Below, piece after piece: positions 1 to 64,000 of a stretch of 64,000 bases of DNA. Numbering within the stretch: the stretch's first letter is position 1; every line of letters starts with the position of its first letter. The notes beneath the pieces were generated by a model. The model saw nothing but the letters and a program-made list of their open reading frames with translations. It did no database searches and was not told the DNA's origin. The DNA comes from Jannaschia faecimaris. GTDB lineage: Bacteria; Pseudomonadota; Alphaproteobacteria; Rhodobacterales; Rhodobacteraceae. The position numbers were made by a program, and so were the translations under genes. The stretch is taken from positions 1-64,000 of the forward strand of contig NZ_FNPX01000005.1 in NCBI RefSeq assembly GCF_900107415.1, given 5' to 3'.

Positions 1-81
1 CGCAAACATGTCAGAAACGGGATGCTGTCACCCGTCGACTTCGAAAACACACAGCGCAACGTGAACCAGGAAGGCGTCTAG
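1..81 (+). CDS. IS3-family transposase (OrfB), C-terminal fragment
   Basis: Frame 1 is open from the window edge to a TAG at 79-81 and encodes the last 26 residues of a protein. They contain RNGMLSPVDFE, typical of the extreme C terminus of the rve (DDE integrase) transposases encoded by orfB of IS3-family elements. The DDE catalytic part lies left of the window. The stop codon falls inside a sequence resembling an IS3-type terminal inverted repeat, a common arrangement in that family. The assignment rests on a short stretch and is from memory of the family, so the subgroup is not called. Confidence 0.6.
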   Translation, partial: RKHVRNGMLSPVDFENTQRNVNQEGV

Positions 82-100
82 GAAACTAGGGGCTATTCAC
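1..100 (+). mobile_element. Right end of an IS3-type insertion sequence
   Basis: The transposase C terminus is followed at once by a terminal-repeat-like sequence (about 76-99, gtctaggaaactaggggc then tattca). The element therefore appears to end about 30 bp before the start of the next gene. The left end and the target-site duplication are outside the window, so whether the copy is intact cannot be judged. Confidence 0.5.
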
Positions 101-129
101 TGCCCCCGACTGAACAAGGAAAAGGTCGA

Positions 130-1245
130 ATGAGTAATCTCTTCTCGCCATGGATGCTTGGGCCGCTGGAGCTTGAGAACCGGATCGTCATTGCGCCGAT
201 GTGCCAATACTCTGCCATCGACGGAAACGCGCAGGACTGGCACCTTATCCATCTGGGCAACCTTGCCCTGTCAGGAGCAGGAATTCTCGTGATCGAAGCG
301 ACGGCCGTCTCACCCGAGGGGCGGATCACGCCGGGTGATCTGGGCCTTTACTCCGACGAGAATGAAACCGCGCTTAAACGCGTGATGGACGCAGTAACCA
401 AGTACGCCATCTCGCCCATAGTCATCCAGCTTGCCCATGCCGGGCGCAAGGCCTCTAGCCAGGCACCGTGGGATGGTGGAGCACAGATCCCGCCGAATGA
501 ACCCGATGGCTGGAAAGCCGTCGCGCCCTCCACATTGCCCCATGCGCAGGGAGAGGATGCACCTGTAGCGCTCGACGACGCGGGTCTTGCCAAGGTTCGG
601 GAAGACTTCGCCTCCTCTGCCCGGCGATCCGTGGCCCTGGGCTTTCGTGGTATCGAAGTGCATATGGCGCATGGCTACCTGATGCATCAGTTTCTGTCGC
701 CCATCGCAAACCAGCGCTCGGATGACTATGGCGGCAGTCTGGAAAACCGGATGCGTTTCCCGTTGGAAGTCTTCGATGCGGTCAAGGCCGCCGTCCCCGA
801 AGATATCCCGGTCTGGGTTCGCGTATCTGCAACAGATTGGGTCCCGGGCGGCTGGGACATAGAAGACACGGTCGCGTTCGGCAATGTTCTGAAGGGCCGC
901 GGCTGCGCGGCAATTCACGTCTCTTCCGGTGGCGTGTCGCCGAGACAGGAGATCCCACTGTCCGACGGCTACCAAGTACCTTTAGCCGCGAGAGTGAAGG
1001 ACGAAGTTGGGTTGCCGACCATAGCCGTAGGCCTAATCACCGACCCCGCACATGCGGAAGCGATCCTGGATAATGGCGACGCCGATGCGATCGCCCTTGC
1101 GCGGGGTATGCTTTATGATCCGCGCTGGCCTTGGCACGCCGCAGCGGAACTGGGGGCCGAGATCGATGCCCCGCACCAGTACTGGCGTTCGCAACCACGC
1201 GAGTACAAGACGCTCTTCAAGAACTACAAGGTCGGTCAGAGATGA
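130..1245 (+). CDS. Old yellow enzyme family NADH:flavin oxidoreductase (YqjM-like)
   Basis: This is a 371-residue FMN-dependent TIM-barrel ene-reductase, which typically reduces activated C=C bonds with NAD(P)H in the cytoplasm. The N-terminal APMCQYSA holds Cys25 and Tyr27, the pair that tunes the flavin in the YqjM subgroup. EVHMAHGYL supplies His178, His181 and Tyr183 for substrate binding and protonation, and GGSLENRMRF is a conserved FMN-contact segment. Length is normal for the subgroup. AAGGAAAAGG lies just upstream of the ATG at 130. It stands alone, about 30 bp after an IS end, so the insertion may have replaced its native upstream region. The physiological substrate cannot be told from sequence. 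Confidence 0.92.
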   Translation: MSNLFSPWMLGPLELENRIVIAPMCQYSAIDGNAQDWHLIHLGNLALSGAGILVIEATAVSPEGRITPGDLGLYSDENETALKRVMDAVTKYAISPIVIQLAHAGRKASSQAPWDGGAQIPPNEPDGWKAVAPSTLPHAQGEDAPVALDDAGLAKVREDFASSARRSVALGFRGIEVHMAHGYLMHQFLSPIANQRSDDYGGSLENRMRFPLEVFDAVKAAVPEDIPVWVRVSATDWVPGGWDIEDTVAFGNVLKGRGCAAIHVSSGGVSPRQEIPLSDGYQVPLAARVKDEVGLPTIAVGLITDPAHAEAILDNGDADAIALARGMLYDPRWPWHAAAELGAEIDAPHQYWRSQPREYKTLFKNYKVGQR

Positions 1246-1503
1246 ATTGCTTCCGGAAAGCGGGATTGAAGGCCCGCAAACTTCGCGCATAGCGGAGTGG
1301 GGTTGCTTCGTGGCTCGGCGGATGTGTCCCGCACAGCAGACGCCAGGGCATGCCGAAGCGAGGGTCCGCTCGCGGCTAAAACCGGATTTTAACCAAGCGC
1401 CCAAATGCTGAAGTGTATCGTTCCTCAGCGGTCGTTCACGCAATTTGCAGCATTCGGGGTCACTCAACGACCGCATTGCCAACAAATGGTCCTATCAATT
1501 TCG

Positions 1504-1878
1504 CTAACGATCCGAATCCGCGTCCGGTGGGTCGTCATAGACCGACCACCCGAAATCGCCTTCGTTCTCAGGCAGATTTTCTTGGCGAACATTTCGGGCC
1601 AAATAGGCCTTGGCTATGAAATTCGCCGTGATCGGTGCCGTCAGAAAGAGAAATAGCGAGATCAGAAGCTCGTGCACCGAGATGTACCCGGTCTTGGCAT
1701 AGAAGAAGATCATTGACGCAACCAGGACGCCGCCAACGCCGAGGGTCGTGGCCTTGGTCGGTGCGTGCAGGCGTTGCAGCGTATCTTTGAGTTTGACCAG
1801 TCCGTAGGATCCCACGAAGCCGAAGATGCCGCTGACAACAAGGGCAATCGATATGGAAAGTTCTGTAGCAAAGTTCAT
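1504..1878 (-). CDS. mrpG: Mrp-type cation/H+ antiporter subunit G (system 1)
   Basis: This is a 124-residue membrane protein with three hydrophobic segments and the MrpG/PhaG hallmark of G-x-Y-G-L, then RLHAPTKATTLGVGG. It is the last gene of the minus-strand operon mrpAB-C-D-E-F-G and starts 10 bp after mrpF ends. I place the start at the ATG at 1878 (MNFATELSISIAL) because the longer frame only adds residues without MrpG resemblance. MrpG is a small, essential subunit of the hetero-oligomeric Na+(K+)/H+ antiporter. The hydrophilic acidic tail (DPPDADSDR) is longer than in many MrpG proteins. Confidence 0.9.
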   Translation of the reverse strand: MNFATELSISIALVVSGIFGFVGSYGLVKLKDTLQRLHAPTKATTLGVGGVLVASMIFFYAKTGYISVHELLISLFLFLTAPITANFIAKAYLARNVRQENLPENEGDFGWSVYDDPPDADSDR

Positions 1879-1888
1879 GTTTCCAGCC

Positions 1889-2158
1889 CTATTCGATGAT
1901 ATCGCCGCGCAGCAGGAAGCGGCAATATGCGACTGTCGACACGAAGCCCACCATCGCAATCAGCATCGCGGCCTCGAAATAGATCGCAGTGCCGCGCCAG
2001 ACCCCATATAGCACCAAAAGGGCGATCACGTTGATCACCATGGTATCGAGCGCGAGAATACGGTCGGCGTCGTCTGGGCCGACGGCCATGCGCCAAAGGT
2101 CCAGTAGAAGAGCAATACCGTAGCAGCCGGCCGCGAAGATAAGAGCGTATTCTATCAT
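1889..2158 (-). CDS. mrpF: Mrp-type cation/H+ antiporter subunit F (system 1)
   Basis: This is an 89-residue protein with three predicted membrane helices and the MrpF signature GPDDADRILALDTM in the first loop. The ATG overlaps the mrpE stop by 4 bp (ATGA), indicating translational coupling. In characterised Mrp complexes subunit F is needed for assembly and bile/cation export. Compared with the second copy in this window (113 residues) it lacks the charged C-terminal tail. Confidence 0.9.
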   Translation of the reverse strand: MIEYALIFAAGCYGIALLLDLWRMAVGPDDADRILALDTMVINVIALLVLYGVWRGTAIYFEAAMLIAMVGFVSTVAYCRFLLRGDIIE

Positions 2159-2646
2159 GGGAAAATCTCCAAAAGGCGACGCTCATAACGGGCCTTGATC
2201 TCGTCGCGGACAGCAGCAGGATCGTCGGTGTGCAAACAATGCACAAGGATCGCGCTGCCATCGGCCGCGAGCGTCGCGGATACCGTTCCAGGGGTCATCG
2301 TGATGGTGCCTGCGAGGACGGTGATCGCCTCGGCCGACTTGAGTTCGAGGGGGATGGGTACCCACTGGGAACGTATCGCAGGCTCCCGCTTGAACAGGAT
2401 AATCTTGGCCACCAAGACGTTCGCCACGATGATATCCCAAAGCACGACCAGAATGTATTCCGCGACCTTCAGCGGCCGTGCAATAGCGGGACGGTCGGGC
2501 CAATAGGCCGCCGTCAGCATCGGGATGGCCAAGCCGAAAACCGCGCCGAGGATCAGGTTGCCCAGCGTAAGCGTGTTCACCAGACCAAGCCAAACCAAGA
2601 CAAGGGTAAGGCTTAGGAGAGGGTGAGGAATGAGACGTTTCAGCAT
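2155..2646 (-). CDS. mrpE: Mrp-type cation/H+ antiporter subunit E (system 1)
   Basis: This is a 163-residue protein with two to three N-terminal hydrophobic helices and the MrpE core. WDIIVANVLVAKII is followed by the soluble part with TMTPGTVSATLAADG and a terminal KARYERRLLEIFP. It lies 3 bp after mrpD and overlaps mrpF. MrpE is a membrane subunit with no NADH-dehydrogenase counterpart and is thought to help assemble the complex. The start at 2646 is the first ATG and fits the family length of about 160. Confidence 0.9.
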   Translation of the reverse strand: MLKRLIPHPLLSLTLVLVWLGLVNTLTLGNLILGAVFGLAIPMLTAAYWPDRPAIARPLKVAEYILVVLWDIIVANVLVAKIILFKREPAIRSQWVPIPLELKSAEAITVLAGTITMTPGTVSATLAADGSAILVHCLHTDDPAAVRDEIKARYERRLLEIFP

Positions 2647-2649
2647 TGC

Positions 2650-4197
2650 TCAGCGCTCCTCAACGGAGCCGAGGACAGCGTCGACATACCCTTGGCGATC
2701 GAAGAGTTGGGTGGAGGTATCGCCCAGATAGTTGGTCACGGGACCGGCGAAGATTGCAAGGCCCGCCAAGGAAGCCAGAGCAATCATGACTGGTGCAATT
2801 TGTCCCGCCGTCGCGGGTGGCGGTAGGGCCAAGACGGCGTCTGCGTCGGCGTCTTCCTCGGTTGGAGGTGCAGTCATAGCTGTGGATTTCCAGAAAAGGT
2901 TACTGCCTGCGCGGGCAAACCCGACAATTGTCAGAAGCGACCCCAACAGGATCGCTGCCCAGGCCCACCCGATCAAGCCAGGCTCCCTCAGTGCATCAAG
3001 GACGAGCAGCTTGCCGAGGAAGCCGCTGAGCGGCGGCATGCCGGCCATGGCGATTGCTGCCGCGAAGAACAGGGCCGCGAAGAGACCGTTCTGGAGCGTT
3101 GGGAGCTCCGGGCGGAGCGTATCCGCCGCCCGCCGTGTGACGATGAGGTCGGCAACGAGGAACAGGCAGGCCGCCGCGAAGGTCGAATGAACCATGTAGT
3201 AGAGTGCGGCGGTTGTCGCAGTGGGCGAGAACGCCGCAACCGCCACCAGCAAGGTACCCATCGACCCCACGACCGAAAAGGCGATAAGCGGCATCAGGCG
3301 GCGCGCCCCAAGGACCCCAAAGGCCCCCAAGGCAATCGTGACGATGGCTCCCGGGAACAGCCACGTGGCGGCAATATCCTCCGTTCCGGAGCTACCGGGT
3401 CCGAACGCCGTGGTATGGATCCGCAGGATCGCGTAAGCCCCGACCTTTGTCATGATCGCGAAAAGGGCTGCAACCGGCGCGGGGGCGTTCGCGTAGGTGG
3501 CGGGCAGCCAGAATTGCACCGGGAAAAGCGCCGCCTTTACGGCGAAGACGATCAACAGCAAGATCACCGCGACCCGGACAAGGGCGGCCTCCTCGACCGG
3601 GATTTCTGGGATGCGCACGGCGAGATCGGCGATGTTCAGTGTGCCCGTCGAGGCGTAGAGCGTCCCTAATGCGAAAAGGAAAAGCGTCGATCCGGCCAGG
3701 TTCATAACCACGTATTGCAGGCCCGCACGCATCCGCGCCTTCCCACCGGCGTGGATCATCAGGCCGTAGGACGCAATCAACAGAACCTCAAAGAAAACGA
3801 AGAGGTTGAAGATGTCACCGGTCAGGAATGCGCCGCAAATGCCCATGAGTTGGAATTGGAACAAGGCATGGAAATGCCGGCCCCGTGCGTCCCAGCCTGT
3901 CGTGATTGCATGAACCAGAACGATCAGCGCAAGCGACGAGGTCAGAAGCACCATCAATGCTGAAAGACGGTCTAGGACCAGGACGATTCCGAACGGCGCG
4001 GGCCAGTCGCCCAGCCTGTAGACATGGGTCGCGCCGTCCGCCGCGAGAAAGGTCAGGCCCAGCGCAGTCGCCAGCAGGAGCGCCGTGCCGGCGACCGACG
4101 CCGCGCGCGCCAACGTGATGTCCCAGCGCATCACGAACCCGATGAGAGGAGCCAGCAGGGCCGGCAGGACAACTGGCAGGATAATCCAGTGCATCAC
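2650..4197 (-). CDS. mrpD: Mrp-type cation/H+ antiporter subunit D (system 1)
   Basis: This is a 515-residue polytopic protein of the complex-I NuoM/NuoN-type transporter family. It carries TGDIFNLFVFFEVLLIASYGLM, the conserved glutamate helix of MrpD, and AVKAALFPVQFWLPATYANAP with the conserved lysine in the discontinuous helix. MPPLSGFLGKLLVL appears later. It is one of the two proton/cation-translocating subunits. Translation probably starts at GTG 4197, overlapping the mrpC stop as GTGA, or at the following ATG. About 14 hydrophobic segments are visible. It has a paralogue at 31.7 kb. Confidence 0.93.
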   Translation of the reverse strand: MMHWIILPVVLPALLAPLIGFVMRWDITLARAASVAGTALLLATALGLTFLAADGATHVYRLGDWPAPFGIVLVLDRLSALMVLLTSSLALIVLVHAITTGWDARGRHFHALFQFQLMGICGAFLTGDIFNLFVFFEVLLIASYGLMIHAGGKARMRAGLQYVVMNLAGSTLFLFALGTLYASTGTLNIADLAVRIPEIPVEEAALVRVAVILLLIVFAVKAALFPVQFWLPATYANAPAPVAALFAIMTKVGAYAILRIHTTAFGPGSSGTEDIAATWLFPGAIVTIALGAFGVLGARRLMPLIAFSVVGSMGTLLVAVAAFSPTATTAALYYMVHSTFAAACLFLVADLIVTRRAADTLRPELPTLQNGLFAALFFAAAIAMAGMPPLSGFLGKLLVLDALREPGLIGWAWAAILLGSLLTIVGFARAGSNLFWKSTAMTAPPTEEDADADAVLALPPPATAGQIAPVMIALASLAGLAIFAGPVTNYLGDTSTQLFDRQGYVDAVLGSVEER

Positions 4198-4571
4198 GCG
4201 AGCCTCTGCTTCCGGGCTTCTGCATCTTCCTTTTCAGGGTCGATTTCAGGCTCGATATCAATCCTGTCGGTGTCGGCCTCCAGATACGCGCCAAGCCCGA
4301 TCATCACCAGAACCGCCGTCATCCCGAAGGAGATGACAATCGCGGTCAGCACCAGCGCCTGCGGCAACGGGTCGGTATAACTCGCCTCGCCGTATTTCGA
4401 GAGGATCGGTGACTGGTCAATCGCAAGCCGTCCGCTGGCGAACAGGAAGACGTTCACCGCATAGGACAGCAGCGCAAGACCAAGGATGACCGCGAACGTT
4501 CTGAGCCGCAGGAGCAGGTAGACCCCGCCAGCCGTCAGAATGCCGATGCTGCTTGCAACGATAAGCTCCAT
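4194..4571 (-). CDS. mrpC: Mrp-type cation/H+ antiporter subunit C (system 1)
   Basis: This is a 125-residue, three-helix protein homologous to NuoK. It shows NVFLFASGRL, then DPLPQALVLTAIVISFGMTA, which is near-invariant in MrpC/MnhC. The start at ATG 4571 (MELIVASSIGIL) sits 1 bp after the mrpAB stop. A longer frame upstream adds a basic stretch with no family resemblance and overlaps mrpAB, so I rejected it. The tail is strongly charged (EADTDRIDIEPEIDPEKEDAE), so it is probably cytoplasmic. Confidence 0.9.
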   Translation of the reverse strand: MELIVASSIGILTAGGVYLLLRLRTFAVILGLALLSYAVNVFLFASGRLAIDQSPILSKYGEASYTDPLPQALVLTAIVISFGMTAVLVMIGLGAYLEADTDRIDIEPEIDPEKEDAEARKQRLA

Positions 4572-4572
4572 A

Positions 4573-7431
4573 TCAGCGCTCCGCCTTGTCTTGGGCCGGT
4601 TCGCCCGGGTCATAGTCCATCGGTCCGACGTTCACCGTCTCGCCAGCGAAGCGGGCAATACGGCTCAGGCTGTACAGCATCAGCATGACCGCACCCAGCA
4701 CCGTCAGGAACACGCCAAGATCGAACAGCATGGCCGTGGCAAGCTCGAATTCCTCAATTGGCGGCAGATGGATATAGGTGTACGCGCTCGTCAGGAATGG
4801 CCGATCGAAGAGCCATGCGCCTACACCGGTCAGGCCCGCGATCACAATGCCAAGCCCGATCATCATGTGGTATTCGATCCGCTTGCGTTCCTGTGTCCAG
4901 GCGAAGCCGGAAGCCATGTATTGCATCAAAAGGGCGATTGCGATCACCAGCCCCGCGACGAACCCGCCCCCCGGCTGATTGTGGCCGCGCAGGAAGATGT
5001 AAACGCCCACAACAATGGCAATGGGCATCAGGACGCGGGTGACGACGACCATCATCATGGGGTGGCGATCGCGCGACCGATCTTGAGAGTAGTCTGTATT
5101 CTTCAACCTCCGCGCCGCCGGGCCGTCCAGCAAAGCATGCATTACAGCATAGATCACAAGACCCGCGATCCCGAGCACGATGATTTCGCCGAACGTGTCA
5201 TAGCCGCGGAAATCCACCAAGATTACGTTGACCACGTTGGTCCCGCCGCCGCCCTCATAGCTGTTGGCGAGGTGGTAGTCCGAGATCGTCTCGATATCGC
5301 GCATGAGGAACGCATAGGCCAACGCCGCCACTCCGCCGCCGGCACCCAGAGCGATCACACCGTCGCGCAGCTTCAGCCCCGACGAGCTTTCCTTTGGAGT
5401 CATCTTCGGCATGAAATGCAACGCCAGAAGCAGCAGCATGATAGTGACTGTCTCAACCGAGATCTGCGTCAACGCAAGGTCCGGTGCCGAGAGATAGGCG
5501 AAGCCCGCAGATATCGTCAGCCCGATGATCCCGATCAGGACCAAGGCGCGGAAGCGGTGGTGATGCATGGTCACGACCGAGATGGTGGCGACGATCAACA
5601 TGATCCAACCCACGGCCACGACCGGCGGCACCGGCAGCAGGCCTCGGGTCGGGGCGGTGAGGCCGCTGGAGGAATAGGCGAACCAGCCAAGGCCCACGGA
5701 GGTTATGGTGAAGATCGCCAGATATCGGCTGATCGCGCCGTTGTGGCTCACTTCGCTGATCGAGCGTGCAGCGGCGACGATGGCCGCAACCAGGCGATCG
5801 AAAATGGCCTTCGCCTCTGGCCTCGGCAGAGCGATCCAAAGCATCTCAAGCAGCCGGTGCTGCGACAGCAGGATCGCACCGCCGACCACGGCGGCAATCG
5901 ACATCCAAAGCGCCGGGGTGACCCCGTGCCAGATCTTCAAATGCGGGTGCAGGTCTGCGCCGGTCACGGCATTCGCCGCGGAGGTCACGACCCCTTCGGC
6001 GAGGAACGGGGCAACCCCTATGGCGATCACCAGAACAGTCAGCAGAGCGGGCGCTGCCCACATGCCGAAGGGCGGATCGTGGGGCTTGCGCGGATAATCG
6101 TCGCGCACCGGGCCAAGGAAGACATGGAAGATGAAGCGCAGGGAATAGGCGACCGACAAGAGCGCACCGATCGTGGCCATGATCGGGACTGCGTAAGGGC
6201 TGTTGAACCAATCGGTGTGCGATGCTTCCTCCAGCATCATTTCCTTGGACAAGAACCCGTTGAACAACGGAATGCCCGCCATCGAAAGGGCCGCGACCGT
6301 TCCAATAAGGAAGGTGATCGGCATCAAGTGCCTCAACCCGCCCAATCGTTTGATGTCGCGCGTATGGGTCTCGTGATCCACGATGCCCGCGGTCATGAAG
6401 AGAGCGGCCTTGAACGTCAGGTGGTTGATGATGTGAAAGACAGCTGCGACAGCTGCGGGCTGCGTGCCGAACCCCAGAAGCATCGTCAGAAGGCCTAAGT
6501 GGCTGACCGTCGAGAAGGCCAGAAGCGCCTTCAAATCGTCCTTGAAAAGCGCGATCAGCGCGCCCAACACCATTGTCACAAGACCCGTCGTCGTGACGAT
6601 GTAGAACCACGCGTCCGTGCCCGCGAGCACTGGCCACATGCGCGCCATCAAGAACACTCCCGCCTTAACCATGGTAGCGGAATGCAGGTAAGCTGAGACG
6701 GGCGTTGGCGCGGCCATGGCGTGCGGGAGCCAGAAATGGAACGGAAACTGCGCCGACTTGGTGAATGCACCCAAAAGGATTAGGACCAGAGCAGGCAGAT
6801 ACCACTCTGAAGCACGGATCAGGTCACCAGCCTGCAATATATCAGTCAGATTGTAGCTTCCCACGATGTTGCCGAGGATCAGCATCCCCGCGATCATCGC
6901 CAGACCGCCCGCGCCCGTGACGGCCAGCGCCATTCGAGCGCCTTGCCGGCCCTCTGGCAAATGCTTCCAAAATCCGATCAGCAGGAAAGACGACAGCGAT
7001 GTCAGCTCCCAGAAAATCAGCAAAAGCAGGATGTTGTCTGATAGGACAATACCCAGCATCGCACCTTGGAACAGCAGAAGATAGGTGTAGAACTGCCCCA
7101 TCGGATCTTCGCCCGACAGATAGAACCGGGCATAGAGCGTGATCAGCAGGCCGACTCCAAGGATCATCCCCGCAAACAAAAGGCCCAGGCCATCAAGGAA
7201 AAAGGAGGCCGACAGTCCAAGCTGCGGCAGCCATTCGATCTCGCCTTGGATCACCTCACCCCGAAGCACGGCCGGAGCCAGGACGACCAGCATCGTCAAA
7301 GCCAGAAATGTCGGCACCGCCGTCGAGATTGCGCAAACGGTGCGCCCAGCTCGTATCATGAGCCCCGGCAACAGTGCTCCGACAAAGGGCAGCACCGCGA
7401 TTATAAGAAGGATCGCCCCCCCGTGACTCAT
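4573..7431 (-). CDS. mrpAB: Mrp-type cation/H+ antiporter, fused subunits A and B (system 1)
   Basis: This 952-residue protein joins the NuoL-like subunit A to subunit B. The A part shows [38 protein letters not shown] and [18 protein letters not shown], the proton-channel helices with conserved Glu and Lys. Its C-terminal MrpA extension contains APDLALTQISVETVTIMLL and [19 protein letters not shown]. From about residue 790 the chain continues into an MrpB domain with YIFLRGHNQPGGGFVAGLV, normally a separate protein. The fusion is seen in some alphaproteobacterial PhaAB systems. It is the first gene of the operon, and its promoter should lie in 7432-7560. Confidence 0.93.
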   Translation of the reverse strand: MSHGGAILLIIAVLPFVGALLPGLMIRAGRTVCAISTAVPTFLALTMLVVLAPAVLRGEVIQGEIEWLPQLGLSASFFLDGLGLLFAGMILGVGLLITLYARFYLSGEDPMGQFYTYLLLFQGAMLGIVLSDNILLLLIFWELTSLSSFLLIGFWKHLPEGRQGARMALAVTGAGGLAMIAGMLILGNIVGSYNLTDILQAGDLIRASEWYLPALVLILLGAFTKSAQFPFHFWLPHAMAAPTPVSAYLHSATMVKAGVFLMARMWPVLAGTDAWFYIVTTTGLVTMVLGALIALFKDDLKALLAFSTVSHLGLLTMLLGFGTQPAAVAAVFHIINHLTFKAALFMTAGIVDHETHTRDIKRLGGLRHLMPITFLIGTVAALSMAGIPLFNGFLSKEMMLEEASHTDWFNSPYAVPIMATIGALLSVAYSLRFIFHVFLGPVRDDYPRKPHDPPFGMWAAPALLTVLVIAIGVAPFLAEGVVTSAANAVTGADLHPHLKIWHGVTPALWMSIAAVVGGAILLSQHRLLEMLWIALPRPEAKAIFDRLVAAIVAAARSISEVSHNGAISRYLAIFTITSVGLGWFAYSSSGLTAPTRGLLPVPPVVAVGWIMLIVATISVVTMHHHRFRALVLIGIIGLTISAGFAYLSAPDLALTQISVETVTIMLLLLALHFMPKMTPKESSSGLKLRDGVIALGAGGGVAALAYAFLMRDIETISDYHLANSYEGGGGTNVVNVILVDFRGYDTFGEIIVLGIAGLVIYAVMHALLDGPAARRLKNTDYSQDRSRDRHPMMMVVVTRVLMPIAIVVGVYIFLRGHNQPGGGFVAGLVIAIALLMQYMASGFAWTQERKRIEYHMMIGLGIVIAGLTGVGAWLFDRPFLTSAYTYIHLPPIEEFELATAMLFDLGVFLTVLGAVMLMLYSLSRIARFAGETVNVGPMDYDPGEPAQDKAER

Positions 7432-8365
7432 AACTTGGCCCTATTGTTCTTGTTTGTTGATCCGGATCGTAGCGGGGGCGGCAAGGCGCTACAACCAAGT
7501 GTTTCGCCGCCCAGACATCCGGCCATTCATAACGCCATTGCCACGGTGTGCCCATCAGTCACTACCGCGTCTTGGGCGGCACCGCGTACCCGTCAAGCGA
7601 TGTAATTGCGGGTGGTCCTGATAGTGCTGGAGCAAGGGCGGTATGAACACAGTTGGCGAACACCTCGTCGGCCACAACCGTGGCGAACGTTTCCGCACCA
7701 AGCCCATAGGCTGCTATTTGGACGAGGTTTGGCTATCCATCGGCTGCTCGACCGGCGACAAGGCCAGCCGCAATTTGCTAGGTCCCGCGGGCCCAGTGAC
7801 CTAAGAAGATCGCAAATTCGGCCTGACGAAGCTCTTGGCCATTTTCCGTCCGCAACGGGAACTTGAAAGGGTTTGACGAGCCCGACCAGGGATGTGTGCC
7901 CCTCAGCGTCCGCTGATCGGGAGTTGCCTGATTTGCCTCACACTTGCAGCGAACGCCCGCTTTCCACCCTTACAAGTCACGCTTGCGAGGGGCGAATTAG
8001 CCCAAGACCAGCCGGGAGCCGGCCCTTTCAAGATCAGAAACAGCCAACTGCCTGACTCGATTTGGGAACAACACCGAAGATTTGCGCTCTATCGAGCAAC
8101 GGAATCGACAGACCGAATGATAGCGAAGCGTTTTCAGAGCCGTGAAATTCATTCGCCTGCGTCAATGACGAAGCACGGTGTCCTCGCTCATCATGTCAGG
8201 CTTGGGTGGAATCGTAGCGACAACATCCATCATATATTATGATAGAAACGAGGTCATAGCGTCAGATCAGAACAATCAACTTCTTGATCTGAAATCCTAG
8301 AGTATATGGTATGGGTGAAGCCAACACGCCTCAAATCTTTAAAATATAGATATTTGGGATTTAAG
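7432..8365. other. Gene-poor, apparently decayed intergenic stretch
   Basis: This 930-bp stretch lies between mrpAB and the tRNA gene. Open frames here are short, overlap without a consistent coding strand and resemble no family I know. The conceptual peptide at 7644-7800 contains GERFRTKPIG, weakly like the segment before the first catalytic Asp of IS481-type transposases. The match breaks down within 15 residues, so I do not call an IS. From 8220 to 8365 the sequence becomes clearly AT-rich, which fits a promoter or tRNA-flanking region. The mrpAB promoter should be near the left end, but I see no convincing box. Confidence 0.4.
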
Positions 8366-8441
<76 letters not shown>

Positions 8442-8545
8442 AACGGCGCTCGATATGGCCACGAGTGCCGGGCGTGTCAAGCAACCGATCAGGGCCTGAA
8501 ACGTGATGCCGTGCCCTCTTGTCCAAGTCATCCGGAGCATCCGTA

Positions 8546-9766
8546 ATGTCCCTATCCAAAGCCGTATGGAAGCTCCGTGACATTACGCGGCAGATCTGGA
8601 CACGCGTTGCGCTCTATTCGCTTCTGGCATTGGTTTCCGCAGGCATCGCGCCCGTCCTGTCTCCCTTTCTGCCTGACGGACTGAAAAACCTCATGGGGGA
8701 GGAGCCGACGCTGCAATTGCTGTCGATCCTGACCAATTCGATGTTGGTCGTGGCAACGTTTTCGCTGTCGGTGATGGTCGCAGCACACCAATTCGCTGCA
8801 AGTCAGGCAACCCCCCGGTCCCACCGCCTGCTGCGCGAGGATGGACGGACGCAATCGGTACTCGCAACCTTCATCGGGGCCTTTGTCTTCGGCCTGACGT
8901 CGCGGATCGTGATCAACGCCGGTCTATATGGCGACCTGGATTTTCCAGTAATCTATTTCGTGACGATTGTCGTGACACTGACCGTGATCCTGGCACTCAT
9001 CCGCTGGGTGCAGCAACTGGCCGCGCTGGGGTCGATTGAAAAGACTACGGGAAGGGTGGAGGCGACCACGCGCGACGCGCTGATGGCGATGGCCAAGGCA
9101 CCCTATCTCGGTTGTACGCCTCTACCGATCGACGAGGCGGCGAGGGGGCGGGAATTGCAAGGCTCCGCGTTCGGTTATGTGCGCTACATCGACGTGAACG
9201 GCTTATCCGATTGCGCCGGCAAGGACGGACAGATTGATGTTCTCGTCGTGCCGGGCGACTGGGTCGGCCCGGGCGACCCGGTGCTGTGCGTCGCAAAGGC
9301 GGAGGCCGATGATGACGATCTGCTGGATAACATCGTCATCGGGGAGCTGCGCTCCTTCGATCAGGATCCGGTCTTTGGCCTTCAAGTCATGTCGGAAATC
9401 GGTCAGCGCGCCCTATCCCCCGGATTGAACGATCCGCAGACCGCCGTCGACGTGATCAACCGTCAGTCCCGGCTGCTGGATCTTTGGTCAAGCAAACCCG
9501 TCGACGACCCGCTGCCCGGCCTGCGTGTGCGTCAGGCATCCGGCTCGGAAGCGATGCATGTCGCGTTCGATACCATCGCCCGCGACGGGTCGGCCTTGCT
9601 GGAAGTGCAATTGACCCTTCAAAAAGCCCTGGCCCGACTGGAGTCGCACCAGGACCCGGAAATCCGGCTGGCTGCGCGCGAAGTCTCCAGGAGGGCGCTG
9701 GAGCGGTCGGATGCCGCGCTCGAACTCAGCGAGGATCGCGACGCAGTGCGTGCCGCTGCCCCCTGA
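8546..9766 (+). CDS. DUF2254 membrane protein
   Basis: This 406-residue protein has four hydrophobic segments in its first 160 residues (for example LLALVSAGIAPVLSPFLP and YFVTIVVTLTVILALIRWV) followed by a soluble domain. LVVATFSLSVMVAAHQFAA and the ISPGLNDPQTA-type motif, here RALSPGLNDPQTAVDVI, place it in the DUF2254 family, whose function is unknown. I chose ATG 8546 over an upstream in-frame TTG because CCGGAG lies 8 bp before it. It stands alone, converges on gcvP and is downstream of a tRNA on the other strand. Confidence 0.75.
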   Translation: MSLSKAVWKLRDITRQIWTRVALYSLLALVSAGIAPVLSPFLPDGLKNLMGEEPTLQLLSILTNSMLVVATFSLSVMVAAHQFAASQATPRSHRLLREDGRTQSVLATFIGAFVFGLTSRIVINAGLYGDLDFPVIYFVTIVVTLTVILALIRWVQQLAALGSIEKTTGRVEATTRDALMAMAKAPYLGCTPLPIDEAARGRELQGSAFGYVRYIDVNGLSDCAGKDGQIDVLVVPGDWVGPGDPVLCVAKAEADDDDLLDNIVIGELRSFDQDPVFGLQVMSEIGQRALSPGLNDPQTAVDVINRQSRLLDLWSSKPVDDPLPGLRVRQASGSEAMHVAFDTIARDGSALLEVQLTLQKALARLESHQDPEIRLAAREVSRRALERSDAALELSEDRDAVRAAAP

Positions 9767-9802
9767 CATGGGGGCAACGGCGCAGCCGCCCGACCGCGTC
9801 GG

Positions 9803-12637
9803 CTACTCCGCCGCTTCGAGGTAGCTTTCGACCGGCGGGCAGGTGCAGATCAGGTTGCGGTCGCCCGCCACGTTGTCGACCCGGTTGACCGGCGGCCAGT
9901 ACTTGTCCACCCGGAACGCGCCCGGCGGGAAGCACCCGGCCTCGCGGCTGTAGGGTCGATCCCAATCGCGGACGAGATCCTCCATCGTGTGCGGTGCATT
10001 CTTGAGAGGGTTGTTCTCACCGTCCATCTCGCCCGCCTCGATCGCCCGGATCTCCTCGCGGATGGCAAGCATCGCGTTGATAAACCGATCCAGTTCGGGC
10101 TTCGGCTCACTCTCCGTAGGTTCGACCATCAGGGTTCCTGCCACAGGCCAGGACATGGTCGGCGCATGAAACCCGTTGTCCATCAGTCGCTTGGCGATGT
10201 CGTCGACGGTGACATGCGCGCTTTCGGTAAAGGGTCGCGTGTCAAGAATACACTCATGTGCGATGCGCCCGCGGCGCCCGCCATACAACACGTCGTAGGA
10301 CCCCTTGAGCCGTGCCGCGATGTAGTTGGCCGACAGGATCGCGACCTTCGTCGCATTGGTCAGGCCTTCGCCCCCCATCATCATCACGTAGGCATAGGAG
10401 ATCGGAAGGATCGACGCGCTGCCATAGGGAGCCGCCGACACCGGGCCCGTCGCACCACCTGTTTCCGGATGGCCCGGCAGATAGGGCGCGAGGTGCGCCT
10501 TGACCCCAATCGGGCCCATCCCCGGACCGCCGCCCCCATGGGGGATGCAGAAGGTCTTGTGCAGGTTCAGGTGGGATACGTCGGCCCCGATCTCTCCCGG
10601 CTTTGACAGGCCGACCATCGCGTTCAGGTTGGCCCCGTCGAGGTAGACCTGACCACCGTGCGCATGCGTGATCTCGCAGACTTCGCGCACTGTATCCTCA
10701 AACACGCCGTGCGTGCTGGGATAGGTGATCATGCAGCCCGCCAGATCGTCGCCCGCGGCCTCGGCCTTGGCACGGAAGTCATCCAGGTCGACATCACCGT
10801 TTTCGGCCGCGTTCACGATCACGACCTTCATGCCCGCCATCTGCGCCGACGCCGGGTTGGTGCCGTGGGCCGATGTCGGGATCAGGCATATACGCCGGTT
10901 CGCCTGCCCGTTGGCCGCGTGGTAGGCGGCGATGGTCAACAGCCCAGCATACTCGCCCTGCGCGCCCGAATTAGGCTGCATCGACATGTCGTCATAGCCG
11001 GTGATCACGCACAGACGCGCCGACAATTCGTCGATCATCTCCTTGTAACCCAGCGCGTCCTCCACGGGCGCGAAGGGGTGCAGGCGGCCAAACTCGGGGA
11101 ACGTCACCGGCATCATCTCGACCGCCGCGTTCAGCTTCATCGTGCAGGAGCCGAGCGGGATCATCGACCGGTCCAGCGCCAGATCGCGGTCGGCGAGGCG
11201 ACGCATGTAGCGCATCATCTCGGCCTCGGACCGATTCATGTGGAAGATCGGGTGCGTGAGATAGTCGCTCTGCCGCTGAAACGCCTTGGGGATATCGATG
11301 CGCGGGTCAATTGCGGCCTCCACTCCGAAGGCCCCCAGCAGACGGGTCAGAATATCACCGTCGGTGATTTCGTCGCAGGCAAGGACCAGCGTGTCCGCCC
11401 CCAGCTTGCGCAGCGTGATCCCGGCCGCGCGGGCGGCTTGCCAGATCACGCCCTGCATCGCACCGACCTTGACGGTCACGGTATCAAATATTGGCCCGTC
11501 GGCCACGTCGAACCCCGCCCCGGCCAAAGCATCGCTCAGGGCGGTCGCGTGGGCATGAACATGGGTCGCGATATGGTGAAGGCCCTTAGGACCGTGGAAC
11601 ACGGCATAGAAACTGGCCATCACGGCAAGCAGCGCCTGCGCGGTGCAGACGTTGGACGTGGCCTTCTCGCGGCGGATATGCTGCTCGCGGGTCTGAAGCG
11701 ACAGGCGGTAGGCCTTATTGCCATGGCTGTCGACCGACACGCCAACTAGCCGGCCGGGCATCGACCGCTTGTAGGCGTCCGCGCAGGCAAAGAAAGCAGC
11801 ATGCGGGCCGCCATAGCCCAGCGGCACGCCGAAACGCTGCGCCGACCCGACTGCGATATCCGCGCCCATCGCGCCCGGCTCTTTGAGCAGGCAGAGCGCA
11901 AGCAAATCCGTCGCAACGATGCCCAACGCCTTCGCGCCGTGCAGTGCTTCGATCTGCGGTGTCAGGTCACGCAGCCCCCCAGTGGTGTCGGGATACTGGA
12001 AGATCGCTCCGAAGACCTGCTCGGGCATCAAGTCTGCAACCGGGCCGACGATCAGCTGAATGCCAAGGGGCTCCGCCCGCGTGCGCATCACCTCGATGTT
12101 CTGCGGGTGGCAATTTTCGTCGACGAAGAACGCCATCGCCTTCGATTTGGCGACACGCTGCGCCATCACCATCGCCTCGGCACAGGCGGTGGATTCGTCA
12201 AGCAGCGAGGCGTTTGCGACCGGCAGGCCGGTCAAATCGCTGATCATCGTCTGGAAGTTCAGGAGCGCCTCCAGCCGACCCTGCGCGATCTCGGGCTGAT
12301 AGGGGGTGTAGGCGGTATACCACGCCGGGTTCTCAAGGATGTTCCGCTGGATCGCCGGGGGCGTGACCGTGTCGGAGTAGCCTTGGCCGATCATGCTGAC
12401 CGTGACGCGGTTTTTGCTGGCCAGGTCGCGCATCCGGGCCAGAATTGCGTGCTCGGTCATCTGCGGCCAAGGCAACGTCTCCTTCTGCCGGATCGACTTG
12501 GGCACTGTTTCATCAATGAGCGCGTCCAGGCTGTCCGCACCGACGGCCTTCAGCATCTCCTCCATTTCTAATGGAGACGGGCCAATGTGGCGACGGTTGG
12601 CAAAGTCATAGGTGTCGTAGTCGGTCAGCTTGGTCAC
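9803..12637 (-). CDS. gcvP: Glycine dehydrogenase (decarboxylating), P protein
   Basis: This 944-residue homodimeric-type GcvP decarboxylates glycine and transfers the aminomethyl group to lipoyl-GcvH. The N-terminal half contains [20 protein letters not shown] and [20 protein letters not shown]. The PLP lysine is Lys694 in [20 protein letters not shown]. Both ancestral halves are present in one chain, as in E. coli. It starts at GTG 12637 behind GGAG and is the third gene of gcvT-gcvH-gcvP, all on the minus strand. It should share the glycine riboswitch control at 14.3-14.4 kb unless the hairpin after gcvH uncouples it. Confidence 0.98.
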
Positions 12638-12734
12638 GGCTCGTCTCCGGGTTTGGCAGCTTTTGGCAGAACGCTTTTAATGCGCGGTGCGGCTGTGACG
12701 GTCGCGGATGCGACCATCACCGTGCCGCTGTCGG

Positions 12735-12752
12735 TTCGCCTCGAAAGGCGAA
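12735..12752 (-). other. Intercistronic hairpin between gcvH and gcvP
   Basis: A perfect 7-bp stem (ttcgcct/aggcgaa) with a 4-nt loop begins a few bases after the gcvH stop codon, within a 121-bp gap before gcvP. No T-run follows on the minus strand, so it is not a standard intrinsic terminator. An mRNA-processing or 3'-end stabilising element is a better guess. It could make gcvTH transcripts more abundant than gcvP. Confidence 0.4.
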
Positions 12753-12758
12753 AACCGC

Positions 12759-13118
12759 TTAGTCTCCGATCAGGTCCTTGTAGGCGTCTTCGTCCATCAT
12801 GGACTCCATCTCTTCGGGCGTAGTGGTCGTCATCCGGAAGAACCACGCGGCTTCGGCATCTTCGTTCACGAGGCCCGGGGTCTCGGCCAGTGCGTCGTTC
12901 ACCTCGGTGATTTCGCCATCCAGCGGGGCCATGATATCAGAGGCAGCCTTGACGCTTTCGATCACGACGATTTCCTCGCCCTTGGTCACGGTCTGGCCCA
13001 CTTCGGGCAGTTCCACGAACACGACGTCGCCTAGCTGGGTTGCAGCATGGCCGGTGATGCCGACGGTGATGACGCCGTCGTTGTCGTCAAGCCATTCGTG
13101 GTCTTCGGTATACTTCAT
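12759..13118 (-). CDS. gcvH: Glycine cleavage system H protein
   Basis: This 119-residue lipoyl carrier shuttles the aminomethyl intermediate between GcvP, GcvT and lipoamide dehydrogenase. The start MKYTEDHEWL and the lipoylation motif GEEIVVIESVKAASDI (Lys57 as lipoyl acceptor) are diagnostic, and the tail retains AAWFFRM. It lies 15 bp downstream of gcvT, with GGAGACCCCC immediately before the ATG. Length is slightly below the usual 125-130. Confidence 0.97.
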   Translation of the reverse strand: MKYTEDHEWLDDNDGVITVGITGHAATQLGDVVFVELPEVGQTVTKGEEIVVIESVKAASDIMAPLDGEITEVNDALAETPGLVNEDAEAAWFFRMTTTTPEEMESMMDEDAYKDLIGD

Positions 13119-13133
13119 GGGGGTCTCCGGGGT

Positions 13134-14243
13134 TCAACGCTTGTAGCGGGGCTGGTGGAAAGGAAGATCGGTGACGACGACGGGCAGGCGTTTGCCCCGC
13201 ACATCGCCATAGAGGGTGGTGCCCGTCGCTGTGCCCTCGGGAACGTAACCCATCGCAACTGGCGCGCCCACAGACGGGCCGAACCCGCCCGAGGTCACGG
13301 TGCCCACGGGGTCAGCCGCGTCCTCAGAAGCATACAGCGTCACGCCCATGCGCATCGGGGCCCGCCCCTGCGGCAGAAGACCGACACGACGCCGTTTGGG
13401 GCCATCGTCCAGCTCGGCCAGAACGCGGTCCGCGCCGGGAAAGCCGCCTGCCCGGTCGCCACCGGTGCGGCGGACCTTCTGGATGGCCCACGTCAGATCG
13501 GCCTCGACCGGCGAAATTTCCGCCGTCAGGTCTTGGCCGTAAAGCGGCATGCCCGCCTCCAGCCGAAGCGAGTCGCGGGCACCCAGCCCGATGGGCAGCA
13601 CGTCGTCATCCGCCAGCAACGCGCGGGCAAATACCTCGACCTGCGCGATGGGCACACTGATCTCAAAGCCATCTTCCCCGGTGTAGCCCGACCGGCTGAC
13701 CCAGAGATCCGCGCCGTTCCAATCGAAGCTACGCACGTCCATGAACTTCATCGCAGCAACGCCCGGCACCAATGCCTCAAGAACCGACTCCGCTGCGGGG
13801 CCCTGCAACGCCAGCAGCGCGCGATCTTCCAACAGGTCAATCTCCAGATCCGGCAGGCCCGCCGTCAGGATATCCATATCGGCATGCTTCATCGCGCCGT
13901 TCACCACCAAGAGCAGATGGTCACCCCGGTTGGCGAACATCAGGTCATCGGCCACACCGCCGTCCGGCAGCATTAGAAGGCCATAGCGCTGTCGCCCCTC
14001 GGCCAGTCCGACTACGTTGACGGGCAACAGGCGCTCAAGGGCAGCTGCAGCATTTTCACCCCGGACGATCACTTGCCCCATGTGGGATACATCGAAAAGG
14101 CCAGCCTTGTCGCGAACGTGCAAGTGTTCGGCCATGACACCCGCAGGATACTGAACGGGCATCGAATAGCCCGCGAAGGCCACCATCTTACCGCCCAGTT
14201 CGTCATGAAGGCTGGCCAATGGCAGGGGAATCGGATCAGACAC
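13134..14243 (-). CDS. gcvT: Glycine cleavage system T protein (aminomethyltransferase)
   Basis: This 369-residue enzyme transfers the methylene unit to tetrahydrofolate and releases ammonia. FAGYSMPVQYPAGVMAEHLHVR and GLFDVSHMGQ are the classic N-terminal GcvT motifs, and SRSGYTGEDGFEIS is the folate-binding centre. I set the start at GTG 14243 because AGGAGG (14250-14255) lies 6 bp upstream and the next residues (SDPIPLPLASLHDELGGKM) align with the family. A longer in-frame extension would run into the riboswitch. First gene of the operon. Confidence 0.97.
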   Translation of the reverse strand: MSDPIPLPLASLHDELGGKMVAFAGYSMPVQYPAGVMAEHLHVRDKAGLFDVSHMGQVIVRGENAAAALERLLPVNVVGLAEGRQRYGLLMLPDGGVADDLMFANRGDHLLLVVNGAMKHADMDILTAGLPDLEIDLLEDRALLALQGPAAESVLEALVPGVAAMKFMDVRSFDWNGADLWVSRSGYTGEDGFEISVPIAQVEVFARALLADDDVLPIGLGARDSLRLEAGMPLYGQDLTAEISPVEADLTWAIQKVRRTGGDRAGGFPGADRVLAELDDGPKRRRVGLLPQGRAPMRMGVTLYASEDAADPVGTVTSGGFGPSVGAPVAMGYVPEGTATGTTLYGDVRGKRLPVVVTDLPFHQPRYKR

Positions 14244-14280
14244 GCAGCACCTCCTGAGGGCCGTACGGCCCGTTTCGATG

Positions 14281-14435
14281 CCCCCTCTGTCCCTTGCGCC
14301 TGAGATCGCTATCCCTTCGGCGGCCCCTCTCGGGGCTCTCTCCAGAGTTTTTGTGCACACCAGGTCCGTTTGCCTGAGAGTTTACCGGGGCGGTTGCTCC
14401 TTCGGCCCTGTCCGTGGGACAGAGTCTCCCGGGCG
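14281..14435 (-). ncRNA. Tandem glycine riboswitch upstream of gcvT
   Basis: On the minus strand two glycine-aptamer cores occur in series. The first, read from about 14430 down, contains CCGAAGGAGCAACCGCCCC, then AACTCTCAGGCAAACGGACC. A short linker (about 14345-14360) joins it to the second, which contains ACTCTGGAGAGAGCCCC, GCCGAAGGGAT, then ATCTCAGGCGCAAGG and GACAGAGGGGG. The CCGAAGG and CTCAGGCAAA/GGACAGAG elements define the gcvT RNA family. It ends 37 nt before the gcvT start. A 12-bp palindrome (ggccgtacggcc, 14259-14270) sits between it and the Shine-Dalgarno sequence and may be part of the expression platform. Confidence 0.93.
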
Positions 14436-14495
14436 TGCCCGTTTCCGATACGAAACGAGTCCGCTCCAAGCAAGTGAAGAATATGAGAGACCAAC

Positions 14496-15023
14496 ATGAA
14501 TCGCTTTTTCGGGTATGGCAGCCTCGTCAATCGGCAGACCCACACCTACCATACGGCAGAACCGATGACGGTCACGGGCTGGCGCCGCGCATGGCGGGCA
14601 ACGCCAATCAACCCGGTCGCCTTCTTGACCGGCGAGCTGCACGACGGATCGACGATTGACGGGCTGGCGGCAGATGTGCCGGGCGGCGCGTGGGATGCGC
14701 TGGACCTGCGAGAGACGGGCTACCTGCGCGCGATGCTGCCAGAAGGGCCACAGATATATCACATCCCGACCGACCTTCATGGCACCCCCAAGGATGTCCG
14801 CCCGATCCTGCTCAGCTATCTCGATGTCGTGGTTCAGGGCTTCCTGCGCGAATTCGGCGAAGATGGCGTAACCCGGTTCTTCGACACCACGGTCGGGTGG
14901 GAGACCCCGATCCGCAATGACCGTGCCGCGCCACAGTACCCCCGCACACAGGTGTTGACCAAGGACGAGACTGCGCTGGTCGATCACCACCTCCGGCGGG
15001 TCACCCGCTCAAAATCGGCCTAA
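14496..15023 (+). CDS. Gamma-glutamylcyclotransferase-like (AIG2/GGCT fold) protein
   Basis: This 175-residue protein begins with FFGYGSLVN, the substrate-binding YGSL loop of the gamma-glutamylcyclotransferase superfamily. WDALDLRETGYLR supplies the expected acidic residue region (family catalytic Glu). Members convert gamma-glutamyl amines to 5-oxoproline, often in glutathione turnover. Here the substrate is unknown. It is transcribed away from gcvT, and its promoter must overlap the DNA just upstream of the riboswitch. Its stop overlaps the stop of the convergent dsbD-like gene. Confidence 0.75.
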   Translation: MNRFFGYGSLVNRQTHTYHTAEPMTVTGWRRAWRATPINPVAFLTGELHDGSTIDGLAADVPGGAWDALDLRETGYLRAMLPEGPQIYHIPTDLHGTPKDVRPILLSYLDVVVQGFLREFGEDGVTRFFDTTVGWETPIRNDRAAPQYPRTQVLTKDETALVDHHLRRVTRSKSA

Positions 15024-17029
15024 CCGCCCGCGCGGGCAATCGCCTCAAGCACAGTATCTTCGGTCAGCAATTCGGGCAGGACCACGCCTTCCGGCGCGCC
15101 GGGGCCATAGACCGCGTTGAACGGAATGCCGAAACGGTCATTCGATCTCAGGAATGCAGCGATTTCCTCGTCCGGACGGGTCCAGTCGGCCTGCAAAGCG
15201 ACCGTGCCCGAAATGGCATCGGCCACCGCGCCGCGCTCCAGTACCAACCGCTTGTTCGCCTTGCAGGTCAGGCACCAATCGGCAGTGACATCGACGAAGA
15301 CCGTTTCGCCCGCTGCGACCTCAGCCTGGATCCGCTCCTCGGAAAAGACTTCCCATCCCGCGTCGACACGCGCCTGCGCCCGGTCCGGCACGGGAAGCAA
15401 CACTGCGGCCAGCACGACCGCGATCATGCCACCGCCCACCTTGGCCCAGACATTTCGCCCAAAGGCCAGCCCGGCAAACAAGACTGCCGCCAGGACGCCG
15501 ATAATCAATGCGTTCGTCCATCCCGCGCTGGCGGCCAGCACCGTCAGCAACCACCCGGCCGTCAGCAGAAGAACGCCACCCAGCATCCGCTGAACCGTCC
15601 GCATCCAGGCACCGGGCCTGGGCAGCCGCTGAACCAGACTGGGACGAAGCGCGACAAGCATATACGGCAGCGACAGTCCCAACCCCATCGCCGCGAAGAC
15701 CGCAACGATCTCCAGCGGCCCGTGCGTCAACGCATAGGTCACAGCTGTCCCGAGGAACGGGGCGGAGCAGGGCGTCGCCATCACGGCGGCGAACATGCCG
15801 GTGGCGAAGTCCCCGCCCCAGCCGCCATGCGCCTCGGTTCTGGCCATCCGCGTCATCGCATCCGACGACAGGTTCACGTGGAAAAAGCCGAGCATGTTGG
15901 CCGCGAAGACAACGATAAGACCGATCATCAGCGCAAGAAAGACCGGCTGCTGGAACTGTACCCCCCAGCCGACCGAGACCCCCGCCGCCTTCAGCCCGAT
16001 AATGACGACCGCCAGCCCGAGGAAGAACACCAGCACCCCGGCAACAGAGGCCAGAAAGCCGCCGCGCACGCGGGCCGCACTCTTGTCTCTCGCCCGCAAG
16101 GCGCTCGCAAATTTCATCGACAGGACCGGCAGAACGCAGGGCATCACGTTCAGGATCAGCCCGCCCAACGCCGCAATCACCATCATCCACCACAGCGTGG
16201 ACGTCTGCCGCGAAACCGGCGGGGCCGTCGCACCCAACGGCGCTTCCATGGTTGCCGCGCGGCCGCTGTCGGTCATCGTAAGCGTCAGCGCACCATCCCC
16301 CGGCGACAATACCGGCAAGACGGCGTGCAAGGCCCGCCCCCCATTGGTCAGCGTGATTTTCGGCGTCCCAAAGGAGGCGTAGTCGCCGTGTTCGGGGAAT
16401 ATGTCAGGATTCACCAAGGGCACCGCCGACGTCGCCGTCAGTGTCAACGCCGCGTCGTCAAGGTGCACCTGTTCCAAAGCCAGCCCCGCTTCAGCACCCG
16501 TCTTCGGAACGCGCCCAATCCAGTCGGACAGTGTCGCCGCAGCTGCGGCATCAATGCCGCCCCCGGCAGGCAGGTTTAGCACCATGTCCAGCGTCTCTGG
16601 AATACAAAGCTCGGCGCAAACCAGCAAGTTCGCGCGCAGAGCCAAGCGCGCGGGCGCACCCGGATCCTCAAGGATTACCGTCAGGGGATAGACGACTTCC
16701 TTGGCATAACCGAAATTCTGGATATCGAACGCAACGAACCGGGTGGGTGCCGGATAGGCCAGATCGACTGAAGCGACATTGTCCGACCCGGACCAGTCCA
16801 GGTCGGGGGGCAGGCCGACTTCGCCGGGACTGCGCCAGTATGTCTTCCATCCGTCGTCCAGCGTCACCTGCAACCCGGCTGAAACGGTCGCTTCTCCGGG
16901 GCTCACCCCATCTTCGACAGTCAGCAGGCGCGCCTGCACGGCGTTGCCCCGCACCGGGTCCGAGGTGGCGGCGACCAGCGGGGTGGCAAAAAACAGGGCA
17001 AAGACGATTATCAAGCGGATCATAACCAC
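15020..17029 (-). CDS. DsbD/ScsB-like thiol:disulfide interchange protein
   Basis: This 669-residue inner-membrane protein moves reducing power to the periplasm. After a signal peptide comes a periplasmic domain with Cys138 and Cys142 (LLVCAELCIPE). Next is a membrane core with two redox cysteines in NVMPCVLPVLSMKF and ATPCSAPFLGTAV, and last a thioredoxin-like domain with DVTADWCLTCKANKR. The long N-terminal domain and the C-x3-C motif resemble ScsB more than classical DsbD. The start is GTG 17029 or ATG 17023, and neither has a clear Shine-Dalgarno sequence. It diverges from a DsbA-family gene, a likely partner. Confidence 0.88.
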   Translation of the reverse strand: MVMIRLIIVFALFFATPLVAATSDPVRGNAVQARLLTVEDGVSPGEATVSAGLQVTLDDGWKTYWRSPGEVGLPPDLDWSGSDNVASVDLAYPAPTRFVAFDIQNFGYAKEVVYPLTVILEDPGAPARLALRANLLVCAELCIPETLDMVLNLPAGGGIDAAAAATLSDWIGRVPKTGAEAGLALEQVHLDDAALTLTATSAVPLVNPDIFPEHGDYASFGTPKITLTNGGRALHAVLPVLSPGDGALTLTMTDSGRAATMEAPLGATAPPVSRQTSTLWWMMVIAALGGLILNVMPCVLPVLSMKFASALRARDKSAARVRGGFLASVAGVLVFFLGLAVVIIGLKAAGVSVGWGVQFQQPVFLALMIGLIVVFAANMLGFFHVNLSSDAMTRMARTEAHGGWGGDFATGMFAAVMATPCSAPFLGTAVTYALTHGPLEIVAVFAAMGLGLSLPYMLVALRPSLVQRLPRPGAWMRTVQRMLGGVLLLTAGWLLTVLAASAGWTNALIIGVLAAVLFAGLAFGRNVWAKVGGGMIAVVLAAVLLPVPDRAQARVDAGWEVFSEERIQAEVAAGETVFVDVTADWCLTCKANKRLVLERGAVADAISGTVALQADWTRPDEEIAAFLRSNDRFGIPFNAVYGPGAPEGVVLPELLTEDTVLEAIARAGG

Positions 17030-17176
17030 TGCATATGCAAGCGATCACCGGTGGGCGAGAGGTGCCGTGACGATTTGACGGGAACGTGACCATCTGCCCC
17101 GCCCGACGCGGTTGCGTCCGTCTCATCCGCGCGGCACCTTGTGACGGATTGTATATTTTCGTCCGAAGGACAGCCC

Positions 17177-17917
17177 ATGCGCGCGCCGACCTCTCTGCTC
17201 CTGCCCGTTCTGAGCCTCAGCATCGCTCTTGCGGCACCCATAGCCGCCCCCGCGCAGGAGTTGACCGAGGACGCGATCAAGCAGCTCGCCCTCGAAGCGA
17301 TCCTCGAGAATCCCGAGATCGTCATGGAAGCGGTGGCCATCCTTCAGGCACGCGACGCCGCCGCGGCCGAGGCACAGGCGGAAGCAACTCTGTCGGAAAA
17401 CCGCGCCATACTGGAAAACGACCCGAACGCTCCGGTGATTGGCAATCCGGAGGGGTCGGTCACAGTCGTGGAATTCTTTGACTACAACTGCGGTTTCTGC
17501 CGCCGCGCCGGTCCCGAGATCGAGGCACTGCTGGCCAACGACACCGACGTTCGCCTCGTATACCGCGAATGGCCGATTCTTTCGGAAGGCTCCGTCTTCG
17601 GTGCCCGCGCCGCGCTCGCCGCCCGTGAACAGGGCAAATATGCACAAATGCACGAGGCGCTCATGACCTCGGGCGCGCGGGTCGATGAGACGACAGTCAT
17701 GCAGATTGCCGTGGAACTGGGCCTCGACGCCGAGAAGCTGCGCATCGACATGGAAAGCGATGCGGTGAACGAGCATCTTGCAACCTCGCGCCAGCTTGCC
17801 GACTCCCTCGGGTTCACCGGCACGCCCAGCTTTGTTATCGGCGAGACGCGTGTGCCGGGCTTCGTCGAGGTCGACCGCCTGCAAGCGATCGTCGATGAGA
17901 CCCGCAGCGACGGCTAA
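17177..17917 (+). CDS. DsbA-family periplasmic thiol oxidoreductase (ScsC/Com1-like)
   Basis: This is a 246-residue precursor with a clear signal peptide (LLLPVLSLSIALAAPIAAPA). An Ala/Glu-rich helical N-terminal segment is the kind used for oligomerisation in ScsC/Com1 relatives. The thioredoxin domain follows, with FFDYNCGFCRR (Cys105-Cys108). FTGTPSFVIG provides the cis-proline loop. I chose ATG 17177, preceded by AAGGA, because the upstream in-frame extension lacks signal-peptide character. It is divergent from the DsbD-like gene with about 150 bp between starts, suggesting one redox pair. Confidence 0.88.
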   Translation: MRAPTSLLLPVLSLSIALAAPIAAPAQELTEDAIKQLALEAILENPEIVMEAVAILQARDAAAAEAQAEATLSENRAILENDPNAPVIGNPEGSVTVVEFFDYNCGFCRRAGPEIEALLANDTDVRLVYREWPILSEGSVFGARAALAAREQGKYAQMHEALMTSGARVDETTVMQIAVELGLDAEKLRIDMESDAVNEHLATSRQLADSLGFTGTPSFVIGETRVPGFVEVDRLQAIVDETRSDG

Positions 17918-18330
17918 CCGGACATCCCGTCACGTGCGGCATCGCGCATCTCCAGCAGGGTGCGCATCGCGTCATCGGCCCGGTGCGCCGGAATGAACAG
18001 ATGATCGTGAAAAAACCCGGCCACCGGGTTCACGCCCATCCCTTCAGCCGCCAGTCGGTTGGCAATCGGGGCCAGGAAGCCAACCGCATCTAACGCCGAA
18101 TGCACGTTCAACGTGATCATCCGCGACGGGAACACCGCATCCAGCCCTTCGGCCAGGGCAACGGCCTCGCTGACGATCAGGGTGGTGCCCTCGGCCTCCT
18201 CGAACCGCATACGCGCCGCGATTCCATCAGCGCGCTCGCGGTCGTCCAGTGTCACGAAGACCCAGGTCTCGGCGTCCAAGACCGGGTCCAGCGTAACCAT
18301 AAGAACCGCAATATCGTGCTCGCCGGTCAT
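17914..18330 (-). CDS. ACT-domain protein (COG3602-like)
   Basis: This 138-residue protein has two ACT-like halves. The N-terminal half includes LMVTLDPVLDAETWVFVTL, and the C-terminal half includes SRMITLNVHSALDAVGFLAPIA and GVNPVAGFFHDHLFIPA. The pattern matches the small DUF2241/ACT_7 proteins predicted to bind amino acids. The ATG overlaps the stop of the thioesterase gene upstream by 4 bp, so the two are coupled. The stop of the convergent dsbA-like gene overlaps its own by 4 bp. Ligand unknown. Confidence 0.75.
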   Translation of the reverse strand: MTGEHDIAVLMVTLDPVLDAETWVFVTLDDRERADGIAARMRFEEAEGTTLIVSEAVALAEGLDAVFPSRMITLNVHSALDAVGFLAPIANRLAAEGMGVNPVAGFFHDHLFIPAHRADDAMRTLLEMRDAARDGMSG

Positions 18331-18731
18331 GTCCGCACCTCGACCGGCACCATCGTGCCCAGCGCCGTCGCCACATGCGCCCCGTCGTCGCCGTGCACAT
18401 CCGCCGCCACTGCGATCAGGCGTCGACCGGGCCGGATCACCCGCCCCATGGCAACCAGACGCCCGCGCGCAGGGGCCAGAAGGGTGATCCGAAACTCCGA
18501 TGTGACCACTTCGAAACCCTGCTCCATCACCGTCAGCGCGGCATAGCCAGCCGCCGAATCCGCAAGTGAAAACGTCAGCCCGGCGTGGCCCACCCCGTGC
18601 TGTTGCGCGCTTGCCTCGGTCACGTTGGCCGCGATGCGCACGACGCCTTCGCCAACATGTTCCAGCGACGCCCCGAGCGTCCGCATCATTCCCTGCCGTG
18701 CAAAACTGGCTTCGATCCTGTCGCGCATCAT
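18327..18731 (-). CDS. PaaI-type hotdog thioesterase
   Basis: This 134-residue hotdog-fold protein contains QHGVGHAGLTFSLADSAAGYAA, the PaaI-type motif with the catalytic Asp at the start of the central helix. GRLVAMGRVIRPGRRLIAVAADV forms the strand core. Such enzymes hydrolyse aryl- or acyl-CoA thioesters, and the PaaI branch serves phenylacetyl-CoA metabolism. No paa genes are nearby, so the substrate is open. Start ATG 18731, with an alternative at the next codon. It is coupled to the ACT gene downstream. Confidence 0.8.
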   Translation of the reverse strand: MMRDRIEASFARQGMMRTLGASLEHVGEGVVRIAANVTEASAQQHGVGHAGLTFSLADSAAGYAALTVMEQGFEVVTSEFRITLLAPARGRLVAMGRVIRPGRRLIAVAADVHGDDGAHVATALGTMVPVEVRT

Positions 18732-18753
18732 CTCTGCTTTCCAAGTACTCGGA

Positions 18754-19227
18754 TTACCCCGCCATGATCAGGCAGGTCGTCGATCCGGTTGCGTAGAGCT
18801 TTCCGTCAACCGCCCCCCGGATCCAGCCTTCGGCAACCCCGGTGGATCGGCCCGAGTGCTGAACCCTGCCTTCCGCCATGATCTCGGTGCCCAGCGGAAT
18901 GCCCCGGACCAGATTCACTTTGTATTCCAGCGTTGTGTAAAAGCTGCCCTGCGGGACGCCCGTCATCACCGCGCACGCCATGCAGCTATCCAGAAGTGTG
19001 CCGTACCAGCCGCCGTGAACCGTGCCCATCGGGTTGCAGTGATCGACCATCGGCGTCCCTGCGAAGACAACGCGCCCTGACCCGACCTCTGTCAGATGAT
19101 AATTCAGAAGCTTCGCGATGGGCGGCGGCGGCAGTTCGCCGTCGAGGATCGCCTCCACGAAGGCCAGTCCAGACATCGACAGAAGCTGGTCGCGCGTTGC
19201 AAAGCGATCTGGCGTCGGTGCGAACAT
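18754..19227 (-). CDS. Second PaaI/4HBT hotdog thioesterase
   Basis: This 157-residue hotdog protein carries CNPMGTVHGGWYGTLLDSCMACAVMT, with HGG and the Asp of the central helix typical of PaaI-like thioesterases. SFYTTLEYKVNLVRGIP forms the following strand. It is unlike its neighbour except in fold, so it is not a recent tandem duplicate. I start it at ATG 19227, preceded by GGGGATTTCTC. It lies 22 bp upstream of the other thioesterase on the same strand and probably shares its transcript. Confidence 0.82.
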   Translation of the reverse strand: MFAPTPDRFATRDQLLSMSGLAFVEAILDGELPPPPIAKLLNYHLTEVGSGRVVFAGTPMVDHCNPMGTVHGGWYGTLLDSCMACAVMTGVPQGSFYTTLEYKVNLVRGIPLGTEIMAEGRVQHSGRSTGVAEGWIRGAVDGKLYATGSTTCLIMAG

Positions 19228-19294
19228 GAGAAATCCCCGGAAAGGCAAGCCATCCGGGGATGCTATCTCTCTCCGAGCAGCGAGACCAGTGGCC

Positions 19295-20158
19295 TCAGGC
19301 CACGCGGCTCAGGGCTTTACGTGCGGCCAAGCCAAGCGCAAGGCAGACATCGCGCGTCAGCTCCGGCCGGTTCAAGGTATAGAAATGCAGGTGATCGCAG
19401 CCTTCAACGGTCAGCGCGTCAGCCAGCTCCGCCGCCTGCGCAATGGCCAGAAGGTCGGTCCGCCCGTCCCGCTCGGCGACATCGAAAGCGGCGCGCAAAT
19501 CGTCCGGAATCACCGCACCGCAAGCATCGGCAAATTTCGACGCCTTGGCCCAGTTCTCGATCGGCAAAAGGCCCGGAACGATCGGCGCGTCGATCCCTGC
19601 CTTGGCGCAGCGATCACGGAAGCGCAGGAACGTCTCGGCGTCAAAAAAGAACTGGGTGATCGCTTCGGAGGCACCGGCGTCGATTTTGGCCTTCAGCCAG
19701 TCGATATCGGCCTGCGCGTCCGCCGCCTCGGGATGCTTGTCCGGATAGGCCCCCACACGCACGGTAAAGCCTTGGTCGGCCAGCGCGCCGACCAATTCGA
19801 TGGACGTCTTGAACCCATCCGGATGCGGCGTGAAGCCCGTCGCACCCTTTGGCGGGTCGCCCCGCAGGGCCACGATGTCCTCGACCCCTGCCCGGCGAAA
19901 GCCGCGCGCGACCTCTAACGTCTCTTCCCGGCTGGCATCGACGCAGGTCAGGTGCCCCGCCACGCGCAGGTTGAACTGCTTGCCCAGGGCCCCGACCGCC
20001 TCGCGGGTCAGCTCGCGTGTGGTGCCACCGGCACCATAGGTCACCGAGACCCATTCGGGGGCCAACGGGGCGAGCGTATTGACGCAATCCCAGAGCCGAA
20101 ACGAACCTTCGAGGGACTTGGGCGGGAAGAATTCGAAAGAGACGGACGGGACGGGCAT
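19295..20158 (-). CDS. metF: 5,10-Methylenetetrahydrofolate reductase
   Basis: This 287-residue FAD enzyme reduces methylene-THF to methyl-THF for methionine synthesis. It shows VSFEFFPPKS, WVSVTYGAGGTTRE, HLTCVDASRE, DIVALRGDPP and EAITQFFFDAETF, the MetF active-site and FAD-binding segments in family order. ATG 20158 is preceded by AAAGGAATCCGCC. A much longer open frame upstream is antisense to metR and is not coding. It diverges from metR with about 95 bp between starts, the usual regulator/target layout. Confidence 0.96.
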   Translation of the reverse strand: MPVPSVSFEFFPPKSLEGSFRLWDCVNTLAPLAPEWVSVTYGAGGTTRELTREAVGALGKQFNLRVAGHLTCVDASREETLEVARGFRRAGVEDIVALRGDPPKGATGFTPHPDGFKTSIELVGALADQGFTVRVGAYPDKHPEAADAQADIDWLKAKIDAGASEAITQFFFDAETFLRFRDRCAKAGIDAPIVPGLLPIENWAKASKFADACGAVIPDDLRAAFDVAERDGRTDLLAIAQAAELADALTVEGCDHLHFYTLNRPELTRDVCLALGLAARKALSRVA

Positions 20159-20204
20159 GGCGGATTCCTTTTGTTCGCAGTCATTTTGCCCGATTGAAGT
20201 TTCG

Positions 20205-20236
20205 TGAGACAGCCTCATAATGTTCATCATCAACAT
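20205..20236. promoter_or_regulatory. Candidate MetR operator between metF and metR
   Basis: TGAG-N5-CTCA at 20205-20217 is a perfect dyad matching the shape of the MetR box TGAA-N5-TTCA with one symmetric change. A second dyad, ATGTT-N7-AACAT, lies at 20220-20236. Both are in the metF-metR divergent promoter region, where MetR is expected to bind with homocysteine as co-effector. Binding itself is inferred. Confidence 0.45.
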
Positions 20237-20254
20237 GAGTCGGACACCGACACG

Positions 20255-21178
20255 ATGAAACTGCACCTCGAATTTCGTCATCTTCGCACTATCCGGGCGA
20301 TCTCCGATTGCGGTGGCCTGGCACGGGCAGCGGAGCGGTTGAACATCACGCAATCCGCGCTGTCTCACCAAGTCAAGAACCTGGAGGAGCAGATCGGGAT
20401 GGAGCTGTTCGTGCGACGGTCCAAGCCCATGACGCTGTCCGCTGCAGGGCAACGCCTGTTACGGCTCGCCAATGAGGTTCTACCCCAGATCGAGGCCGTC
20501 GAGATGGATTTCGCAGGCCTAAAGACCGGGCGCACAGGGCGCTTGCACATCGCAATCGAATGCCACGCCTGTTTCGAATGGCTGTTCCCGGTCCTCGAAC
20601 AATTCCGGCGCGCCTGGCCCGACGTCGATGTCGATATCCGCCCGGGCCTTCAGTTCCAGGCCCTGCCTGCGTTGCAGAAGGAGGAGGTCGATCTTGTCGT
20701 GTCCTCGGATCCGAGCAATCTGCCGGGCGTCGAGTTTGCGCCCTTGTTCGATTACGAGCCCGTTTTCCTTGCGTCCTCGGTGCATCCGCTGGCCTCCAAG
20801 CCCTTTATCCAGGCCGAGGATTTCGTGGGCGAAACGTTGATCACCTACCCGGTCGAACGGCCCCGCCTCGACGTATTCTCCCAACTTTTGACCCCGGCCG
20901 GCGTGGAGCCCGCCGCTATCCGACAGGTTGAACTGACCGCAGTGATCCTGTTGTTGGTCGCGTCGAACCGCGGCGTTGCCGTCCTGCCCGACTGGGTGGT
21001 GCGAGAGGTGCGTTACAATTCGGATTACGTCACGCGCCCGTTGACTGAACATGGCATCACCCGCCGACTATATGCTGCCGTGCGCGAAACAGACGCGACG
21101 AAGCCCTTCATGGCAAACGTGCTGCGCCTGATGCGAACCGAACCGCTCAAGCTGCAACGGGCGAACGTGAAGGCGTGA
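20255..21178 (+). CDS. metR: LysR-type regulator MetR
   Basis: This 307-residue protein has an N-terminal winged helix (LARAAERLNITQSALSHQVKNL) and a LysR effector domain. The match to enterobacterial MetR is specific: LHIAIECHACFEWL, PLFDYEPVFLAS and GETLITYPVERPRLDVF are in the same order and spacing. GVAVLPDWVV follows. I take ATG 20255 (MKLHLEFRHLRTI) as start because the MetR family begins with a short xxVKHLKT-like strand. Divergent from metF, which it presumably activates. Confidence 0.93.
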   Translation: MKLHLEFRHLRTIRAISDCGGLARAAERLNITQSALSHQVKNLEEQIGMELFVRRSKPMTLSAAGQRLLRLANEVLPQIEAVEMDFAGLKTGRTGRLHIAIECHACFEWLFPVLEQFRRAWPDVDVDIRPGLQFQALPALQKEEVDLVVSSDPSNLPGVEFAPLFDYEPVFLASSVHPLASKPFIQAEDFVGETLITYPVERPRLDVFSQLLTPAGVEPAAIRQVELTAVILLLVASNRGVAVLPDWVVREVRYNSDYVTRPLTEHGITRRLYAAVRETDATKPFMANVLRLMRTEPLKLQRANVKA

Positions 21179-21268
21179 TCTGGGCCGCACAGGCTATCCG
21201 CGACTGACGCACCGCATCCGCGTTGACCTGACCTCCGCTGCGCCGCCAAGTGCGGGCCAATCGAACTC

Positions 21269-21955
21269 ATGTCCTGGATGCCCCTCGTGAAAGTCTATTT
21301 CCACACCACGCCCAACTCCTTCAAAGTCGCGCTTATGATCGAGGAGCTGGGCCTGACCCCCGAGATCGTGCCCATCGATACCCGCAAGGGCGAACAGCAC
21401 GTCGCTGACTTCCTGTCCGTGAATCCCAACGCCAAGCTGCCGGCCATCGACGACGGCGGTCAGGCCGTGTTCGATTCCGGCGCGATCCTGCTCTACCTCG
21501 CGCAGAAGCATGGAAAATTCCTGCCCGCCGATGGTCCTGAAGTGGGCGAGATGCTGTCGTGGTTCTTCTTCGTGTCTTCGGGGATCGGCCCCTATTCCGG
21601 GCAGGCTGTTCACTTCACCCGCGTCCACACCGACAGCGCCTATGCCACGAACCGCTACACCAAGGAGATCGCGCGCCATTACCGCGTGCTCGACGATCGG
21701 CTGGGCCAGTCTGACTGGCTCGGTGGGCCGAACTACGGCATCGCCGACATCGCGCTCTGGGGGTGGGTCCGCGCGGCGGGCTTCGTGATGGACGGCCAGG
21801 GCGGCCTGTCGAACTATCCCAACGTCCAGGCCTGGTTCGACAAAGTGAACACCCGGCCAGCCGCCGCGAAAGCCGGTGACTGGGCCAAGAAGTTCGCCTT
21901 CAAAACCGAGATGGACGAGGCCGCGCAGCGCGCGATGTTCCCACAGAACTTCTGA
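21269..21955 (+). CDS. Glutathione S-transferase family protein (Ure2p/YfcG-like)
   Basis: This 228-residue protein has an N-terminal thioredoxin-like domain: VKVYFHTTPNSFKVALMIEELGL, then NPNAKLPAIDD with the cis-Pro, and VFDSGAILLYLAQKHGKFLP, the ESGAI-type glutathione loop. The helical C-terminal domain contains GPNYGIADIALWGWV. The Thr-Pro-Asn-Ser motif in place of a Cys and the long VSSGIGPYSGQAVHF segment fit the YfcG/Ure2p-like disulfide-bond oxidoreductases. The start could also be ATG 21278. No operon partner. Confidence 0.88.
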   Translation: MSWMPLVKVYFHTTPNSFKVALMIEELGLTPEIVPIDTRKGEQHVADFLSVNPNAKLPAIDDGGQAVFDSGAILLYLAQKHGKFLPADGPEVGEMLSWFFFVSSGIGPYSGQAVHFTRVHTDSAYATNRYTKEIARHYRVLDDRLGQSDWLGGPNYGIADIALWGWVRAAGFVMDGQGGLSNYPNVQAWFDKVNTRPAAAKAGDWAKKFAFKTEMDEAAQRAMFPQNF

Positions 21956-21973
21956 CGTCAGGACCGGGGCGGT

Positions 21974-22933
21974 TCAGGCCGCCCCGTCCTCGATCAATCC
22001 AAGCGAACGGAACGAGACTTCTTCCTCCTTGCCGATAATCATGTGGTCGTGAATCACGATTTCCAGCGCCCCGCAGGCCGCAACGATCTTGGCCGTCATT
22101 TCGATATCTGCACCGCTAGGTGTGGGGTCGCCCGACGGATGGTTGTGAACCAGGATCAACGCGCTGGCATTCAGCTCCAGCGCGCGCCGCGCAACTTCGC
22201 GGGGGTAAACGGGGACGTGGTCGACGGTACCCTCGCCTTGCGCCTCGTCGGCGATGACCCGGTTGCGCCGATCCAGAAACAGAACTCGAAATTGCTCGGT
22301 ATCGCGATGGGCCATCGTTGTCCGGCAATAGCTGACGACATCCGTCCAAGACGACAGGATCTCCCTGTCCAGGATCTTTGCCTGCCCCATCCGGTGCGCA
22401 AAAGCTTCGGCGATGCGCAGCTGAAGATAGACCTTGGCGGACGCGCCATCGACACGCAAAATGTTTCGCTCGGAGGCCGCGATCACCCCGTTTAGATCAC
22501 CGAAGGCCGCCAACAGCCGTTTTGCCAGGGGCTTTACGTCGATCCGCTCAATCGCGTTGAACAGGATCAGTTCAAGCAGTTCATATTCCGGCATCACCGC
22601 GTGTCCACCTGAAAGGAAGCGCTTTCGCAGCCGTTCACGGTGGCCCCAGTAATGCGGTCGCATGGACCCGTCCGATTGCCGAACCAGTCCTCCGCCCGCG
22701 CTTTCTGTCTCGGTCAGGCGCTTGCGACTCTGCCAGTGCGGTGCATTCGCAGGCTGGGTGGCAGCATCGCGGGGAGGGATGCGCGCTTCAAGGTCGGCAA
22801 GTCCGAACTGCGCCGCCTCGCCAAATCCCTGTGGCGGGGAATAGGTCGGAATATCCCGCCGTTTTCCGCCCGAGAGCCACCGGTCCTGCACCAGGTCGGT
22901 CAGGCGGGACAGTTTCGAACCGGTCTGTTTCAT
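21974..22933 (-). CDS. radC: RadC-type JAB-domain protein
   Basis: This 319-residue protein carries the UPF0758/RadC metal-binding signature HNHPSGDPTPSGADI (from residue 263) of the JAMM/MPN fold. HHH-like helices precede it (MPEYELLELILFNAIERIDVKPLAKRLL). Biochemical role is unsettled despite the name. The first 95 residues are low in family resemblance. Homology begins only at RPHYWGHRERLRKRFLSGG, so the true start may be an internal ATG (residue 91 region) and this start is tentative. It converges on the GST gene. Confidence 0.85.
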   Translation of the reverse strand: MKQTGSKLSRLTDLVQDRWLSGGKRRDIPTYSPPQGFGEAAQFGLADLEARIPPRDAATQPANAPHWQSRKRLTETESAGGGLVRQSDGSMRPHYWGHRERLRKRFLSGGHAVMPEYELLELILFNAIERIDVKPLAKRLLAAFGDLNGVIAASERNILRVDGASAKVYLQLRIAEAFAHRMGQAKILDREILSSWTDVVSYCRTTMAHRDTEQFRVLFLDRRNRVIADEAQGEGTVDHVPVYPREVARRALELNASALILVHNHPSGDPTPSGADIEMTAKIVAACGALEIVIHDHMIIGKEEEVSFRSLGLIEDGAA

Positions 22934-23097
22934 TCAGCGCAAAGCCCCGCGAAGCCACTTCAGCCAAGTCTACCGCCAGAATGGTAAACGGGCGGTTAAC
23001 AATGCACGCCCGTCGCCCCTTCGGAGGCTTTCGGGGGCTGGCCCCCCCCGTCGACCTCCGCTAAAGGCAGCCTCTGACTGAACCCCGGAGCGACGAG

Positions 23098-23892
23098 ATG
23101 CAGCAAGGCAGCGCCAACCTCAACGTGATGATCAAGGCCGCGCGCAAGGCCGGTCGCAGCCTGCTGAAGGATTTCGGCGAGGTCGAGAACCTTCAGACCG
23201 GCATCAAGGCCCCGCGCGACTTTACGCAAAAGGCCGCCGCAAAGGCCGAGGAGATCATCCGCGAAGACCTGTCCCACGCCCGCGTCAACTACGGCTGGAA
23301 ATCCGCCGCGGGCGACGTGGACGGCATCGACCCGACCCGCAACTGGATCGTGACACCCTTGGATGGAGGAACGAACTTCCTGCACGGAACCCCCCATTGG
23401 GCCGTTTCGATTGCCTTGGAACATAAGGGCGAAATCGCGTCGGCCGTCACCTATGACCCGCTGCGCGACGAGCTGTTCTGGGCCGAGAAGGGTACCGGAG
23501 CATGGCTCGACGGGCGCACACGCCTTCGCGTGGCGGGTCGGGTCGCGCTGATCGACAGCCTGTTTGCGACCAACCTGCCCGCCGCGAACGAGAAGTACCT
23601 GCCCGCCGCGATAAAGGATCTGGCAAAGCTGCTGCCCGCGTCGGCCGGCGTGCGTCAGTCAGGCGTGCCGTCCCTGGACCTGTGTCATGTGGCCGCCGGT
23701 CGTTTGGACGGCTTCTGGCAACGCGGCATGAACCTTTGGGACTACGCAACCGGAGTACTCATCCTGCGCGAGGCCGGGGGGTTCGTGGAGCCGCTGCGCA
23801 GCGGGCAGACACTTCTGGAAGACGGCCATGTCGTTGGCGGCTCTTCCGGCATTTTCGAAAAATTCGCGGGAACGGTCAGGGCAGACGGCTGA
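23098..23892 (+). CDS. Inositol-monophosphatase-family protein, metal site degenerate
   Basis: This 264-residue protein aligns along its length with SuhB-type phosphatases: SANLNVMIKAARKAGR, NFLHGTPHWAVSIALEHKGEI, DELFWAEKGTGAWL, and NLWDYATGVLILREAGG. The catalytic elements are altered. The usual WIVDPLDGTTNF reads WIVTPLDGGTNF (first Asp to Thr86). The GEE loop is replaced by YGWKSAAGD, and the DxVTxxD motif reads DFTQKAA. Only Asp89 and the WD aspartate remain of the metal ligands. It may be a catalytically dead paralogue or have a new role. A GGAG precedes the ATG. Confidence 0.85.
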   Translation: MQQGSANLNVMIKAARKAGRSLLKDFGEVENLQTGIKAPRDFTQKAAAKAEEIIREDLSHARVNYGWKSAAGDVDGIDPTRNWIVTPLDGGTNFLHGTPHWAVSIALEHKGEIASAVTYDPLRDELFWAEKGTGAWLDGRTRLRVAGRVALIDSLFATNLPAANEKYLPAAIKDLAKLLPASAGVRQSGVPSLDLCHVAAGRLDGFWQRGMNLWDYATGVLILREAGGFVEPLRSGQTLLEDGHVVGGSSGIFEKFAGTVRADG

Positions 23893-24268
23893 ATCGACAA
23901 AATTGTCGTGCGGTACGAACCTGATCGCGCCCAAACGCGCCCCTGACATCAACGACCTATGCAACGGCTCCTTTGGCCGGCGGATCGCCAACGACCAGCC
24001 AAGGCCACGCGTGATCCACGGACCGTTGTCAGTTCTCGGCACCAATGACGCGGCCAGAGCCGTCAAATATCCAACATCAGGCCACGCGGTTTTCCAGATC
24101 AGCGCGCCGGTCAGAGCGGTCGCGCCGGGGTCGACCTTCGAAATGCGGCCCGGTTCATTCCGGTGACCCGCAAAAGTGATCCGTTTCACGATGAGTGCCA
24201 AGGTTGCACTTGGCAGGACACCATGCAACGAATTCTTCCCTAATTTCAGCCCAAGCGACGGATTGCGC
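23893..24268. other. Unassigned 376-bp gap between the IMPase-like gene and deoC
   Basis: No known gene is recognisable. The minus strand is open through the whole gap. Within it runs a hydrophobic segment, TALTGALIWKTAWPDVGYL then TALAASLV, encoded at about 24030-24120, and a GTG at about 24185 could start a peptide of roughly 90 residues. Codon bias is weaker than in neighbouring genes, so I do not call a gene. The deoC promoter should lie at the right end. Confidence 0.35.
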
Positions 24269-25222
24269 GTGACTGCCACAGACTTGCCCCGCAACGCCGG
24301 ATTGCCCTTCGACCCCGCCGTGGTCGAGGCGGTGCGCGTGAACACCCCCGCCACCCTGCGCCGGGCCGCCTCCCTTTCCGCGCGCCGGTCGCTCAAGAAG
24401 GACTATCAGGCCGCCTGGCTAGCCCGCGCAGTCAGCATGATCGACCTTACGACGCTGTCAGGCGACGACACGCCGGGCCGCGTCCGGCGGCTGTGCGCCA
24501 AGGCCCTTCAACCCGTCCGCCCCGATCTGCTGGACGCCATCGGCCTGCCGGACCTCACCACTGGAGCTGTCTGCGTCTATCACGAAATGGTGCCCACTGC
24601 CGTCGATGCTGTGCAGGGTCGCATCCCCGTGGCCGCCGTCTCCACCGGCTTCCCGGCGGGCCTGTCGCCGTTTCACCTGCGCATCCGGGAGATCGAGGAG
24701 AGTGTCGCCGCCGGTGCAACCGAAATCGACATCGTCATCTCCCGTCGTCACGTTCTGACCGGCAACTGGCAGGCGCTCTACGACGAGACGCGCCAAATGC
24801 GGGAGGCCTGCGGCGACGCGCATATGAAGGCGATCCTTGCGACCGGAGAACTTGGACCGCTGAAGAACGTGATGAAGGCCAGCATGGTGACGATGATGGC
24901 AGGATCGGACTTCATCAAAACCTCCACCGGCAAGGAAGCCGTAAACGCCACTCTGCCCGTCTCGCTGACCATGATGCGCGCGATCCGCACCTATGAGGGG
25001 ATGTCGGGCTTCAAGGTCGGTTACAAACCGGCGGGCGGCGTATCCAAGGCGAAGGACGCGATCACCTACCTGGCGCTGCTCAAGGAAGAACTGGGCAACC
25101 GCTGGCTGCGCCCCGACCTGTTCCGCTTCGGGGCCTCATCCCTGTTGGGCGACATTGAACGGCAGTTGGAGCATCACGTAACAGGTCGATATTCGGCCGG
25201 CTATAGGCACCCGCTGGGGTGA
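24269..25222 (+). CDS. deoC: Deoxyribose-phosphate aldolase
   Basis: This protein of about 317 residues cleaves 2-deoxyribose-5-phosphate to acetaldehyde and glyceraldehyde-3-phosphate. MIDLTTLSGDDT, AVSTGFPAGLSPFHLRI and GATEIDIVISR match the family. AHMKAILATGEL and SDFIKTSTGKEAVNATL supply the Schiff-base lysine and its neighbour, and GYKPAGGVSKAKDA the phosphate loop. The C-terminal tail RYSAGYRHPLG is typical of the long alphaproteobacterial form. The start is uncertain: GTG 24269 best fits homologous N termini, but the frame stays open to 24176. It is followed after 65 bp by ALDH16. Confidence 0.93.
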   Translation: MTATDLPRNAGLPFDPAVVEAVRVNTPATLRRAASLSARRSLKKDYQAAWLARAVSMIDLTTLSGDDTPGRVRRLCAKALQPVRPDLLDAIGLPDLTTGAVCVYHEMVPTAVDAVQGRIPVAAVSTGFPAGLSPFHLRIREIEESVAAGATEIDIVISRRHVLTGNWQALYDETRQMREACGDAHMKAILATGELGPLKNVMKASMVTMMAGSDFIKTSTGKEAVNATLPVSLTMMRAIRTYEGMSGFKVGYKPAGGVSKAKDAITYLALLKEELGNRWLRPDLFRFGASSLLGDIERQLEHHVTGRYSAGYRHPLG

Positions 25223-25287
25223 TGGGGTGGTGCGGGGGTCAGCCTCTCGCGCTCCCCGGCATGTTTAGGTAGCAAAGAAGGCGCAAA

Positions 25288-27597
25288 ATGACCGTGGCCG
25301 AAATTTTCGAAAGCATGGACTGGGGTCCCGCCCCCGAGGGACGCGGCGAGGCGGATGCCTGGCTGGACAGCCATGGGCGCAGGTTTGGGCATTTCGTCGA
25401 CGGCAAACGGCAAAAGCCCGGCAAAACCTTCGCAACGGTGAACCCCGCGACGGGCGAAGTGCTTGCCGAAGTCACGCAGGGCACCGAGGCCGATGTGAAA
25501 TCCGCCGTCAAAGCCGCGCGCAAGGCTGCCAAGGGCTGGGCCGCGACGCCGGACCATGACCGGGCGCGCGTCCTCTATGCCATCGCGCGCGGGCTGCAAA
25601 AGCACGGCCGTCTGTTTGCCGTTCTGGAAACGCTCGACACTGGCAAGCCCATCCGGGAGGCGCGCGACATCGACGTGGCTTTGGCGGCGCGACACTTCTA
25701 CCACCACGCAGGTCACGCGGAACTGCGCGAAGAGACCATGGGCGACGCGCAGCCTTGGGGCGTCTGTGGGCAGATCGTCCCGTGGAACTTCCCCCTCTTG
25801 ATGCTGTCCTGGAAAATCGCACCGGCACTCGCAATGGGCAACACGGTTGTCCTCAAACCCGCCGAATGGACGCCGCTGACCGCGCTGGCCTTTGCCGACA
25901 TCTGCGACCATGCTGGCGTGCCGCCGGGCGTCGTGAACATCGTGACCGGGGACGGTGCGACCGGGGCCGCGCTGACGGCCTCCGAAATCGACAAACTGGC
26001 GTTCACCGGATCGACCGAAGTAGGCCGCATTCTGCGCCGCGAAACGGCGGGTCGGGCCATGGGCGTGACGTTGGAGTTGGGCGGCAAGTCCCCCTATGTC
26101 GTCTTTGAGGACGCCGACATCGACTCCGCCGTCGAGGGCCTTGTCGATGCGATATGGTTCAATGGCGGGCAAGTCTGCTGCGCCGGCGCACGGCTCTTGG
26201 TGCAGGAGGGCATCGCCGAGGATTTTCTGACCCGCCTCAAGACCCGCATGTCCAAGATCCGCGTGGGTGATCCGCTGGACAAGGCGATCGACATGGGCGC
26301 GATGATCCACGCCGATCACAAGGCGAACGTGGAGGCGATGCTGGCCCGCACCTCAGGCACGATTACACGCGGCGCATGTCCGGACGGCTGCTACCTGCCG
26401 CCGATCCTGGTGACCGACCTGCACGGGTCCGACCCCTTGATGGCCGAGGAGGTCTTCGGCCCCGTCCTTGCCGCCACGACGTTCCGCACCCCGGCCGAAG
26501 CTGTGCAACTCGCCAACGACACACGATATGGCCTGGCCGCCTCGGTCTGGTCGCAGGACATCGATGTCGCGCTCGATACGGCACCGAAAATCCGGGCGGG
26601 CGTGGTCTGGGTGAACGGGACCAACATGCTGGACGCCGCCGCCCCATTCGGCGGCATGAAAGAGAGCGGTTTCGGACGCGAAGGCGGAGTTGCGGGGTTG
26701 CGCGCCTACGTGCGCCCGGCGACCGGGGCCAAGATGCCGGCGATCAAGACCTACAAAGCCGAGCTTGGCGCTCCGGACGATATCGACAGAACCGCCAAGA
26801 TGTATATCGGCGGCAAGCAGGCCCGCCCCGACGGCGGCTATACCCGTCCTGTCGTTGGGCCCAAGGGTGCCGTGGGCGAGGTGGGCATCGCCAATCGGAA
26901 AGACCTGCGCAACGCGGTCGAAGCAGCACAGGCTGCCAAAGCCTGGAGTGGATCCACCGGCCACCTTCGGGCTCAGATCCTGTATTATCTGGCCGAGAAC
27001 CTCTCGGCCCGCGCCGCAGACTTCGACGCCCGCCTGACGGCCCAGACCGGGGCCAAAGGCGAAACGGCGGAGGCGGTGCGCCACCTGTTCCGCTGGGCCG
27101 CCTGGGCGGACAAGTATGACGGGCGCACCCTGGGCGTGCCGACGGGTGGAATGGCCTTGGCGCTCAATGTGCCACGGGGGGTGGTCGGGGCATTCGCCTC
27201 CGAGGATCGCCCTCTGATCGCGATGGCCCAGGTGATTGGAGCGACTCTGGCGACGGGCAATCGGCTGGTGCTGGTCGCCCCGGAAAGCGCGCCGCTGACG
27301 GCGACGGACCTGTACCAGGTCATCGAAACGTCGGACATTCCGGCCGGCGTGCTGAATATCCTGACCGGCGACCACGCGGAATTGGCCGCGCAGATGGCCG
27401 GGCACATGGATATCGATGCGGTCTGGAGTTTCTCCGCCGCCGATATATCCACCACGATCGAGCGCGAGGCCGCCGTCGACCTGAAGCGGACTTGGGTCAA
27501 CAACGGGCGCACCCGCGACTGGACCGCAACCGATGCGGACCCTTTCCTCACCGCGGCAACGGACGTGCAAACGATCTGGATTCCCTTCGGGACCTGA
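25288..27597 (+). CDS. ALDH16-type tandem aldehyde dehydrogenase
   Basis: This 769-residue protein is built of two ALDH domains. The first is complete, with PWNFPL (Asn167), TLELGGKSP (Glu263) and FNGGQVCCAG (Cys297). From about residue 505 a second, shorter ALDH-like domain follows (YIGGKQARPDGGYTRPV, VPRGVVGAFASEDRPLI, GVLNILTGDHAELAA) that contains no cysteine at all and no catalytic Glu. This matches the bacterial ALDH16 layout, known structurally from a Loktanella protein. GAAGGCGCAAA precedes the ATG. Directly downstream of deoC, so acetaldehyde is a plausible substrate, but that is inference. Confidence 0.9.
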   Translation: MTVAEIFESMDWGPAPEGRGEADAWLDSHGRRFGHFVDGKRQKPGKTFATVNPATGEVLAEVTQGTEADVKSAVKAARKAAKGWAATPDHDRARVLYAIARGLQKHGRLFAVLETLDTGKPIREARDIDVALAARHFYHHAGHAELREETMGDAQPWGVCGQIVPWNFPLLMLSWKIAPALAMGNTVVLKPAEWTPLTALAFADICDHAGVPPGVVNIVTGDGATGAALTASEIDKLAFTGSTEVGRILRRETAGRAMGVTLELGGKSPYVVFEDADIDSAVEGLVDAIWFNGGQVCCAGARLLVQEGIAEDFLTRLKTRMSKIRVGDPLDKAIDMGAMIHADHKANVEAMLARTSGTITRGACPDGCYLPPILVTDLHGSDPLMAEEVFGPVLAATTFRTPAEAVQLANDTRYGLAASVWSQDIDVALDTAPKIRAGVVWVNGTNMLDAAAPFGGMKESGFGREGGVAGLRAYVRPATGAKMPAIKTYKAELGAPDDIDRTAKMYIGGKQARPDGGYTRPVVGPKGAVGEVGIANRKDLRNAVEAAQAAKAWSGSTGHLRAQILYYLAENLSARAADFDARLTAQTGAKGETAEAVRHLFRWAAWADKYDGRTLGVPTGGMALALNVPRGVVGAFASEDRPLIAMAQVIGATLATGNRLVLVAPESAPLTATDLYQVIETSDIPAGVLNILTGDHAELAAQMAGHMDIDAVWSFSAADISTTIEREAAVDLKRTWVNNGRTRDWTATDADPFLTAATDVQTIWIPFGT

Positions 27598-27659
27598 CCA
27601 AATCTTCTTTTCCGAATTATCCCCGGCGCGCGGCCCGACGCGCGGCGGGCCAGCTTCAG

Positions 27660-28580
27660 CTATTCGATGACCCGCACCTCCGGCGCGCCCAGCGTCAAAG
27701 TCTTCCGGATCACCGCAGCCAAGGTCCGGTAAGCATGCCCATGCGCCGCCGTCTGGCGCCAGACCATGCCGATGTCGCGTCCGGGTGCCGGGGACGACAG
27801 GGCCCGCGCCGTCACCAGATCTTCGCGCGCGACCTCGGACCGGACGTAAAGTGCCGGAAGCACCGACAGGCCTAACCCCGTCGCCACCATCTGCCGAAGC
27901 GTATCGAGCGATGTCCCTTCGTAATCGAGGGACAGATGCGCGCCAGTCTCGGCGCAGAGGGCGGCAACCGTCTCGTGCAGTCGGTGCCCGGCCTCCAGTG
28001 TCATCACAGTCTCACCGCGCAAGGCCGCCCGATCGACGACAGTGCTTGCGGTCAGGGGGTGGTCGCTCGGAAGGACAACCAGCAACGGCTCGTGGAACAA
28101 GGGCGCGACAGCAAGGTTCGGATCGTCCAGCGGCGTCGGAAAGAACAGCAGGTCCAGTGCCCCGTCCCGCAACCGCGTCAGAAGGTCCTGCGCCACGCCC
28201 TCGCGCACATAGAACTTCAACCTGGGATAGGCCGCATGCAACGCCGGGATCACCAGCGGCAGAAAATAAGACCCGAGCGACCCGACCACTCCAACCCGGA
28301 TCGTACCCGCGAGCGGGTCGGCCCCGGTGCGGGCTAGGGTCGCAATGTCGGCCACGTCCCGCAGGACGCCGCGCGCGCGCGCCGAGACGTCCGCGCCGAT
28401 GGGCGTCAGCGTCACGCCGGAGCGGGACCGCTCAACCAACTGCACGCCGAGCTTGTCCTCCAGTTCGCGCAGTTGGGTGGACAACGTCGGTTGCGTCACG
28501 TTCACGGATTCAGCCGCACGGCGAAAATGCAACGTGTCGGCAACCGCGACCAGGTATCGGAATTGTTGCAGGGTAGGCAT
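27660..28580 (-). CDS. OxyR-like LysR regulator lacking the peroxidatic cysteine
   Basis: This 306-residue protein has an N-terminal helix-turn-helix (FRRAAESVNVTQPTLSTQL) and a C-terminal domain very like OxyR: TLEAGHRLHETVAALCAETG, then GTSLDTLRQMVATGLGLSVLPALYV. In E. coli OxyR the corresponding segment is GHCLRDQ with Cys199. Here that position is Arg200, while the Cys208 equivalent (Cys209) is kept. Peroxide sensing by a disulfide is therefore not expected. I chose ATG 28580 (MPTLQQFRYL) as start. It is divergent from the second Mrp operon. Confidence 0.85.
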   Translation of the reverse strand: MPTLQQFRYLVAVADTLHFRRAAESVNVTQPTLSTQLRELEDKLGVQLVERSRSGVTLTPIGADVSARARGVLRDVADIATLARTGADPLAGTIRVGVVGSLGSYFLPLVIPALHAAYPRLKFYVREGVAQDLLTRLRDGALDLLFFPTPLDDPNLAVAPLFHEPLLVVLPSDHPLTASTVVDRAALRGETVMTLEAGHRLHETVAALCAETGAHLSLDYEGTSLDTLRQMVATGLGLSVLPALYVRSEVAREDLVTARALSSPAPGRDIGMVWRQTAAHGHAYRTLAAVIRKTLTLGAPEVRVIE

Positions 28581-28589
28581 TTCTGACCA

Positions 28590-28654
28590 ATAGGCTGTCA
28601 CTATCAAACATAAGATAAACTACCTTCTTGAACAATCAAAGGTTTCGTTTATCT
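28590..28654. promoter_or_regulatory. Divergent promoter region with OxyR-type dyad
   Basis: ATAG-N7-CTAT occurs at 28590-28604, the half-operator pattern of OxyR sites. The next N7 step does not give a second good half. A perfect inverted repeat AGATAAAC (28613-28620) / GTTTATCT (28647-28654) follows. Both lie in the 97-bp gap between the OxyR-like gene and mrpA2, so one protein could regulate both directions. AGAGGG before the mrpA2 ATG is its ribosome-binding site. Confidence 0.5.
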
Positions 28655-28677
28655 CCTCCCCCAACAAAGAGGGTTTG

Positions 28678-30915
28678 ATGGCGAACCAAGGGACAGACAG
28701 TCGCTTTCTCGGCGGGCCGGCAGGTTGGATTTCGATCCTTCTGCCGCTCGGCCTGTTCTTGTGGCTCGCGCAACACATACCCGCCGTCGCCGCAGGCGGG
28801 GTGCTGACGTGGGAAGTGGCATGGGTGCCATCACTGGACGTTTCATTGGGGATCCTGCTGGACGGGCTGTCCCTGACATTCGCGCTGCTGATCACGGGCA
28901 TCGGAACGCTCGTGACACTTTACTCCACGAGTTATCTCGGGGGCCACGTGCATTATGTCCGGTTCGTCTGCTACCTGATGACGTTCATGGTCGGAATGCT
29001 GGGCCTGGTTCTGTCGGACAACCTTCTTGGACTTTTCGTGTTCTGGGAGGTGACGACGGTCTCCTCCTACCTTTTGATCGGGTTCAACGCCGACGAGGCG
29101 AAATCGCGACGCAACGCGTTGCAGGCCCTGCTGGTGACGGGAACCGGCGGCCTCGCCTTCCTCGCCGGCATCGTTCTGATCGGGACGGCGGCGGGCACAT
29201 TCAATATCTCCGAGATCGAAGGCTCGCTGGCCGATCATCCACTTTACCTTGCGATCTTCTGGCTGGTCGTGGCGGGTGCCTTCACCAAGTCAGCGCAGGT
29301 GCCATTCCACTTCTGGCTGCCCAACGCGATGGCCGCACCGACACCGGTGTCGGCCTATCTGCACTCGGCGACCATGGTGAAGGGTGGCGTCTACCTTTTG
29401 GCGCGCATGAACCCGTCGCTGGGCGGCACCGACGTCTGGTTCTGGACACTGGTGATCGCGGGCGGCTTCACGGCAGTCTTCGCCTCCCTGCTGGCGGTGC
29501 GGCAGACCGACATCAAGCAGGTGCTGGCGTATACGACCCTCATGGCGCTCGGCACGCTCGTGATGTTCATCGGGGTCGGGACGCCCTACGCCATCGAAGC
29601 GGCGATGGCCTTCTTGCTGGTCCACAGCTTCTACAAAGCGTCGCTGTTCCTTATGATCGGTGTGGTTGATCACGGCACGGGAACGCGCGATGCAACCGTG
29701 CTGCGGGGGCTGGGCCGGTCGATGCCGGTGACGATGTTGGCGGCGATACTGGCCGCCGCGAGCATGGCCGGCCTGCCACCTCTCTTCGGGTTCATCGGCA
29801 AGGAGTTCATGTACAAAGCCGCGTTGGGGGCTCCGGCAATGGTCTGGGTCACAGGATGCATCTTCGCGGCCTCTGTCCTGATGTTCGTTGCAGGCGGGGT
29901 CGTCGCGTGGCGACCTTTCACGGGCAAGCTGGCCGACACTCCGGTCAAGCCGCACGAGGGGCCATGGCCAATGCTGACCGGTCCGGTCCTGCTCGCCCTG
30001 CTGGGCCTGACGTTCGGCCTGATGCCTGACTGGGCCGAGGCGCTGGTGCGCCCGGCCACTGCGGCCGTCGCGGGCGTCGCGGTCGAAGTCGACCTGTATC
30101 TTTTCAAGGAAGTGAACACCGCGTTCCTGCTGTCGCTGACGACATTCGCGGTCGGCTTCATCCTTTACCTGGCGCACAGCCGACTGCGCGCCGCGCTCGC
30201 CCGTTTCAAGCCGCGCTTCGATCCGGGATGGGACAGGATCATGGACGGCGTCGCCGCCGGTTCCTCGGGCTTGACTGCAATCATCCAGACGGGTCGGCTG
30301 CGCCGCTACATCTTCGTGACCTTCCTTGCCTTGGCAGTTGCGATGGCGGTCTCGGTCTGGCGCGCCGGTCTATCGCCCTACATGCCGACACTGGACGATT
30401 TGCAGTTCAAGCACTGGGCCGTTCTGATCTTCATCATGGCCGGGGCGCTCCTGACGGCCTTCACCAATTCCCGCATGACCGCCGTCGCCTCGCTTGGCGT
30501 GGTGGGAATCGGTGTTGCGCTGATTTTCATCATCTTCGGCGCGCCTGACGTGGCCATCACGCAGTTGCTGATTGAAGTATTGCAGGTGGTTCTTGTGGCG
30601 GTCGCAATGCTGAAGCTGCCTTACATGAACCGCGAAAACGTCAAGACGATCCGCGGCTGGGATCTGCTTCTGGCGCTCACGATCGGGGCGCTGACAACAC
30701 TGATCCTGCTGGCGGTTCTGGAAGCGCCTTTCGACCTGGAGCTGACACGCTTCTTCGAGGAAGCCTCCGCCCCCCTCGCCTATGGCCGAAACATCGTGAA
30801 CGTGATCCTCGTCGATTTCCGCGCACTTGACACATTCGGCGAGATCGCCGTCGTCGCGGTCGCTGCCCTCGGGGCCTATGCCCTTCTCAAGGGCACACGG
30901 AGGCCGATGCCATGA
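28678..30915 (+). CDS. mrpA: Mrp-type cation/H+ antiporter subunit A (system 2)
   Basis: This 745-residue NuoL-like subunit carries [38 protein letters not shown] and [19 protein letters not shown]. The MrpA-specific C-terminal extension has [20 protein letters not shown] and [20 protein letters not shown]. Unlike system 1, subunit B is not fused. The true start is ATG 28678 (MANQGTD) behind AGAGGG, not the TTG one codon earlier. First gene of mrpABCDEFG, with nearly every junction overlapping. Sequence identity to the system 1 A domain is only moderate by eye, so this is an old paralogue or separate acquisition. Confidence 0.94.
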
Positions 30916-31331
30916 CCTCCCTAATTGTCCGCGCCGCGACCCGGCTTTTGGTCGGCCTGCTGCTGCTCTTTTCGATCTGGATGCTTCTGCGCGGGCACAA
31001 CGAACCGGGCGGCGGCTTCATCGGCGGGCTGATCGGCGCGACGGGCTTCATTCTCTATGCCGTAGCCCACGGCAGCGCGGCGGCCCGTACCGCGCTGCGC
31101 GTTGATCCACAGACGATTGCGATTTCCGGATTGGGCGTTGCGCTGCTGGCGGGTCTTGCGGGGTTCATTCCCGGCGACGGGCTGTTCGCGGGCCAATGGC
31201 TGTTCATCGGTGCGACCGAAACGGACAAGGGGACACCACTTTCAACGATCCTTGTGTTCGACCTGGGTGTTTACCTGGTGGTGCTTGGCTCGGTCCTGAC
31301 CCTTGTCTTCGCGCTGGAGGAGGAGGTCTGA
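30912..31331 (+). CDS. mrpB: Mrp-type cation/H+ antiporter subunit B (system 2)
   Basis: This 139-residue protein has four hydrophobic helices and the MrpB loop [19 protein letters not shown]. The start overlaps the mrpA stop as ATGA. GETD-like [22 protein letters not shown] matches the C-terminal half of MrpB. In system 1 the same domain forms the C terminus of the fused AB protein, making the two directly comparable. Confidence 0.93.
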
Positions 31332-31332
31332 G

Positions 31333-31704
31333 ATGGAATTCCTGATCGCCCTCATGGTCGGCGCACTGGTGGCGGCTGCCGTTTATCTGATGTTGGCACG
31401 CAACGTTCTGCGCTTCCTGTTCGGCCTGATCCTGATCTCGAATGCGGCGAACCTGCTGATCTTTGCCTCGGGCGGTCTGACGCCGGAGGCCCCGCCGTTG
31501 ATCGCCTACGGAGCGGACGCGCCTCCGCCGGGGGTGGCGAATGCCTTGCCGCAGGCGCTGGTCCTGACGGCTATCGTGATCGGCTTCGGCCTTTTCGCCT
31601 TCGCGCTGGTCCTCGTCTACCGGGCCTACCAGACGATGGGCACACTTGATTCCGACGACATGCGCCTTGCCGAGCCCATTGAGCATGAGGGCACGGACAA
31701 GTGA
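31333..31704 (+). CDS. mrpC: Mrp-type cation/H+ antiporter subunit C (system 2)
   Basis: This 123-residue NuoK-like protein has LISNAANLLIFASGGL and DAPPPGVANALPQALVLTAI. It starts at ATG 31333, 1 bp after the mrpB stop, with GGAGGTCTGAG as ribosome-binding site inside the end of mrpB. A longer frame starting inside mrpB has an Arg-rich N terminus unlike the family and was rejected. GTGA overlap with mrpD. Confidence 0.92.
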   Translation: MEFLIALMVGALVAAAVYLMLARNVLRFLFGLILISNAANLLIFASGGLTPEAPPLIAYGADAPPPGVANALPQALVLTAIVIGFGLFAFALVLVYRAYQTMGTLDSDDMRLAEPIEHEGTDK

Positions 31705-33209
31705 GCGACCTTCTTCTTCCCCTGCCGATCCTGATCGCCTTTGGTACGGCCATCCTGTCGTTTTTCTTCCGCAAGGGTCCCGAGGGTCGCTGGATCTCCG
31801 TCGCGGGGTCCGCCGGCATGTTGATCGCGGGCGGAATGCTTTTGTCCAAGGTCTTGGGCGAGGGCATTCAGGCCGCGCAAATGGGCACATGGGCGGCACC
31901 GTTCGGCATTACGCTGGTCGCTGACACACTGTCGGCGGTGATGGTCGTGATCACCGGCATCACCGCGCTGGCCGTGTCGATCTATGCGGTGTCGGATGTC
32001 ACCGAAGAAATGGAGCGGGTCGGCTATCACGCGCTGTTCCAGGTTCTGATCGCGGGCGTGACGGGCGCGTTCCTGACGGGCGACCTGTTCAACCTCTATG
32101 TCTGGTTCGAGGTGATGCTGATCGCGTCCTTTGGCCTGCTGGTGATGGGGGGCAAGAGGGCGCAAATCGACGCGGGCATCAAGTATGTCACGCTGAACCT
32201 GATCTCCACGATCCTGTTTCTTTCGGGCATCGGGCTGCTCTACGGGGTGACGGGTACGCTCAACATGGCGGATCTGCACTACAAGATCCAGGATGCCGAC
32301 CCCGGCCTTGTGAGCGTCATAGCGACGATGTTCCTGGTCGGGTTCGGCATCAAGTCGGCGGTGTTCCCGCTGTTTTTCTGGCTGCCTGCCGCCTACCACA
32401 CGCCGGCCTTCTCGGTCTCGGCGGTGTTTGCGGGGCTACTTACCAAGGTCGGTGTCTATGCCCTGATGCGGATGTTCACCTTGGTCTTCACGCAGGACAT
32501 CGGCTGGACCCACGGCCTTATGCTTTGGGTCGCGGTGGCGACGATGATCACGGGTGTTCTGGGGGCCGCGGCTCAGACGGATTTCCGCCGCATCTTGTCG
32601 TTCCACATCGTCAGCCAGATCGGCTACATGGTGCTGGGGCTGGCGCTGTTCACACCCTTGGCGGTGACGGGTGCGGTGTTCTACCTGGTGCACCACATCA
32701 TCGTTAAGGCGAACCTTTTTCTGGTGGCGGGGGTCGCGAACCGCATCGCAGGCTCGACCGACATCGACCACATCGGTGGCCTGTACAAGGGCGCGCCCCT
32801 GTTGGCCTTCCTGTTCCTGATCCCGGCCTTTTCGCTGGCTGGTTTCCCGCCGTTGTCCGGGTTCTGGGCGAAATACGTGCTGGTTAAGGCTTCGCTCGAT
32901 ATGGAGCTTTGGCTTGTGGCGGCGGCCGCACTGGCCGTTGGCCTGATGACGATCTACTCGATGACGAAAATCTGGGGACGCGCCTTCTGGAAATCGCATC
33001 CAGGAGGTGCCGTACCGACTCTGGCCAGCCTGCCGGCGGCTGACCGCTTCGTTTTGCTGGCACCGATTGCCGGCTTGGCCGCGTTGACGGTTGTCATCGG
33101 ATTGTTCCCTGAATCCTTCGTCCAACTCGCCACTCGGGCGGCCGAGGATCTGCTGAACCCGACGGCCTATCTGACGGCCGTTCTGGGCGCACCGGAGGTG
33201 GGGCAGTGA
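31701..33209 (+). CDS. mrpD: Mrp-type cation/H+ antiporter subunit D (system 2)
   Basis: This 502-residue NuoN/M-like subunit carries TGDLFNLYVWFEVMLIASFGLL, with the essential Glu, and GIKSAVFPLFFWLPAAYHTPA with the conserved Lys. FPPLSGFWAKYVLVKASLD follows. It starts with GTG overlapping the mrpC stop. It has about 14 hydrophobic segments and a normal length for MrpD. Confidence 0.94.
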   Translation: MSDLLLPLPILIAFGTAILSFFFRKGPEGRWISVAGSAGMLIAGGMLLSKVLGEGIQAAQMGTWAAPFGITLVADTLSAVMVVITGITALAVSIYAVSDVTEEMERVGYHALFQVLIAGVTGAFLTGDLFNLYVWFEVMLIASFGLLVMGGKRAQIDAGIKYVTLNLISTILFLSGIGLLYGVTGTLNMADLHYKIQDADPGLVSVIATMFLVGFGIKSAVFPLFFWLPAAYHTPAFSVSAVFAGLLTKVGVYALMRMFTLVFTQDIGWTHGLMLWVAVATMITGVLGAAAQTDFRRILSFHIVSQIGYMVLGLALFTPLAVTGAVFYLVHHIIVKANLFLVAGVANRIAGSTDIDHIGGLYKGAPLLAFLFLIPAFSLAGFPPLSGFWAKYVLVKASLDMELWLVAAAALAVGLMTIYSMTKIWGRAFWKSHPGGAVPTLASLPAADRFVLLAPIAGLAALTVVIGLFPESFVQLATRAAEDLLNPTAYLTAVLGAPEVGQ

Positions 33210-33682
33210 GCGTTTTCCTTCTCAACCTGGTGCTGGCCGTCACCTGGGCTGCGTTAACCGGGCAATTCACGTTGGGCGGCCTTGCCATCGGGTTCGTCGT
33301 CGGCTTCGCCGCCCTCTGGGTGATCCAGCCATTGTTCGGTCAGACCGGCAACTACTTCACCCGCGTCTATCGTTGGCTCAAGCTGCTGGTGCTGTTTCAT
33401 TACGAGTTGATCGTTTCTTCCCTGTCGGTCGCTTGGGATGTGCTAACGCCCCGTCACCGCGCCCGGCCCGGCATCATCTGCATCCCACTCAAGGCCAAGG
33501 GAGAGGCGGAGGTCTTGCTGGTCACCAACCTGATTTCCCTGACGCCCGGCACGCTGTCGCTGGATGTGACCGAGGATTGCAACACGCTGGTCATTCACGC
33601 CATGTTCGCCGACGACCCCGCCGAAATCGCCGCCAGCATCGAGAACGGCATGGAACGCTGGGTGCGCGAGGCGCTGGAATGA
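33206..33682 (+). CDS. mrpE: Mrp-type cation/H+ antiporter subunit E (system 2)
   Basis: This 158-residue MrpE has FHYELIVSSLSVAWDVLTP followed by the soluble part LKAKGEAEVLLVTNLISLTPGTLSLD, which aligns with the TLTPGT segment of MrpE proteins. GTG start overlapping the mrpD stop (GTGA). The C terminus ends in an amphipathic helix (IAASIENGMERWVREALE). Confidence 0.92.
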   Translation: MSVFLLNLVLAVTWAALTGQFTLGGLAIGFVVGFAALWVIQPLFGQTGNYFTRVYRWLKLLVLFHYELIVSSLSVAWDVLTPRHRARPGIICIPLKAKGEAEVLLVTNLISLTPGTLSLDVTEDCNTLVIHAMFADDPAEIAASIENGMERWVREALE

Positions 33683-33692
33683 GGAAGACGAC

Positions 33693-34034
33693 ATGACATC
33701 GCTGACCGAACAGATGCCGATCCTCAACGTGGCCGTTCAGATATCCTTCGTGCTGGTCATGGTCGGGGTCATTCTGGCGATGGTGCGCCTGATCAAGGGA
33801 CCGTCACTGCCTGACCGCGTGGTCGCGCTGGACACGATGACGGTTCTGATCGTCGCCTTCTGCGGGCTCTATGCATTGGAAAGCGGGGCGACTGCTTTCT
33901 TGGACGTGGCCGTAGTCCTGGCGCTCATCGGGTTCTTGGCGACCGTGGCGCTGGCCCGTTTCGTGGAGCGTAAGCGCCGCCGCCCGGACGCCAAGGCTCT
34001 GCATCGCGCGGATGATCCCGGGGGTGCGCCGTGA
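33693..34034 (+). CDS. mrpF: Mrp-type cation/H+ antiporter subunit F (system 2)
   Basis: This 113-residue MrpF carries the signature KGPSLPDRVVALDTMTVL between the first two of three helices. It starts at ATG 33693 behind GAGGAAGACGAC, 10 bp after mrpE, the only non-overlapping junction in this operon besides mrpB/mrpC. A basic C-terminal tail (ERKRRRPDAKALHRAD) is absent from the system 1 copy. Confidence 0.92.
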   Translation: MTSLTEQMPILNVAVQISFVLVMVGVILAMVRLIKGPSLPDRVVALDTMTVLIVAFCGLYALESGATAFLDVAVVLALIGFLATVALARFVERKRRRPDAKALHRADDPGGAP

Positions 34035-34375
34035 TCCTTGATATCTTCATGTCCGTCTGCGTTCTGCTGGGCGGCTTCTTTGCCTTCGTGGCAGGGCTGG
34101 GCATCCTGCGCTTGCCTGACGTCCTGATCCGCATGCATGCAACGACCAAGGCAGGCACGCTCGCCTCCGGCCTGATCATGCTGGCCGTCGCGGCGGGGTT
34201 TGCCGATGCACCCACCGTGGCACGGGCCGTCGCGATCGTGGTGTTCCTGCTGATCACGGCTCCGGTTGCTGCGCATATGATCGGGCGGGCCGCGTTCAGG
34301 TCGGGTGTGCCACTCTGGGGACCGACAAAGGTCGATCCGGAAGCGAAAGCGAAGTTGGGTGTCGCAGACGACTGA
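34031..34375 (+). CDS. mrpG: Mrp-type cation/H+ antiporter subunit G (system 2)
   Basis: This 114-residue, three-helix protein has FVAGLGILRLPDVLIRMHATTKAGTLASG, the MrpG motif in its R-L-P-D form, and LLITAPVAAHMIGRAAF. It starts with GTG overlapping the mrpF stop as GTGA and closes the operon, which then meets convergent genes at 34.39 kb. Confidence 0.93.
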   Translation: MILDIFMSVCVLLGGFFAFVAGLGILRLPDVLIRMHATTKAGTLASGLIMLAVAAGFADAPTVARAVAIVVFLLITAPVAAHMIGRAAFRSGVPLWGPTKVDPEAKAKLGVADD

Positions 34376-34390
34376 CCAGCATCTCTGACG

Positions 34391-35041
34391 TCAGCCCCGC
34401 GGCTTGCCCTTCCACTGATCCAGCCAGGACCGGAAGCCTTTGCGCTTGCGCTCCACTGCGTCGCCGGCGTCGTCCCACGCCTCGCCCGCATCCTCAAGGA
34501 TCGGGTCGATCCGATTGCGGCGAAAGCGGATCAGCCGCACAGTCAGGGCCCAGAGGATCGCGGCAAGGATTGTCAGAAAGACGATGTTGAACCACGGAAT
34601 GAACGTCGTGTCCGGCCCCGCAACCGCGCGCACGCTGATGGCATTGGGAAAAATCGTCAAGAACTCCGACCGCCAGCCATAATGCGTTACCGCCACCCAT
34701 TGCGGCGCGGCGGAGGTCGAGATCAGGTCGCGGGCCTCGGCCTGAAGGTTTGACGAGTCGAGCTTGAAATACGGCGGCCAGCCCCAGCCCGTGTCCTCGT
34801 TGCGATAGACCGACGCGCCGCCCGAAGGCTTCACCGTTTCGATGAAACGCACGTCACGGGTGGTCAAACCTTGGGTTCCTGCGTCAGGCGAGGCCCAAAA
34901 AATCGAGTTGTCGCCAAAGTCGATCCGGCGGTTTTCTGTTCCGACGATCCGGACGATATCGTTCTGCGGCAAAGTGTAATGGAGGAACGCCCCGACGATC
35001 CCTGCTATCACCAGAAAAAAGGTCCATTTCACATAGGTCAT
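34391..35041 (-). CDS. DUF1523 family membrane protein
   Basis: This 216-residue protein has an N-terminal membrane anchor (WTFFLVIAGIVGAFLHYTLP) and the DUF1523 core QNDIVRIVGTENRRIDFGDNS, with RDVRFIETVKPSG. A second membrane segment (PWFNIVFLTILAAILWALTVRLI) near the C terminus is followed by a charged tail. Both termini are probably cytoplasmic, with the domain in the periplasm. The ATG at 35041 follows GAGGGGGG. Function unknown; the family is common in Rhodobacterales. It lies 11 bp downstream of an 88-residue membrane protein on the same strand. Confidence 0.8.
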   Translation of the reverse strand: MTYVKWTFFLVIAGIVGAFLHYTLPQNDIVRIVGTENRRIDFGDNSIFWASPDAGTQGLTTRDVRFIETVKPSGGASVYRNEDTGWGWPPYFKLDSSNLQAEARDLISTSAAPQWVAVTHYGWRSEFLTIFPNAISVRAVAGPDTTFIPWFNIVFLTILAAILWALTVRLIRFRRNRIDPILEDAGEAWDDAGDAVERKRKGFRSWLDQWKGKPRG

Positions 35042-35052
35042 CAAGGCCCCCC

Positions 35053-35319
35053 TCAGGCGTAGTTCACGAAGTAGATCAAGGCGCAGATGGCCCCGATAGG
35101 CAGGATATACACCCCCCAAAGCAATTTTCGCCGCAGGCTGCGCTGATACTCGCGGATGCCGTTTTCCACGAATGTATGGCGCGGCAAGGGCGGTTGCTCT
35201 GCTTCCCACTCCGCCTCCAACCGGTCGCGTTCGCCCGCGCGGCAATAGAATACCAATGCCCAATAAATAACGGTCAAAAGAACCATCAGGATCGCGAAAA
35301 GCCGTATCAGTCCGAACAC
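35053..35319 (-). CDS. Small two-helix membrane protein upstream of the DUF1523 gene
   Basis: This 88-residue protein has a TM helix at each end (LIRLFAILMVLLTVIYWALV and LLWGVYILPIGAICALIYFV). Between them is a charged central loop (CRAGERDRLEAEWEAEQPPLPRH). GTG 35319 is favoured because GGAGGCAAGGT sits right before it; the frame stays open further upstream without membrane or family character. It is paired with the DUF1523 gene and is probably cotranscribed. Function unknown. Confidence 0.65.
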   Translation of the reverse strand: MFGLIRLFAILMVLLTVIYWALVFYCRAGERDRLEAEWEAEQPPLPRHTFVENGIREYQRSLRRKLLWGVYILPIGAICALIYFVNYA

Positions 35320-35426
35320 ACCTTGCCTCCACAGCCCACGCGCTTGATTGGCCGGCCCGGGCGCGGGGCGATCGGCATCCTCGAAGACAGGTTTTCCGCA
35401 TAATGGTACTCGCGTGCCCCCGCCAT
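35307..35426 (-). CDS. Possible 39-residue ORF overlapping the next gene start
   Basis: An ATG at 35426 opens a frame (MAGAREYHYAENLSSRMPIA, then a basic Cys-containing tail) that stops at 35307, overlapping the start of the small membrane protein by 13 bp. The overlap and continued openness upstream suggest either a short coupled peptide or the tail of a decayed gene. No Shine-Dalgarno sequence is evident. Low confidence. Confidence 0.2.
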   Translation of the reverse strand: MAGAREYHYAENLSSRMPIAPRPGRPIKRVGCGGKVCSD

Positions 35427-35686
35427 GCCAGCAGCATAATCGCGGGCCAGCCGATCCGCGACCCACTGTTTCAACAGAACGAGGCTTGGGCGGTCTCAAC
35501 CTCTCTGAGCTTCTGCGTCACACTTCGGGCTGTCGTCCCGTTACCACTATGGCAACTTTGAATTGACCGCTGGTCGGGGTGCCGTGGAGAGTTCATCGCG
35601 TCCGGCCCGGCACCAAGCAAATCCGAGAACAACCACAGCACCTGCAAGCTATTGCGAGCGATACGAAAGCGAGGACATCGCTGAAC
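35427..35686. other. Non-coding gap with no recognisable element
   Basis: This part of the 367-bp gap between the two small membrane-protein genes has only short open frames and no recognisable signal. It must include the terminator of the 103-residue gene and the promoter of the DUF1523 pair, but no hairpin with a T-run is visible. Confidence 0.3.
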
Positions 35687-35998
35687 TCACCACACCGCCT
35701 CCTTCCAGTTCTTGGGAATATTCGCGAGGCTTAGAACCATAACCGGCCCCCAAACCAGCGCAGCGCGGGCCGACAGGATCACGAAGTACCACGGTGCAAC
35801 ATCCAGAACCGCCTCCCCTGCGCGCCCGTAGAGCACGAAGAACCCCACCGCCGCGATCAGCGCCAGCGCCACTGCCGAGATCACCCCGATCAGGAACAGC
35901 CAGAACACACCCTCGGGCATCACCTTGGACAGCAACCACGGGATGACCCAGGCCGCCAAAGCGAGCAGAACGAGGGGGAAGACGACCGTCGCGATCAT
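35687..35998 (-). CDS. Small three-helix membrane protein, unrecognised
   Basis: This 103-residue protein is almost entirely hydrophobic, with segments VFPLVLLALAAWVIPWLL, FWLFLIGVISAVALALIAAV and YFVILSARAALVWGPVMVL. It ends in the charged NIPKNWKEAVW. I took ATG 35998 (MIATVVFPLV) as start because the upstream in-frame residues are hydrophilic and unlike a membrane protein. No family assigned and no operon partner. Confidence 0.55.
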   Translation of the reverse strand: MIATVVFPLVLLALAAWVIPWLLSKVMPEGVFWLFLIGVISAVALALIAAVGFFVLYGRAGEAVLDVAPWYFVILSARAALVWGPVMVLSLANIPKNWKEAVW

Positions 35999-36736
35999 GA
36001 TCTTCCGACCACACTGGTCATCAAGTCCTGAACTCTGTGCATCATGACCTCCGATATCCCGAATTAGTCGTAGGGCAGTTTCACATCCATCGTGCGCCCG
36101 GTGAATGGCTGATCCATCAGCCATATATACATAGGATAGGATTCATACTTGGCGATGGCATCAAGTTCACCGATTTCCCGCCAGTGCGTTGTAAAACATC
36201 TGCGCCAGACACCGCTCCACCGCGCACAGATGCCGAGATGCGCCCGGCCACGTCGCCCACTGCGCTGGCCAATGGATTTCGCACGAGGGTCGATGCTTCG
36301 GACAACTGCCTCCTGATACAGAGCATTCAGACAAGCGCCGAAAACCAGGTCGAGAACGGCTCGCCGCTTGGTGCCGGTGTCGGCTTAGTCGATCAGGGTC
36401 ATATGCATCACGCTCGGGTTCTGACGTCTGGTCCTTCAGGCCCTTCCATGTCTGAATTCGCGCGCCAGCGTTTTCATGCGCAACCTGCCCGCCTTGATCA
36501 TCGCATCTTGGCGGACGTTCGCATTGCCAATTCGGCTGCTCACCTTGCGGATCCGCGACTGGCGCTCGGCCGCTTGCGCCTGACTTTCGTGGACTTGCCC
36601 CTCGAAATCGGGCAGCAGACGCGTCCCTTTCATTCACGTGTCTCCCTATACAAACCGGATATGGGGAATCCTTGGCGTAGGCATGGTCAAGCGCCGCCTT
36701 TCGCCCCAAGATTGTCCAAACGCACAAGGAAGCCCA
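35999..36736. other. 740-bp gap holding the decayed remnant
   Basis: Besides the broken minus-strand frames described separately, the plus strand has only weak open frames with little codon bias. The M20 peptidase promoter should lie in 36640-36736, and AAGGAAGCCC just before its ATG is the ribosome-binding site. No hairpin or repeat stands out. Confidence 0.4.
36064..36633 (-). pseudogene. Decayed coding remnant, function unrecognised
   Basis: Two minus-strand open segments follow each other out of frame. At 36633-36436, ATG after AGGGAG encodes 65 residues rich in Arg and Ala (MKGTRLLPDFEGQVHESQAQ at the start). From 36384 to 36064 a frame without its own start codon ends in a plausible protein terminus (MYIWLMDQPFTGRTMDVKLP then Y-D-stop). 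Between them the third frame is open. This looks like one old gene broken by at least one frameshift, or two fragments. I could not place it in a family. Confidence 0.3.
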
Positions 36737-38008
36737 ATGGATCGTCTGCTGACCGAGATCGAAAATCGCCGTGACGCGCTGATTGCCTTGACGCAGGACT
36801 TGATCCGGATTCCGACGCTCAACCCACCCGGCAGGCATTACTGCGACATCTGCGCGCTGATTCAGGAGCGCATGGGCTCGCAGGGCTGGCAGGTCGAAAT
36901 GGTCCGGGCACAAGGGGCCTTGGGTGACAGCGACAAATACCCCCGCTGGAACGTCATTTGTCGCTTGGAGGGGCGCGGCCCGGGTGACTGCGTTCACTTC
37001 AACAGCCACCACGATGTGGTTGCCGTAGGCGACGGCTGGACGCGTGATCCGTTCGGCGGGGAACTGGCCGACGGCAAGATTTACGGGCGCGGGGCCTGCG
37101 ATATGAAGGGAGGCCTGGCTACGTCGATCATCGCCGCCGAGGTCTTCGTGGCAATGCACCCCGACTTCAACGGCGCGATCGAGATTTCGGCCACCGCGGA
37201 CGAGGAGTCGGGCGGCTTCGGCGGCGTCGCCTATTTAGCAGAGCGGGGATATTTCGACCCGGCACGCGTACAGCATGTCATTATTCCCGAACCCCTCAAC
37301 AAGGATCGGATCTGTCTGGGCCATCGCGGCGTCTGGTGGGCCGAGATCGAGACCAAGGGGCGCATCGCCCACGGCTCCATGCCATTTCTCGGCGACTGCG
37401 CCGTGCGCCACATGGGGGCCGTGATCGCAGAAATGGAGGCGACGCTGTTTCCCCTGCTGGCCGGCAAACGGACCGAAATGCCAGTCGTTCCGGACGGGGC
37501 GAAATCCTCGACATTGAACATCAATGCCATTCACGGGGGCGAGCCGGTTCAGGACGCGGATTACACCGGCCTTCCCTCGGCCTGTGTTCCGGATCGGTGC
37601 ACCCTGACGATCGACCGCCGGTTCCTGATCGAGGAGGACATCGATGAGGTCAAACGCGAGGTCAGGCAGATGATGGAGCGTGTGCGCGAACGGCGTCCCG
37701 ACTTCCGCTATGAAATCCGCGACCTGTTCGAAGTGCAGCCCACGATGACCCCCGAGGACGCGCCCATCGTGCAAACGGTACAGAACGCGGTCCATCAGGT
37801 GTTGGGCCGGTCCGCTGAATTCGTCGTCAGTCCCGGCACGTACGACCAGAAGCATATCGACCGGATCGGACGGTTGAAGAACTGCATCGCCTATGGCCCC
37901 GGCATCCTGGACCTGGCGCATCAGCCAGACGAATGGATCGGGGTCGATGACATGATGGACAGCGCGAAGGTCATGGCGATTTCGCTGGCGAAGCTTTTGA
38001 CGGATTGA
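36737..38008 (+). CDS. M20 family metallopeptidase (ArgE/DapE-like deacylase)
   Basis: This 423-residue di-zinc amidohydrolase carries the metal-ligand motifs in order: NSHHDVVAVG (His91, Asp93), GRGACDMKGG (bridging Asp122) and ATADEESGG (Glu156 as general base, Glu157 as ligand). Glu follows in IIPEPLNKDR and the last His in DLAHQPDEWIG. An inserted dimerisation domain lies between about residues 190 and 310. The family includes acetylornithine deacetylase, succinyl-diaminopimelate desuccinylase and various acyl-amino-acid hydrolases, and which applies here is not decidable. ATG 36737 is preceded by AAGGAAGCCC. Stands alone. Confidence 0.9.
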   Translation: MDRLLTEIENRRDALIALTQDLIRIPTLNPPGRHYCDICALIQERMGSQGWQVEMVRAQGALGDSDKYPRWNVICRLEGRGPGDCVHFNSHHDVVAVGDGWTRDPFGGELADGKIYGRGACDMKGGLATSIIAAEVFVAMHPDFNGAIEISATADEESGGFGGVAYLAERGYFDPARVQHVIIPEPLNKDRICLGHRGVWWAEIETKGRIAHGSMPFLGDCAVRHMGAVIAEMEATLFPLLAGKRTEMPVVPDGAKSSTLNINAIHGGEPVQDADYTGLPSACVPDRCTLTIDRRFLIEEDIDEVKREVRQMMERVRERRPDFRYEIRDLFEVQPTMTPEDAPIVQTVQNAVHQVLGRSAEFVVSPGTYDQKHIDRIGRLKNCIAYGPGILDLAHQPDEWIGVDDMMDSAKVMAISLAKLLTD

Positions 38009-38611
38009 GGCTGTCTGGTTGCCCCTGTTGAGGCTGGCCTAAGGCTCTGATATCTCGAAAAAGTAAGAACAGAAGTCGTCAAGTGGCGCAAAACCGGGAT
38101 GACACATGTGGCTCTTCTCGCGACACGCAATCATTGACAGTTTCGTCTGGCAGTGCTGGCAAAGGCCCTGCTTGAGCTGATCGAGAAAGCCATCGCGGCT
38201 GCGGCCTGTCTGGCTATCCTTCAGCAAATTCCGCATTTGGCCGGTCGGCCCGTGTGGGAAGAACGGTTCGAAGACCCCAGCGACTTCCTTGCCTTACGCG
38301 GCATGTCTTTGACGAATTTGTTCATCGGCTCCAAGAAGACCTTGTTAGCGATCGAATTCGGAGTTTGCCGGCTTATGCATGTCCTATTGTCAAAGCACCC
38401 GGACGGGGCGGGCGATTGCCATAGCAAGCCGAAGTCATCGTACTGAGCGCCTCTTTGTTTACCAGTTGCTTGACTGGGTCCCGGTCGATGGCAAGATACC
38501 ATTGTTCCTGTCGGTGATCGATGACGGTCTGATCTGTATCACCGTTCGTAAGACGCGGTTTCGGAAAGACATGAATAGAAGACAAGACGTCATGGCCATG
38601 CTTGATCGCCC
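38009..38611. other. 600-bp gap of unclear origin
   Basis: Several short frames on both strands, none with a recognisable family. One minus-strand peptide at 38236-38039 has CQHCQTKL, a possible zinc knuckle. On the plus strand 38379-38615 is open and its TGA overlaps the GTG of the next gene, which might mean coupling. Base composition drops relative to flanking genes, so the stretch could be old, horizontally acquired or decayed DNA. Confidence 0.35.
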
Positions 38612-38959
38612 GTGAAGACCATATTCCTCGACATCAACGACCGCGGCAGCAAGTATGCGGTAACGGGTGCCTTGGCCACCGATGCGGTGGAGGCGAAGGC
38701 TGTCATCAGAGATCTTTGCCGGGACAAGAAATTCGCCAAGGCAACACACAACACCTGGGCGATGATCGGCGCGGACGGTCCCATCAAGAACGATGACGGA
38801 GAGGCAGGCGCGGGCATGGTCATCCTCCGCATGCTGGAACGAGAAGGCGTGCGCGATCACGTGATCGTCGTGACCCGCTGGTACGGCGGCAAGCACTTGG
38901 GCGGCGACCGCTTCCGCCACGTACAGACTGCGGTTCGCACCTACCTCGACATCAAATAG
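38612..38959 (+). CDS. IMPACT/YigZ N-domain (UPF0029) protein
   Basis: This 115-residue protein matches the IMPACT family N-terminal domain: ATHNTWAMI, DDGEAGAGMVILRMLERE and VIVVTRWYGGKHLGGDRFRHV. Typical YigZ proteins run to about 200 residues with a second ferredoxin-like domain. Here only the first domain exists, comparable with short UPF0029 members. GTG start with the upstream frame's TGA overlapping it. No good Shine-Dalgarno sequence, so translation may depend on coupling. Possible role in ribosome or translation control is known only for eukaryotic IMPACT. Confidence 0.75.
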   Translation: MKTIFLDINDRGSKYAVTGALATDAVEAKAVIRDLCRDKKFAKATHNTWAMIGADGPIKNDDGEAGAGMVILRMLEREGVRDHVIVVTRWYGGKHLGGDRFRHVQTAVRTYLDIK

Positions 38960-38983
38960 CGGACGGCTAGATCTCGGCGACTA

Positions 38984-39618
38984 TTGAGCCGAAACCAGAT
39001 TACCGAGGTCATGACGCGCCTGCGGGCCGCCCTGCCGGGTGCCAGACCGCCGTTCTCCAAGGGCGGGAACGATCCCTTCCGGGCTGTGGTGCCGTGGATA
39101 CTCTCGGCTCAATCGCTCGACCGCAACACGGCCGTCGCGTCAAAGGCGCTCTTTGCGCTGGCTGACACGCCGCTGGCATCTTGGCGCTTTCAGACGAGCA
39201 GATCGCGGCCGCGATCATGCCGACAGGTCTGTACAACGTGAAATGCCGCAACCTGCGCAGGATGTGCCGCGCCCTGCTTGAGGATCAAGGCGGTGTCGTG
39301 CCCAGCAAGCGCGAGGGTCTGATGTCCCTGCCAGGGGTGGGTCGCAAATGCGCCGACATCGTGCTGGACTTCACGTTCGGCCAGGCGACGGTGGCCGTCG
39401 AGACCCACGTGCACCGCGTCTGCAATCGCCTTGATCTGGCCGGTGGCAAAACCGAGGAACAGACCGCGAAATCATTGGAATCCCGGCTGCCGACGGAGTT
39501 CCTGTCAGATGGTCACGTCCTTATCCTGCCCCACGGCAAGCGCATTTGCATGGCCCGCGCGCCCAAGTGCGATGAATGCCTGCTCGCGGACTTGTGCGAG
39601 GCGCTAACCAAAAGATGA
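38984..39618 (+). pseudogene. Endonuclease III-like gene with a frameshift
   Basis: Two plus-strand frames together make one endonuclease III. The first (from TTG 38984) has RPPFSKGGNDPFRAVVPWIL and SAQSLDRNTAVASKALFALA. It leaves frame near 39165-39180, and the second continues from ILALSDEQIAAAI, through the helix-hairpin-helix SLPGVGRKCADIVLDF with the catalytic Lys. The second part ends with a complete 4Fe-4S motif in CMARAPKCDECLLADLC. The catalytic Asp of VDTH is Glu here (VETHVHRVCNRL). The shift may be genuine or a sequencing error. If genuine, the gene is broken and a functional nth elsewhere is expected. Confidence 0.8.
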
Positions 39619-39672
39619 CTTGCCACGACACGACAACTTGTCGTCAACTTGGACCGAACTTGCGGAGGTCCC

Positions 39673-40119
39673 ATGCGCGCACTCGTTCCACTTGTCTTCC
39701 TTGCCGCCCCGGCCTTTGCCGCCGATGGCGAACGGGTTCAGATCACCGGCGAAGTCATAGACACCTGGTGCTATTTCTCGGGAGTGATGGGCGGACCGGA
39801 CGCTGTAGTCGGGTCGGCGCATCACACATGCGCGCTGTGGTGCAGTGCTGGTGGCATTCCGGTGGGCCTGCTGGCCCCGGACGGCACGGTCTACATGGTC
39901 CTGAAGATGGACGGCGATGACACGTCCGCCGGCGGCGACACCAGCCTGCACATTGCCTCGCACACCATCGAGGCGGACGGGATGCTCTATCGGCGCGACG
40001 GCCTGAACTACCTCGTGGTGGAGGAGATCACCGCCGATCAAGACATCATCAACGCCACGCACGAAGATTTCGGGGTCATCCCCGGCTTTGCGATCCCCGA
40101 CTCGGAGGCAACGGAATGA
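39673..40119 (+). CDS. Secreted protein with WCY and HHTCALWC motifs
   Basis: This 148-residue precursor has a short signal peptide (LVPLVFLAAPAFA). The mature part has TWCYFSGVMGG with Cys33, then SAHHTCALWCSAGGIPVGLL with His50, His51, Cys53 and Cys57. The Cys/His spacing suggests metal or haem-copper handling or a redox disulfide. GGAGGTCCC precedes the ATG. The stop overlaps the next start (ATGA), and the third gene of the operon is SCO1, so a role in copper supply is a fair inference. I do not know a named family for it. Confidence 0.65.
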   Translation: MRALVPLVFLAAPAFAADGERVQITGEVIDTWCYFSGVMGGPDAVVGSAHHTCALWCSAGGIPVGLLAPDGTVYMVLKMDGDDTSAGGDTSLHIASHTIEADGMLYRRDGLNYLVVEEITADQDIINATHEDFGVIPGFAIPDSEATE

Positions 40120-40676
40120 TCCGCCTTGCCATGATTGCCGCCCTCGCAGCTGCGCCCGCGTTGGCGCAGGACTTCTCCGAGGGGTCCGAAGCCCGCGAAT
40201 GGGGCCTATATGCCGAACAGAAGGCCCGGTTCACCGCCGTCGTCAGCGACCCGCTGTGCGAATTGGCGGGCGATTGCACCGACGATTGCGGTGGCGGGCG
40301 CAGGCAGGTCGTGCTGATCCGGACGGCCGACAACGCGATGGTCTTCCCGCTCAAGAACGCGCAATCGGCCTTCAATGGCGCGGTGGCGGACGTGGCCCCC
40401 TTCTGCGGCCAGACGGTCGAGGTGGACGGGTTGCTGATCGAGGATCCCGAAATCGGGGCGACCAATGTCTACCTGGTGCAGCGCATTCGTCCCGAAGGTG
40501 GCGCGTGGCAGGCCGCCAATATCTGGACCGACGATTGGGCCGCGAAGAATCCCGACGCGTCGGGCAAGGGCCCCTGGTTCCGGCGCGACCCCCGCATTCT
40601 GGGTGAAATCGAGAAGGAAGGCTACCTGGGGTTGGGCAAGGAGATTGACGAGGCCTTCATCGCGGACTGGTTCTGA
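40116..40676 (+). CDS. Secreted cysteine-containing hypothetical protein
   Basis: This 186-residue precursor has a signal peptide (MIRLAMIAALAAAPALAQ). The mature protein has Cys48, Cys54 and Cys58 in DPLCELAGDCTDDCGGG and a fourth Cys97 in VAPFCGQTVEVDG. The region VEVDGLLIEDPEIGATNVYLVQ has OB-like strand character. It is coupled by ATGA to the gene before and by TGATG to the SCO1 gene after, so the three proteins are made together. Periplasmic, function unknown. Confidence 0.6.
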   Translation: MIRLAMIAALAAAPALAQDFSEGSEAREWGLYAEQKARFTAVVSDPLCELAGDCTDDCGGGRRQVVLIRTADNAMVFPLKNAQSAFNGAVADVAPFCGQTVEVDGLLIEDPEIGATNVYLVQRIRPEGGAWQAANIWTDDWAAKNPDASGKGPWFRRDPRILGEIEKEGYLGLGKEIDEAFIADWF

Positions 40677-41263
40677 TGCGCGCCCTGCTGTTGGCCCTGA
40701 CCCTCGCGCTGCCGGCACAGGCGCAGCAGGCCACGATGAACACCGCCTTGCCGGATACCGCTTTCCCGTCGAACTTCGGCGGGGCCTACGATCTGACCGA
40801 TCACCATGGCAACCACCGTAGTCAGGCCGATCCGGCGGGTAACGTGCAACTGGTGTTTTTCGGCTACGCCACCTGCGAAGCGATCTGCACCGTGGCCCTC
40901 CCGATCATGTCGGAGATGACGGCCGAGCTTGCCGTGCGGGACATCGCCGTGACCCCGCTGGTCATCACTGTCGATCCCGCCACCGACACGGTTGCGAATA
41001 TGGGCCCGGCGCTGGCGACCTTTGCCCCCGGCCTAACCGGACTGACAGGCACGGAGGCCGAACTGGCACATGTGCGCGACCTGTTCCACGTCGAGAGGAC
41101 GCTGCTGTTCACCGATCCGCGCGGCGTGGACGTCTATGCCCACGGCTCCCACATCTTCGTCATGGACGGGAACGGCGATTTCCTGACGCTGCTGCCCCCC
41201 GTTTTGTCGACCGCGCGCATGGTTGAAATCGTCGAAGGCTATACCTCGCAAAACGCAGGGTAG
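40676..41263 (+). CDS. SCO1/SenC family copper chaperone
   Basis: This 195-residue protein has an N-terminal signal or anchor (ALLLALTLALPAQA) and a thioredoxin fold. The copper-binding residues are Cys67 and Cys71 in FFGYATCEAICTVALP (C-x3-C) and His156 in VYAHGSHIFVMD. SCO proteins deliver copper to CuA of cytochrome c oxidase or act as thiol reductases. TCEAIC replaces the more usual TxCPxxC. Third gene of a tightly coupled operon of secreted proteins, with no oxidase genes nearby. Confidence 0.88.
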   Translation: MRALLLALTLALPAQAQQATMNTALPDTAFPSNFGGAYDLTDHHGNHRSQADPAGNVQLVFFGYATCEAICTVALPIMSEMTAELAVRDIAVTPLVITVDPATDTVANMGPALATFAPGLTGLTGTEAELAHVRDLFHVERTLLFTDPRGVDVYAHGSHIFVMDGNGDFLTLLPPVLSTARMVEIVEGYTSQNAG

Positions 41264-41329
41264 CGTAAACTCTTGCCCCTTCCCCGCGTCGGTGCCTAAC
41301 CTGCGAACAGGATACGGGAGGGAGACCCC

Positions 41330-42787
41330 ATGCTCATCAGAACCGCCGCCGCGCTGGCCCTGATCACGACGACCGCGCTTGCCCAGCAGACCGACATCAC
41401 GATCGGCATGCAGCTTGAGCCGCCCAACCTCGACCCGACGGGCGGGGCCGCCGCCGCCATCGACGAAGTGGTCTATGCGAACCTGTTCGAAGGTCTCACC
41501 CGGTTTGGCCCCGACGGTTCGGTCCAACCCGCGCTGGCGCAAGGCTGGGAGGTGTCAGATGATGGCACCGTCTGGACCTTCACCCTGCACGATGGCGTGA
41601 CCTTCCACGACGGCACGACCATGGACGCCGATGATGTGGTCTTTTCGCTGGACCGCGCGCGGGCAGAGGACAGCACCAACGCGCAAAAGGCTCTGTTCGC
41701 CGACATCGAGAGCGTCGAGGCCGTCGATCCGACCACGGTACGGATCACCCTTGCCGCGCCCAACGGCAACCTGGGCTTCAACCTGGCGTGGGGCGATGCC
41801 GTTATCGTGGCCCCCGAAAGCGCCGACACGAATGCCACGGTCCCCGTTGGAACCGGCCCGTTCGCGTTCGCCCAATGGGTGCAGGGCGACCGGGTCGAGC
41901 TGACGGCCTATGCGGACTACTGGGGCGAGGCTCCGGCGCTGACCGCGGCCACCTTCAAGTTCATTTCGGATCCGAACGCGGCCTTCGCGGCCATGATGGC
42001 GGGCGATCTTGATGCCTTCCCGAACTTCCCCGCGCCCGAGACCCTGTCGAACTTCGAGGCCGACCCGCGATTCACCGTCATCGTCGGCTCGACCGAGGGT
42101 GAGACGATCCTGGGCATCAACAACGCAAACATCACCGATCTGAAGGTCCGGCAGGCCATCGGCCATGCGATCGACCGGCAAGCCATCATCGACGGCGCGA
42201 TGTTCGGCTATGGCACGCCGATCGGCACGCATTTCGCGCCACATAACCCCGATTACGTCGACCTGACCGCGCAGTCGGCCTTCGACCCCGACAAGGCGCG
42301 TACCCTGCTGGCCGAGGCGGGGGCGACCGACCTGACGTTGCGCCTGATGTTGCCACCCCCGGTCTATGCCCGGCGTGGCGGCGAGATCATCGCCAGCCAA
42401 CTGCGCGAAGTCGGTATCAAAACCGAAGTCTCCAACCTGGAATGGGCGCAATGGCTGGAGCAAGTGTTCCGCGGCAAGGATTTCGACCTGACCATCGTCA
42501 GCCATACCGAACCGGCGGATATCAACATCTACGCCCGGCCCGATTACTACTTCCAGTATGACAATCCCGAGTTCCAGGCGCTGATCGAGCAGATCAGCAT
42601 CACCACCGATCCGGCCGAGCGCAGCGCGCTGCTTGGCCAGGCGCAAAAGACGATCGCCGATGACGCGGTAAACGCATATCTTTTCCAGTTGGCCAAGACG
42701 GGCGTCGCTGATGCGCGCATCCAAGGGCTTTGGGAGAATGCGCCGACGCAGGCCAACGACCTGACCGGGGTCACCTGGTCTCAGTGA
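41330..42787 (+). CDS. ABC transporter peptide-binding protein (SBP family 5)
   Basis: This 485-residue secreted protein has a signal peptide and the DppA/OppA pattern: DITIGMQLEPPNLDPTGG, WTFTLHDGVTFHDGTTMDADDVVFSLDRA, VPVGTGPFAFAQWVQGDRVEL and VRQAIGHAIDRQAI. These bind oligopeptides, nickel or other small ligands for import. GGGAGGGAG precedes the ATG. A strong terminator follows 17 bp after the stop, and neither permease nor ATPase genes adjoin it, so it must work with a transporter encoded elsewhere. Confidence 0.92.
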   Translation: MLIRTAAALALITTTALAQQTDITIGMQLEPPNLDPTGGAAAAIDEVVYANLFEGLTRFGPDGSVQPALAQGWEVSDDGTVWTFTLHDGVTFHDGTTMDADDVVFSLDRARAEDSTNAQKALFADIESVEAVDPTTVRITLAAPNGNLGFNLAWGDAVIVAPESADTNATVPVGTGPFAFAQWVQGDRVELTAYADYWGEAPALTAATFKFISDPNAAFAAMMAGDLDAFPNFPAPETLSNFEADPRFTVIVGSTEGETILGINNANITDLKVRQAIGHAIDRQAIIDGAMFGYGTPIGTHFAPHNPDYVDLTAQSAFDPDKARTLLAEAGATDLTLRLMLPPPVYARRGGEIIASQLREVGIKTEVSNLEWAQWLEQVFRGKDFDLTIVSHTEPADINIYARPDYYFQYDNPEFQALIEQISITTDPAERSALLGQAQKTIADDAVNAYLFQLAKTGVADARIQGLWENAPTQANDLTGVTWSQ

Positions 42788-42804
42788 TCCGACCCCAGCC
42801 GTAT

Positions 42805-42834
42805 GGGTCGCACCTTCGGGTGCGACCCTTTTTC
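42805..42834 (+). terminator. Rho-independent terminator after the peptide-binding protein gene
   Basis: A perfect 10-bp stem (gggtcgcacc / ggtgcgaccc) with a TTCG tetraloop is followed directly by TTTTT. It starts 18 bp after the gene's stop codon and is the strongest intrinsic terminator in the window. Confidence 0.95.
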
Positions 42835-42885
42835 GTTATATCATAGCACCTTGGCCTGACGGCAGATGCAGACTAGTTGTTGATT

Positions 42886-43590
42886 ATGTTCATACGCGCT
42901 GCGCTCACCCTACTCCTGGCCCTGACCTTCGCGGCCTCGCCGCTGTTCGTCGAAGGTTTCGCGGGCTTTGACCCGGCGCAATTCCCCGTTCGGATAGATA
43001 ACCCGCCGGTTCAGCCCGCGGGTTATGCCTTTGCGATCTGGGGGCTGATCTACCTCTGGCTAATCGCCATGGCGACATTCGGCATCTGGGCACGGTCGGA
43101 CCATTCCGGCTGGGACGCGACGCGACTGCCACTGATCGTGAGTCTGGGAACGGGGACGCCGTGGTTGGCCGTCGCTGTCCTGTCGCCGGTCTGGGCGACG
43201 ATCCTGATCTGGGTGATGCTCGTCTCGGCGCTGATCGCGTTGGTGCGAACGCCGCAGGACGACCTTTGGATGCTGCGCGCGCCGATCGGGCTCTATGCCG
43301 GGTGGCTGACAGCGGCGAGTTGCGTGTCGTTGGGCATTTCCCTGCCCGGCTTCGGCATCGGACCCTTCGATGCCGAAGGCTGGGCCATTGCCGCGCTGTC
43401 CCTCGGGCTTGTCATAACCGTGGCGATGCTGATCGCCCGGCCGTCCCTGATGTACGGCGTGGCCGTAACATGGGCCTTGGTCGCCGTTCTTATGCGCAAT
43501 GGCGCGACAACCGTGGGCCTGTTTGCAATCGGGGCGGCCGTCACCGTAACCGCCCTGACGCTCTGGCGGGTCAGATCGTCGCGTTCGTAG
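42886..43590 (+). CDS. TspO/MBR-like membrane protein
   Basis: This 234-residue protein has about seven hydrophobic segments. The N-terminal half contains PVQPAGYAFAIWGLIYLWLI, resembling the P-x-G-x-x-F-x-x-W-x-x-[IL]-Y signature of tryptophan-rich sensory proteins (TspO), though the family is normally 150-160 residues with five helices. It is therefore a distant or extended relative. Start ATG 42886; an upstream TTG is less likely. The last 20 bp overlap the end of the convergent SDR gene. Ligand unknown. Confidence 0.6.
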   Translation: MFIRAALTLLLALTFAASPLFVEGFAGFDPAQFPVRIDNPPVQPAGYAFAIWGLIYLWLIAMATFGIWARSDHSGWDATRLPLIVSLGTGTPWLAVAVLSPVWATILIWVMLVSALIALVRTPQDDLWMLRAPIGLYAGWLTAASCVSLGISLPGFGIGPFDAEGWAIAALSLGLVITVAMLIARPSLMYGVAVTWALVAVLMRNGATTVGLFAIGAAVTVTALTLWRVRSSRS

Positions 43591-44350
43591 CCCCACCGTC
43601 CAGCAGAATATTTTGCCCCACGATAAAGCCGGCATGCCGGGAACACAGGAACGCGCAGGTCTGGCCAAACTCCTCGGCGGTGCCGTAGCGGTGCGCGGGG
43701 ATCGAGGCCTCTCGCTGCGCGCGCGCGTCCTCAAGACTGACGCTCTGCGTCCGGCTTACCCCCTCGTCGAGTGACTTGGCCCGGTCCGTCGCGTGAATCC
43801 CCGGCAGCAGGTTGTTGATCGTAACACCCGAAGCGGCTACCTGCCGCGAAGTGCCCGCGACATAGCCTGTCAGGCCGGTACGCGCCGCATTTGAAAGGCC
43901 AAGCACAGCAATCGGTGCCTTGACGGATTGCGAGGTGATATTGACAATCCGGCCCCAGCCCCGCTCCATCATCGCGGGCAGGCACGCCTTCATCAACGCA
44001 ATCGGCGTCAGCATGTTCGCATCCAGCGCCGCGATAAAATCGTCCCGATCCCAATCCGACCACAGGCCCGGCGGCGGGCCGCCGGCATTCGTCACCAGGA
44101 TATCCGGCTCGCCCGCGGCGGCCAGGACCTCGGCCTGCCCCTCGGGAGTGGTCACATCGGCCGCCACGGTCGTCACTTCGACACCGAACCGCGCACGAAT
44201 ATCCGCCGCCGCCGCCTCCAGTGCCTCTGCACCGCGCGCGTTCATCACCAGGTTCACACCCGCCTCGGCCAAGGCTTCCGCACAGCCCAGCCCAAGTCCC
44301 TTCGACGACGCGCAAACCAGCGCGCGCTTGCCCTTTATTCCCAGATCCAT
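43571..44350 (-). CDS. Atypical short-chain dehydrogenase (FabG-like)
   Basis: This 259-residue Rossmann protein has ALVCASSKGLGLGCAEALAEAG (cofactor loop), ADVTTPEGQ and DILVTNAGGPPPG. VNITSQSVKAPIAVLGLSNAARTGL spans the active site. The classical Tyr-x3-Lys pair is Ser-x3-Arg here (LSNAAR), although Ser of ITSQS is present. That substitution recurs in a known SDR branch with GGPPPG, so the protein is probably not a standard oxidoreductase. AGGGAGA before ATG 44350 supports the start. Stands alone. Confidence 0.85.
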   Translation of the reverse strand: MDLGIKGKRALVCASSKGLGLGCAEALAEAGVNLVMNARGAEALEAAAADIRARFGVEVTTVAADVTTPEGQAEVLAAAGEPDILVTNAGGPPPGLWSDWDRDDFIAALDANMLTPIALMKACLPAMMERGWGRIVNITSQSVKAPIAVLGLSNAARTGLTGYVAGTSRQVAASGVTINNLLPGIHATDRAKSLDEGVSRTQSVSLEDARAQREASIPAHRYGTAEEFGQTCAFLCSRHAGFIVGQNILLDGGATNATI

Positions 44351-44435
44351 CTGCATTCTCCCTGTGAGACTTCATGCTTACCATCCGGCAGCACGAGTTC
44401 CATCGGGCGATAGATCCGTTTGTAGGCGTTTGTCC

Positions 44436-45485
44436 ATGGAACAACCCTGTATGCGCCCTGTTTTTGCCCTGCTGGCAGATCAAGTTCACGGCATGAATGA
44501 TGATCCCCTCCCCCTTTCAGCGCTGAACCGTTGCACCGTCTATCCCGCCGAGGCGCTTTCGGTCGATACCGGTGCCCTGATGGGCGATGCTATCGGCGAT
44601 CTGTCCGAAGTGGTGGCCGGTGACATCTATATGCTGGACGAAAGCACAGGCCCGTCCGAACTTATCCTGATGCAGAACGGCCAGCAGACTGTCGTCGCCC
44701 AGGAGTCGGCCGTCGGGGACCCCGGACAGGTCGTCATGCCGCTGGCGCGCCATCAGATCATGGGTGAACGCGGCGGCACCGTCGAGGTGCTGGTTCTCGA
44801 TCTGGCTGGAATGCGGCTCGCCTTGCCGCTCGGCCCTCTGTCGTCTTCTGACGAATACACCCTGATCTGCTCCGCAGCGATGGAAGGCGAGTTGTCGAAC
44901 GTCGCGCAGGTCAGCTTTACACGGGGCACCCGGATCACCATGGCCGATGGTCTACAGCGCGCCGTAGAAGATCTGAGGCCGGGTGACCGTGTCCTGACGC
45001 GCGATCACGGACCGCAGCCCGTTCGCTGGGTCGGGTCGCAAACCGTTCGCGCCGAAGGGTCGAATGCGCCCGTGATCATCGAGCGGGATGCGCTGAACAA
45101 TGCCGACGACCTTAGCCTGTCGCCCGATCACCGCCTGTTCATCTATCAGCGTCACGATGCCACTAGTGCCGGACGGGCGGAACTCCTGGTGCGCGCCCGC
45201 AACCTGGTGAATCATGAAACGATCTGGCGCGCTCCGCCCAGTCACGTCGATTATTTTCATCTGCTGTTCGATGCACACGAGATCATCTACGTCTCGGGCA
45301 TCCCCGCCGAAAGCCTGTTGGTCACACCCGAAGTTCTGGCAGGGATGGGAGAAGATCTGGCGGACCAGTTGCGGGTCACGATGGGGGGCCGCACGCAGGT
45401 GCCGCACCATGGCGTCGAACCGACCGCCGCTGAACTGAACGGCCCGGATGCCGTTGATATCCTGCGCCGCGCCTCCTCGCGGTGA
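44436..45485 (+). CDS. Hint-domain protein with Ser at the nucleophile position
   Basis: This 349-residue protein has no signal peptide. An N-terminal domain of about 150 residues is followed by a Hint (hedgehog/intein) module: SFTRGTRITMADGLQRAVED, LRPGDRVLTRDHGPQPVRWVG and LSLSPDHRLFIYQRH. The first residue of the module is Ser160 where these roseobacter proteins normally have Cys. Such modules self-splice or cleave in inteins, but in this group the biochemistry is unproven. The start (ATG 44436) has no clear ribosome-binding site, and ATG 44451 is an alternative. Monocistronic. Confidence 0.8.
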   Translation: MEQPCMRPVFALLADQVHGMNDDPLPLSALNRCTVYPAEALSVDTGALMGDAIGDLSEVVAGDIYMLDESTGPSELILMQNGQQTVVAQESAVGDPGQVVMPLARHQIMGERGGTVEVLVLDLAGMRLALPLGPLSSSDEYTLICSAAMEGELSNVAQVSFTRGTRITMADGLQRAVEDLRPGDRVLTRDHGPQPVRWVGSQTVRAEGSNAPVIIERDALNNADDLSLSPDHRLFIYQRHDATSAGRAELLVRARNLVNHETIWRAPPSHVDYFHLLFDAHEIIYVSGIPAESLLVTPEVLAGMGEDLADQLRVTMGGRTQVPHHGVEPTAAELNGPDAVDILRRASSR

Positions 45486-45489
45486 TCAA

Positions 45490-45939
45490 TCAGTTCCAGC
45501 GATCCAGTGCGGCCTCGTCCTCATCCCTCGATGCCACCCAGGTAGAGCCGTTCGCCGTCACTTCCTTCTTCCAGAAGGGGGCACGCGACTTGAGGTAATC
45601 CATCAGGAAGGACGCCGCCTCGAATGCCGCAGCACGGTGACGCGACGCCGTGCCGACCATCATGATGCGCGCGCCCGGTGCCAAATGCCCGAAGCGGTGG
45701 ATCACGGTCACGCCCGACAGGGACCAGCGCGTCGCGGCCTGCTTGGCGATGTCCGTCAACGCTCGTTCTGTCATCCCCGGGTAATGCTCGATCTGCATCT
45801 GTTGAAGGCCGCCGCCCACGTCGCGCACGCGTCCAGTGAACGTGACCACCGCCCCGGTGTCAGGGCCAGCCTCCAGGCGTGCGGCCTCTGCCCCGAGATC
45901 GAAATCGTCTTCCGTCACAATGATCCGAAGCCCGGTCAT
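45490..45939 (-). CDS. moaE: Molybdopterin synthase large subunit
   Basis: This 149-residue protein carries TGAVVTFTGRVRDVGGG, EHYPGMTERAL, VTVIHRFGHLAPG and the active-site segment MDYLKSRAPFWKKE with the conserved lysines. It adds two sulfurs to precursor Z from MoaD-thiocarboxylate. The start overlaps the moaD stop as ATGA. The pair moaD-moaE is followed 4 bp away by the convergent Hint-protein gene. Confidence 0.96.
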   Translation of the reverse strand: MTGLRIIVTEDDFDLGAEAARLEAGPDTGAVVTFTGRVRDVGGGLQQMQIEHYPGMTERALTDIAKQAATRWSLSGVTVIHRFGHLAPGARIMMVGTASRHRAAAFEAASFLMDYLKSRAPFWKKEVTANGSTWVASRDEDEAALDRWN

Positions 45940-46190
45940 CAGCCGCCCGTCATCGGTGGAAAAAACGCAACTTCCCGCACCCCGTCAAGCGGGGCATCCA
46001 AATCCACCAGCGTTTGATCCACGGCGCAGCGGACCGCCGTCATGTCTGAGAACGCCAGATCATAGCGATCTTCGCGGGCACGCAACTCCACAATCAGATC
46101 CGCAACCGTGGCTGCGTCGGTTGTGACATCTTCGCGCCCCAGACCGATGCGTTCACGAAGCCAAGCAAAGTATAGAACTTGAACCGTCAT
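45939..46190 (-). CDS. moaD: Molybdopterin synthase small (sulfur carrier) subunit
   Basis: This 83-residue ubiquitin-fold protein ends in the functional diglycine (PPMTGG), which is adenylated and thiocarboxylated. VQVLYFAWLRERIG at the N terminus and DEVAFFPP-like REVAFFPPMTGG at the C terminus are typical. Start ATG 46190. It overlaps pgsA by 4 bp upstream and moaE downstream, giving the order pgsA-moaD-moaE. Confidence 0.95.
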   Translation of the reverse strand: MTVQVLYFAWLRERIGLGREDVTTDAATVADLIVELRAREDRYDLAFSDMTAVRCAVDQTLVDLDAPLDGVREVAFFPPMTGG

Positions 46191-46855
46191 TGCGGGCGAT
46201 CCTTCAGGAATGGTGTCGCCTTCTGAAAATAGTCCCAGCCCGTGATCGCGGTCAACGCGGCCGCAAACCACAGCAGCAATACGCCTGAATAGAAAGTCGC
46301 ATCGCGCCACCAGAGCAGCGCGCCGAGGTTCAGGTTGTCGGGCAACCGCCCGTCCAGAATATCCTCGATCGTTCCAGCGTCCATACCGTGCACCCGTTCG
46401 GCAAAGTGATGTTCGAAAATGCCGGTCGAAAACAGCACGGACAAGGCCACCATCTGCGCAGTCGTTTTCCACTTGGCCAACCGCGTGACCTTAAGCAGAC
46501 CCGCGGTATTGCCGAGGAATTCGCGCAGACCGCTGACGAAGACCTCCCGGAACAGGATCACCGTCGCGGGCAGCAGGATCCACGGATTCATGCCCGAAAA
46601 ACCTGTAATGACCAGCAGCGCGATCACCACCATCGCCTTGTCGGCTATCGGATCGAGCATCGCGCCCAGGCGGCTTTCCTGATTCCATTCCCGTGCGATC
46701 CATCCGTCGAACCAGTCGGTGACGGCCGCCGTGACGAACAGAACAAGCGCATACCAATCGGCCCAGGGCCGCGCAAAAAACAGGAACATGACGGCGACGC
46801 CGGGGGCCGCAAGCAACCGCAGGACGGTCAGAATATTTGGGATCGTCCACGTCAT
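46187..46855 (-). CDS. pgsA: CDP-diacylglycerol-glycerol-3-phosphate 3-phosphatidyltransferase
   Basis: This 222-residue inner-membrane enzyme is the first step of phosphatidylglycerol synthesis. It shows the CDP-alcohol phosphotransferase motif DGWIAREWNQESRLGAMLDP then IADK, with the four conserved aspartates, plus TIPNILTVLRLLAAP at the N terminus. I start it at ATG 46855, since upstream in-frame residues are hydrophilic and unconserved. It lies 66 bp downstream of uvrC, as in many alphaproteobacteria. Confidence 0.96.
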   Translation of the reverse strand: MTWTIPNILTVLRLLAAPGVAVMFLFFARPWADWYALVLFVTAAVTDWFDGWIAREWNQESRLGAMLDPIADKAMVVIALLVITGFSGMNPWILLPATVILFREVFVSGLREFLGNTAGLLKVTRLAKWKTTAQMVALSVLFSTGIFEHHFAERVHGMDAGTIEDILDGRLPDNLNLGALLWWRDATFYSGVLLLWFAAALTAITGWDYFQKATPFLKDRPQ

Positions 46856-46921
46856 ACCTGCCTTCCTATCGCGACGACCCACGTGGCACCACCAAGATTG
46901 CACTTAATAGATGGAATCCAG

Positions 46922-48790
46922 TCACCCTTTGTCGTGGAAATGCGCATGGATCTTCTCTGCCAAGGCTTCGGAGATGCCGTCGACCGCCTTGAGATCGGCC
47001 AGCGCCGCACGCGAGACGGCTTTGGCCGACCCAAAATGCGTGAGAAGAGCGCGCTTGCGGCCTGGGCCTACACCCGCGATTTCATCCAGCGGATTGGCGA
47101 TAAGGGCCTTGGCGCGTTTGGCCCGGTGGGTCCCAATTGCAAAGCGATGGGCCTCGTCGCGCAGGCGTTGCACAAAATAGAGCACCGGATCGTTGCGTTG
47201 CAACGCAAAGGGACGCTGACCAGTCCGGTGGAACTCTTCCTTGCCATGATCGCGATCCACACCTTTCGCGACGCCGACCATGGCGACGTCCTTGATTTCA
47301 AGCTCCCTAAGGATTTCACGGACGGCGGACACCTGACCCGCGCCACCGTCAATCAGCAAAAGATCGGGCCAGAGTTCTGATTTTCGGTCGGGGTCTTCCT
47401 TGATGAGACGCTTGAAGCGGCGCGTCAGCACCTCCTTCATCATCCCGAAGTCATCCCCCGGCGTCAGTTCCGCATTGCGGATATTGAACTTGCGGTACTG
47501 CGATTTCTCCAATCCCTCGGAACCGGATACGATCATCGCGCCGACGGCGTGGCTGCCCTGAATGTGGGAGTTGTCGTAGACCTCGATCCGGCGGGGTGGT
47601 GCCGGCAGATCGAAAGCTTCGGCCATTCCCTTGAGCAGCCGGGTCTGCGTGGCGCTTTCCGACATCTTGCGGCCCAGGCTCTCGCGCGCATTGCGCAGGG
47701 CACCCTCCACGAGTTCCGCTTTCTCGCCTCGCTGCGGCACGAGGATTTGCACGCGTCGCCCTGCCCGCTCGGACAGCGCGTCGGCCATCAGATCCTCCTC
47801 CTCGACGCCATGTGAGAGCAACAGCATCCGCGGCGGCTCTTTGTTGTCGTAGAATTGACCGAGGAAGGCCGCCATCACCTCGCTCGGCGACATGTCTTCG
47901 GCCACGCGTGGATAGACATCCGCGTTGCCCCAGTTCTGGTTGGCGCGGATGAAGAAGACCTGGATACACGCCTGGCCGCCGTCCATGTGCAACGCCACCA
48001 CATCCGCCTCGGGCACGCCTTGGGGATTAACCCCTTGAACCGACTGCACGTTGGTCAGAGCCTTGATCCGGTCGCGCAGGGCGGCGGCCCGCTCGAACTC
48101 CATCTCCTCGGAGGCGGTAGTCATTTCTTCGGCCAGCTTTTCCTGAATGCCGGTCGTCTCTCCGCGCAGGAACCTTTCGGCATCCTTCACGGCCTCGGCA
48201 TAGGCGTCGGCGCTGATGAACCCAACGCAGGGCGCGCTGCACCGTTTGATCTGGTAGTTCAGGCAGGGCCGCGTTCGCCCTTCAAAATCACTGTCCGAGC
48301 AATTGCGCAGCAGGAACACCCGCTGGAGCTGATTAAGCACGCGGTTGACCGCGCCGGCGCTGGCGAAGGGGCCGAAATACTGTCCCTTCCCCTTCTTGCC
48401 GCGGTGCTTGCGGACTTGCGGGAACGCGTGGCTCGTCGTGACCTCGATGTTCGGGAACGATTTGTCGTCCCGCAGCAGCACATTGTAGCGCGGTTTGAGC
48501 TGTTTGATCAGGTTCTGTTCAAGCAACAAGGCTTCCAACTCGGTGCTTGTCGTCAGCACCATCATCGACGCCGTCTCTGAAATCATCCGCGAGATCCGGC
48601 CCGAATGCCCTTGAAGCCGGGCATAATTCGCCACCCGGTTTTTCAGATTCCGGGCCTTTCCGACATAAAGAACCCGGTTTTCCGCATCCAGCATCCGGTA
48701 CACACCCGGCGACCCATCAAGCGTCCTCAGGAAACGTTTGATCACCTCTGGCCCGGTCGGTTTGGCGGTCTGGTTCGTCGTCTCAGTCAT
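46922..48790 (-). CDS. uvrC: Excinuclease ABC subunit C
   Basis: This 622-residue nucleotide-excision-repair nuclease has the GIY-YIG domain ([20 protein letters not shown]), then the Cys region [15 protein letters not shown] and a UVR motif. The RNase-H-like endonuclease core is [18 protein letters not shown], with [14 protein letters not shown], and the C-terminal helix-hairpin-helix is [17 protein letters not shown] 48790 ([11 protein letters not shown]) is preferred, and an ATG at 48838 in frame is possible. First gene of uvrC-pgsA-moaD-moaE. Confidence 0.97.
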
Positions 48791-49093
48791 CGTCCCGCGA
48801 TTCCCCTCGGCGCTGCCTCGGATGAAGGTCAGATTCAAGAGGGTTCGGTTTACCCTCTCTTGTGGATAAGCTTGGGGGCCAAATTCGCAGGCCCCTGTGT
48901 CACATAGAAATTATCACAAAACTGTTACGGTAGGGCCAGGTTAAGAAAATAATTAACAGACTGTTATTGAACACTTTATCAAGTGATACTCTAATGGGCA
49001 TTCATCTGACTGCGTTTCCACCATCTCGATAATCGCTCCAACGGGCCAAGTGGAGAAACCTCCGCAATTTCCCTAGGTCAGCGTAAGTTAGGC
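48791..49093. other. AT-rich uvrC upstream region with a DnaA-box match
   Basis: The gap holds the uvrC promoter. TGTGGATAA at 48861-48869 is the exact reverse complement of the DnaA box TTATCCACA. From 48895 to 49010 the sequence is unusually AT-rich for this genome. A small dyad CACTT-N4-AAGTG lies at 48972-48985. One box alone does not make an origin, and no dnaA, dnaN or parAB genes are near. Confidence 0.4.
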
Positions 49094-49864
49094 CTATTCG
49101 ACGCCCAGAATATCTGGTGTCTGCCAGCCCAGATGCTGCCCGCCATCCACACAGATCAGCTGCCCCGTCAGCGATTTTGCGCTTAGGATATAGCGAAGCG
49201 CGGCAACGATATCATCCACGTCCGCGCCCCGCTCCAAAACCGTTGCCGCACGTTGCGCGGCGAATTGTTTCGAAGACTGGCGCGCGCCTTGCAATGTCGG
49301 CCCCGGGCCGATCGCATTGACGCGAATGGCAGGAGCAAGCGCCTGCGCAGTCGTCTGCGTAAGCGTCCACAAACCCGCCTTGGCCAGCGTGTAAGTCATG
49401 AATTCAGGAGTCAGCTTGCGGACCCGTTGGTCGATCATATTGACGATACAGCCCGTCGCCAGTGGTTCGCCGTCAGAGCCAGGCTCAGGGGCTTGCGCAG
49501 CAAAGGCCTGCGTCAGGATCAGCGGCGCACGCAAATTCGACCCGAAATGCCGATCCCAGCTGTCATGCGTGGCTGTCTTTATCGTATCATATTCAAAGAT
49601 CGAGGCGTTGTTGACCAGCACGTTCAGTGGCCCGCCCAGTGCATCAGCCGCGCGACCGACGAGCGCGTCACAGGCCTCCAGATCCAGAAGGTCGGCCCGC
49701 AGTGTTGCGGCGCGGCGGCCAACGGCTTCGACAGCCTCCGCCGTCGCCTGCGCGCCCGCCACGCTGCTGGCGTAATGGACGGCGACATCATAACCCAGTC
49801 TTGCCAGTTCCGTCGCCATCGCCGCACCGAGACGACCGCCCGCACCAGTGACCAGTGCCCTCAT
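49094..49864 (-). CDS. SDR-family reductase (FolM/pteridine-reductase-like)
   Basis: This 256-residue short-chain dehydrogenase has ALVTGAGGRLGAAMATEL (cofactor loop), VLVNNASIFEYD and MTYTLAKAGLWTLTQ with the catalytic Tyr-x3-Lys. The Ser is replaced in NMIDQR, where the usual INI-S position reads NMID. GNGR-like GAGGRLG and NMIDQRVRKLTPEF are typical of FolM/pteridine-reductase-like SDRs that reduce dihydropterins. It overlaps the end of the upstream antiporter gene by 4 bp (ATGA). The C terminus GWQTPDILGVE is also typical of this branch. Confidence 0.82.
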   Translation of the reverse strand: MRALVTGAGGRLGAAMATELARLGYDVAVHYASSVAGAQATAEAVEAVGRRAATLRADLLDLEACDALVGRAADALGGPLNVLVNNASIFEYDTIKTATHDSWDRHFGSNLRAPLILTQAFAAQAPEPGSDGEPLATGCIVNMIDQRVRKLTPEFMTYTLAKAGLWTLTQTTAQALAPAIRVNAIGPGPTLQGARQSSKQFAAQRAATVLERGADVDDIVAALRYILSAKSLTGQLICVDGGQHLGWQTPDILGVE

Positions 49865-50787
49865 GACAGGGCCCACGCCAAGTACGCAAGATACATCGCC
49901 GAAAGGGAAATACCCCAGAGCCTTGTAATATTTCGGCCCAGAAAAACGAACGGCACCAAGAGCAAGGTCGCGCCCAGCATGACCCACAGATCCTTGGACA
50001 GGAAGCCGGCATCGACCGGGATCGGGCCGACAAGAACGGCAACCCCCATGATCCCCAACAGGTTGAACAGGTTGGATCCGATCACGTTGCCCAACGCCAC
50101 ATCGGCATGGCGCCGGATCGCAGCCATGACAGTCGTCGCCAATTCCGGCAGCGATGTTCCGATCGCGACCAGTGTCAGACCGATCACCGTCTCGCTGACG
50201 CCATAGGCACGGGCGATCGAGGTCGACCCCTCCACCAGCAGGTTCGCACCCAGCGGCAAGCCAATCAGGCCAAGAACCAGATAAATAGCCATTTTAGACC
50301 CCGAAAGGCCAGGTTCTGCGCCTTCGACCTCCACAACGTCCCCTCGGCTCGCCATGAATGTCACCGTCAGTACCGCGAAGAGCGCGGTCAACAGGATGAT
50401 TCCGTGCCACCAGACCAATGTGCCCGTCAGGCATAGCGCGATGAACAGCACCGTCGCGGCCAGCATGTAAAAGAAGTCCCGCCGCGTATCGTGCCCGGAC
50501 GTATGCATCACCGCGATCATCGCCGGTATACCCAGCACGAGCAGGACATTCGCCGTGTTCGACCCTACAACGTTACCAAGCGCCAGTCCCGGTGCCCCGT
50601 CCAGAATGGCCTGTACGCTGACCAGCAGTTCCGGTGCGGATGTACCGAATGCGACCACGGTCAGACTGACCACGAGTGCGGGAATCCCGAGGCGCAAAGC
50701 CAAATTCACCGCACCTCTTACAAGCGTGTCGCCCGCCGCGATCAAAATCACGAGGCCAAGCGCGACCATCAGGAATTCAATCAGCAT
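49861..50787 (-). CDS. Calcium/sodium antiporter (CaCA family, YrbG-like)
   Basis: This 308-residue protein has two inverted membrane repeats, each with a conserved ion-binding helix: VAFGTSAPELLVSVQA with GNVVGSNTANVLLVLG, and VAIGTSLPELATTVMA with GNVIGSNLFNLLGIMG. The two acidic residues of TSAPE/TSLPE bind the cation. Members exchange Ca2+ or K+ for Na+ across the inner membrane. It starts 6 bp after the mini-protein gene and overlaps the SDR gene, so sohB-miniprotein-antiporter-SDR is one transcript. Confidence 0.92.
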   Translation of the reverse strand: MLIEFLMVALGLVILIAAGDTLVRGAVNLALRLGIPALVVSLTVVAFGTSAPELLVSVQAILDGAPGLALGNVVGSNTANVLLVLGIPAMIAVMHTSGHDTRRDFFYMLAATVLFIALCLTGTLVWWHGIILLTALFAVLTVTFMASRGDVVEVEGAEPGLSGSKMAIYLVLGLIGLPLGANLLVEGSTSIARAYGVSETVIGLTLVAIGTSLPELATTVMAAIRRHADVALGNVIGSNLFNLLGIMGVAVLVGPIPVDAGFLSKDLWVMLGATLLLVPFVFLGRNITRLWGISLSAMYLAYLAWALS

Positions 50788-50793
50788 TCAGCC

Positions 50794-50955
50794 TCAAGCC
50801 TTTCCACAGGGACACGGCCTGCGCCCGATCCGCGGCGTTCCACAATGGCGACATTTCCGGCCCGTAAGGCGCGCCTTGCCCGGAAACCGAAGGCGGCCAA
50901 ACATGGCAAGGACGGCCATACCGATCAGGAACAGTGTGACAATCTTGAATATCAT
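50794..50955 (-). CDS. 53-residue membrane-anchored zinc-ribbon mini-protein
   Basis: The ATG at 50955 abuts the TGA of the S49 peptidase gene. The predicted peptide has one N-terminal membrane helix (IVTLFLIGMAVLAMFG), a basic linker (RLRFPGKARLTGRK) and CRHCGTPRIGRRPCPCG, a C-x2-C ... C-x-C zinc-ribbon motif. It is too short for most gene callers, yet the junctions on both sides (0 and 6 bp) and the coherent domain pattern argue for a real gene. Topology would place the metal site in the cytoplasm. Function unknown; it may assist the peptidase or antiporter next to it. Confidence 0.75.
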   Translation of the reverse strand: MIFKIVTLFLIGMAVLAMFGRLRFPGKARLTGRKCRHCGTPRIGRRPCPCGKA

Positions 50956-51762
50956 TCAGAGGCCAAACCTTGCCCAAGCCGCGTGGTTTTCGACCGATTG
51001 CAGCGCATCGGTCACAATTCCCGGCAAAAGCCGCTGCAGCAGGGGACGGCGTTGCCCGTGGTGGGTCAGTCGAACCTTGTCGCCGTATAGGGCTTTAAGT
51101 TTCGGCACCATATGCGCGACGCCATCGACCAATCCCAACTCCACAGCCTGAGCGCCGACGAATATTTCCCCGGTGAAGAGGTCTTGGTCGTCCCTCAGCC
51201 GGTCGCCGCGACGAGTTTTGACGTGTGAAATGAAATGATCGTGGATCTGTGCCTGCAGGGTCTTGAGCCGCTCGACGTCTTCCGCCCGTTCGGGACGGAA
51301 CGGATCAAGCATCGACTTGTCTTCCCCCGCCGTATGAACCCGTCGTTCAATGCCGCTTCGAGCAAGAAGCTCATGGAAACCGAAGCCGGAGGAAATCACA
51401 CCGATGCTGCCGGTGATCGAGCTGTCATCGACCCAGATGTCGTCCGCTGCCGCAGCCAGCCAATACCCGCCGGACGCCGCCACATCTTCGACGAAGGCAT
51501 GCACGGGGCAGGAAGTCTCTTCCGCCAGCCGACGGATTTGTGCACCGATCAGCGCCGATTGAACGGGAGACCCGCCCGGTGAATTGATCGCCAAGGCAAC
51601 CGCATCCGGCTTGCCCTTGCGAAATGCTTTTTCGATCAGCGGCGAAAACGAAGCATGGCTTATTCCTCCGCGCCCGCCCGAGGCGGAGATCACGCCTTGC
51701 AAACGCAGCACCGATACACGGCGGGCCTTTTGTCGAAAAGGGATTGGGAACCACTTTAGCAT
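50956..51762 (-). CDS. S49 family peptidase (SppA/SohB-like)
   Basis: This 268-residue Ser/Lys-dyad protease contains LRLQGVISASGGRGGISHAS, ALAINSPGGSPVQSALIG, VEDVAASGGYWLAAAADD with the nucleophilic Ser, and SSITGSIGVISSGFGFHEL. The family degrades signal peptides or membrane protein fragments. There is no obvious signal anchor at ATG 51762 (MLKWFPIPFRQKARRV), so it may be cytoplasmic like some short SppA forms. Upstream in-frame residues are unlike the family. First gene of the four-gene run down to 49.1 kb, 65 bp after flgI. Confidence 0.9.
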   Translation of the reverse strand: MLKWFPIPFRQKARRVSVLRLQGVISASGGRGGISHASFSPLIEKAFRKGKPDAVALAINSPGGSPVQSALIGAQIRRLAEETSCPVHAFVEDVAASGGYWLAAAADDIWVDDSSITGSIGVISSGFGFHELLARSGIERRVHTAGEDKSMLDPFRPERAEDVERLKTLQAQIHDHFISHVKTRRGDRLRDDQDLFTGEIFVGAQAVELGLVDGVAHMVPKLKALYGDKVRLTHHGQRRPLLQRLLPGIVTDALQSVENHAAWARFGL

Positions 51763-51826
51763 CCGGGGGATGTATAGCCCGACCCCATAGGGGACAAGGC
51801 ACGGGCCGGAACTTTGATGCTTACTG

Positions 51827-52960
51827 TTACCGCACGATGAATTCTGCATGCAGCGCACCGGCGGCTTTAATGCTCTTGAGGATGTCGATCATATCCCGCG
51901 CCGAGACACCGAGGGCATTCAGCCCAGCGATTACATCAGATAGCGTTGTGCCCCCCTGAACCAAGGCAAGACCCGGGCCTGGCTCCTCCTGCAGAGCAAC
52001 CCCGGTACGGGGTACGACGACAGTTTGTCCGTCAGAGAATGGATTCGGCTGCGAGACCACCGGTGCTTCTTCGATCCGGAGTGTCAGGTTATTCTGCGAC
52101 ACAGCGACTTCAGAAATTCGGACAGTGCTTCCCATCACGATCGTGCCAGAGGCCTGGTCCACGACGACCCTTGCCCTCTGCTCCGGAGTTACCGCAACAT
52201 TTTCGATCGCACTGAGCGCATGCGCTGGAGACGCCCGATCTGCACGTGCGACATCTACAAGAACAGTCCCAGCATCCAGCATTCTCGCCACGCCACGACC
52301 GATCTCCTGATTAATCGCCGTCTCGACCCGCAGGGCTGTGGTGAAATCGGGATTGCGCAGTGCGAGGCGAATCTGCGTCATCGTCGTAAAGTCGAAATCA
52401 ACCTCGCGCTCGACCCGCGCGCCGGCGGGAACGACGCCAGCCGTCGGCACCCCCTCTATCACTTTAGCAGCCTCGCCTGTTGCAGAGACGCCACCTGCGA
52501 TAATCGTGCCTTGCGCCACGGCATAGATTTCGCCGTCCGCGGCCGTCAGCGGCGTCATTACGAGCGTGCCGCCCAGCAGGCTATCCGCGTCGCCGATCGC
52601 CGAGACTGTCACATCAATTTGCCCTCCAGAACGGGCGAAGGGTGGCAACGCGGCGGTAACGATAACGGCTGCGACGTTTTTCGGGCGAAACTGCTCACCG
52701 GTGACGTTCACGCCCAAGCGCTCGAGAATATTAGTCATGATTTCTTCGGTGAACGGCGCGTTGCGCAGGCCGTCACCTGTGCCATTCAGGCCAACAACCA
52801 GTCCATAGCCAACCAGATCATTGCCACGCACCCCATCAAATTCCACGAGGTCCTTGATCCTAATCGACTGTGCACTCGCAAAGGGTACCGCAACCAGAAG
52901 ACATGAAGTCAGCGTCACGGTCAGTATGCCGGCTATCCGAAATCTGCTGGCCCAATTCAT
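51827..52960 (-). CDS. flgI: Flagellar P-ring protein
   Basis: This 377-residue periplasmic protein forms the P ring in the peptidoglycan layer. A signal peptide (CLLVAVPFASA) is followed by SIRIKDLVEFDGVRGNDLVG and YGLVVGLNGTGDGLRNAPFT. The C terminus is LNALGVSARDMIDILKSIKA then AGALHAEFIVR, nearly identical to other FlgI proteins. The ATG overlaps the flgL stop by 4 bp. Last gene of the flagellar run. Confidence 0.97.
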   Translation of the reverse strand: MNWASRFRIAGILTVTLTSCLLVAVPFASAQSIRIKDLVEFDGVRGNDLVGYGLVVGLNGTGDGLRNAPFTEEIMTNILERLGVNVTGEQFRPKNVAAVIVTAALPPFARSGGQIDVTVSAIGDADSLLGGTLVMTPLTAADGEIYAVAQGTIIAGGVSATGEAAKVIEGVPTAGVVPAGARVEREVDFDFTTMTQIRLALRNPDFTTALRVETAINQEIGRGVARMLDAGTVLVDVARADRASPAHALSAIENVAVTPEQRARVVVDQASGTIVMGSTVRISEVAVSQNNLTLRIEEAPVVSQPNPFSDGQTVVVPRTGVALQEEPGPGLALVQGGTTLSDVIAGLNALGVSARDMIDILKSIKAAGALHAEFIVR

Positions 52961-53958
52961 CGGAGATAATCCATCAGCCGCAGACGCGATCTTCGTGCGG
53001 TGACGGCATAGAGGGTTTCAAGGCGAGACATTTCGTTTTGCAAACGGTTGGCGACCTCAAGCGGATCAGCCCTAACCGCGTCTGAACGACGTATCTTCAG
53101 TTGCGTCTCTTCATGCGACATCTGCTCGGACAATAGGTCCGCACGCGCTTCGACACTACCAAGACCGCCCCTCAATTCTGCGAGCTTCGCAGCTGCGGCC
53201 ACTGATCGGCGCGGCAGCTCTTGCGCCAGACTCTGCCGATCGGTTGGCGATAACGAAAAACCCGTGCTGGGTAAGGCGGAAACCAGTGCCGCCTGCTTGA
53301 CGGCCTCGCGGATCGCCACATCACCGGCGTTGACCTGAATCGTCAAAGCCTTCCCCTGCCCGATCGGAAATTGCATGGACTGACCTGGGAAGTTCGACAT
53401 AGCATTCGTTTCAACTCCCCCCCCTTGAGCAAAATAGGCGTCAAAAGCCTGCAGTAGAGATGCGACATCCGTCGCCGATTGGGCCAGTGCCGTTGTTTCA
53501 ATCAACATGACATCCAGATCAAATGGGGGGTCACCCGAAGTATCTCCATTTGCGAATACTGCGCGTCCGGATTCCGCCTTGGACAAAGCGTTCACAACAT
53601 CGCTCAGCGCCCCTTTTCCGGTTGCACCAAGCGTCGCAATGGGACCGGGGTCATTTCCCGTCAGGCCCGACGTAAGGGCTTCGGCGAGGCGCGTGCCAAC
53701 GGCATCGACAAATCCGAGCGAGACCTGCGCGACGTCCATCCAAGTGGTGGCCCGGCTCAGCGCATCCTCGCGTGCTTGGAACGTTCGCAGATCATGGGAA
53801 ACACGCGAATAAGCAGAGAAATCACTGCTCAAGGCGCGACCGGTGTCGAAATTCCGCTCTGTGGAGAGTTCTTCGTTCAATCGGTCAATCCGCTCTCTCG
53901 TGTCTGCGGCGAAATCCCGGGGCGCGAGAAATGACTGGAGGTGGCCGTCAGTACGCAT
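52957..53958 (-). CDS. flgL: Flagellar hook-filament junction protein (FlgL-like)
   Basis: This 333-residue flagellin-fold protein has an N-terminal helix with LNEELSTERNFDTGRALSSDFSAYSR. Its C-terminal helix has SHEETQLKIRRSDAVRADPL, EVANRLQNEMSRLETLYAVT and RRSRLRLMDYLR. Position between flgK and flgI identifies it. The sequence is divergent from enterobacterial FlgL, as expected in Rhodobacterales. It starts 1 bp after the flgK stop. Confidence 0.88.
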   Translation of the reverse strand: MRTDGHLQSFLAPRDFAADTRERIDRLNEELSTERNFDTGRALSSDFSAYSRVSHDLRTFQAREDALSRATTWMDVAQVSLGFVDAVGTRLAEALTSGLTGNDPGPIATLGATGKGALSDVVNALSKAESGRAVFANGDTSGDPPFDLDVMLIETTALAQSATDVASLLQAFDAYFAQGGGVETNAMSNFPGQSMQFPIGQGKALTIQVNAGDVAIREAVKQAALVSALPSTGFSLSPTDRQSLAQELPRRSVAAAAKLAELRGGLGSVEARADLLSEQMSHEETQLKIRRSDAVRADPLEVANRLQNEMSRLETLYAVTARRSRLRLMDYLR

Positions 53959-53959
53959 C

Positions 53960-55405
53960 TCAGATCTCCGTTAATCTGTTCATCATGTCGCCAACCGCCT
54001 GAATGACACGGGCGTTCGCGGCATAGGCCTGCTCGATCTCAATCAAACGGCGCATTTCGGCATCGATATCGACCGCCCCGCCATCACGTTGCTCTACAAG
54101 ACCAGTTGCCTCGTTTGTGCTGAAAGCGACCCGGTCTTCCGCCCGCAGACGGTCGGAGGAGAATAACGATTTGAGAGCGGCCGCGTGTCCGACTATGTCA
54201 CCAGGTACCTCGGGCAAACCGGCAAGAACTGGAAGCGCCTTATCGGCCATGGCAGCACCATATCGAAGCAGGAGGCCAGAATCGCTGCCCGAGCCCTGAT
54301 TTGCGGCCTCAATCCCGTCGCGCAATCGCCAGAGATCGCCGCCCCGTTCCGGAAGCACCTCCGAATTGACGGCAAGTCGCCCCGCAAGGCCTGGAACAGG
54401 CATGGGCATCAGCGCCCCACCCGATTCCGTGAAGAGGCCCGGAGCTCCAGCGGCCCGGGTCGTATCAACCGTTGGATCTTCGAACCGGTCGATCAAGTCC
54501 GCAGCCAGACTGTCGAAACGGGCTGTCGCTTCGGGCGCGATGTTGTCACGCAAATCGAAATTGGCGGCGAGGCGACCTCCGGGGATCCCCGATGCAGCAC
54601 CGGACACGGCAATGGGACGACCGTTGACCGTAAGGCCGGACAACTGCATCGGATAGCTCATATCCGGCATAATCGGCGCGCGTGGGTTGAACCCGAATTC
54701 CGCGGGCTTCCCATCAAGCAGCATCACCCCGCCGGCAGACACCAGTGCGACTACACCGCGCTCGCGGGGCAACTCGTGTAAAGGGACCTGCTCCGAAATC
54801 CTGTCGATCAGGACAGTACGCTGGTCAAGCAAGTCCGCCGTGTCACTGCCCCCAAGACTCAATCGCCTTATGTCAGTGTTCAGACGAGCCACATCCGCGA
54901 GATCGGCGTTGAGTTGGACCACCCCTTTGCCGATATCGGAATCCGCTTTCTGTCGGGCTTCCATGACGGCATCGTCAAGATTGTTCACGAGCGATACGAG
55001 ATCTATCGCCGCCTCGGCGACCTCCAGCAATCTGACTTCTGACTGGGGTTCTGCTGCGCTCGACAAAAATGCAGCATCCAGCCGTGCGAGCCGGTCCTGC
55101 AAGCTTCCCGCTTCCTCGGGGTCGCCGACCACTCCATCGATCCTCCCGAAGAAAGCCGAGAAAACTTCATCGCCTGCCTGCCGTGACTGCGCTTCGCGAC
55201 GCAGCGGGACAAGTCGTGTGTCCATCTCGCGGGTGACCGTGGCTGTCGAGCCCGGAGCGCCAACACCGGCTCCGGTAACGTTCACGTCTCGCCGGACGTA
55301 ACCGGCACGGTCCGCATTGGCCACGTTGCGGGCCACGATCTCGGCACGCCGGGAATTGATGTCCAACCCGGCGACAGCGACGTTCATGGATGAAGATAGA
55401 CTCAT
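53960..55405 (-). CDS. flgK: Flagellar hook-associated protein 1
   Basis: This 481-residue protein has SLSSSMNVAVAGLDINSRRAEIVARNVAN at the N terminus and RRLIEIEQAYAANARVIQAV at the C terminus, the axial-protein helices. In between, TRLVPLRREAQ and RISEQVPLH mark the FlgK family. It is shorter than E. coli FlgK (547), lacking part of the surface domain. It lies 27 bp after flgE. Confidence 0.94.
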   Translation of the reverse strand: MSLSSSMNVAVAGLDINSRRAEIVARNVANADRAGYVRRDVNVTGAGVGAPGSTATVTREMDTRLVPLRREAQSRQAGDEVFSAFFGRIDGVVGDPEEAGSLQDRLARLDAAFLSSAAEPQSEVRLLEVAEAAIDLVSLVNNLDDAVMEARQKADSDIGKGVVQLNADLADVARLNTDIRRLSLGGSDTADLLDQRTVLIDRISEQVPLHELPRERGVVALVSAGGVMLLDGKPAEFGFNPRAPIMPDMSYPMQLSGLTVNGRPIAVSGAASGIPGGRLAANFDLRDNIAPEATARFDSLAADLIDRFEDPTVDTTRAAGAPGLFTESGGALMPMPVPGLAGRLAVNSEVLPERGGDLWRLRDGIEAANQGSGSDSGLLLRYGAAMADKALPVLAGLPEVPGDIVGHAAALKSLFSSDRLRAEDRVAFSTNEATGLVEQRDGGAVDIDAEMRRLIEIEQAYAANARVIQAVGDMMNRLTEI

Positions 55406-55432
55406 GACGGACCTCCAGGGTCAGACGCGCGA

Positions 55433-56743
55433 TCAGCGCTTGATATTGGTGGTTTCCTGCAACATCTCGTCCACGGTTTGGACAACCTTGGCGTTCGAGC
55501 TGTAGGCGCGCTGCGTTTGGATCAGTTGCGTGAGTTCCTTGGCGACATCGGTCGCGCTCTCCTCCCGAGAGAAGCCGACCACGTCGCCAACCGGTCCATC
55601 GCCCGCATCCCAGAGGTAGAGCTCGCCACTGTCGGAAGAGACCTGGTAGGTTTGATTTGCCAAGGGCTTCAGCCCGTTGGGATTCGGGACATCAACGATC
55701 GGAATCTGGTAAAGTACCTTCGTGAAATCACTGTCATAAACCGCGATGAGCATTCCTTGCGCGTCCACCTCTACCGACACGAGATTGCCGACCGGAGAGC
55801 CGTTCTTGCTGACAGAGAGCGGTGCAAACGTGTCGGACAACTGGGACAGGCCTCGCGCCTCCAGCGGGCTGCCAATGTCGATTTCGAGCGGGCCGCCTGC
55901 CACAGCGACAGCGATCATCCCGGTGGCGGCATCATAGTCGCCGACCTCTCCGGTCACGACGGTGGCGATTGTGCCACCAAAGTCACGCGTGTCATCGAAG
56001 GTGATCGTGAATTCGCCTACAAGCGCGCCTGCCTGAGCCCCATCATTGATGCTAACGGTCCACTCGTTCGTGGCGGCGGTCGCCGGTGGCGTGGGCAAGG
56101 TGGGCTGGAATGTAACATCTAGGTTCTCTGCCTGCCCGAGGTTCCCGAAGTATTCGAGAGCCATCGTGCGGGGGTCGCCCGAACCGTCGGCATTGGTGTC
56201 GGTGGACGGCAAATTGACGCCCAGCGTGATGCGCGTGGTCGCGTTGCCCTCGAATTGGCTTTCATAAATCCGGACGGGTTGAAGCCCGCCGGCAGAGTCC
56301 CGCGGATACCCGGGAATTTCACCATTCTTATCCGCAGGCCATCCCAGCAAGACCTGGCCGCCGGTGCTGCGTAGAATACCGTTTTCATCTGCCTTGAAGG
56401 ACCCGGTCGTAGTCATACGCAACGGATAGTCCCCGTTTCCACCCAGCGCCGCCGAGATTGGCGTGACCGGAAGCATGCCGCGACCGGTGATCGCAAGGTC
56501 GGTGGGGTTGTTCGTCGTAATCGTCGGACGACGCTCTTCGATCACCTGGCCGGTAGTGACGCGGACCCCGCCCGCAGAATAGCCACCGCGGCTTTGATCC
56601 AGAACCAGAGAGTGGAAATCGGTCACCGCCCGCTTGTAACCGAAGGTGCCGGAATTCGCTATGTTGTCGGAAATCGTCGCGAGGCGGCTGGCATTCGCGT
56701 TCAGGCCCGTCACACTGGCATTAAGGGAGGAGGAAATCGACAT
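55433..56743 (-). CDS. flgE: Flagellar hook protein
   Basis: This 436-residue hook subunit has the axial N terminus SLNASVTGLNANASRLATIS and DNIANSGTFGYKRAVTDFHS. The central domains contain LSQLSDTFAPLSVSKNGSPVG. The C terminus is VAKELTQLIQTQRAYSSNAK then VVQTVDEMLQETTNIKR, as in other FlgE proteins. I start it at ATG 56743 (MSISSS) after GAAAGGATCGAAG. An upstream extension from GTG is unlike the family. A candidate sigma-54 promoter lies about 40 bp upstream. Confidence 0.95.
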   Translation of the reverse strand: MSISSSLNASVTGLNANASRLATISDNIANSGTFGYKRAVTDFHSLVLDQSRGGYSAGGVRVTTGQVIEERRPTITTNNPTDLAITGRGMLPVTPISAALGGNGDYPLRMTTTGSFKADENGILRSTGGQVLLGWPADKNGEIPGYPRDSAGGLQPVRIYESQFEGNATTRITLGVNLPSTDTNADGSGDPRTMALEYFGNLGQAENLDVTFQPTLPTPPATAATNEWTVSINDGAQAGALVGEFTITFDDTRDFGGTIATVVTGEVGDYDAATGMIAVAVAGGPLEIDIGSPLEARGLSQLSDTFAPLSVSKNGSPVGNLVSVEVDAQGMLIAVYDSDFTKVLYQIPIVDVPNPNGLKPLANQTYQVSSDSGELYLWDAGDGPVGDVVGFSREESATDVAKELTQLIQTQRAYSSNAKVVQTVDEMLQETTNIKR

Positions 56744-56781
56744 CTTCGATCCTTTCTGGAAAACTATGGGCTTGCGGCGTC

Positions 56782-56797
56782 TGCAACAGAATGGCCG
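56782..56797 (-). promoter_or_regulatory. flgE: Candidate sigma-54 promoter for flgE
   Basis: On the minus strand, CGGCCATTCTGTTGCA keeps the invariant GG and GC 12 bases apart, and TTGCA matches the -12 element fully. The -24 element matches less well. The implied transcription start gives a leader of roughly 25-30 nt. Flagellar genes of this class are often sigma-54 dependent, but this assignment is by eye. Confidence 0.35.
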
Positions 56798-56893
56798 CAC
56801 CACCTTGCAGGCATCCTTCCCACCCCGAGGTTAAGGGGCCGCTAACGCCTGTGGAATTTTCGCGGCACCGCGCCGATAGGATGATTCAATTTC

Positions 56894-57712
56894 TCATCTT
56901 CCATCCACGCGGGGCGGCACCGTGTCGCGCAGCACGACCAACTCGATCCGGTTGTTTCGCGCCGAGAGAGGATTCGACGCAACCGGACGCCGGTCAGCGT
57001 GACCCGTGATGCGCACGACCCGGTCCAGGGAGATGCCGGCTTGCGGCAGGGCGCGACGGACCGCATCCGCGCGGTTCTGCGAAACCGGCCAAACCCTTGG
57101 GTCCCGCGCTACGACAGGTTCGGACGCGGCAAAAGCCTCGATGGCGAGCGCGTTCGGCACAGAGGTTATTTCCGGCGCAACCGATGCCAACAGTTGAATC
57201 ATCAGGTCCGTCGGCACTCCATCCGCGAAAAGAGGGGATCCCGCCAAGGCAAAGAACTCGATCACAAGGCCCTGATCGGTGAGCCGCACCGTGACGTGGC
57301 GCAAGAGTTCTTCATCAACGAGGCTGTCACCGCCCTTGCCCATTATAGCGGCCTCCAAAACCTTGAGCGTGCCGTCTTCTTCGGTCGATCCATTGGCTTC
57401 AGAGTTGGTGATGCCCCCGCGACCCATCTGGATTCGGCTGGCGTCTGCCGACATGGCGCGGCCACCCAAGGCCCCCTCGCCGCCGCCCGACGTTGCACTG
57501 AGCGCGATGGATGGGCTGAAATAATCGGCCAGGCCCCTGCGCTGCTTGTCCGTTGTCGCGTTCAGCAGCCACATCAGCATGAAAAACGCCATCATCGCAG
57601 TTACGAAGTCAGCGTAGGCGACCTTCCAAGTTCCGCCATGATCCGCCGTCCGAACGAAGACCTTCTTCCGCTTGATGATGACCCGTTTTGTATTGTCGTC
57701 CTTGCCTGTCAT
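56894..57712 (-). CDS. motB: Flagellar stator protein MotB
   Basis: This 272-residue protein has a single membrane helix KVAYADFVTAMMAFFMLMWL, with the proton-binding Asp in the YADF motif. The plug region follows. An OmpA-like peptidoglycan-binding domain completes it, containing ALAIEAFAASEPV and RVVRITGHADRRPV, with NPLSARNNRIELVV. GGAGGGCCGCAC precedes the ATG. No motA is adjacent, so the partner is encoded elsewhere. A gap of 150 bp separates it from flgE. Confidence 0.93.
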   Translation of the reverse strand: MTGKDDNTKRVIIKRKKVFVRTADHGGTWKVAYADFVTAMMAFFMLMWLLNATTDKQRRGLADYFSPSIALSATSGGGEGALGGRAMSADASRIQMGRGGITNSEANGSTEEDGTLKVLEAAIMGKGGDSLVDEELLRHVTVRLTDQGLVIEFFALAGSPLFADGVPTDLMIQLLASVAPEITSVPNALAIEAFAASEPVVARDPRVWPVSQNRADAVRRALPQAGISLDRVVRITGHADRRPVASNPLSARNNRIELVVLRDTVPPRVDGR

Positions 57713-57766
57713 GTGCGGCCCTCCGGCCTTCCAGCCTAGGTCGAAAACATGAAGAAGCCGTTAGTG

Positions 57767-58309
57767 TCAGGGCGCGACCCATTCCCCGCGCGAACCTTTA
57801 AAGATGGCCCGCCGATGGGGATCATGCGACAGCGACACGACATCCATGCGACGCACCTCGCCAGACAACGCAACGAAGCGCGCCTGCTCCGGCGTGCGGG
57901 TGACCACCTCGGGGGCTTCGATCGGCGTGCCCGGCGCGGGGTTCGTGCCGTAATTGAGTCGGGCAATCTGCGGTATGCCCGCCCATCGGCAGCCCTCGGC
58001 GCGGAGGAGAGTCATCGTCACTGCCAACCGGACCTGAATTTGAGAAGCGGCATCCCACAAGAGTACCTCGGCCCGCGGCTCTGCCCCGAGCGCGCGCACC
58101 TTGTCGGTTCGCAGGTCGGAATGGACCTCAATCGTGCCAGCCGTTCGATCGGCCCCGCGCAGGCCAACCGTCCGCGCTTGCGGCCCCCCCTCGCCCATGG
58201 TGGCCAACGTGACGAAGCGGAATGGGTCACTCGACTCCGCGACACCGCGATCCAACCTATCCCAGACGTGGGTCAACAGCGTTTCTAGCGAGAGAAAGGG
58301 GTCACTCAT
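57767..58309 (-). CDS. Pyridoxamine 5'-phosphate oxidase-like FMN flavoprotein
   Basis: This 180-residue split-barrel flavoprotein has FRFVTLATMGEGGPQARTVG, VHSDLRTDKVRALGAEPRAE and LLWDAASQIQVRLA. The split-barrel pattern matches PNPOx-like proteins such as PdxH relatives, but the conserved C-terminal substrate motif of PdxH is absent, so the substrate is open. Its start overlaps the AttH-like gene's stop by 8 bp, making it the last gene of lolD-ftsX-attH-pnpox. Confidence 0.8.
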   Translation of the reverse strand: MSDPFLSLETLLTHVWDRLDRGVAESSDPFRFVTLATMGEGGPQARTVGLRGADRTAGTIEVHSDLRTDKVRALGAEPRAEVLLWDAASQIQVRLAVTMTLLRAEGCRWAGIPQIARLNYGTNPAPGTPIEAPEVVTRTPEQARFVALSGEVRRMDVVSLSHDPHRRAIFKGSRGEWVAP

Positions 58310-59318
58310 AGCCAGTCATCTCCAGATATCCCGTTGCACCGTGACTGCCCGTCGCGGTCACCGGGCCTTCCCAATAGGGAAACAGGGTCGCCTGCCAGCT
58401 GTCATCGTTCACGGCTTGAACTGTCAGATCGATCTGCTGCGCGGGCAGGGCCAGATGCCAGTCGACAGGGACCTGACGACCGGCGACCTGCGCGGTGCGC
58501 AGCGGCTCCAGTCTAAGCGCATCGCCGGAGTAGGGCGTGAGCGTCCCATCGGGCGCAATGTAGGACGCATAGTGGAAGCCAACCCCACCGCGCAGATTGA
58601 AAGCCATAAGGCGGGCACCGTCCTCCAGATGGAGCGAGAACCAATCCCAACCCTGCTGATCGTCCTCAAGGGGCTGTGAAGACCATTCCCGGTCAAGCCA
58701 CCCCTTCCCCGTCACCGCGACCGGCCCCGACGGCAAGTCCAGCGTACCGGCCACGCTGTAGAACGGTTGCGAATAATAGTAACTTGCCTGCCCTGAGGCC
58801 GACTTGGTGGAAAACCCGTTGCGGCCATGAAAGACCAAAGGGCCTTCTGCGGACAGTTCCAGGTCGTACCCGGCTTCAACCGTCGCGGCCTTTAGGGTCA
58901 GCGTGTCCAGCGTTGGACCCCGCAATGACCAGTCGTCGATCCATGCCTCAAACGGGTCCGCCCTCACGCCCGCCTGCCCGACGCCCCCGCGCGCGAACCG
59001 TTCCCCCCCGTAGTGATCTTCGGGAGAAGTCACACCGAAATGCCCCATCCACACCTGCGGCCCTGTGGGCGTGAGGGCGGATCGGAAAAGTGTGTATTGC
59101 ACGCCATAGTCGTTGCCATCCGCATCCTGCAACACAGCCGTCAGATACCACCATTCGATGCGGAAATCTGGGTGCGCTCCATGATCGGCGGGAAAATCAA
59201 ACACGGGGTCCGGCGCAGGAAGGGCAAACCCTTCGGCCCCCTCCCCCAACCCGGCAAAGCCCTGGGCATGGACCGGCAATGCCAGGATCGCGGCAAGCAG
59301 GATCAATTTAACGTTCAT
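58302..59318 (-). CDS. AttH/CrtC-like lipocalin-family secreted protein
   Basis: This protein of about 338 residues has a signal peptide (LILLAAILALPVHA). The mature part contains FPADHGAHPDFRIEWWYLTA, YGVQYTLFRSAL and GKGWLDREWSSQPLEDDQQG, typical of the lipocalin-like AttH/CrtC (hydroxyneurosporene-hydratase-like) domain. AttH in Agrobacterium accompanies an ABC exporter, as here. The start is ATG 59318 overlapping the ftsX-like gene by 11 bp. Likely periplasmic and associated with lipid or lipoprotein trafficking. Confidence 0.85.
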   Translation of the reverse strand: MNVKLILLAAILALPVHAQGFAGLGEGAEGFALPAPDPVFDFPADHGAHPDFRIEWWYLTAVLQDADGNDYGVQYTLFRSALTPTGPQVWMGHFGVTSPEDHYGGERFARGGVGQAGVRADPFEAWIDDWSLRGPTLDTLTLKAATVEAGYDLELSAEGPLVFHGRNGFSTKSASGQASYYYSQPFYSVAGTLDLPSGPVAVTGKGWLDREWSSQPLEDDQQGWDWFSLHLEDGARLMAFNLRGGVGFHYASYIAPDGTLTPYSGDALRLEPLRTAQVAGRQVPVDWHLALPAQQIDLTVQAVNDDSWQATLFPYWEGPVTATGSHGATGYLEMTGYE

Positions 59319-61683
59319 GGGCAAACACCTTCACCAGGTCGGCAGGGGCCATTCGCCAGAGCCGCCATGCCGGCAGCAGCGCCGCCAGGCAGGCCGCCGC
59401 CATCGCCGCAAAGGCGAGAATAATCCAACCGGCGGGGTCGGCGAGCAGCGGCAGCCGCCATCCGAAGGCCTGCACGTTCACCACCGCCAGAAGAACCCAG
59501 GCCAGCGCCACGCCCGTCGGGACCGCCAGCAACGCCGTCAACGCCGCCAGCAGTAGCGCGCGCACCACGTCAGCCTGCGCCAGCCGCGCCCGCGTAATGC
59601 CAAGCGCCCAGACCGGTGCCACCTGCGGCATGCGCATCGCACCCAGCGTCGTAAGCGAGGCCCAAAACGCGAAAGCGGCCACACCCAGTGTCAGAACGTT
59701 CAGCGCAGCTGTCACGGCAAAGGTCTGCTCAAAGATGGCGATCGCCGCAGCTTTCACCGCCGCCTGCTGCTCGATCCGGTCGGGCGGCAGGTCGAACCGC
59801 TCCGCCAACTCGGCGGCCAGTGGGGCAGCCTTTTCCGGGTCCAGCCGCAATCCGAAGGTTCGGAATGCGGCATCCGGGAAGACGGACAAGAAGGTCCCTT
59901 CATTCAGGATCGCCTGCCCCTTGGGATTTCCGTAATCCGAATAGACTCCAAGGATCTGCCGTGCGCCACCCTGTCCCAGATCAACCTCATCCCCGGCCCA
60001 TAAGCCTTCGCGCCGGGCCAGTTGTTCGTTCACCAGTGTCCCTTCGCCCGCCGCAAGCCTGTCCCAGACCTGTGGCATGCCATCAAGCAACGGCCAGTTA
60101 TCGCGGAATGTCGGGTGGTCGATCTGGGCGAAGATTTCACCCGGCGCACCCTCCAGCAATGCGGGAACGACCGCGACCGGCAGAACGGCGTCGACGCGCC
60201 CTTCAAGGAAGGCGCGTATCTCGGTCGCCTGCTCGACGTCGACCGCACGAACATAGAGTTCCGCGGCCAGCCGTTGATCCAGCCAGCCGGTGAACGTCGC
60301 GCGAAAGCTGCCGACCATGGTGCCGACACCGACGTTTGCCGCCAACGCGAGAAGGAGAGCCATCAATGCCAGGCTCAACCCGGGCACCTGTTGACGCGCA
60401 TCGGCCCAGAGCCATTGGGTCAGCGCACCCTTGGCAGTCCGGGCCCCAGCGTCCAGCACCATCGTCAGGATCGGCGGCAACAGAAGCGCCGCCCCCAGCA
60501 AAAGCGCCCCGAGACAAGTGAAGCCGATCATCAAACCCTTGCCAAACAGGGCCAAAATACCGGCAATCACCAGCAAGCCCACCCCGCCGAGTCCCTGTCG
60601 CTTCAAGGTTGCCGCGCGCGCGCGCGCCCAGGCCCGCGGCATGGCCGGGGCCAGAACCGGAAGGTGCGCCAATTGCCAGAGGCTTTGTCCGCCCGCGACC
60701 GCCAGGCCGATGCCCGCCATCGCAAAGCTTGACAGCCACCACACCGGGGACAGGCTCAACTCCCCGGCGACGCTCGCACCATAAAGTCCCGACAGCGTGG
60801 CCGCGACTCCGGGCAAAAGCAGTGCCGCCACGACATATCCCAGCAAGATGCCCACCGTCCCGGCCACCAACGTGAACACGACCAGTTCCGCCGCCAGTAG
60901 CATCGTCAGACGCCCGGCGGGCAGGCCCAACGCCCGCAGAGTTCGGAACAGAGGGCGGCGCTGTTCGAACGCCAGGCCAATCGCGGCATGTACGATGAAC
61001 AGCCCGACCGCAAAGGCCAGCAGCCCGAAGGCCGTCAGGTTAAGGTGAAAACTGTCGGTCAGCCGCGCGATGTCAGACCCGGCCTGCGGCTGCACAACAC
61101 GGGAACCGGGGAACAGGTCGGGTAGGGGTGTCAGGCCATCGCGCGAGCCGGACAGGATCAGCAAGCGCGTGATACGGTCAGTTTGCAGGATAGCCTGAGC
61201 TGCGGCGATGTCCGCGAGAACGGTGCCCGGCACCAGGTCGGGTGCCGCCTGCGCGGACGGCAGCCCCTCGGGCAGGTCGATGCCCGGCGCGGTGAAGACA
61301 ACCTCTCCTGTCAAGAACCCAGCCAGACCGTTTTCCGCGGTTAGATCCGGCGTCGCGGGGGATGGCGGGGCCGTGAACGGGTCGATGCCAAGCAGCCGCA
61401 GGGATGTGCCCGGCACTCGTCCCTCCAGAACCGGCGTCACGATCCATCCCGCGCGCCGTGCCTTCGCGAAGTCGTCCAGCGTCAGCCCCCCTTCCAGCCT
61501 TGGAAGGCTATCTTGCGCAAGCGTGGCGGCGGCGCGGTCGTACGACAGCCGCGCCTGGGCATTGATGGCCTGCACACCGACCCAAAGCCCCGTGGCCAGC
61601 GCCAGCCCGATCACCAGCGTCAGCAGTTGCAAAGGGTGTCGTCGCCAATGCGCCAGCAAGGCCCCTAGCGCAGCGCGGTTCAT
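59308..61683 (-). CDS. FtsX-family ABC transporter permease
   Basis: This 791-residue permease has a single N-terminal helix (LLTLVIGLALATGLWVGVQA). It then has two copies of the FtsX triple-helix domain: AFGLLAFAVGLFIVHAAIGLAFEQRRPLF at about residue 215, and LNVLTLGVAAFAFWASLTTL near the C terminus. A large periplasmic domain lies between. PAWRLWRMAPADLVKVFAHER is the usual C terminus. Partners are the LolD-type ATPase upstream (ATGA overlap) and the AttH-like protein downstream. Substrate probably a lipid or lipoprotein. Confidence 0.88.
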   Translation of the reverse strand: MNRAALGALLAHWRRHPLQLLTLVIGLALATGLWVGVQAINAQARLSYDRAAATLAQDSLPRLEGGLTLDDFAKARRAGWIVTPVLEGRVPGTSLRLLGIDPFTAPPSPATPDLTAENGLAGFLTGEVVFTAPGIDLPEGLPSAQAAPDLVPGTVLADIAAAQAILQTDRITRLLILSGSRDGLTPLPDLFPGSRVVQPQAGSDIARLTDSFHLNLTAFGLLAFAVGLFIVHAAIGLAFEQRRPLFRTLRALGLPAGRLTMLLAAELVVFTLVAGTVGILLGYVVAALLLPGVAATLSGLYGASVAGELSLSPVWWLSSFAMAGIGLAVAGGQSLWQLAHLPVLAPAMPRAWARARAATLKRQGLGGVGLLVIAGILALFGKGLMIGFTCLGALLLGAALLLPPILTMVLDAGARTAKGALTQWLWADARQQVPGLSLALMALLLALAANVGVGTMVGSFRATFTGWLDQRLAAELYVRAVDVEQATEIRAFLEGRVDAVLPVAVVPALLEGAPGEIFAQIDHPTFRDNWPLLDGMPQVWDRLAAGEGTLVNEQLARREGLWAGDEVDLGQGGARQILGVYSDYGNPKGQAILNEGTFLSVFPDAAFRTFGLRLDPEKAAPLAAELAERFDLPPDRIEQQAAVKAAAIAIFEQTFAVTAALNVLTLGVAAFAFWASLTTLGAMRMPQVAPVWALGITRARLAQADVVRALLLAALTALLAVPTGVALAWVLLAVVNVQAFGWRLPLLADPAGWIILAFAAMAAACLAALLPAWRLWRMAPADLVKVFAHER

Positions 61684-62333
61684 GCCACACGTCCGGCGCG
61701 TAAATGCAGCCGCTCGTCCAGCATGTCCGCCAGCCGGATCGAATGCGTCACCATAAGAAGGCCCGCGCCGGTCTCGGTCACCATATCGCGCATCAAGGCC
61801 ATCATCGCGTCGCCTGTCGACTCGTCCAGATTGCCCGTCGGCTCGTCTGCCAGAACGAGGCGCGGCTTCGCGATCAATGTCCGTCCGATTGCGACGCGCT
61901 GCTGCTGTCCGCCGGAAAGTTGCTCGGGGAAGCGGTCGAGGTGCCCCAACAGGCCCAGACGCTCGGCCAGCTCTGCGATATTCCCCGGTTCCCGTCCGGC
62001 AAGACGCGCGTGGAATGTCAGGTTGTCGCGCACGCTGAGCGATGGGATCAGGTTGAACTGCTGAAAGATCAGCCCGACCGCGTCCCGCCGCAACGCCGCG
62101 CGCGCTCCATCTGACATCTTGGCGATGTCGTGGCCCTCAACCTCGATCGCGCCGGTATCCGGTATATCGAGGCCCGCGACGAGGTGCAGCAGTGTAGATT
62201 TGCCCGACCCGCTTTCACCAGTCAGCGCAAGCGTCTGTCCCCTGTTCAATTCAAATGACACGCCACGCAGAACTGGCTGCGGGCCATCGGTTGTCTCAAA
62301 AGATTTTTCGACGGCGCGAACAGACAGGAGCAT
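61680..62333 (-). CDS. LolD/MacB-type ABC transporter ATPase
   Basis: This 217-residue nucleotide-binding protein has Walker A TGESGSGKSTLLH, LSGGQQQRVAIGRTL as the signature, Walker B RLVLADEPTGNLD and the H-loop THS. It matches the LolD/MacB group that pairs with FtsX permeases. It is the first gene of the operon and overlaps ftsX by 4 bp. The terminator-like hairpin of the upstream Anbu gene separates the transcripts. Confidence 0.94.
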   Translation of the reverse strand: MLLSVRAVEKSFETTDGPQPVLRGVSFELNRGQTLALTGESGSGKSTLLHLVAGLDIPDTGAIEVEGHDIAKMSDGARAALRRDAVGLIFQQFNLIPSLSVRDNLTFHARLAGREPGNIAELAERLGLLGHLDRFPEQLSGGQQQRVAIGRTLIAKPRLVLADEPTGNLDESTGDAMMALMRDMVTETGAGLLMVTHSIRLADMLDERLHLRAGRVA

Positions 62334-62370
62334 GGGTGGACGGTAGCGGTCGGCCGGGCGACTTCAACAG

Positions 62371-62397
62371 ACAAAACGCCCCGACCCCGACGGGGTC
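62371..62397 (-). terminator. Probable terminator after the Anbu gene
   Basis: Read on the minus strand, GACCCC-GTC-GGGGTC (62397-62383) forms a 6-bp stem, followed by GGGGCGTTTTG. It lies 28 bp beyond the Anbu stop codon and before lolD. The T-run is short and starts 6 bases after the stem, so efficiency is uncertain. Confidence 0.45.
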
Positions 62398-62424
62398 AAA
62401 CCCGTATCGGCTTCCGCGGCAAGA

Positions 62425-63162
62425 TCAGTTGTCGAGCGTGACGTCCGGCAAGCTGTCGAAGGCGTTGCGCAATGCATCCGACCAGCCATCGGAAACGGCC
62501 CGCCAGTCTGCGTCGGTATCCTCGATCCGGCGTGTAAGTCCGAGTTTAAGGCTGTCCGACTCGTAGATCTGAAGATCCAGCGGCGTGCTGACCGACAGGT
62601 TGGCCCGAATGGTGGAGTCGAAGCTGACCATCAGCAGCTTCACCGCCTTGGCGAACTCCATGTCCTGATCATAGGCCCGCACAAGGATCGGACGACCGTA
62701 CTTGGTTTCTCCAATCTGGAAGAACGGCGTATCGGCCTGCGCCTCGACGAAATTGCCTTCAGGATAGATCATGTAAAGCCGGGACGGCCCGCCCTTGATC
62801 TGCCCACCGAAGATCATCGTGGCATTGAAGGTCGAGCCGGCGTTCGGCCCACCGTCACGCTGCTCAGCGATGACGTCCTTGAGGGTCTTGCCGATCAGTC
62901 GGGCGGCCTGGAACATCGTTGGCGAACTCAGGATCGTGGGGTCGCGATCCGAGTGGTGCAGGTTGCGCTCATCCAGCAGGCTGACGACGGCCTGTGTCGT
63001 CGCAAGGTTGCCTGCGGTCATCAGCATCATCGTGCGTTCGCCGGGGACTTCCCAAGTGTGCATTTTTCGATAGGTCGAAATGTTGTCGACACCCGCATTC
63101 GTGCGCGTGTCGGACAGGAAGACGAGGCCGCGGTCAAGTTGCAGGCCAACGCAGTAGGTCAT
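62425..63162 (-). CDS. Anbu (proteasome-type Ntn-hydrolase)
   Basis: This 245-residue self-compartmentalising peptidase relative starts MTYCVGLQLDRGLVFLSDTR, so Met removal would expose Thr2 as the N-terminal nucleophile, and TRTNAGVDNIS follows. RTMMLMTAGNLATTQAVVSL and GSTFNATMIFGGQI match the COG3484 (Anbu/BPH) family. Anbu genes usually sit with an alpha-E protein, a circularly permuted ATP-grasp and a transglutaminase-like protein; none is in this window on either side. Confidence 0.92.
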   Translation of the reverse strand: MTYCVGLQLDRGLVFLSDTRTNAGVDNISTYRKMHTWEVPGERTMMLMTAGNLATTQAVVSLLDERNLHHSDRDPTILSSPTMFQAARLIGKTLKDVIAEQRDGGPNAGSTFNATMIFGGQIKGGPSRLYMIYPEGNFVEAQADTPFFQIGETKYGRPILVRAYDQDMEFAKAVKLLMVSFDSTIRANLSVSTPLDLQIYESDSLKLGLTRRIEDTDADWRAVSDGWSDALRNAFDSLPDVTLDN

Positions 63163-63234
63163 GGGAAAAGTCCGATATCAGGTTGGATCACGCAGGGGAG
63201 CTGGCAACTTACAAACATAAACCTGTAGTACATT

Positions 63235-63317
63235 ACCAATTGGTCGATTTGCGCCAACGTGCACCCCATCGCGGGGAAGATTGTATATATGGTGGCCCTT
63301 GGGTGACACATATACAA
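63235..63317. promoter_or_regulatory. Inverted repeats in the Anbu/DMT divergent promoter region
   Basis: A 10-bp palindrome ACCAATTGGT lies at 63235-63244. An 8-bp perfect inverted repeat TTGTATAT (63281-63288) / ATATACAA (63310-63317) follows. Both fall in the 200-bp gap between divergent genes and could be operators or part of the core promoters. No regulator gene is adjacent. Confidence 0.35.
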
Positions 63318-63363
63318 GCACCCGATCCCCGAAATACCGCGCCGCCACCACGAGAGAATGCTC

Positions 63364-64000
63364 ATGATTCCATTGCGCACCGATCAACTGGCAACGATGG
63401 TTGTTGTCGCCTCGGGCGGTCTGTGGGGCTTTTACTGGATTCCCGTGCGTGCGCTCACGGATCTGGGTCTGGCCGGGGCTTGGGGGACACTGGCGATCAC
63501 CGGCGGCGCGGTTCTGGTGCTATTGCTCCTGTTGGCACGGCATCGGGCGGCCCTTTGCAACGCGGATCGTGTGGCACTCGGCTATATCGCGCTCGGCGGG
63601 GCGGCCTTTGCGCTGTATTCGATCAGCTTCGTCTACGGGCGCGTTGCAATCGTCATCCTGCTCTATTTCCTGACGCCGGTCTGGAGCGTGCTGATCGGTC
63701 GATATGTGATGGGCTGGCGGACGACACGTCTACGGCTGCTTGCCATCGCTGTCGGGCTGACTGGCCTCGCGGTCATGCTGGGAGCAGACGGCCAGGCCCC
63801 GATTCCACGCGGCTTCGGGGAATGGATTGCCCTCGCCGCCGGGGTACTGTGGTCGGTCGCGACGACGGGCATGCGGGTCAGGTCCGACCTGCCACCCCTG
63901 CCTTCGGCTTTCGTCTTTGCATTGGGGGCTACGGTCGTTGCCGCAATCATGGCCCCGATCCTGGACCCGGTTCCGGTTGATGCGCTGACCGCCGGGGCCT
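63364..64000 (+). CDS. DMT/EamA family transporter, cut by the window edge
   Basis: The frame is open from ATG 63364 (MIPLRTDQLATM), preceded by GAGAGA, to the right edge, so the C terminus is missing. At least six hydrophobic helices are visible. LWGFYWIPVRALTDLGLAGAWG and RVAIVILLYFLTPVWSVLIGR match the first EamA domain of drug/metabolite transporters, and GEWIALAAGVLWSVATTGMR begins the second. In-frame ATG 63358 is an alternative start. Substrate unknown. Confidence 0.85.
   Translation, partial: MIPLRTDQLATMVVVASGGLWGFYWIPVRALTDLGLAGAWGTLAITGGAVLVLLLLLARHRAALCNADRVALGYIALGGAAFALYSISFVYGRVAIVILLYFLTPVWSVLIGRYVMGWRTTRLRLLAIAVGLTGLAVMLGADGQAPIPRGFGEWIALAAGVLWSVATTGMRVRSDLPPLPSAFVFALGATVVAAIMAPILDPVPVDALTAGA

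Follow-up and report, generated by a model that had tools for sequence, protein, structure and literature searches.

An N-Extended DeoC and the Two-Domain Aldehyde Dehydrogenase ALDH16: A Conserved Bacterial Gene Pair with a Probable Role in Acetaldehyde Oxidation

The co-occurrence of the N-extended deoxyribose-phosphate aldolase (DeoC) and the fused aldehyde dehydrogenase ALDH16 in bacterial genomes is far beyond chance. Judging from sequence, the two genes probably (with a probability of about 0.78) form a catabolic unit in which ALDH16 would serve as the dedicated NAD-dependent dehydrogenase converting DeoC-derived acetaldehyde to acetate. The pair was studied starting from the window, i.e., the whole analysed stretch of 64,000 nucleotides of Jannaschia faecimaris DNA, where deoC adjoins a full-length two-domain ALDH16 on the same strand (Table 1), just as the first-pass annotation had it. 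No promoter was found in the window by a simple promoter/terminator scan, and with the spacer of 65 nt co-transcription of the two genes is putative here.

Table 1. Features of the deoC–ALDH16 locus in the window
Feature	Position	Strand	Basis or comment
deoC, N-extended deoxyribose-phosphate aldolase	24269..25222	+	TIGR00126, PF01791 matches
N-terminal extension of DeoC, about residues 1-50	24269..24418	+	Alignment start points; seen in ALDH16-paired DeoCs
Spacer deoC/ALDH16, 65 nt	25223..25287	+	Gene coordinates
ALDH16, fused two-domain aldehyde dehydrogenase, 769 aa	25288..27597	+	6mvr end-to-end match; PF00171 in two stretches
Catalytic ALDH domain, about residues 1-485	25288..26742	+	Active-site residues invariant in 38/38
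C297/C298 codons of ALDH16	26176-26181	+	Within catalytic ALDH domain
Pseudo-ALDH domain, about residues 495-769	26770..27597	+	Partial Aldedh match; homologous to free-standing gene elsewhere

Distribution and Genomic Neighborhood of the Pair

In the family sample (198 genomes), the long N-extended DeoC was detected in 171 genomes, every one of which (171/171) harbored ALDH16, and the latter occurred in none of the 27 genomes lacking the long DeoC (Fisher p ~3e-30, calculated before the cases of G046, G159, and G172 were settled and ignoring the kinship of the genomes). These three genomes displayed a weak C-domain signal, yet deoC and ALDH16 reside there side by side: two are cut by contig ends, and the C-domain is divergent in the remaining one. 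Another apparent exception, G532, carries a split ALDH16 (see below); G028 and G091 were also counted among the apparent exceptions. Far from being rare among relatives, an outcome that would have refuted the first-pass annotation, the pair occurs almost throughout the family and reaches into further phyla.

Among 299 genomes of Pseudomonadota, the long DeoC and ALDH16 are confined to the same 27 (Fisher p ~5e-39 for this phylum sample, kinship of the genomes being ignored). The E. coli-type short DeoC was considered as an alternative partner and rejected, as 44 of the 299 genomes possess the short type only (a class delimited at E <= 1e-25) and none of these has ALDH16. Both proteins were found in the same seven of the 119 Acidobacteriota genomes, and in the 151 genomes of Chloroflexota ALDH16 accompanies DeoC in 53 of 55 cases, being absent from all 96 genomes without DeoC. 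Two DeoC-bearing Chloroflexota genomes, G549 and G558, are provisional exceptions in which no ALDH16 was found.

At the level of individual loci, ALDH16 is situated beside deoC at 79 of the 80 kept loci selected by DeoC alone, with a median gap of 13 nt. A 3.1-kb contig (L106) bears deoC without ALDH16, which is located on another contig of the same genome. The two genes are unlinked in the family genomes G085 and G088 as well as in 10 of 52 Chloroflexota genomes, where they occupy different contigs or lie >10 kb apart. The suggestion that deoC provides a metabolic context for ALDH16 gained support from operons of divergent lineages including, at some loci, deoB (overlapping deoC at L014), a ribokinase-family gene (8/41 loci), RbsD (4/41), sugar transporters, and DeoR-type (DeoR in 4/41) or SorC-type regulators. 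The window's own genome contains cdd-deoA-deoB-add-upp on a separate contig. In some Chloroflexota (members of L132, L137, L164, L165, and L166), no nucleoside-pathway families except DeoC were found among the genes between deoC and ALDH16 or close to deoC. A natural DeoC–ALDH16 fusion was considered because the open frames of some hits are long (up to 1266 aa, in G188), but it was discarded for the hits at hand: the coordinates place the two genes of G188 in different frames, and the longest DeoC open frame among the matches listed is 679 aa (G571). In viral contigs, no relative of the window DeoC was found.

Structural Hallmarks of DeoC and ALDH16

Family model match and residues place the window DeoC among the class I deoxyribose-phosphate aldolases (DeoC/DERA). 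With TIGR00126 it reaches 137.1 bits, above the cut-off of 117.3, and it matches PF01791 in the domain search; in the fold search, its model displayed 37-38% identity to the structures of E. coli DERA (PDB 1jcl and others), with which it shares fold and family. It has the residues D154, K217, and K253, which do not vary among 35 relatives; by analogy with the E. coli enzyme, we take them to be the catalytic residues, i.e., the Schiff-base lysine and its partners. The protein comprises 317 aa if counted from the GTG at 24269, a provisional start; counted from a further in-frame GTG, at 24176, its length would be 348 aa.

The N-terminal extension sets this DeoC apart from E. coli DERA, which lacks it: alignments of solved DERAs to the window protein begin at query residue 48 or later, and those of the short DeoCs from the phylum sample at residue 37 or later. 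The extension is predicted to be helical, and its residues N25, A28, R32, R39, R40, K43, and Q47 are invariant in 35 sequences. A related N-terminal stretch is present in the DeoCs that accompany the split ALDH16. As a side observation, such a conserved, predicted-helical extension in ALDH16-paired DeoCs may be an indirect hint of a putative channelling complex.

The window ALDH16 combines in one chain a catalytic ALDH domain and a subsequent partial pseudo-ALDH domain, fitting the ALDH16 layout (~770-800 aa). Its best solved relative, 6mvr, which we take to be LsALDH16 of Loktanella sp. (PDB 6mvr, 6mvs, 6mvt, 6mvu; structures reportedly by Liu and Tanner 2019), aligned with query residues 1-768 at 1024.8 bits, vs. 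348.5 bits for the best chain beyond the 6mvr/6mvu pair. The nearest solved chains outside ALDH16 belong to ALDH1B1, RF2C, and ALDH2, enzymes that accept acetaldehyde as a substrate. In domain 1, C297, C298, E263, N167, and K190 are invariant in all 38 aligned proteins; their roles are presumed from ALDH2, with E263 as the general base. Domain 2 matches the Pfam Aldedh profile solely at positions 19-237 of 461; hence, the part harboring the catalytic cysteine is absent from it. The cysteines of the window protein are limited to positions 160, 206, 297, 298, 364, and 368, so the first-pass annotation was right that its second domain is devoid of them. This is not a family trait: domain 2 contains one to three cysteines in 35 of the 38 ALDH16 proteins and none in just three.

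Some other bacteria have a pair of neighbouring genes in place of the two ALDH16 domains. At 18 Chloroflexota loci and in one actinomycete, ALDH16 is encoded by two genes, one for a catalytic ALDH and the other for a free-standing pseudo-ALDH; the split pseudo-subunits and the fused pseudo-domain form one clade (100/100). Either two neighbouring genes of a deoC operon were joined into the fused layout, or the fused gene came apart into two at a later time. The two-gene form offers a natural means of studying the pseudo-domain as a separate subunit.

Proposed Function and Its Alternatives

Presumably, DeoC of the N-extended clade would release acetaldehyde from the DNA sugar, and ALDH16 would oxidise this toxic compound to acetate with NAD. 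Acetaldehyde is thus the likely substrate of ALDH16, and the chemistry is predicted to be hydrolytic, not CoA-acylating, because E263 is present and the nearest solved relatives outside ALDH16 are of the ALDH1B1/ALDH2 type. For the pseudo-domain, a structural or docking role is suggested. At the same time, the genome of the window contains several other ALDHs potentially able to oxidise acetaldehyde, which counts against this reading, as do the genomes with unlinked genes, the exceptions G549 and G558, and the Chloroflexota loci with neighbours outside the nucleoside pathway.

The linkage with DeoC is equally compatible with either product of the aldolase, and the model of D-glyceraldehyde dehydrogenase does match ALDH16, albeit far under its cut-off (284.4 vs. 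760 bits). Still, it appears improbable that ALDH16 oxidises glyceraldehyde-3-phosphate (in a non-phosphorylating manner) or another deoxyribose-derived aldehyde instead of acetaldehyde: the kinship to ALDH1B1/ALDH2-type enzymes argues against glyceraldehyde-3-phosphate, which feeds into glycolysis anyway, whereas acetaldehyde requires a sink. The two genes might also move between genomes as one transferable block, or be co-regulated for general aldehyde/DNA-debris stress, with no common molecule handled. Such a block would fit the presence of the pair in scattered lineages and on large plasmids (ALDH16 in 153 plasmid records, DeoC in 178; the plasmid pair of Sinorhizobium meliloti is L041), but the pair persists while its surroundings differ, the DeoC partner is kept by fused and split ALDH16 alike, and hitch-hiking fails as an explanation because the co-occurrence holds where the genes are unlinked, in Chloroflexota and in the two family genomes mentioned above; this possibility is accordingly rated as quite improbable. 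As the aldolase reaction is reversible (PMC8346489), DeoC could operate in the synthetic direction, with ALDH16 keeping acetaldehyde low and thereby limiting or tuning the formation of deoxyribose-5-phosphate. The catabolic neighbours, i.e., deoB, the ribokinase-family gene, RbsD, and sugar uptake, make this very improbable.

Relation to Known Systems

The preferred reading, oxidation by ALDH16 of the acetaldehyde that DeoC releases, has a counterpart in DmpFG, an acetaldehyde-releasing aldolase paired with an acetaldehyde dehydrogenase for which channelling has been shown. DmpFG differs in its aldolase family and in the acylating type of its dehydrogenase, and for the window pair channelling is hypothetical. 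The SPU microcompartment loci likewise combine a DeoC-type aldolase with an aldehyde dehydrogenase (PMC4207490), but they are shell-encased, their AldDH may form acetyl-CoA according to the same paper, and they possess no ALDH16. LsALDH16 is homologous to the window protein end to end, with a catalytic and a pseudo-ALDH domain in one chain, and its dimer is reported to mimic an ALDH tetramer (PMC8160307); deoC and a physiological substrate go unmentioned in the passages of this review on the enzyme. In the literature covered, mainly titles of open papers along with passages of PMC6365646, PMC4207490, and PMC8346489, no ALDH16–deoC link was found.

A 2023 review (PMC10650815) gives the substrate and oligomeric state of ALDH16 as unknown; it regards human ALDH16A1 as a pseudoenzyme and notes its link with gout. 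The human protein shares with bacterial ALDH16 the family name and the two-domain layout, a likeness by description (PMC8160307, PMC10650815), but lacks the catalytic residues (PMC10650815) kept in all 38 bacterial proteins; hence, it cannot at present serve to oxidise acetaldehyde. More speculatively, and rather unlikely, DeoC of this clade and ALDH16 might constitute a stable acetaldehyde-handing complex docked via the pseudo-ALDH domain and the DeoC N-extension; animal DERA and ALDH16A1 may then be the same partners, with ALDH16A1 as a DERA-associated factor. If true, the metabolism of nucleoside sugars would be where human ALDH16A1 acts with DERA, a matter of relevance to its association with gout; the lack of catalysis in the human protein speaks against this reading. 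Overall, the strict cross-phylum partnership provides a cheap and concrete hypothesis on the substrate of the orphan ALDH16, acetaldehyde from DNA sugar, along with a candidate partner protein.

The gene pair and its products

In the window, the adjacency of deoC and a tandem aldehyde dehydrogenase (ALDH) gene of the ALDH16 type, claimed in the first-pass annotation, is borne out: the two genes share a strand and are 65 nt apart (see the table). A gene for a LysR-type regulator is located directly past ALDH16.

Coordinates of the features discussed
Feature	Record	Position	Strand	
deoC	window	24269-25222	+	
ALDH16	window	25288-27597	+	
LysR-type regulator	window	27660-28580	opposite to the pair	
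cdd-deoA-deoB-add-upp	L131 (window's genome, G000:C13)	6893-11386		
IF-2B/MtnA-type isomerase	L016	5459-6553		
ArsC-family gene	L016	10547-10882		
Fused-type ALDH16, halves in different open frames	L151 (Chloroflexota)	5817-8170		
Split ALDH16 (catalytic ALDH, pseudo-subunit) beside deoC	L152 (Nonomuraea gerenzanensis)	5452-8837		

The window DeoC matches TIGR00126 with 137.1 bits (cut-off 117.3) and possesses D154, K217, and K253. Over its full length, the ALDH16 matches the solved chain 6mvr (1024.8 bits), which we take to be LsALDH16, the Loktanella enzyme; once the 6mvr/6mvu pair is set aside, the top solved chain scores 348.5 bits. Its active-site residue set is complete in domain 1 and unchanged in 38/38 aligned ALDH16s, and domain 2 represents the cofactor-fold half alone (profile positions 19-237 of 461). 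The absence of cysteine from domain 2, also claimed earlier, holds for the window protein but not for ALDH16 generally, since 35 of the 38 harbor one to three cysteines. LsALDH16 is described in PMC8160307.

The DeoCs paired with ALDH16 (long DeoCs) are hallmarked by about 50 additional N-terminal residues with predicted helices (model mean pLDDT 88.7 overall, 78-97 in blocks 11-50). Residues N25, A28, R32, R39, R40, K43, and Q47 of this extension are unchanged across 35 sequences, and a related stretch is present in the five inspected DeoCs that accompany a two-gene (split) ALDH16. Alignments of solved deoxyribose-phosphate aldolases (DERAs) begin at query residue 48 or later, and those of short, E. 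coli-type DeoCs (Pseudomonadota sample) at residue 37 or later. The extension marks the clade and, as a conjecture, may also act as a docking part. Human DERA (318 residues) probably has a similar extension, its equivalent residues being numbered one higher; this parallel is a lead only.

Co-occurrence and linkage

The pair proved to be conserved in Rhodobacteraceae. A sample of 198 genomes (one per genus, the window's own included) was queried with DeoC and with the second half of ALDH16, its C-domain. At E < 1e-40 for ALDH16 and E < 1e-100 for long DeoC, 168 genomes displayed both genes, three DeoC alone, none ALDH16 alone, and 27 neither. On inspection, deoC and ALDH16 adjoin each other in the three DeoC-alone genomes (G046, G159, and G172); hence, ALDH16 is present in 171/171 family genomes with long DeoC vs. 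0/27 others. Among these 27, a weaker, short-type DeoC match was found in 12 and none at E <= 1e-10 in 15.

Among the 149 ALDH16 matches listed outside the window (G028 and G091 being left out of the linkage classes), deoC is located upstream on the same strand in 135, where its match ends 1.5 to 2.8 kb from the C-domain; the median, 1.55 kb, leaves space just sufficient for the catalytic domain. Four further pairs were confirmed at fetched loci (L034-L037). The genes reside on different contigs in 8 of the 149, and in two of these 8, the fetched G085 and G088, they are not neighbors; in G088, a PnrA-like ABC transporter comes next after deoC. Two ALDH16 copies, each beside its own deoC, occur in G082 (contigs C31 and C35) and G149 (C6 and C1); the latter match the Pacificitalea manganoxidans plasmid NZ_CP021409, C6 at identical coordinates.

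In 299 Pseudomonadota genomes, a sample sharing some family genomes with the previous one, ALDH16 (E <= 1e-25) was found in 27 and long DeoC (at least 385 bits) in the identical 27; 44 others possessed only short DeoC (at most 160 bits) and lacked ALDH16. By coordinates, deoC is directly upstream of ALDH16 or within about 0.8 kb in 26/27; in G252, the two genes occupy separate contigs, deoC ending one and ALDH16 beginning the other. In Acidobacteriota, both searches matched the identical 7/119 genomes. Of 151 Chloroflexota genomes, 52 matched the ALDH16 C-domain, all within the 55 matching DeoC; inspection revealed one more ALDH16 in G532, and none was found in the DeoC-bearing G549 and G558. 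Linkage in this phylum is looser: among the 52, the genes are adjacent in 23, within 10 kb on the same strand in 17 or on opposite strands in 2, farther apart on one contig in 3, and on different contigs in 7.

A scan with the DeoC N-terminal part alone covered 84,980 species (one genome each). Of the 567 loci that were confirmed, the best 80 were kept, i.e., those nearest to the query rather than a random sample; ALDH16 follows deoC in 79 of these 80, the gap having a median of 13 nt (<=20 nt in 55/79); the contig stops within ALDH16 in five of the 79 (L058, L081, L085, L089, and L093). The 79 represent Pseudomonadota, Acidobacteriota, Chloroflexota, Gemmatimonadota, Verrucomicrobiota, and one SAR324 bacterium. 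Overall, the deoC-ALDH16 pairing is real, widespread, and strict.

Gene neighborhoods and the two-gene form of ALDH16

Across 40 fetched loci and the window, the flanking genes vary and the pair stays. With gene starts picked by script, 17 of the 35 jointly read gene pairs (one per locus) have gaps of <=12 nt, two of these being overlaps. Deoxyribose-pathway neighbors accompany the pair in divergent lineages, e.g., deoB overlaps deoC in L014. With families assigned from one member per cluster, a PfkB/ribokinase-family cluster was found near the pair in 8 loci, and RbsD and a DeoR regulator in 4 loci apiece; sugar ABC transporters are also encountered, and a SorC-type sugar-binding regulator gene overlaps deoC in L020 and L037. 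In the window's genome, the cdd-deoA-deoB-add-upp genes lie on a separate contig, and deoB is present in 186/198 family genomes. In some Chloroflexota, genes located between deoC and ALDH16 or close to them were examined, and none proved to be a nucleoside gene. In one alphaproteobacterial lineage (L016), the pair is flanked by isomerase and ArsC-family genes, which might represent another sugar-phosphate route into DeoC. In another lineage (L009, L011), two small open frames separate deoC and ALDH16, one of them specifying a 93-aa product that matches no Pfam family.

The C-domain has an open frame of its own in 18 Chloroflexota loci (L132-L149), encoding a pseudo-subunit beside a full catalytic ALDH that shows ELGGK plus a VCCAG active site in 18/18. 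The two genes overlap by 1 or 4 nt in 7 loci and are 2-14 nt apart in 3, a cupin gene separates them in L137, and in 7 the frame of the second gene stays open upstream, which obscures its start. Within the fetched locus, deoC precedes the two genes on their own strand in 14/18 (immediately adjoining in 9); it adjoins them on the opposite strand in L139 and L143 and lies 31 and 15 kb away in L134 and L138, respectively. One actinomycete record, that of Nonomuraea gerenzanensis, displays the same gene order, deoC coming first, then the catalytic ALDH and the pseudo-subunit.

The top solved match of the L146 pseudo-subunit is residues 501-766 of 6mvr/6mvu, exactly the ALDH16 C-domain (164.7 bits, the next 124.4). 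In a domain tree of 56 sequences (from 15 fused proteins, Nonomuraea and 9/18 of the split loci, and 6 further ALDHs encoded by the window's genome), fused and split C-domains constitute a single clade with support 100/100, each form making one group; the N-domains unite at weaker support (86/70). Hence, either ALDH16 is two neighboring genes of a deoC operon joined into one, or the two-gene form is derived from it by a later split, the tree giving no direction. Either a frameshift, misassembly, or a recent splitting event would account for the fused-type ALDH16 of L151, whose halves lie in different open frames.

Possible function of the partnership

Individually, DeoC and ALDH16 are known kinds of enzyme. 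No link between them appears in the consulted passages of PMC8160307, PMC6365646, PMC10650815, PMC4207490, and PMC8346489, and no earlier account of their strict partnership or of the split ALDH16 was found in the consulted portions of the open-licence literature. PMC4207490 describes microcompartment loci that pair a DeoC-like aldolase with an AldDH, a parallel pairing of aldolase and dehydrogenase.

Conservation across genomes shows the ALDH16-DeoC link. With the one correction concerning cysteines, the interpretation of the first-pass annotation stands. We infer the substrate and the hydrolytic chemistry of ALDH16, along with the role of its pseudo-domain; in the best reading, DeoC would free acetaldehyde, which ALDH16 would oxidize to acetate.
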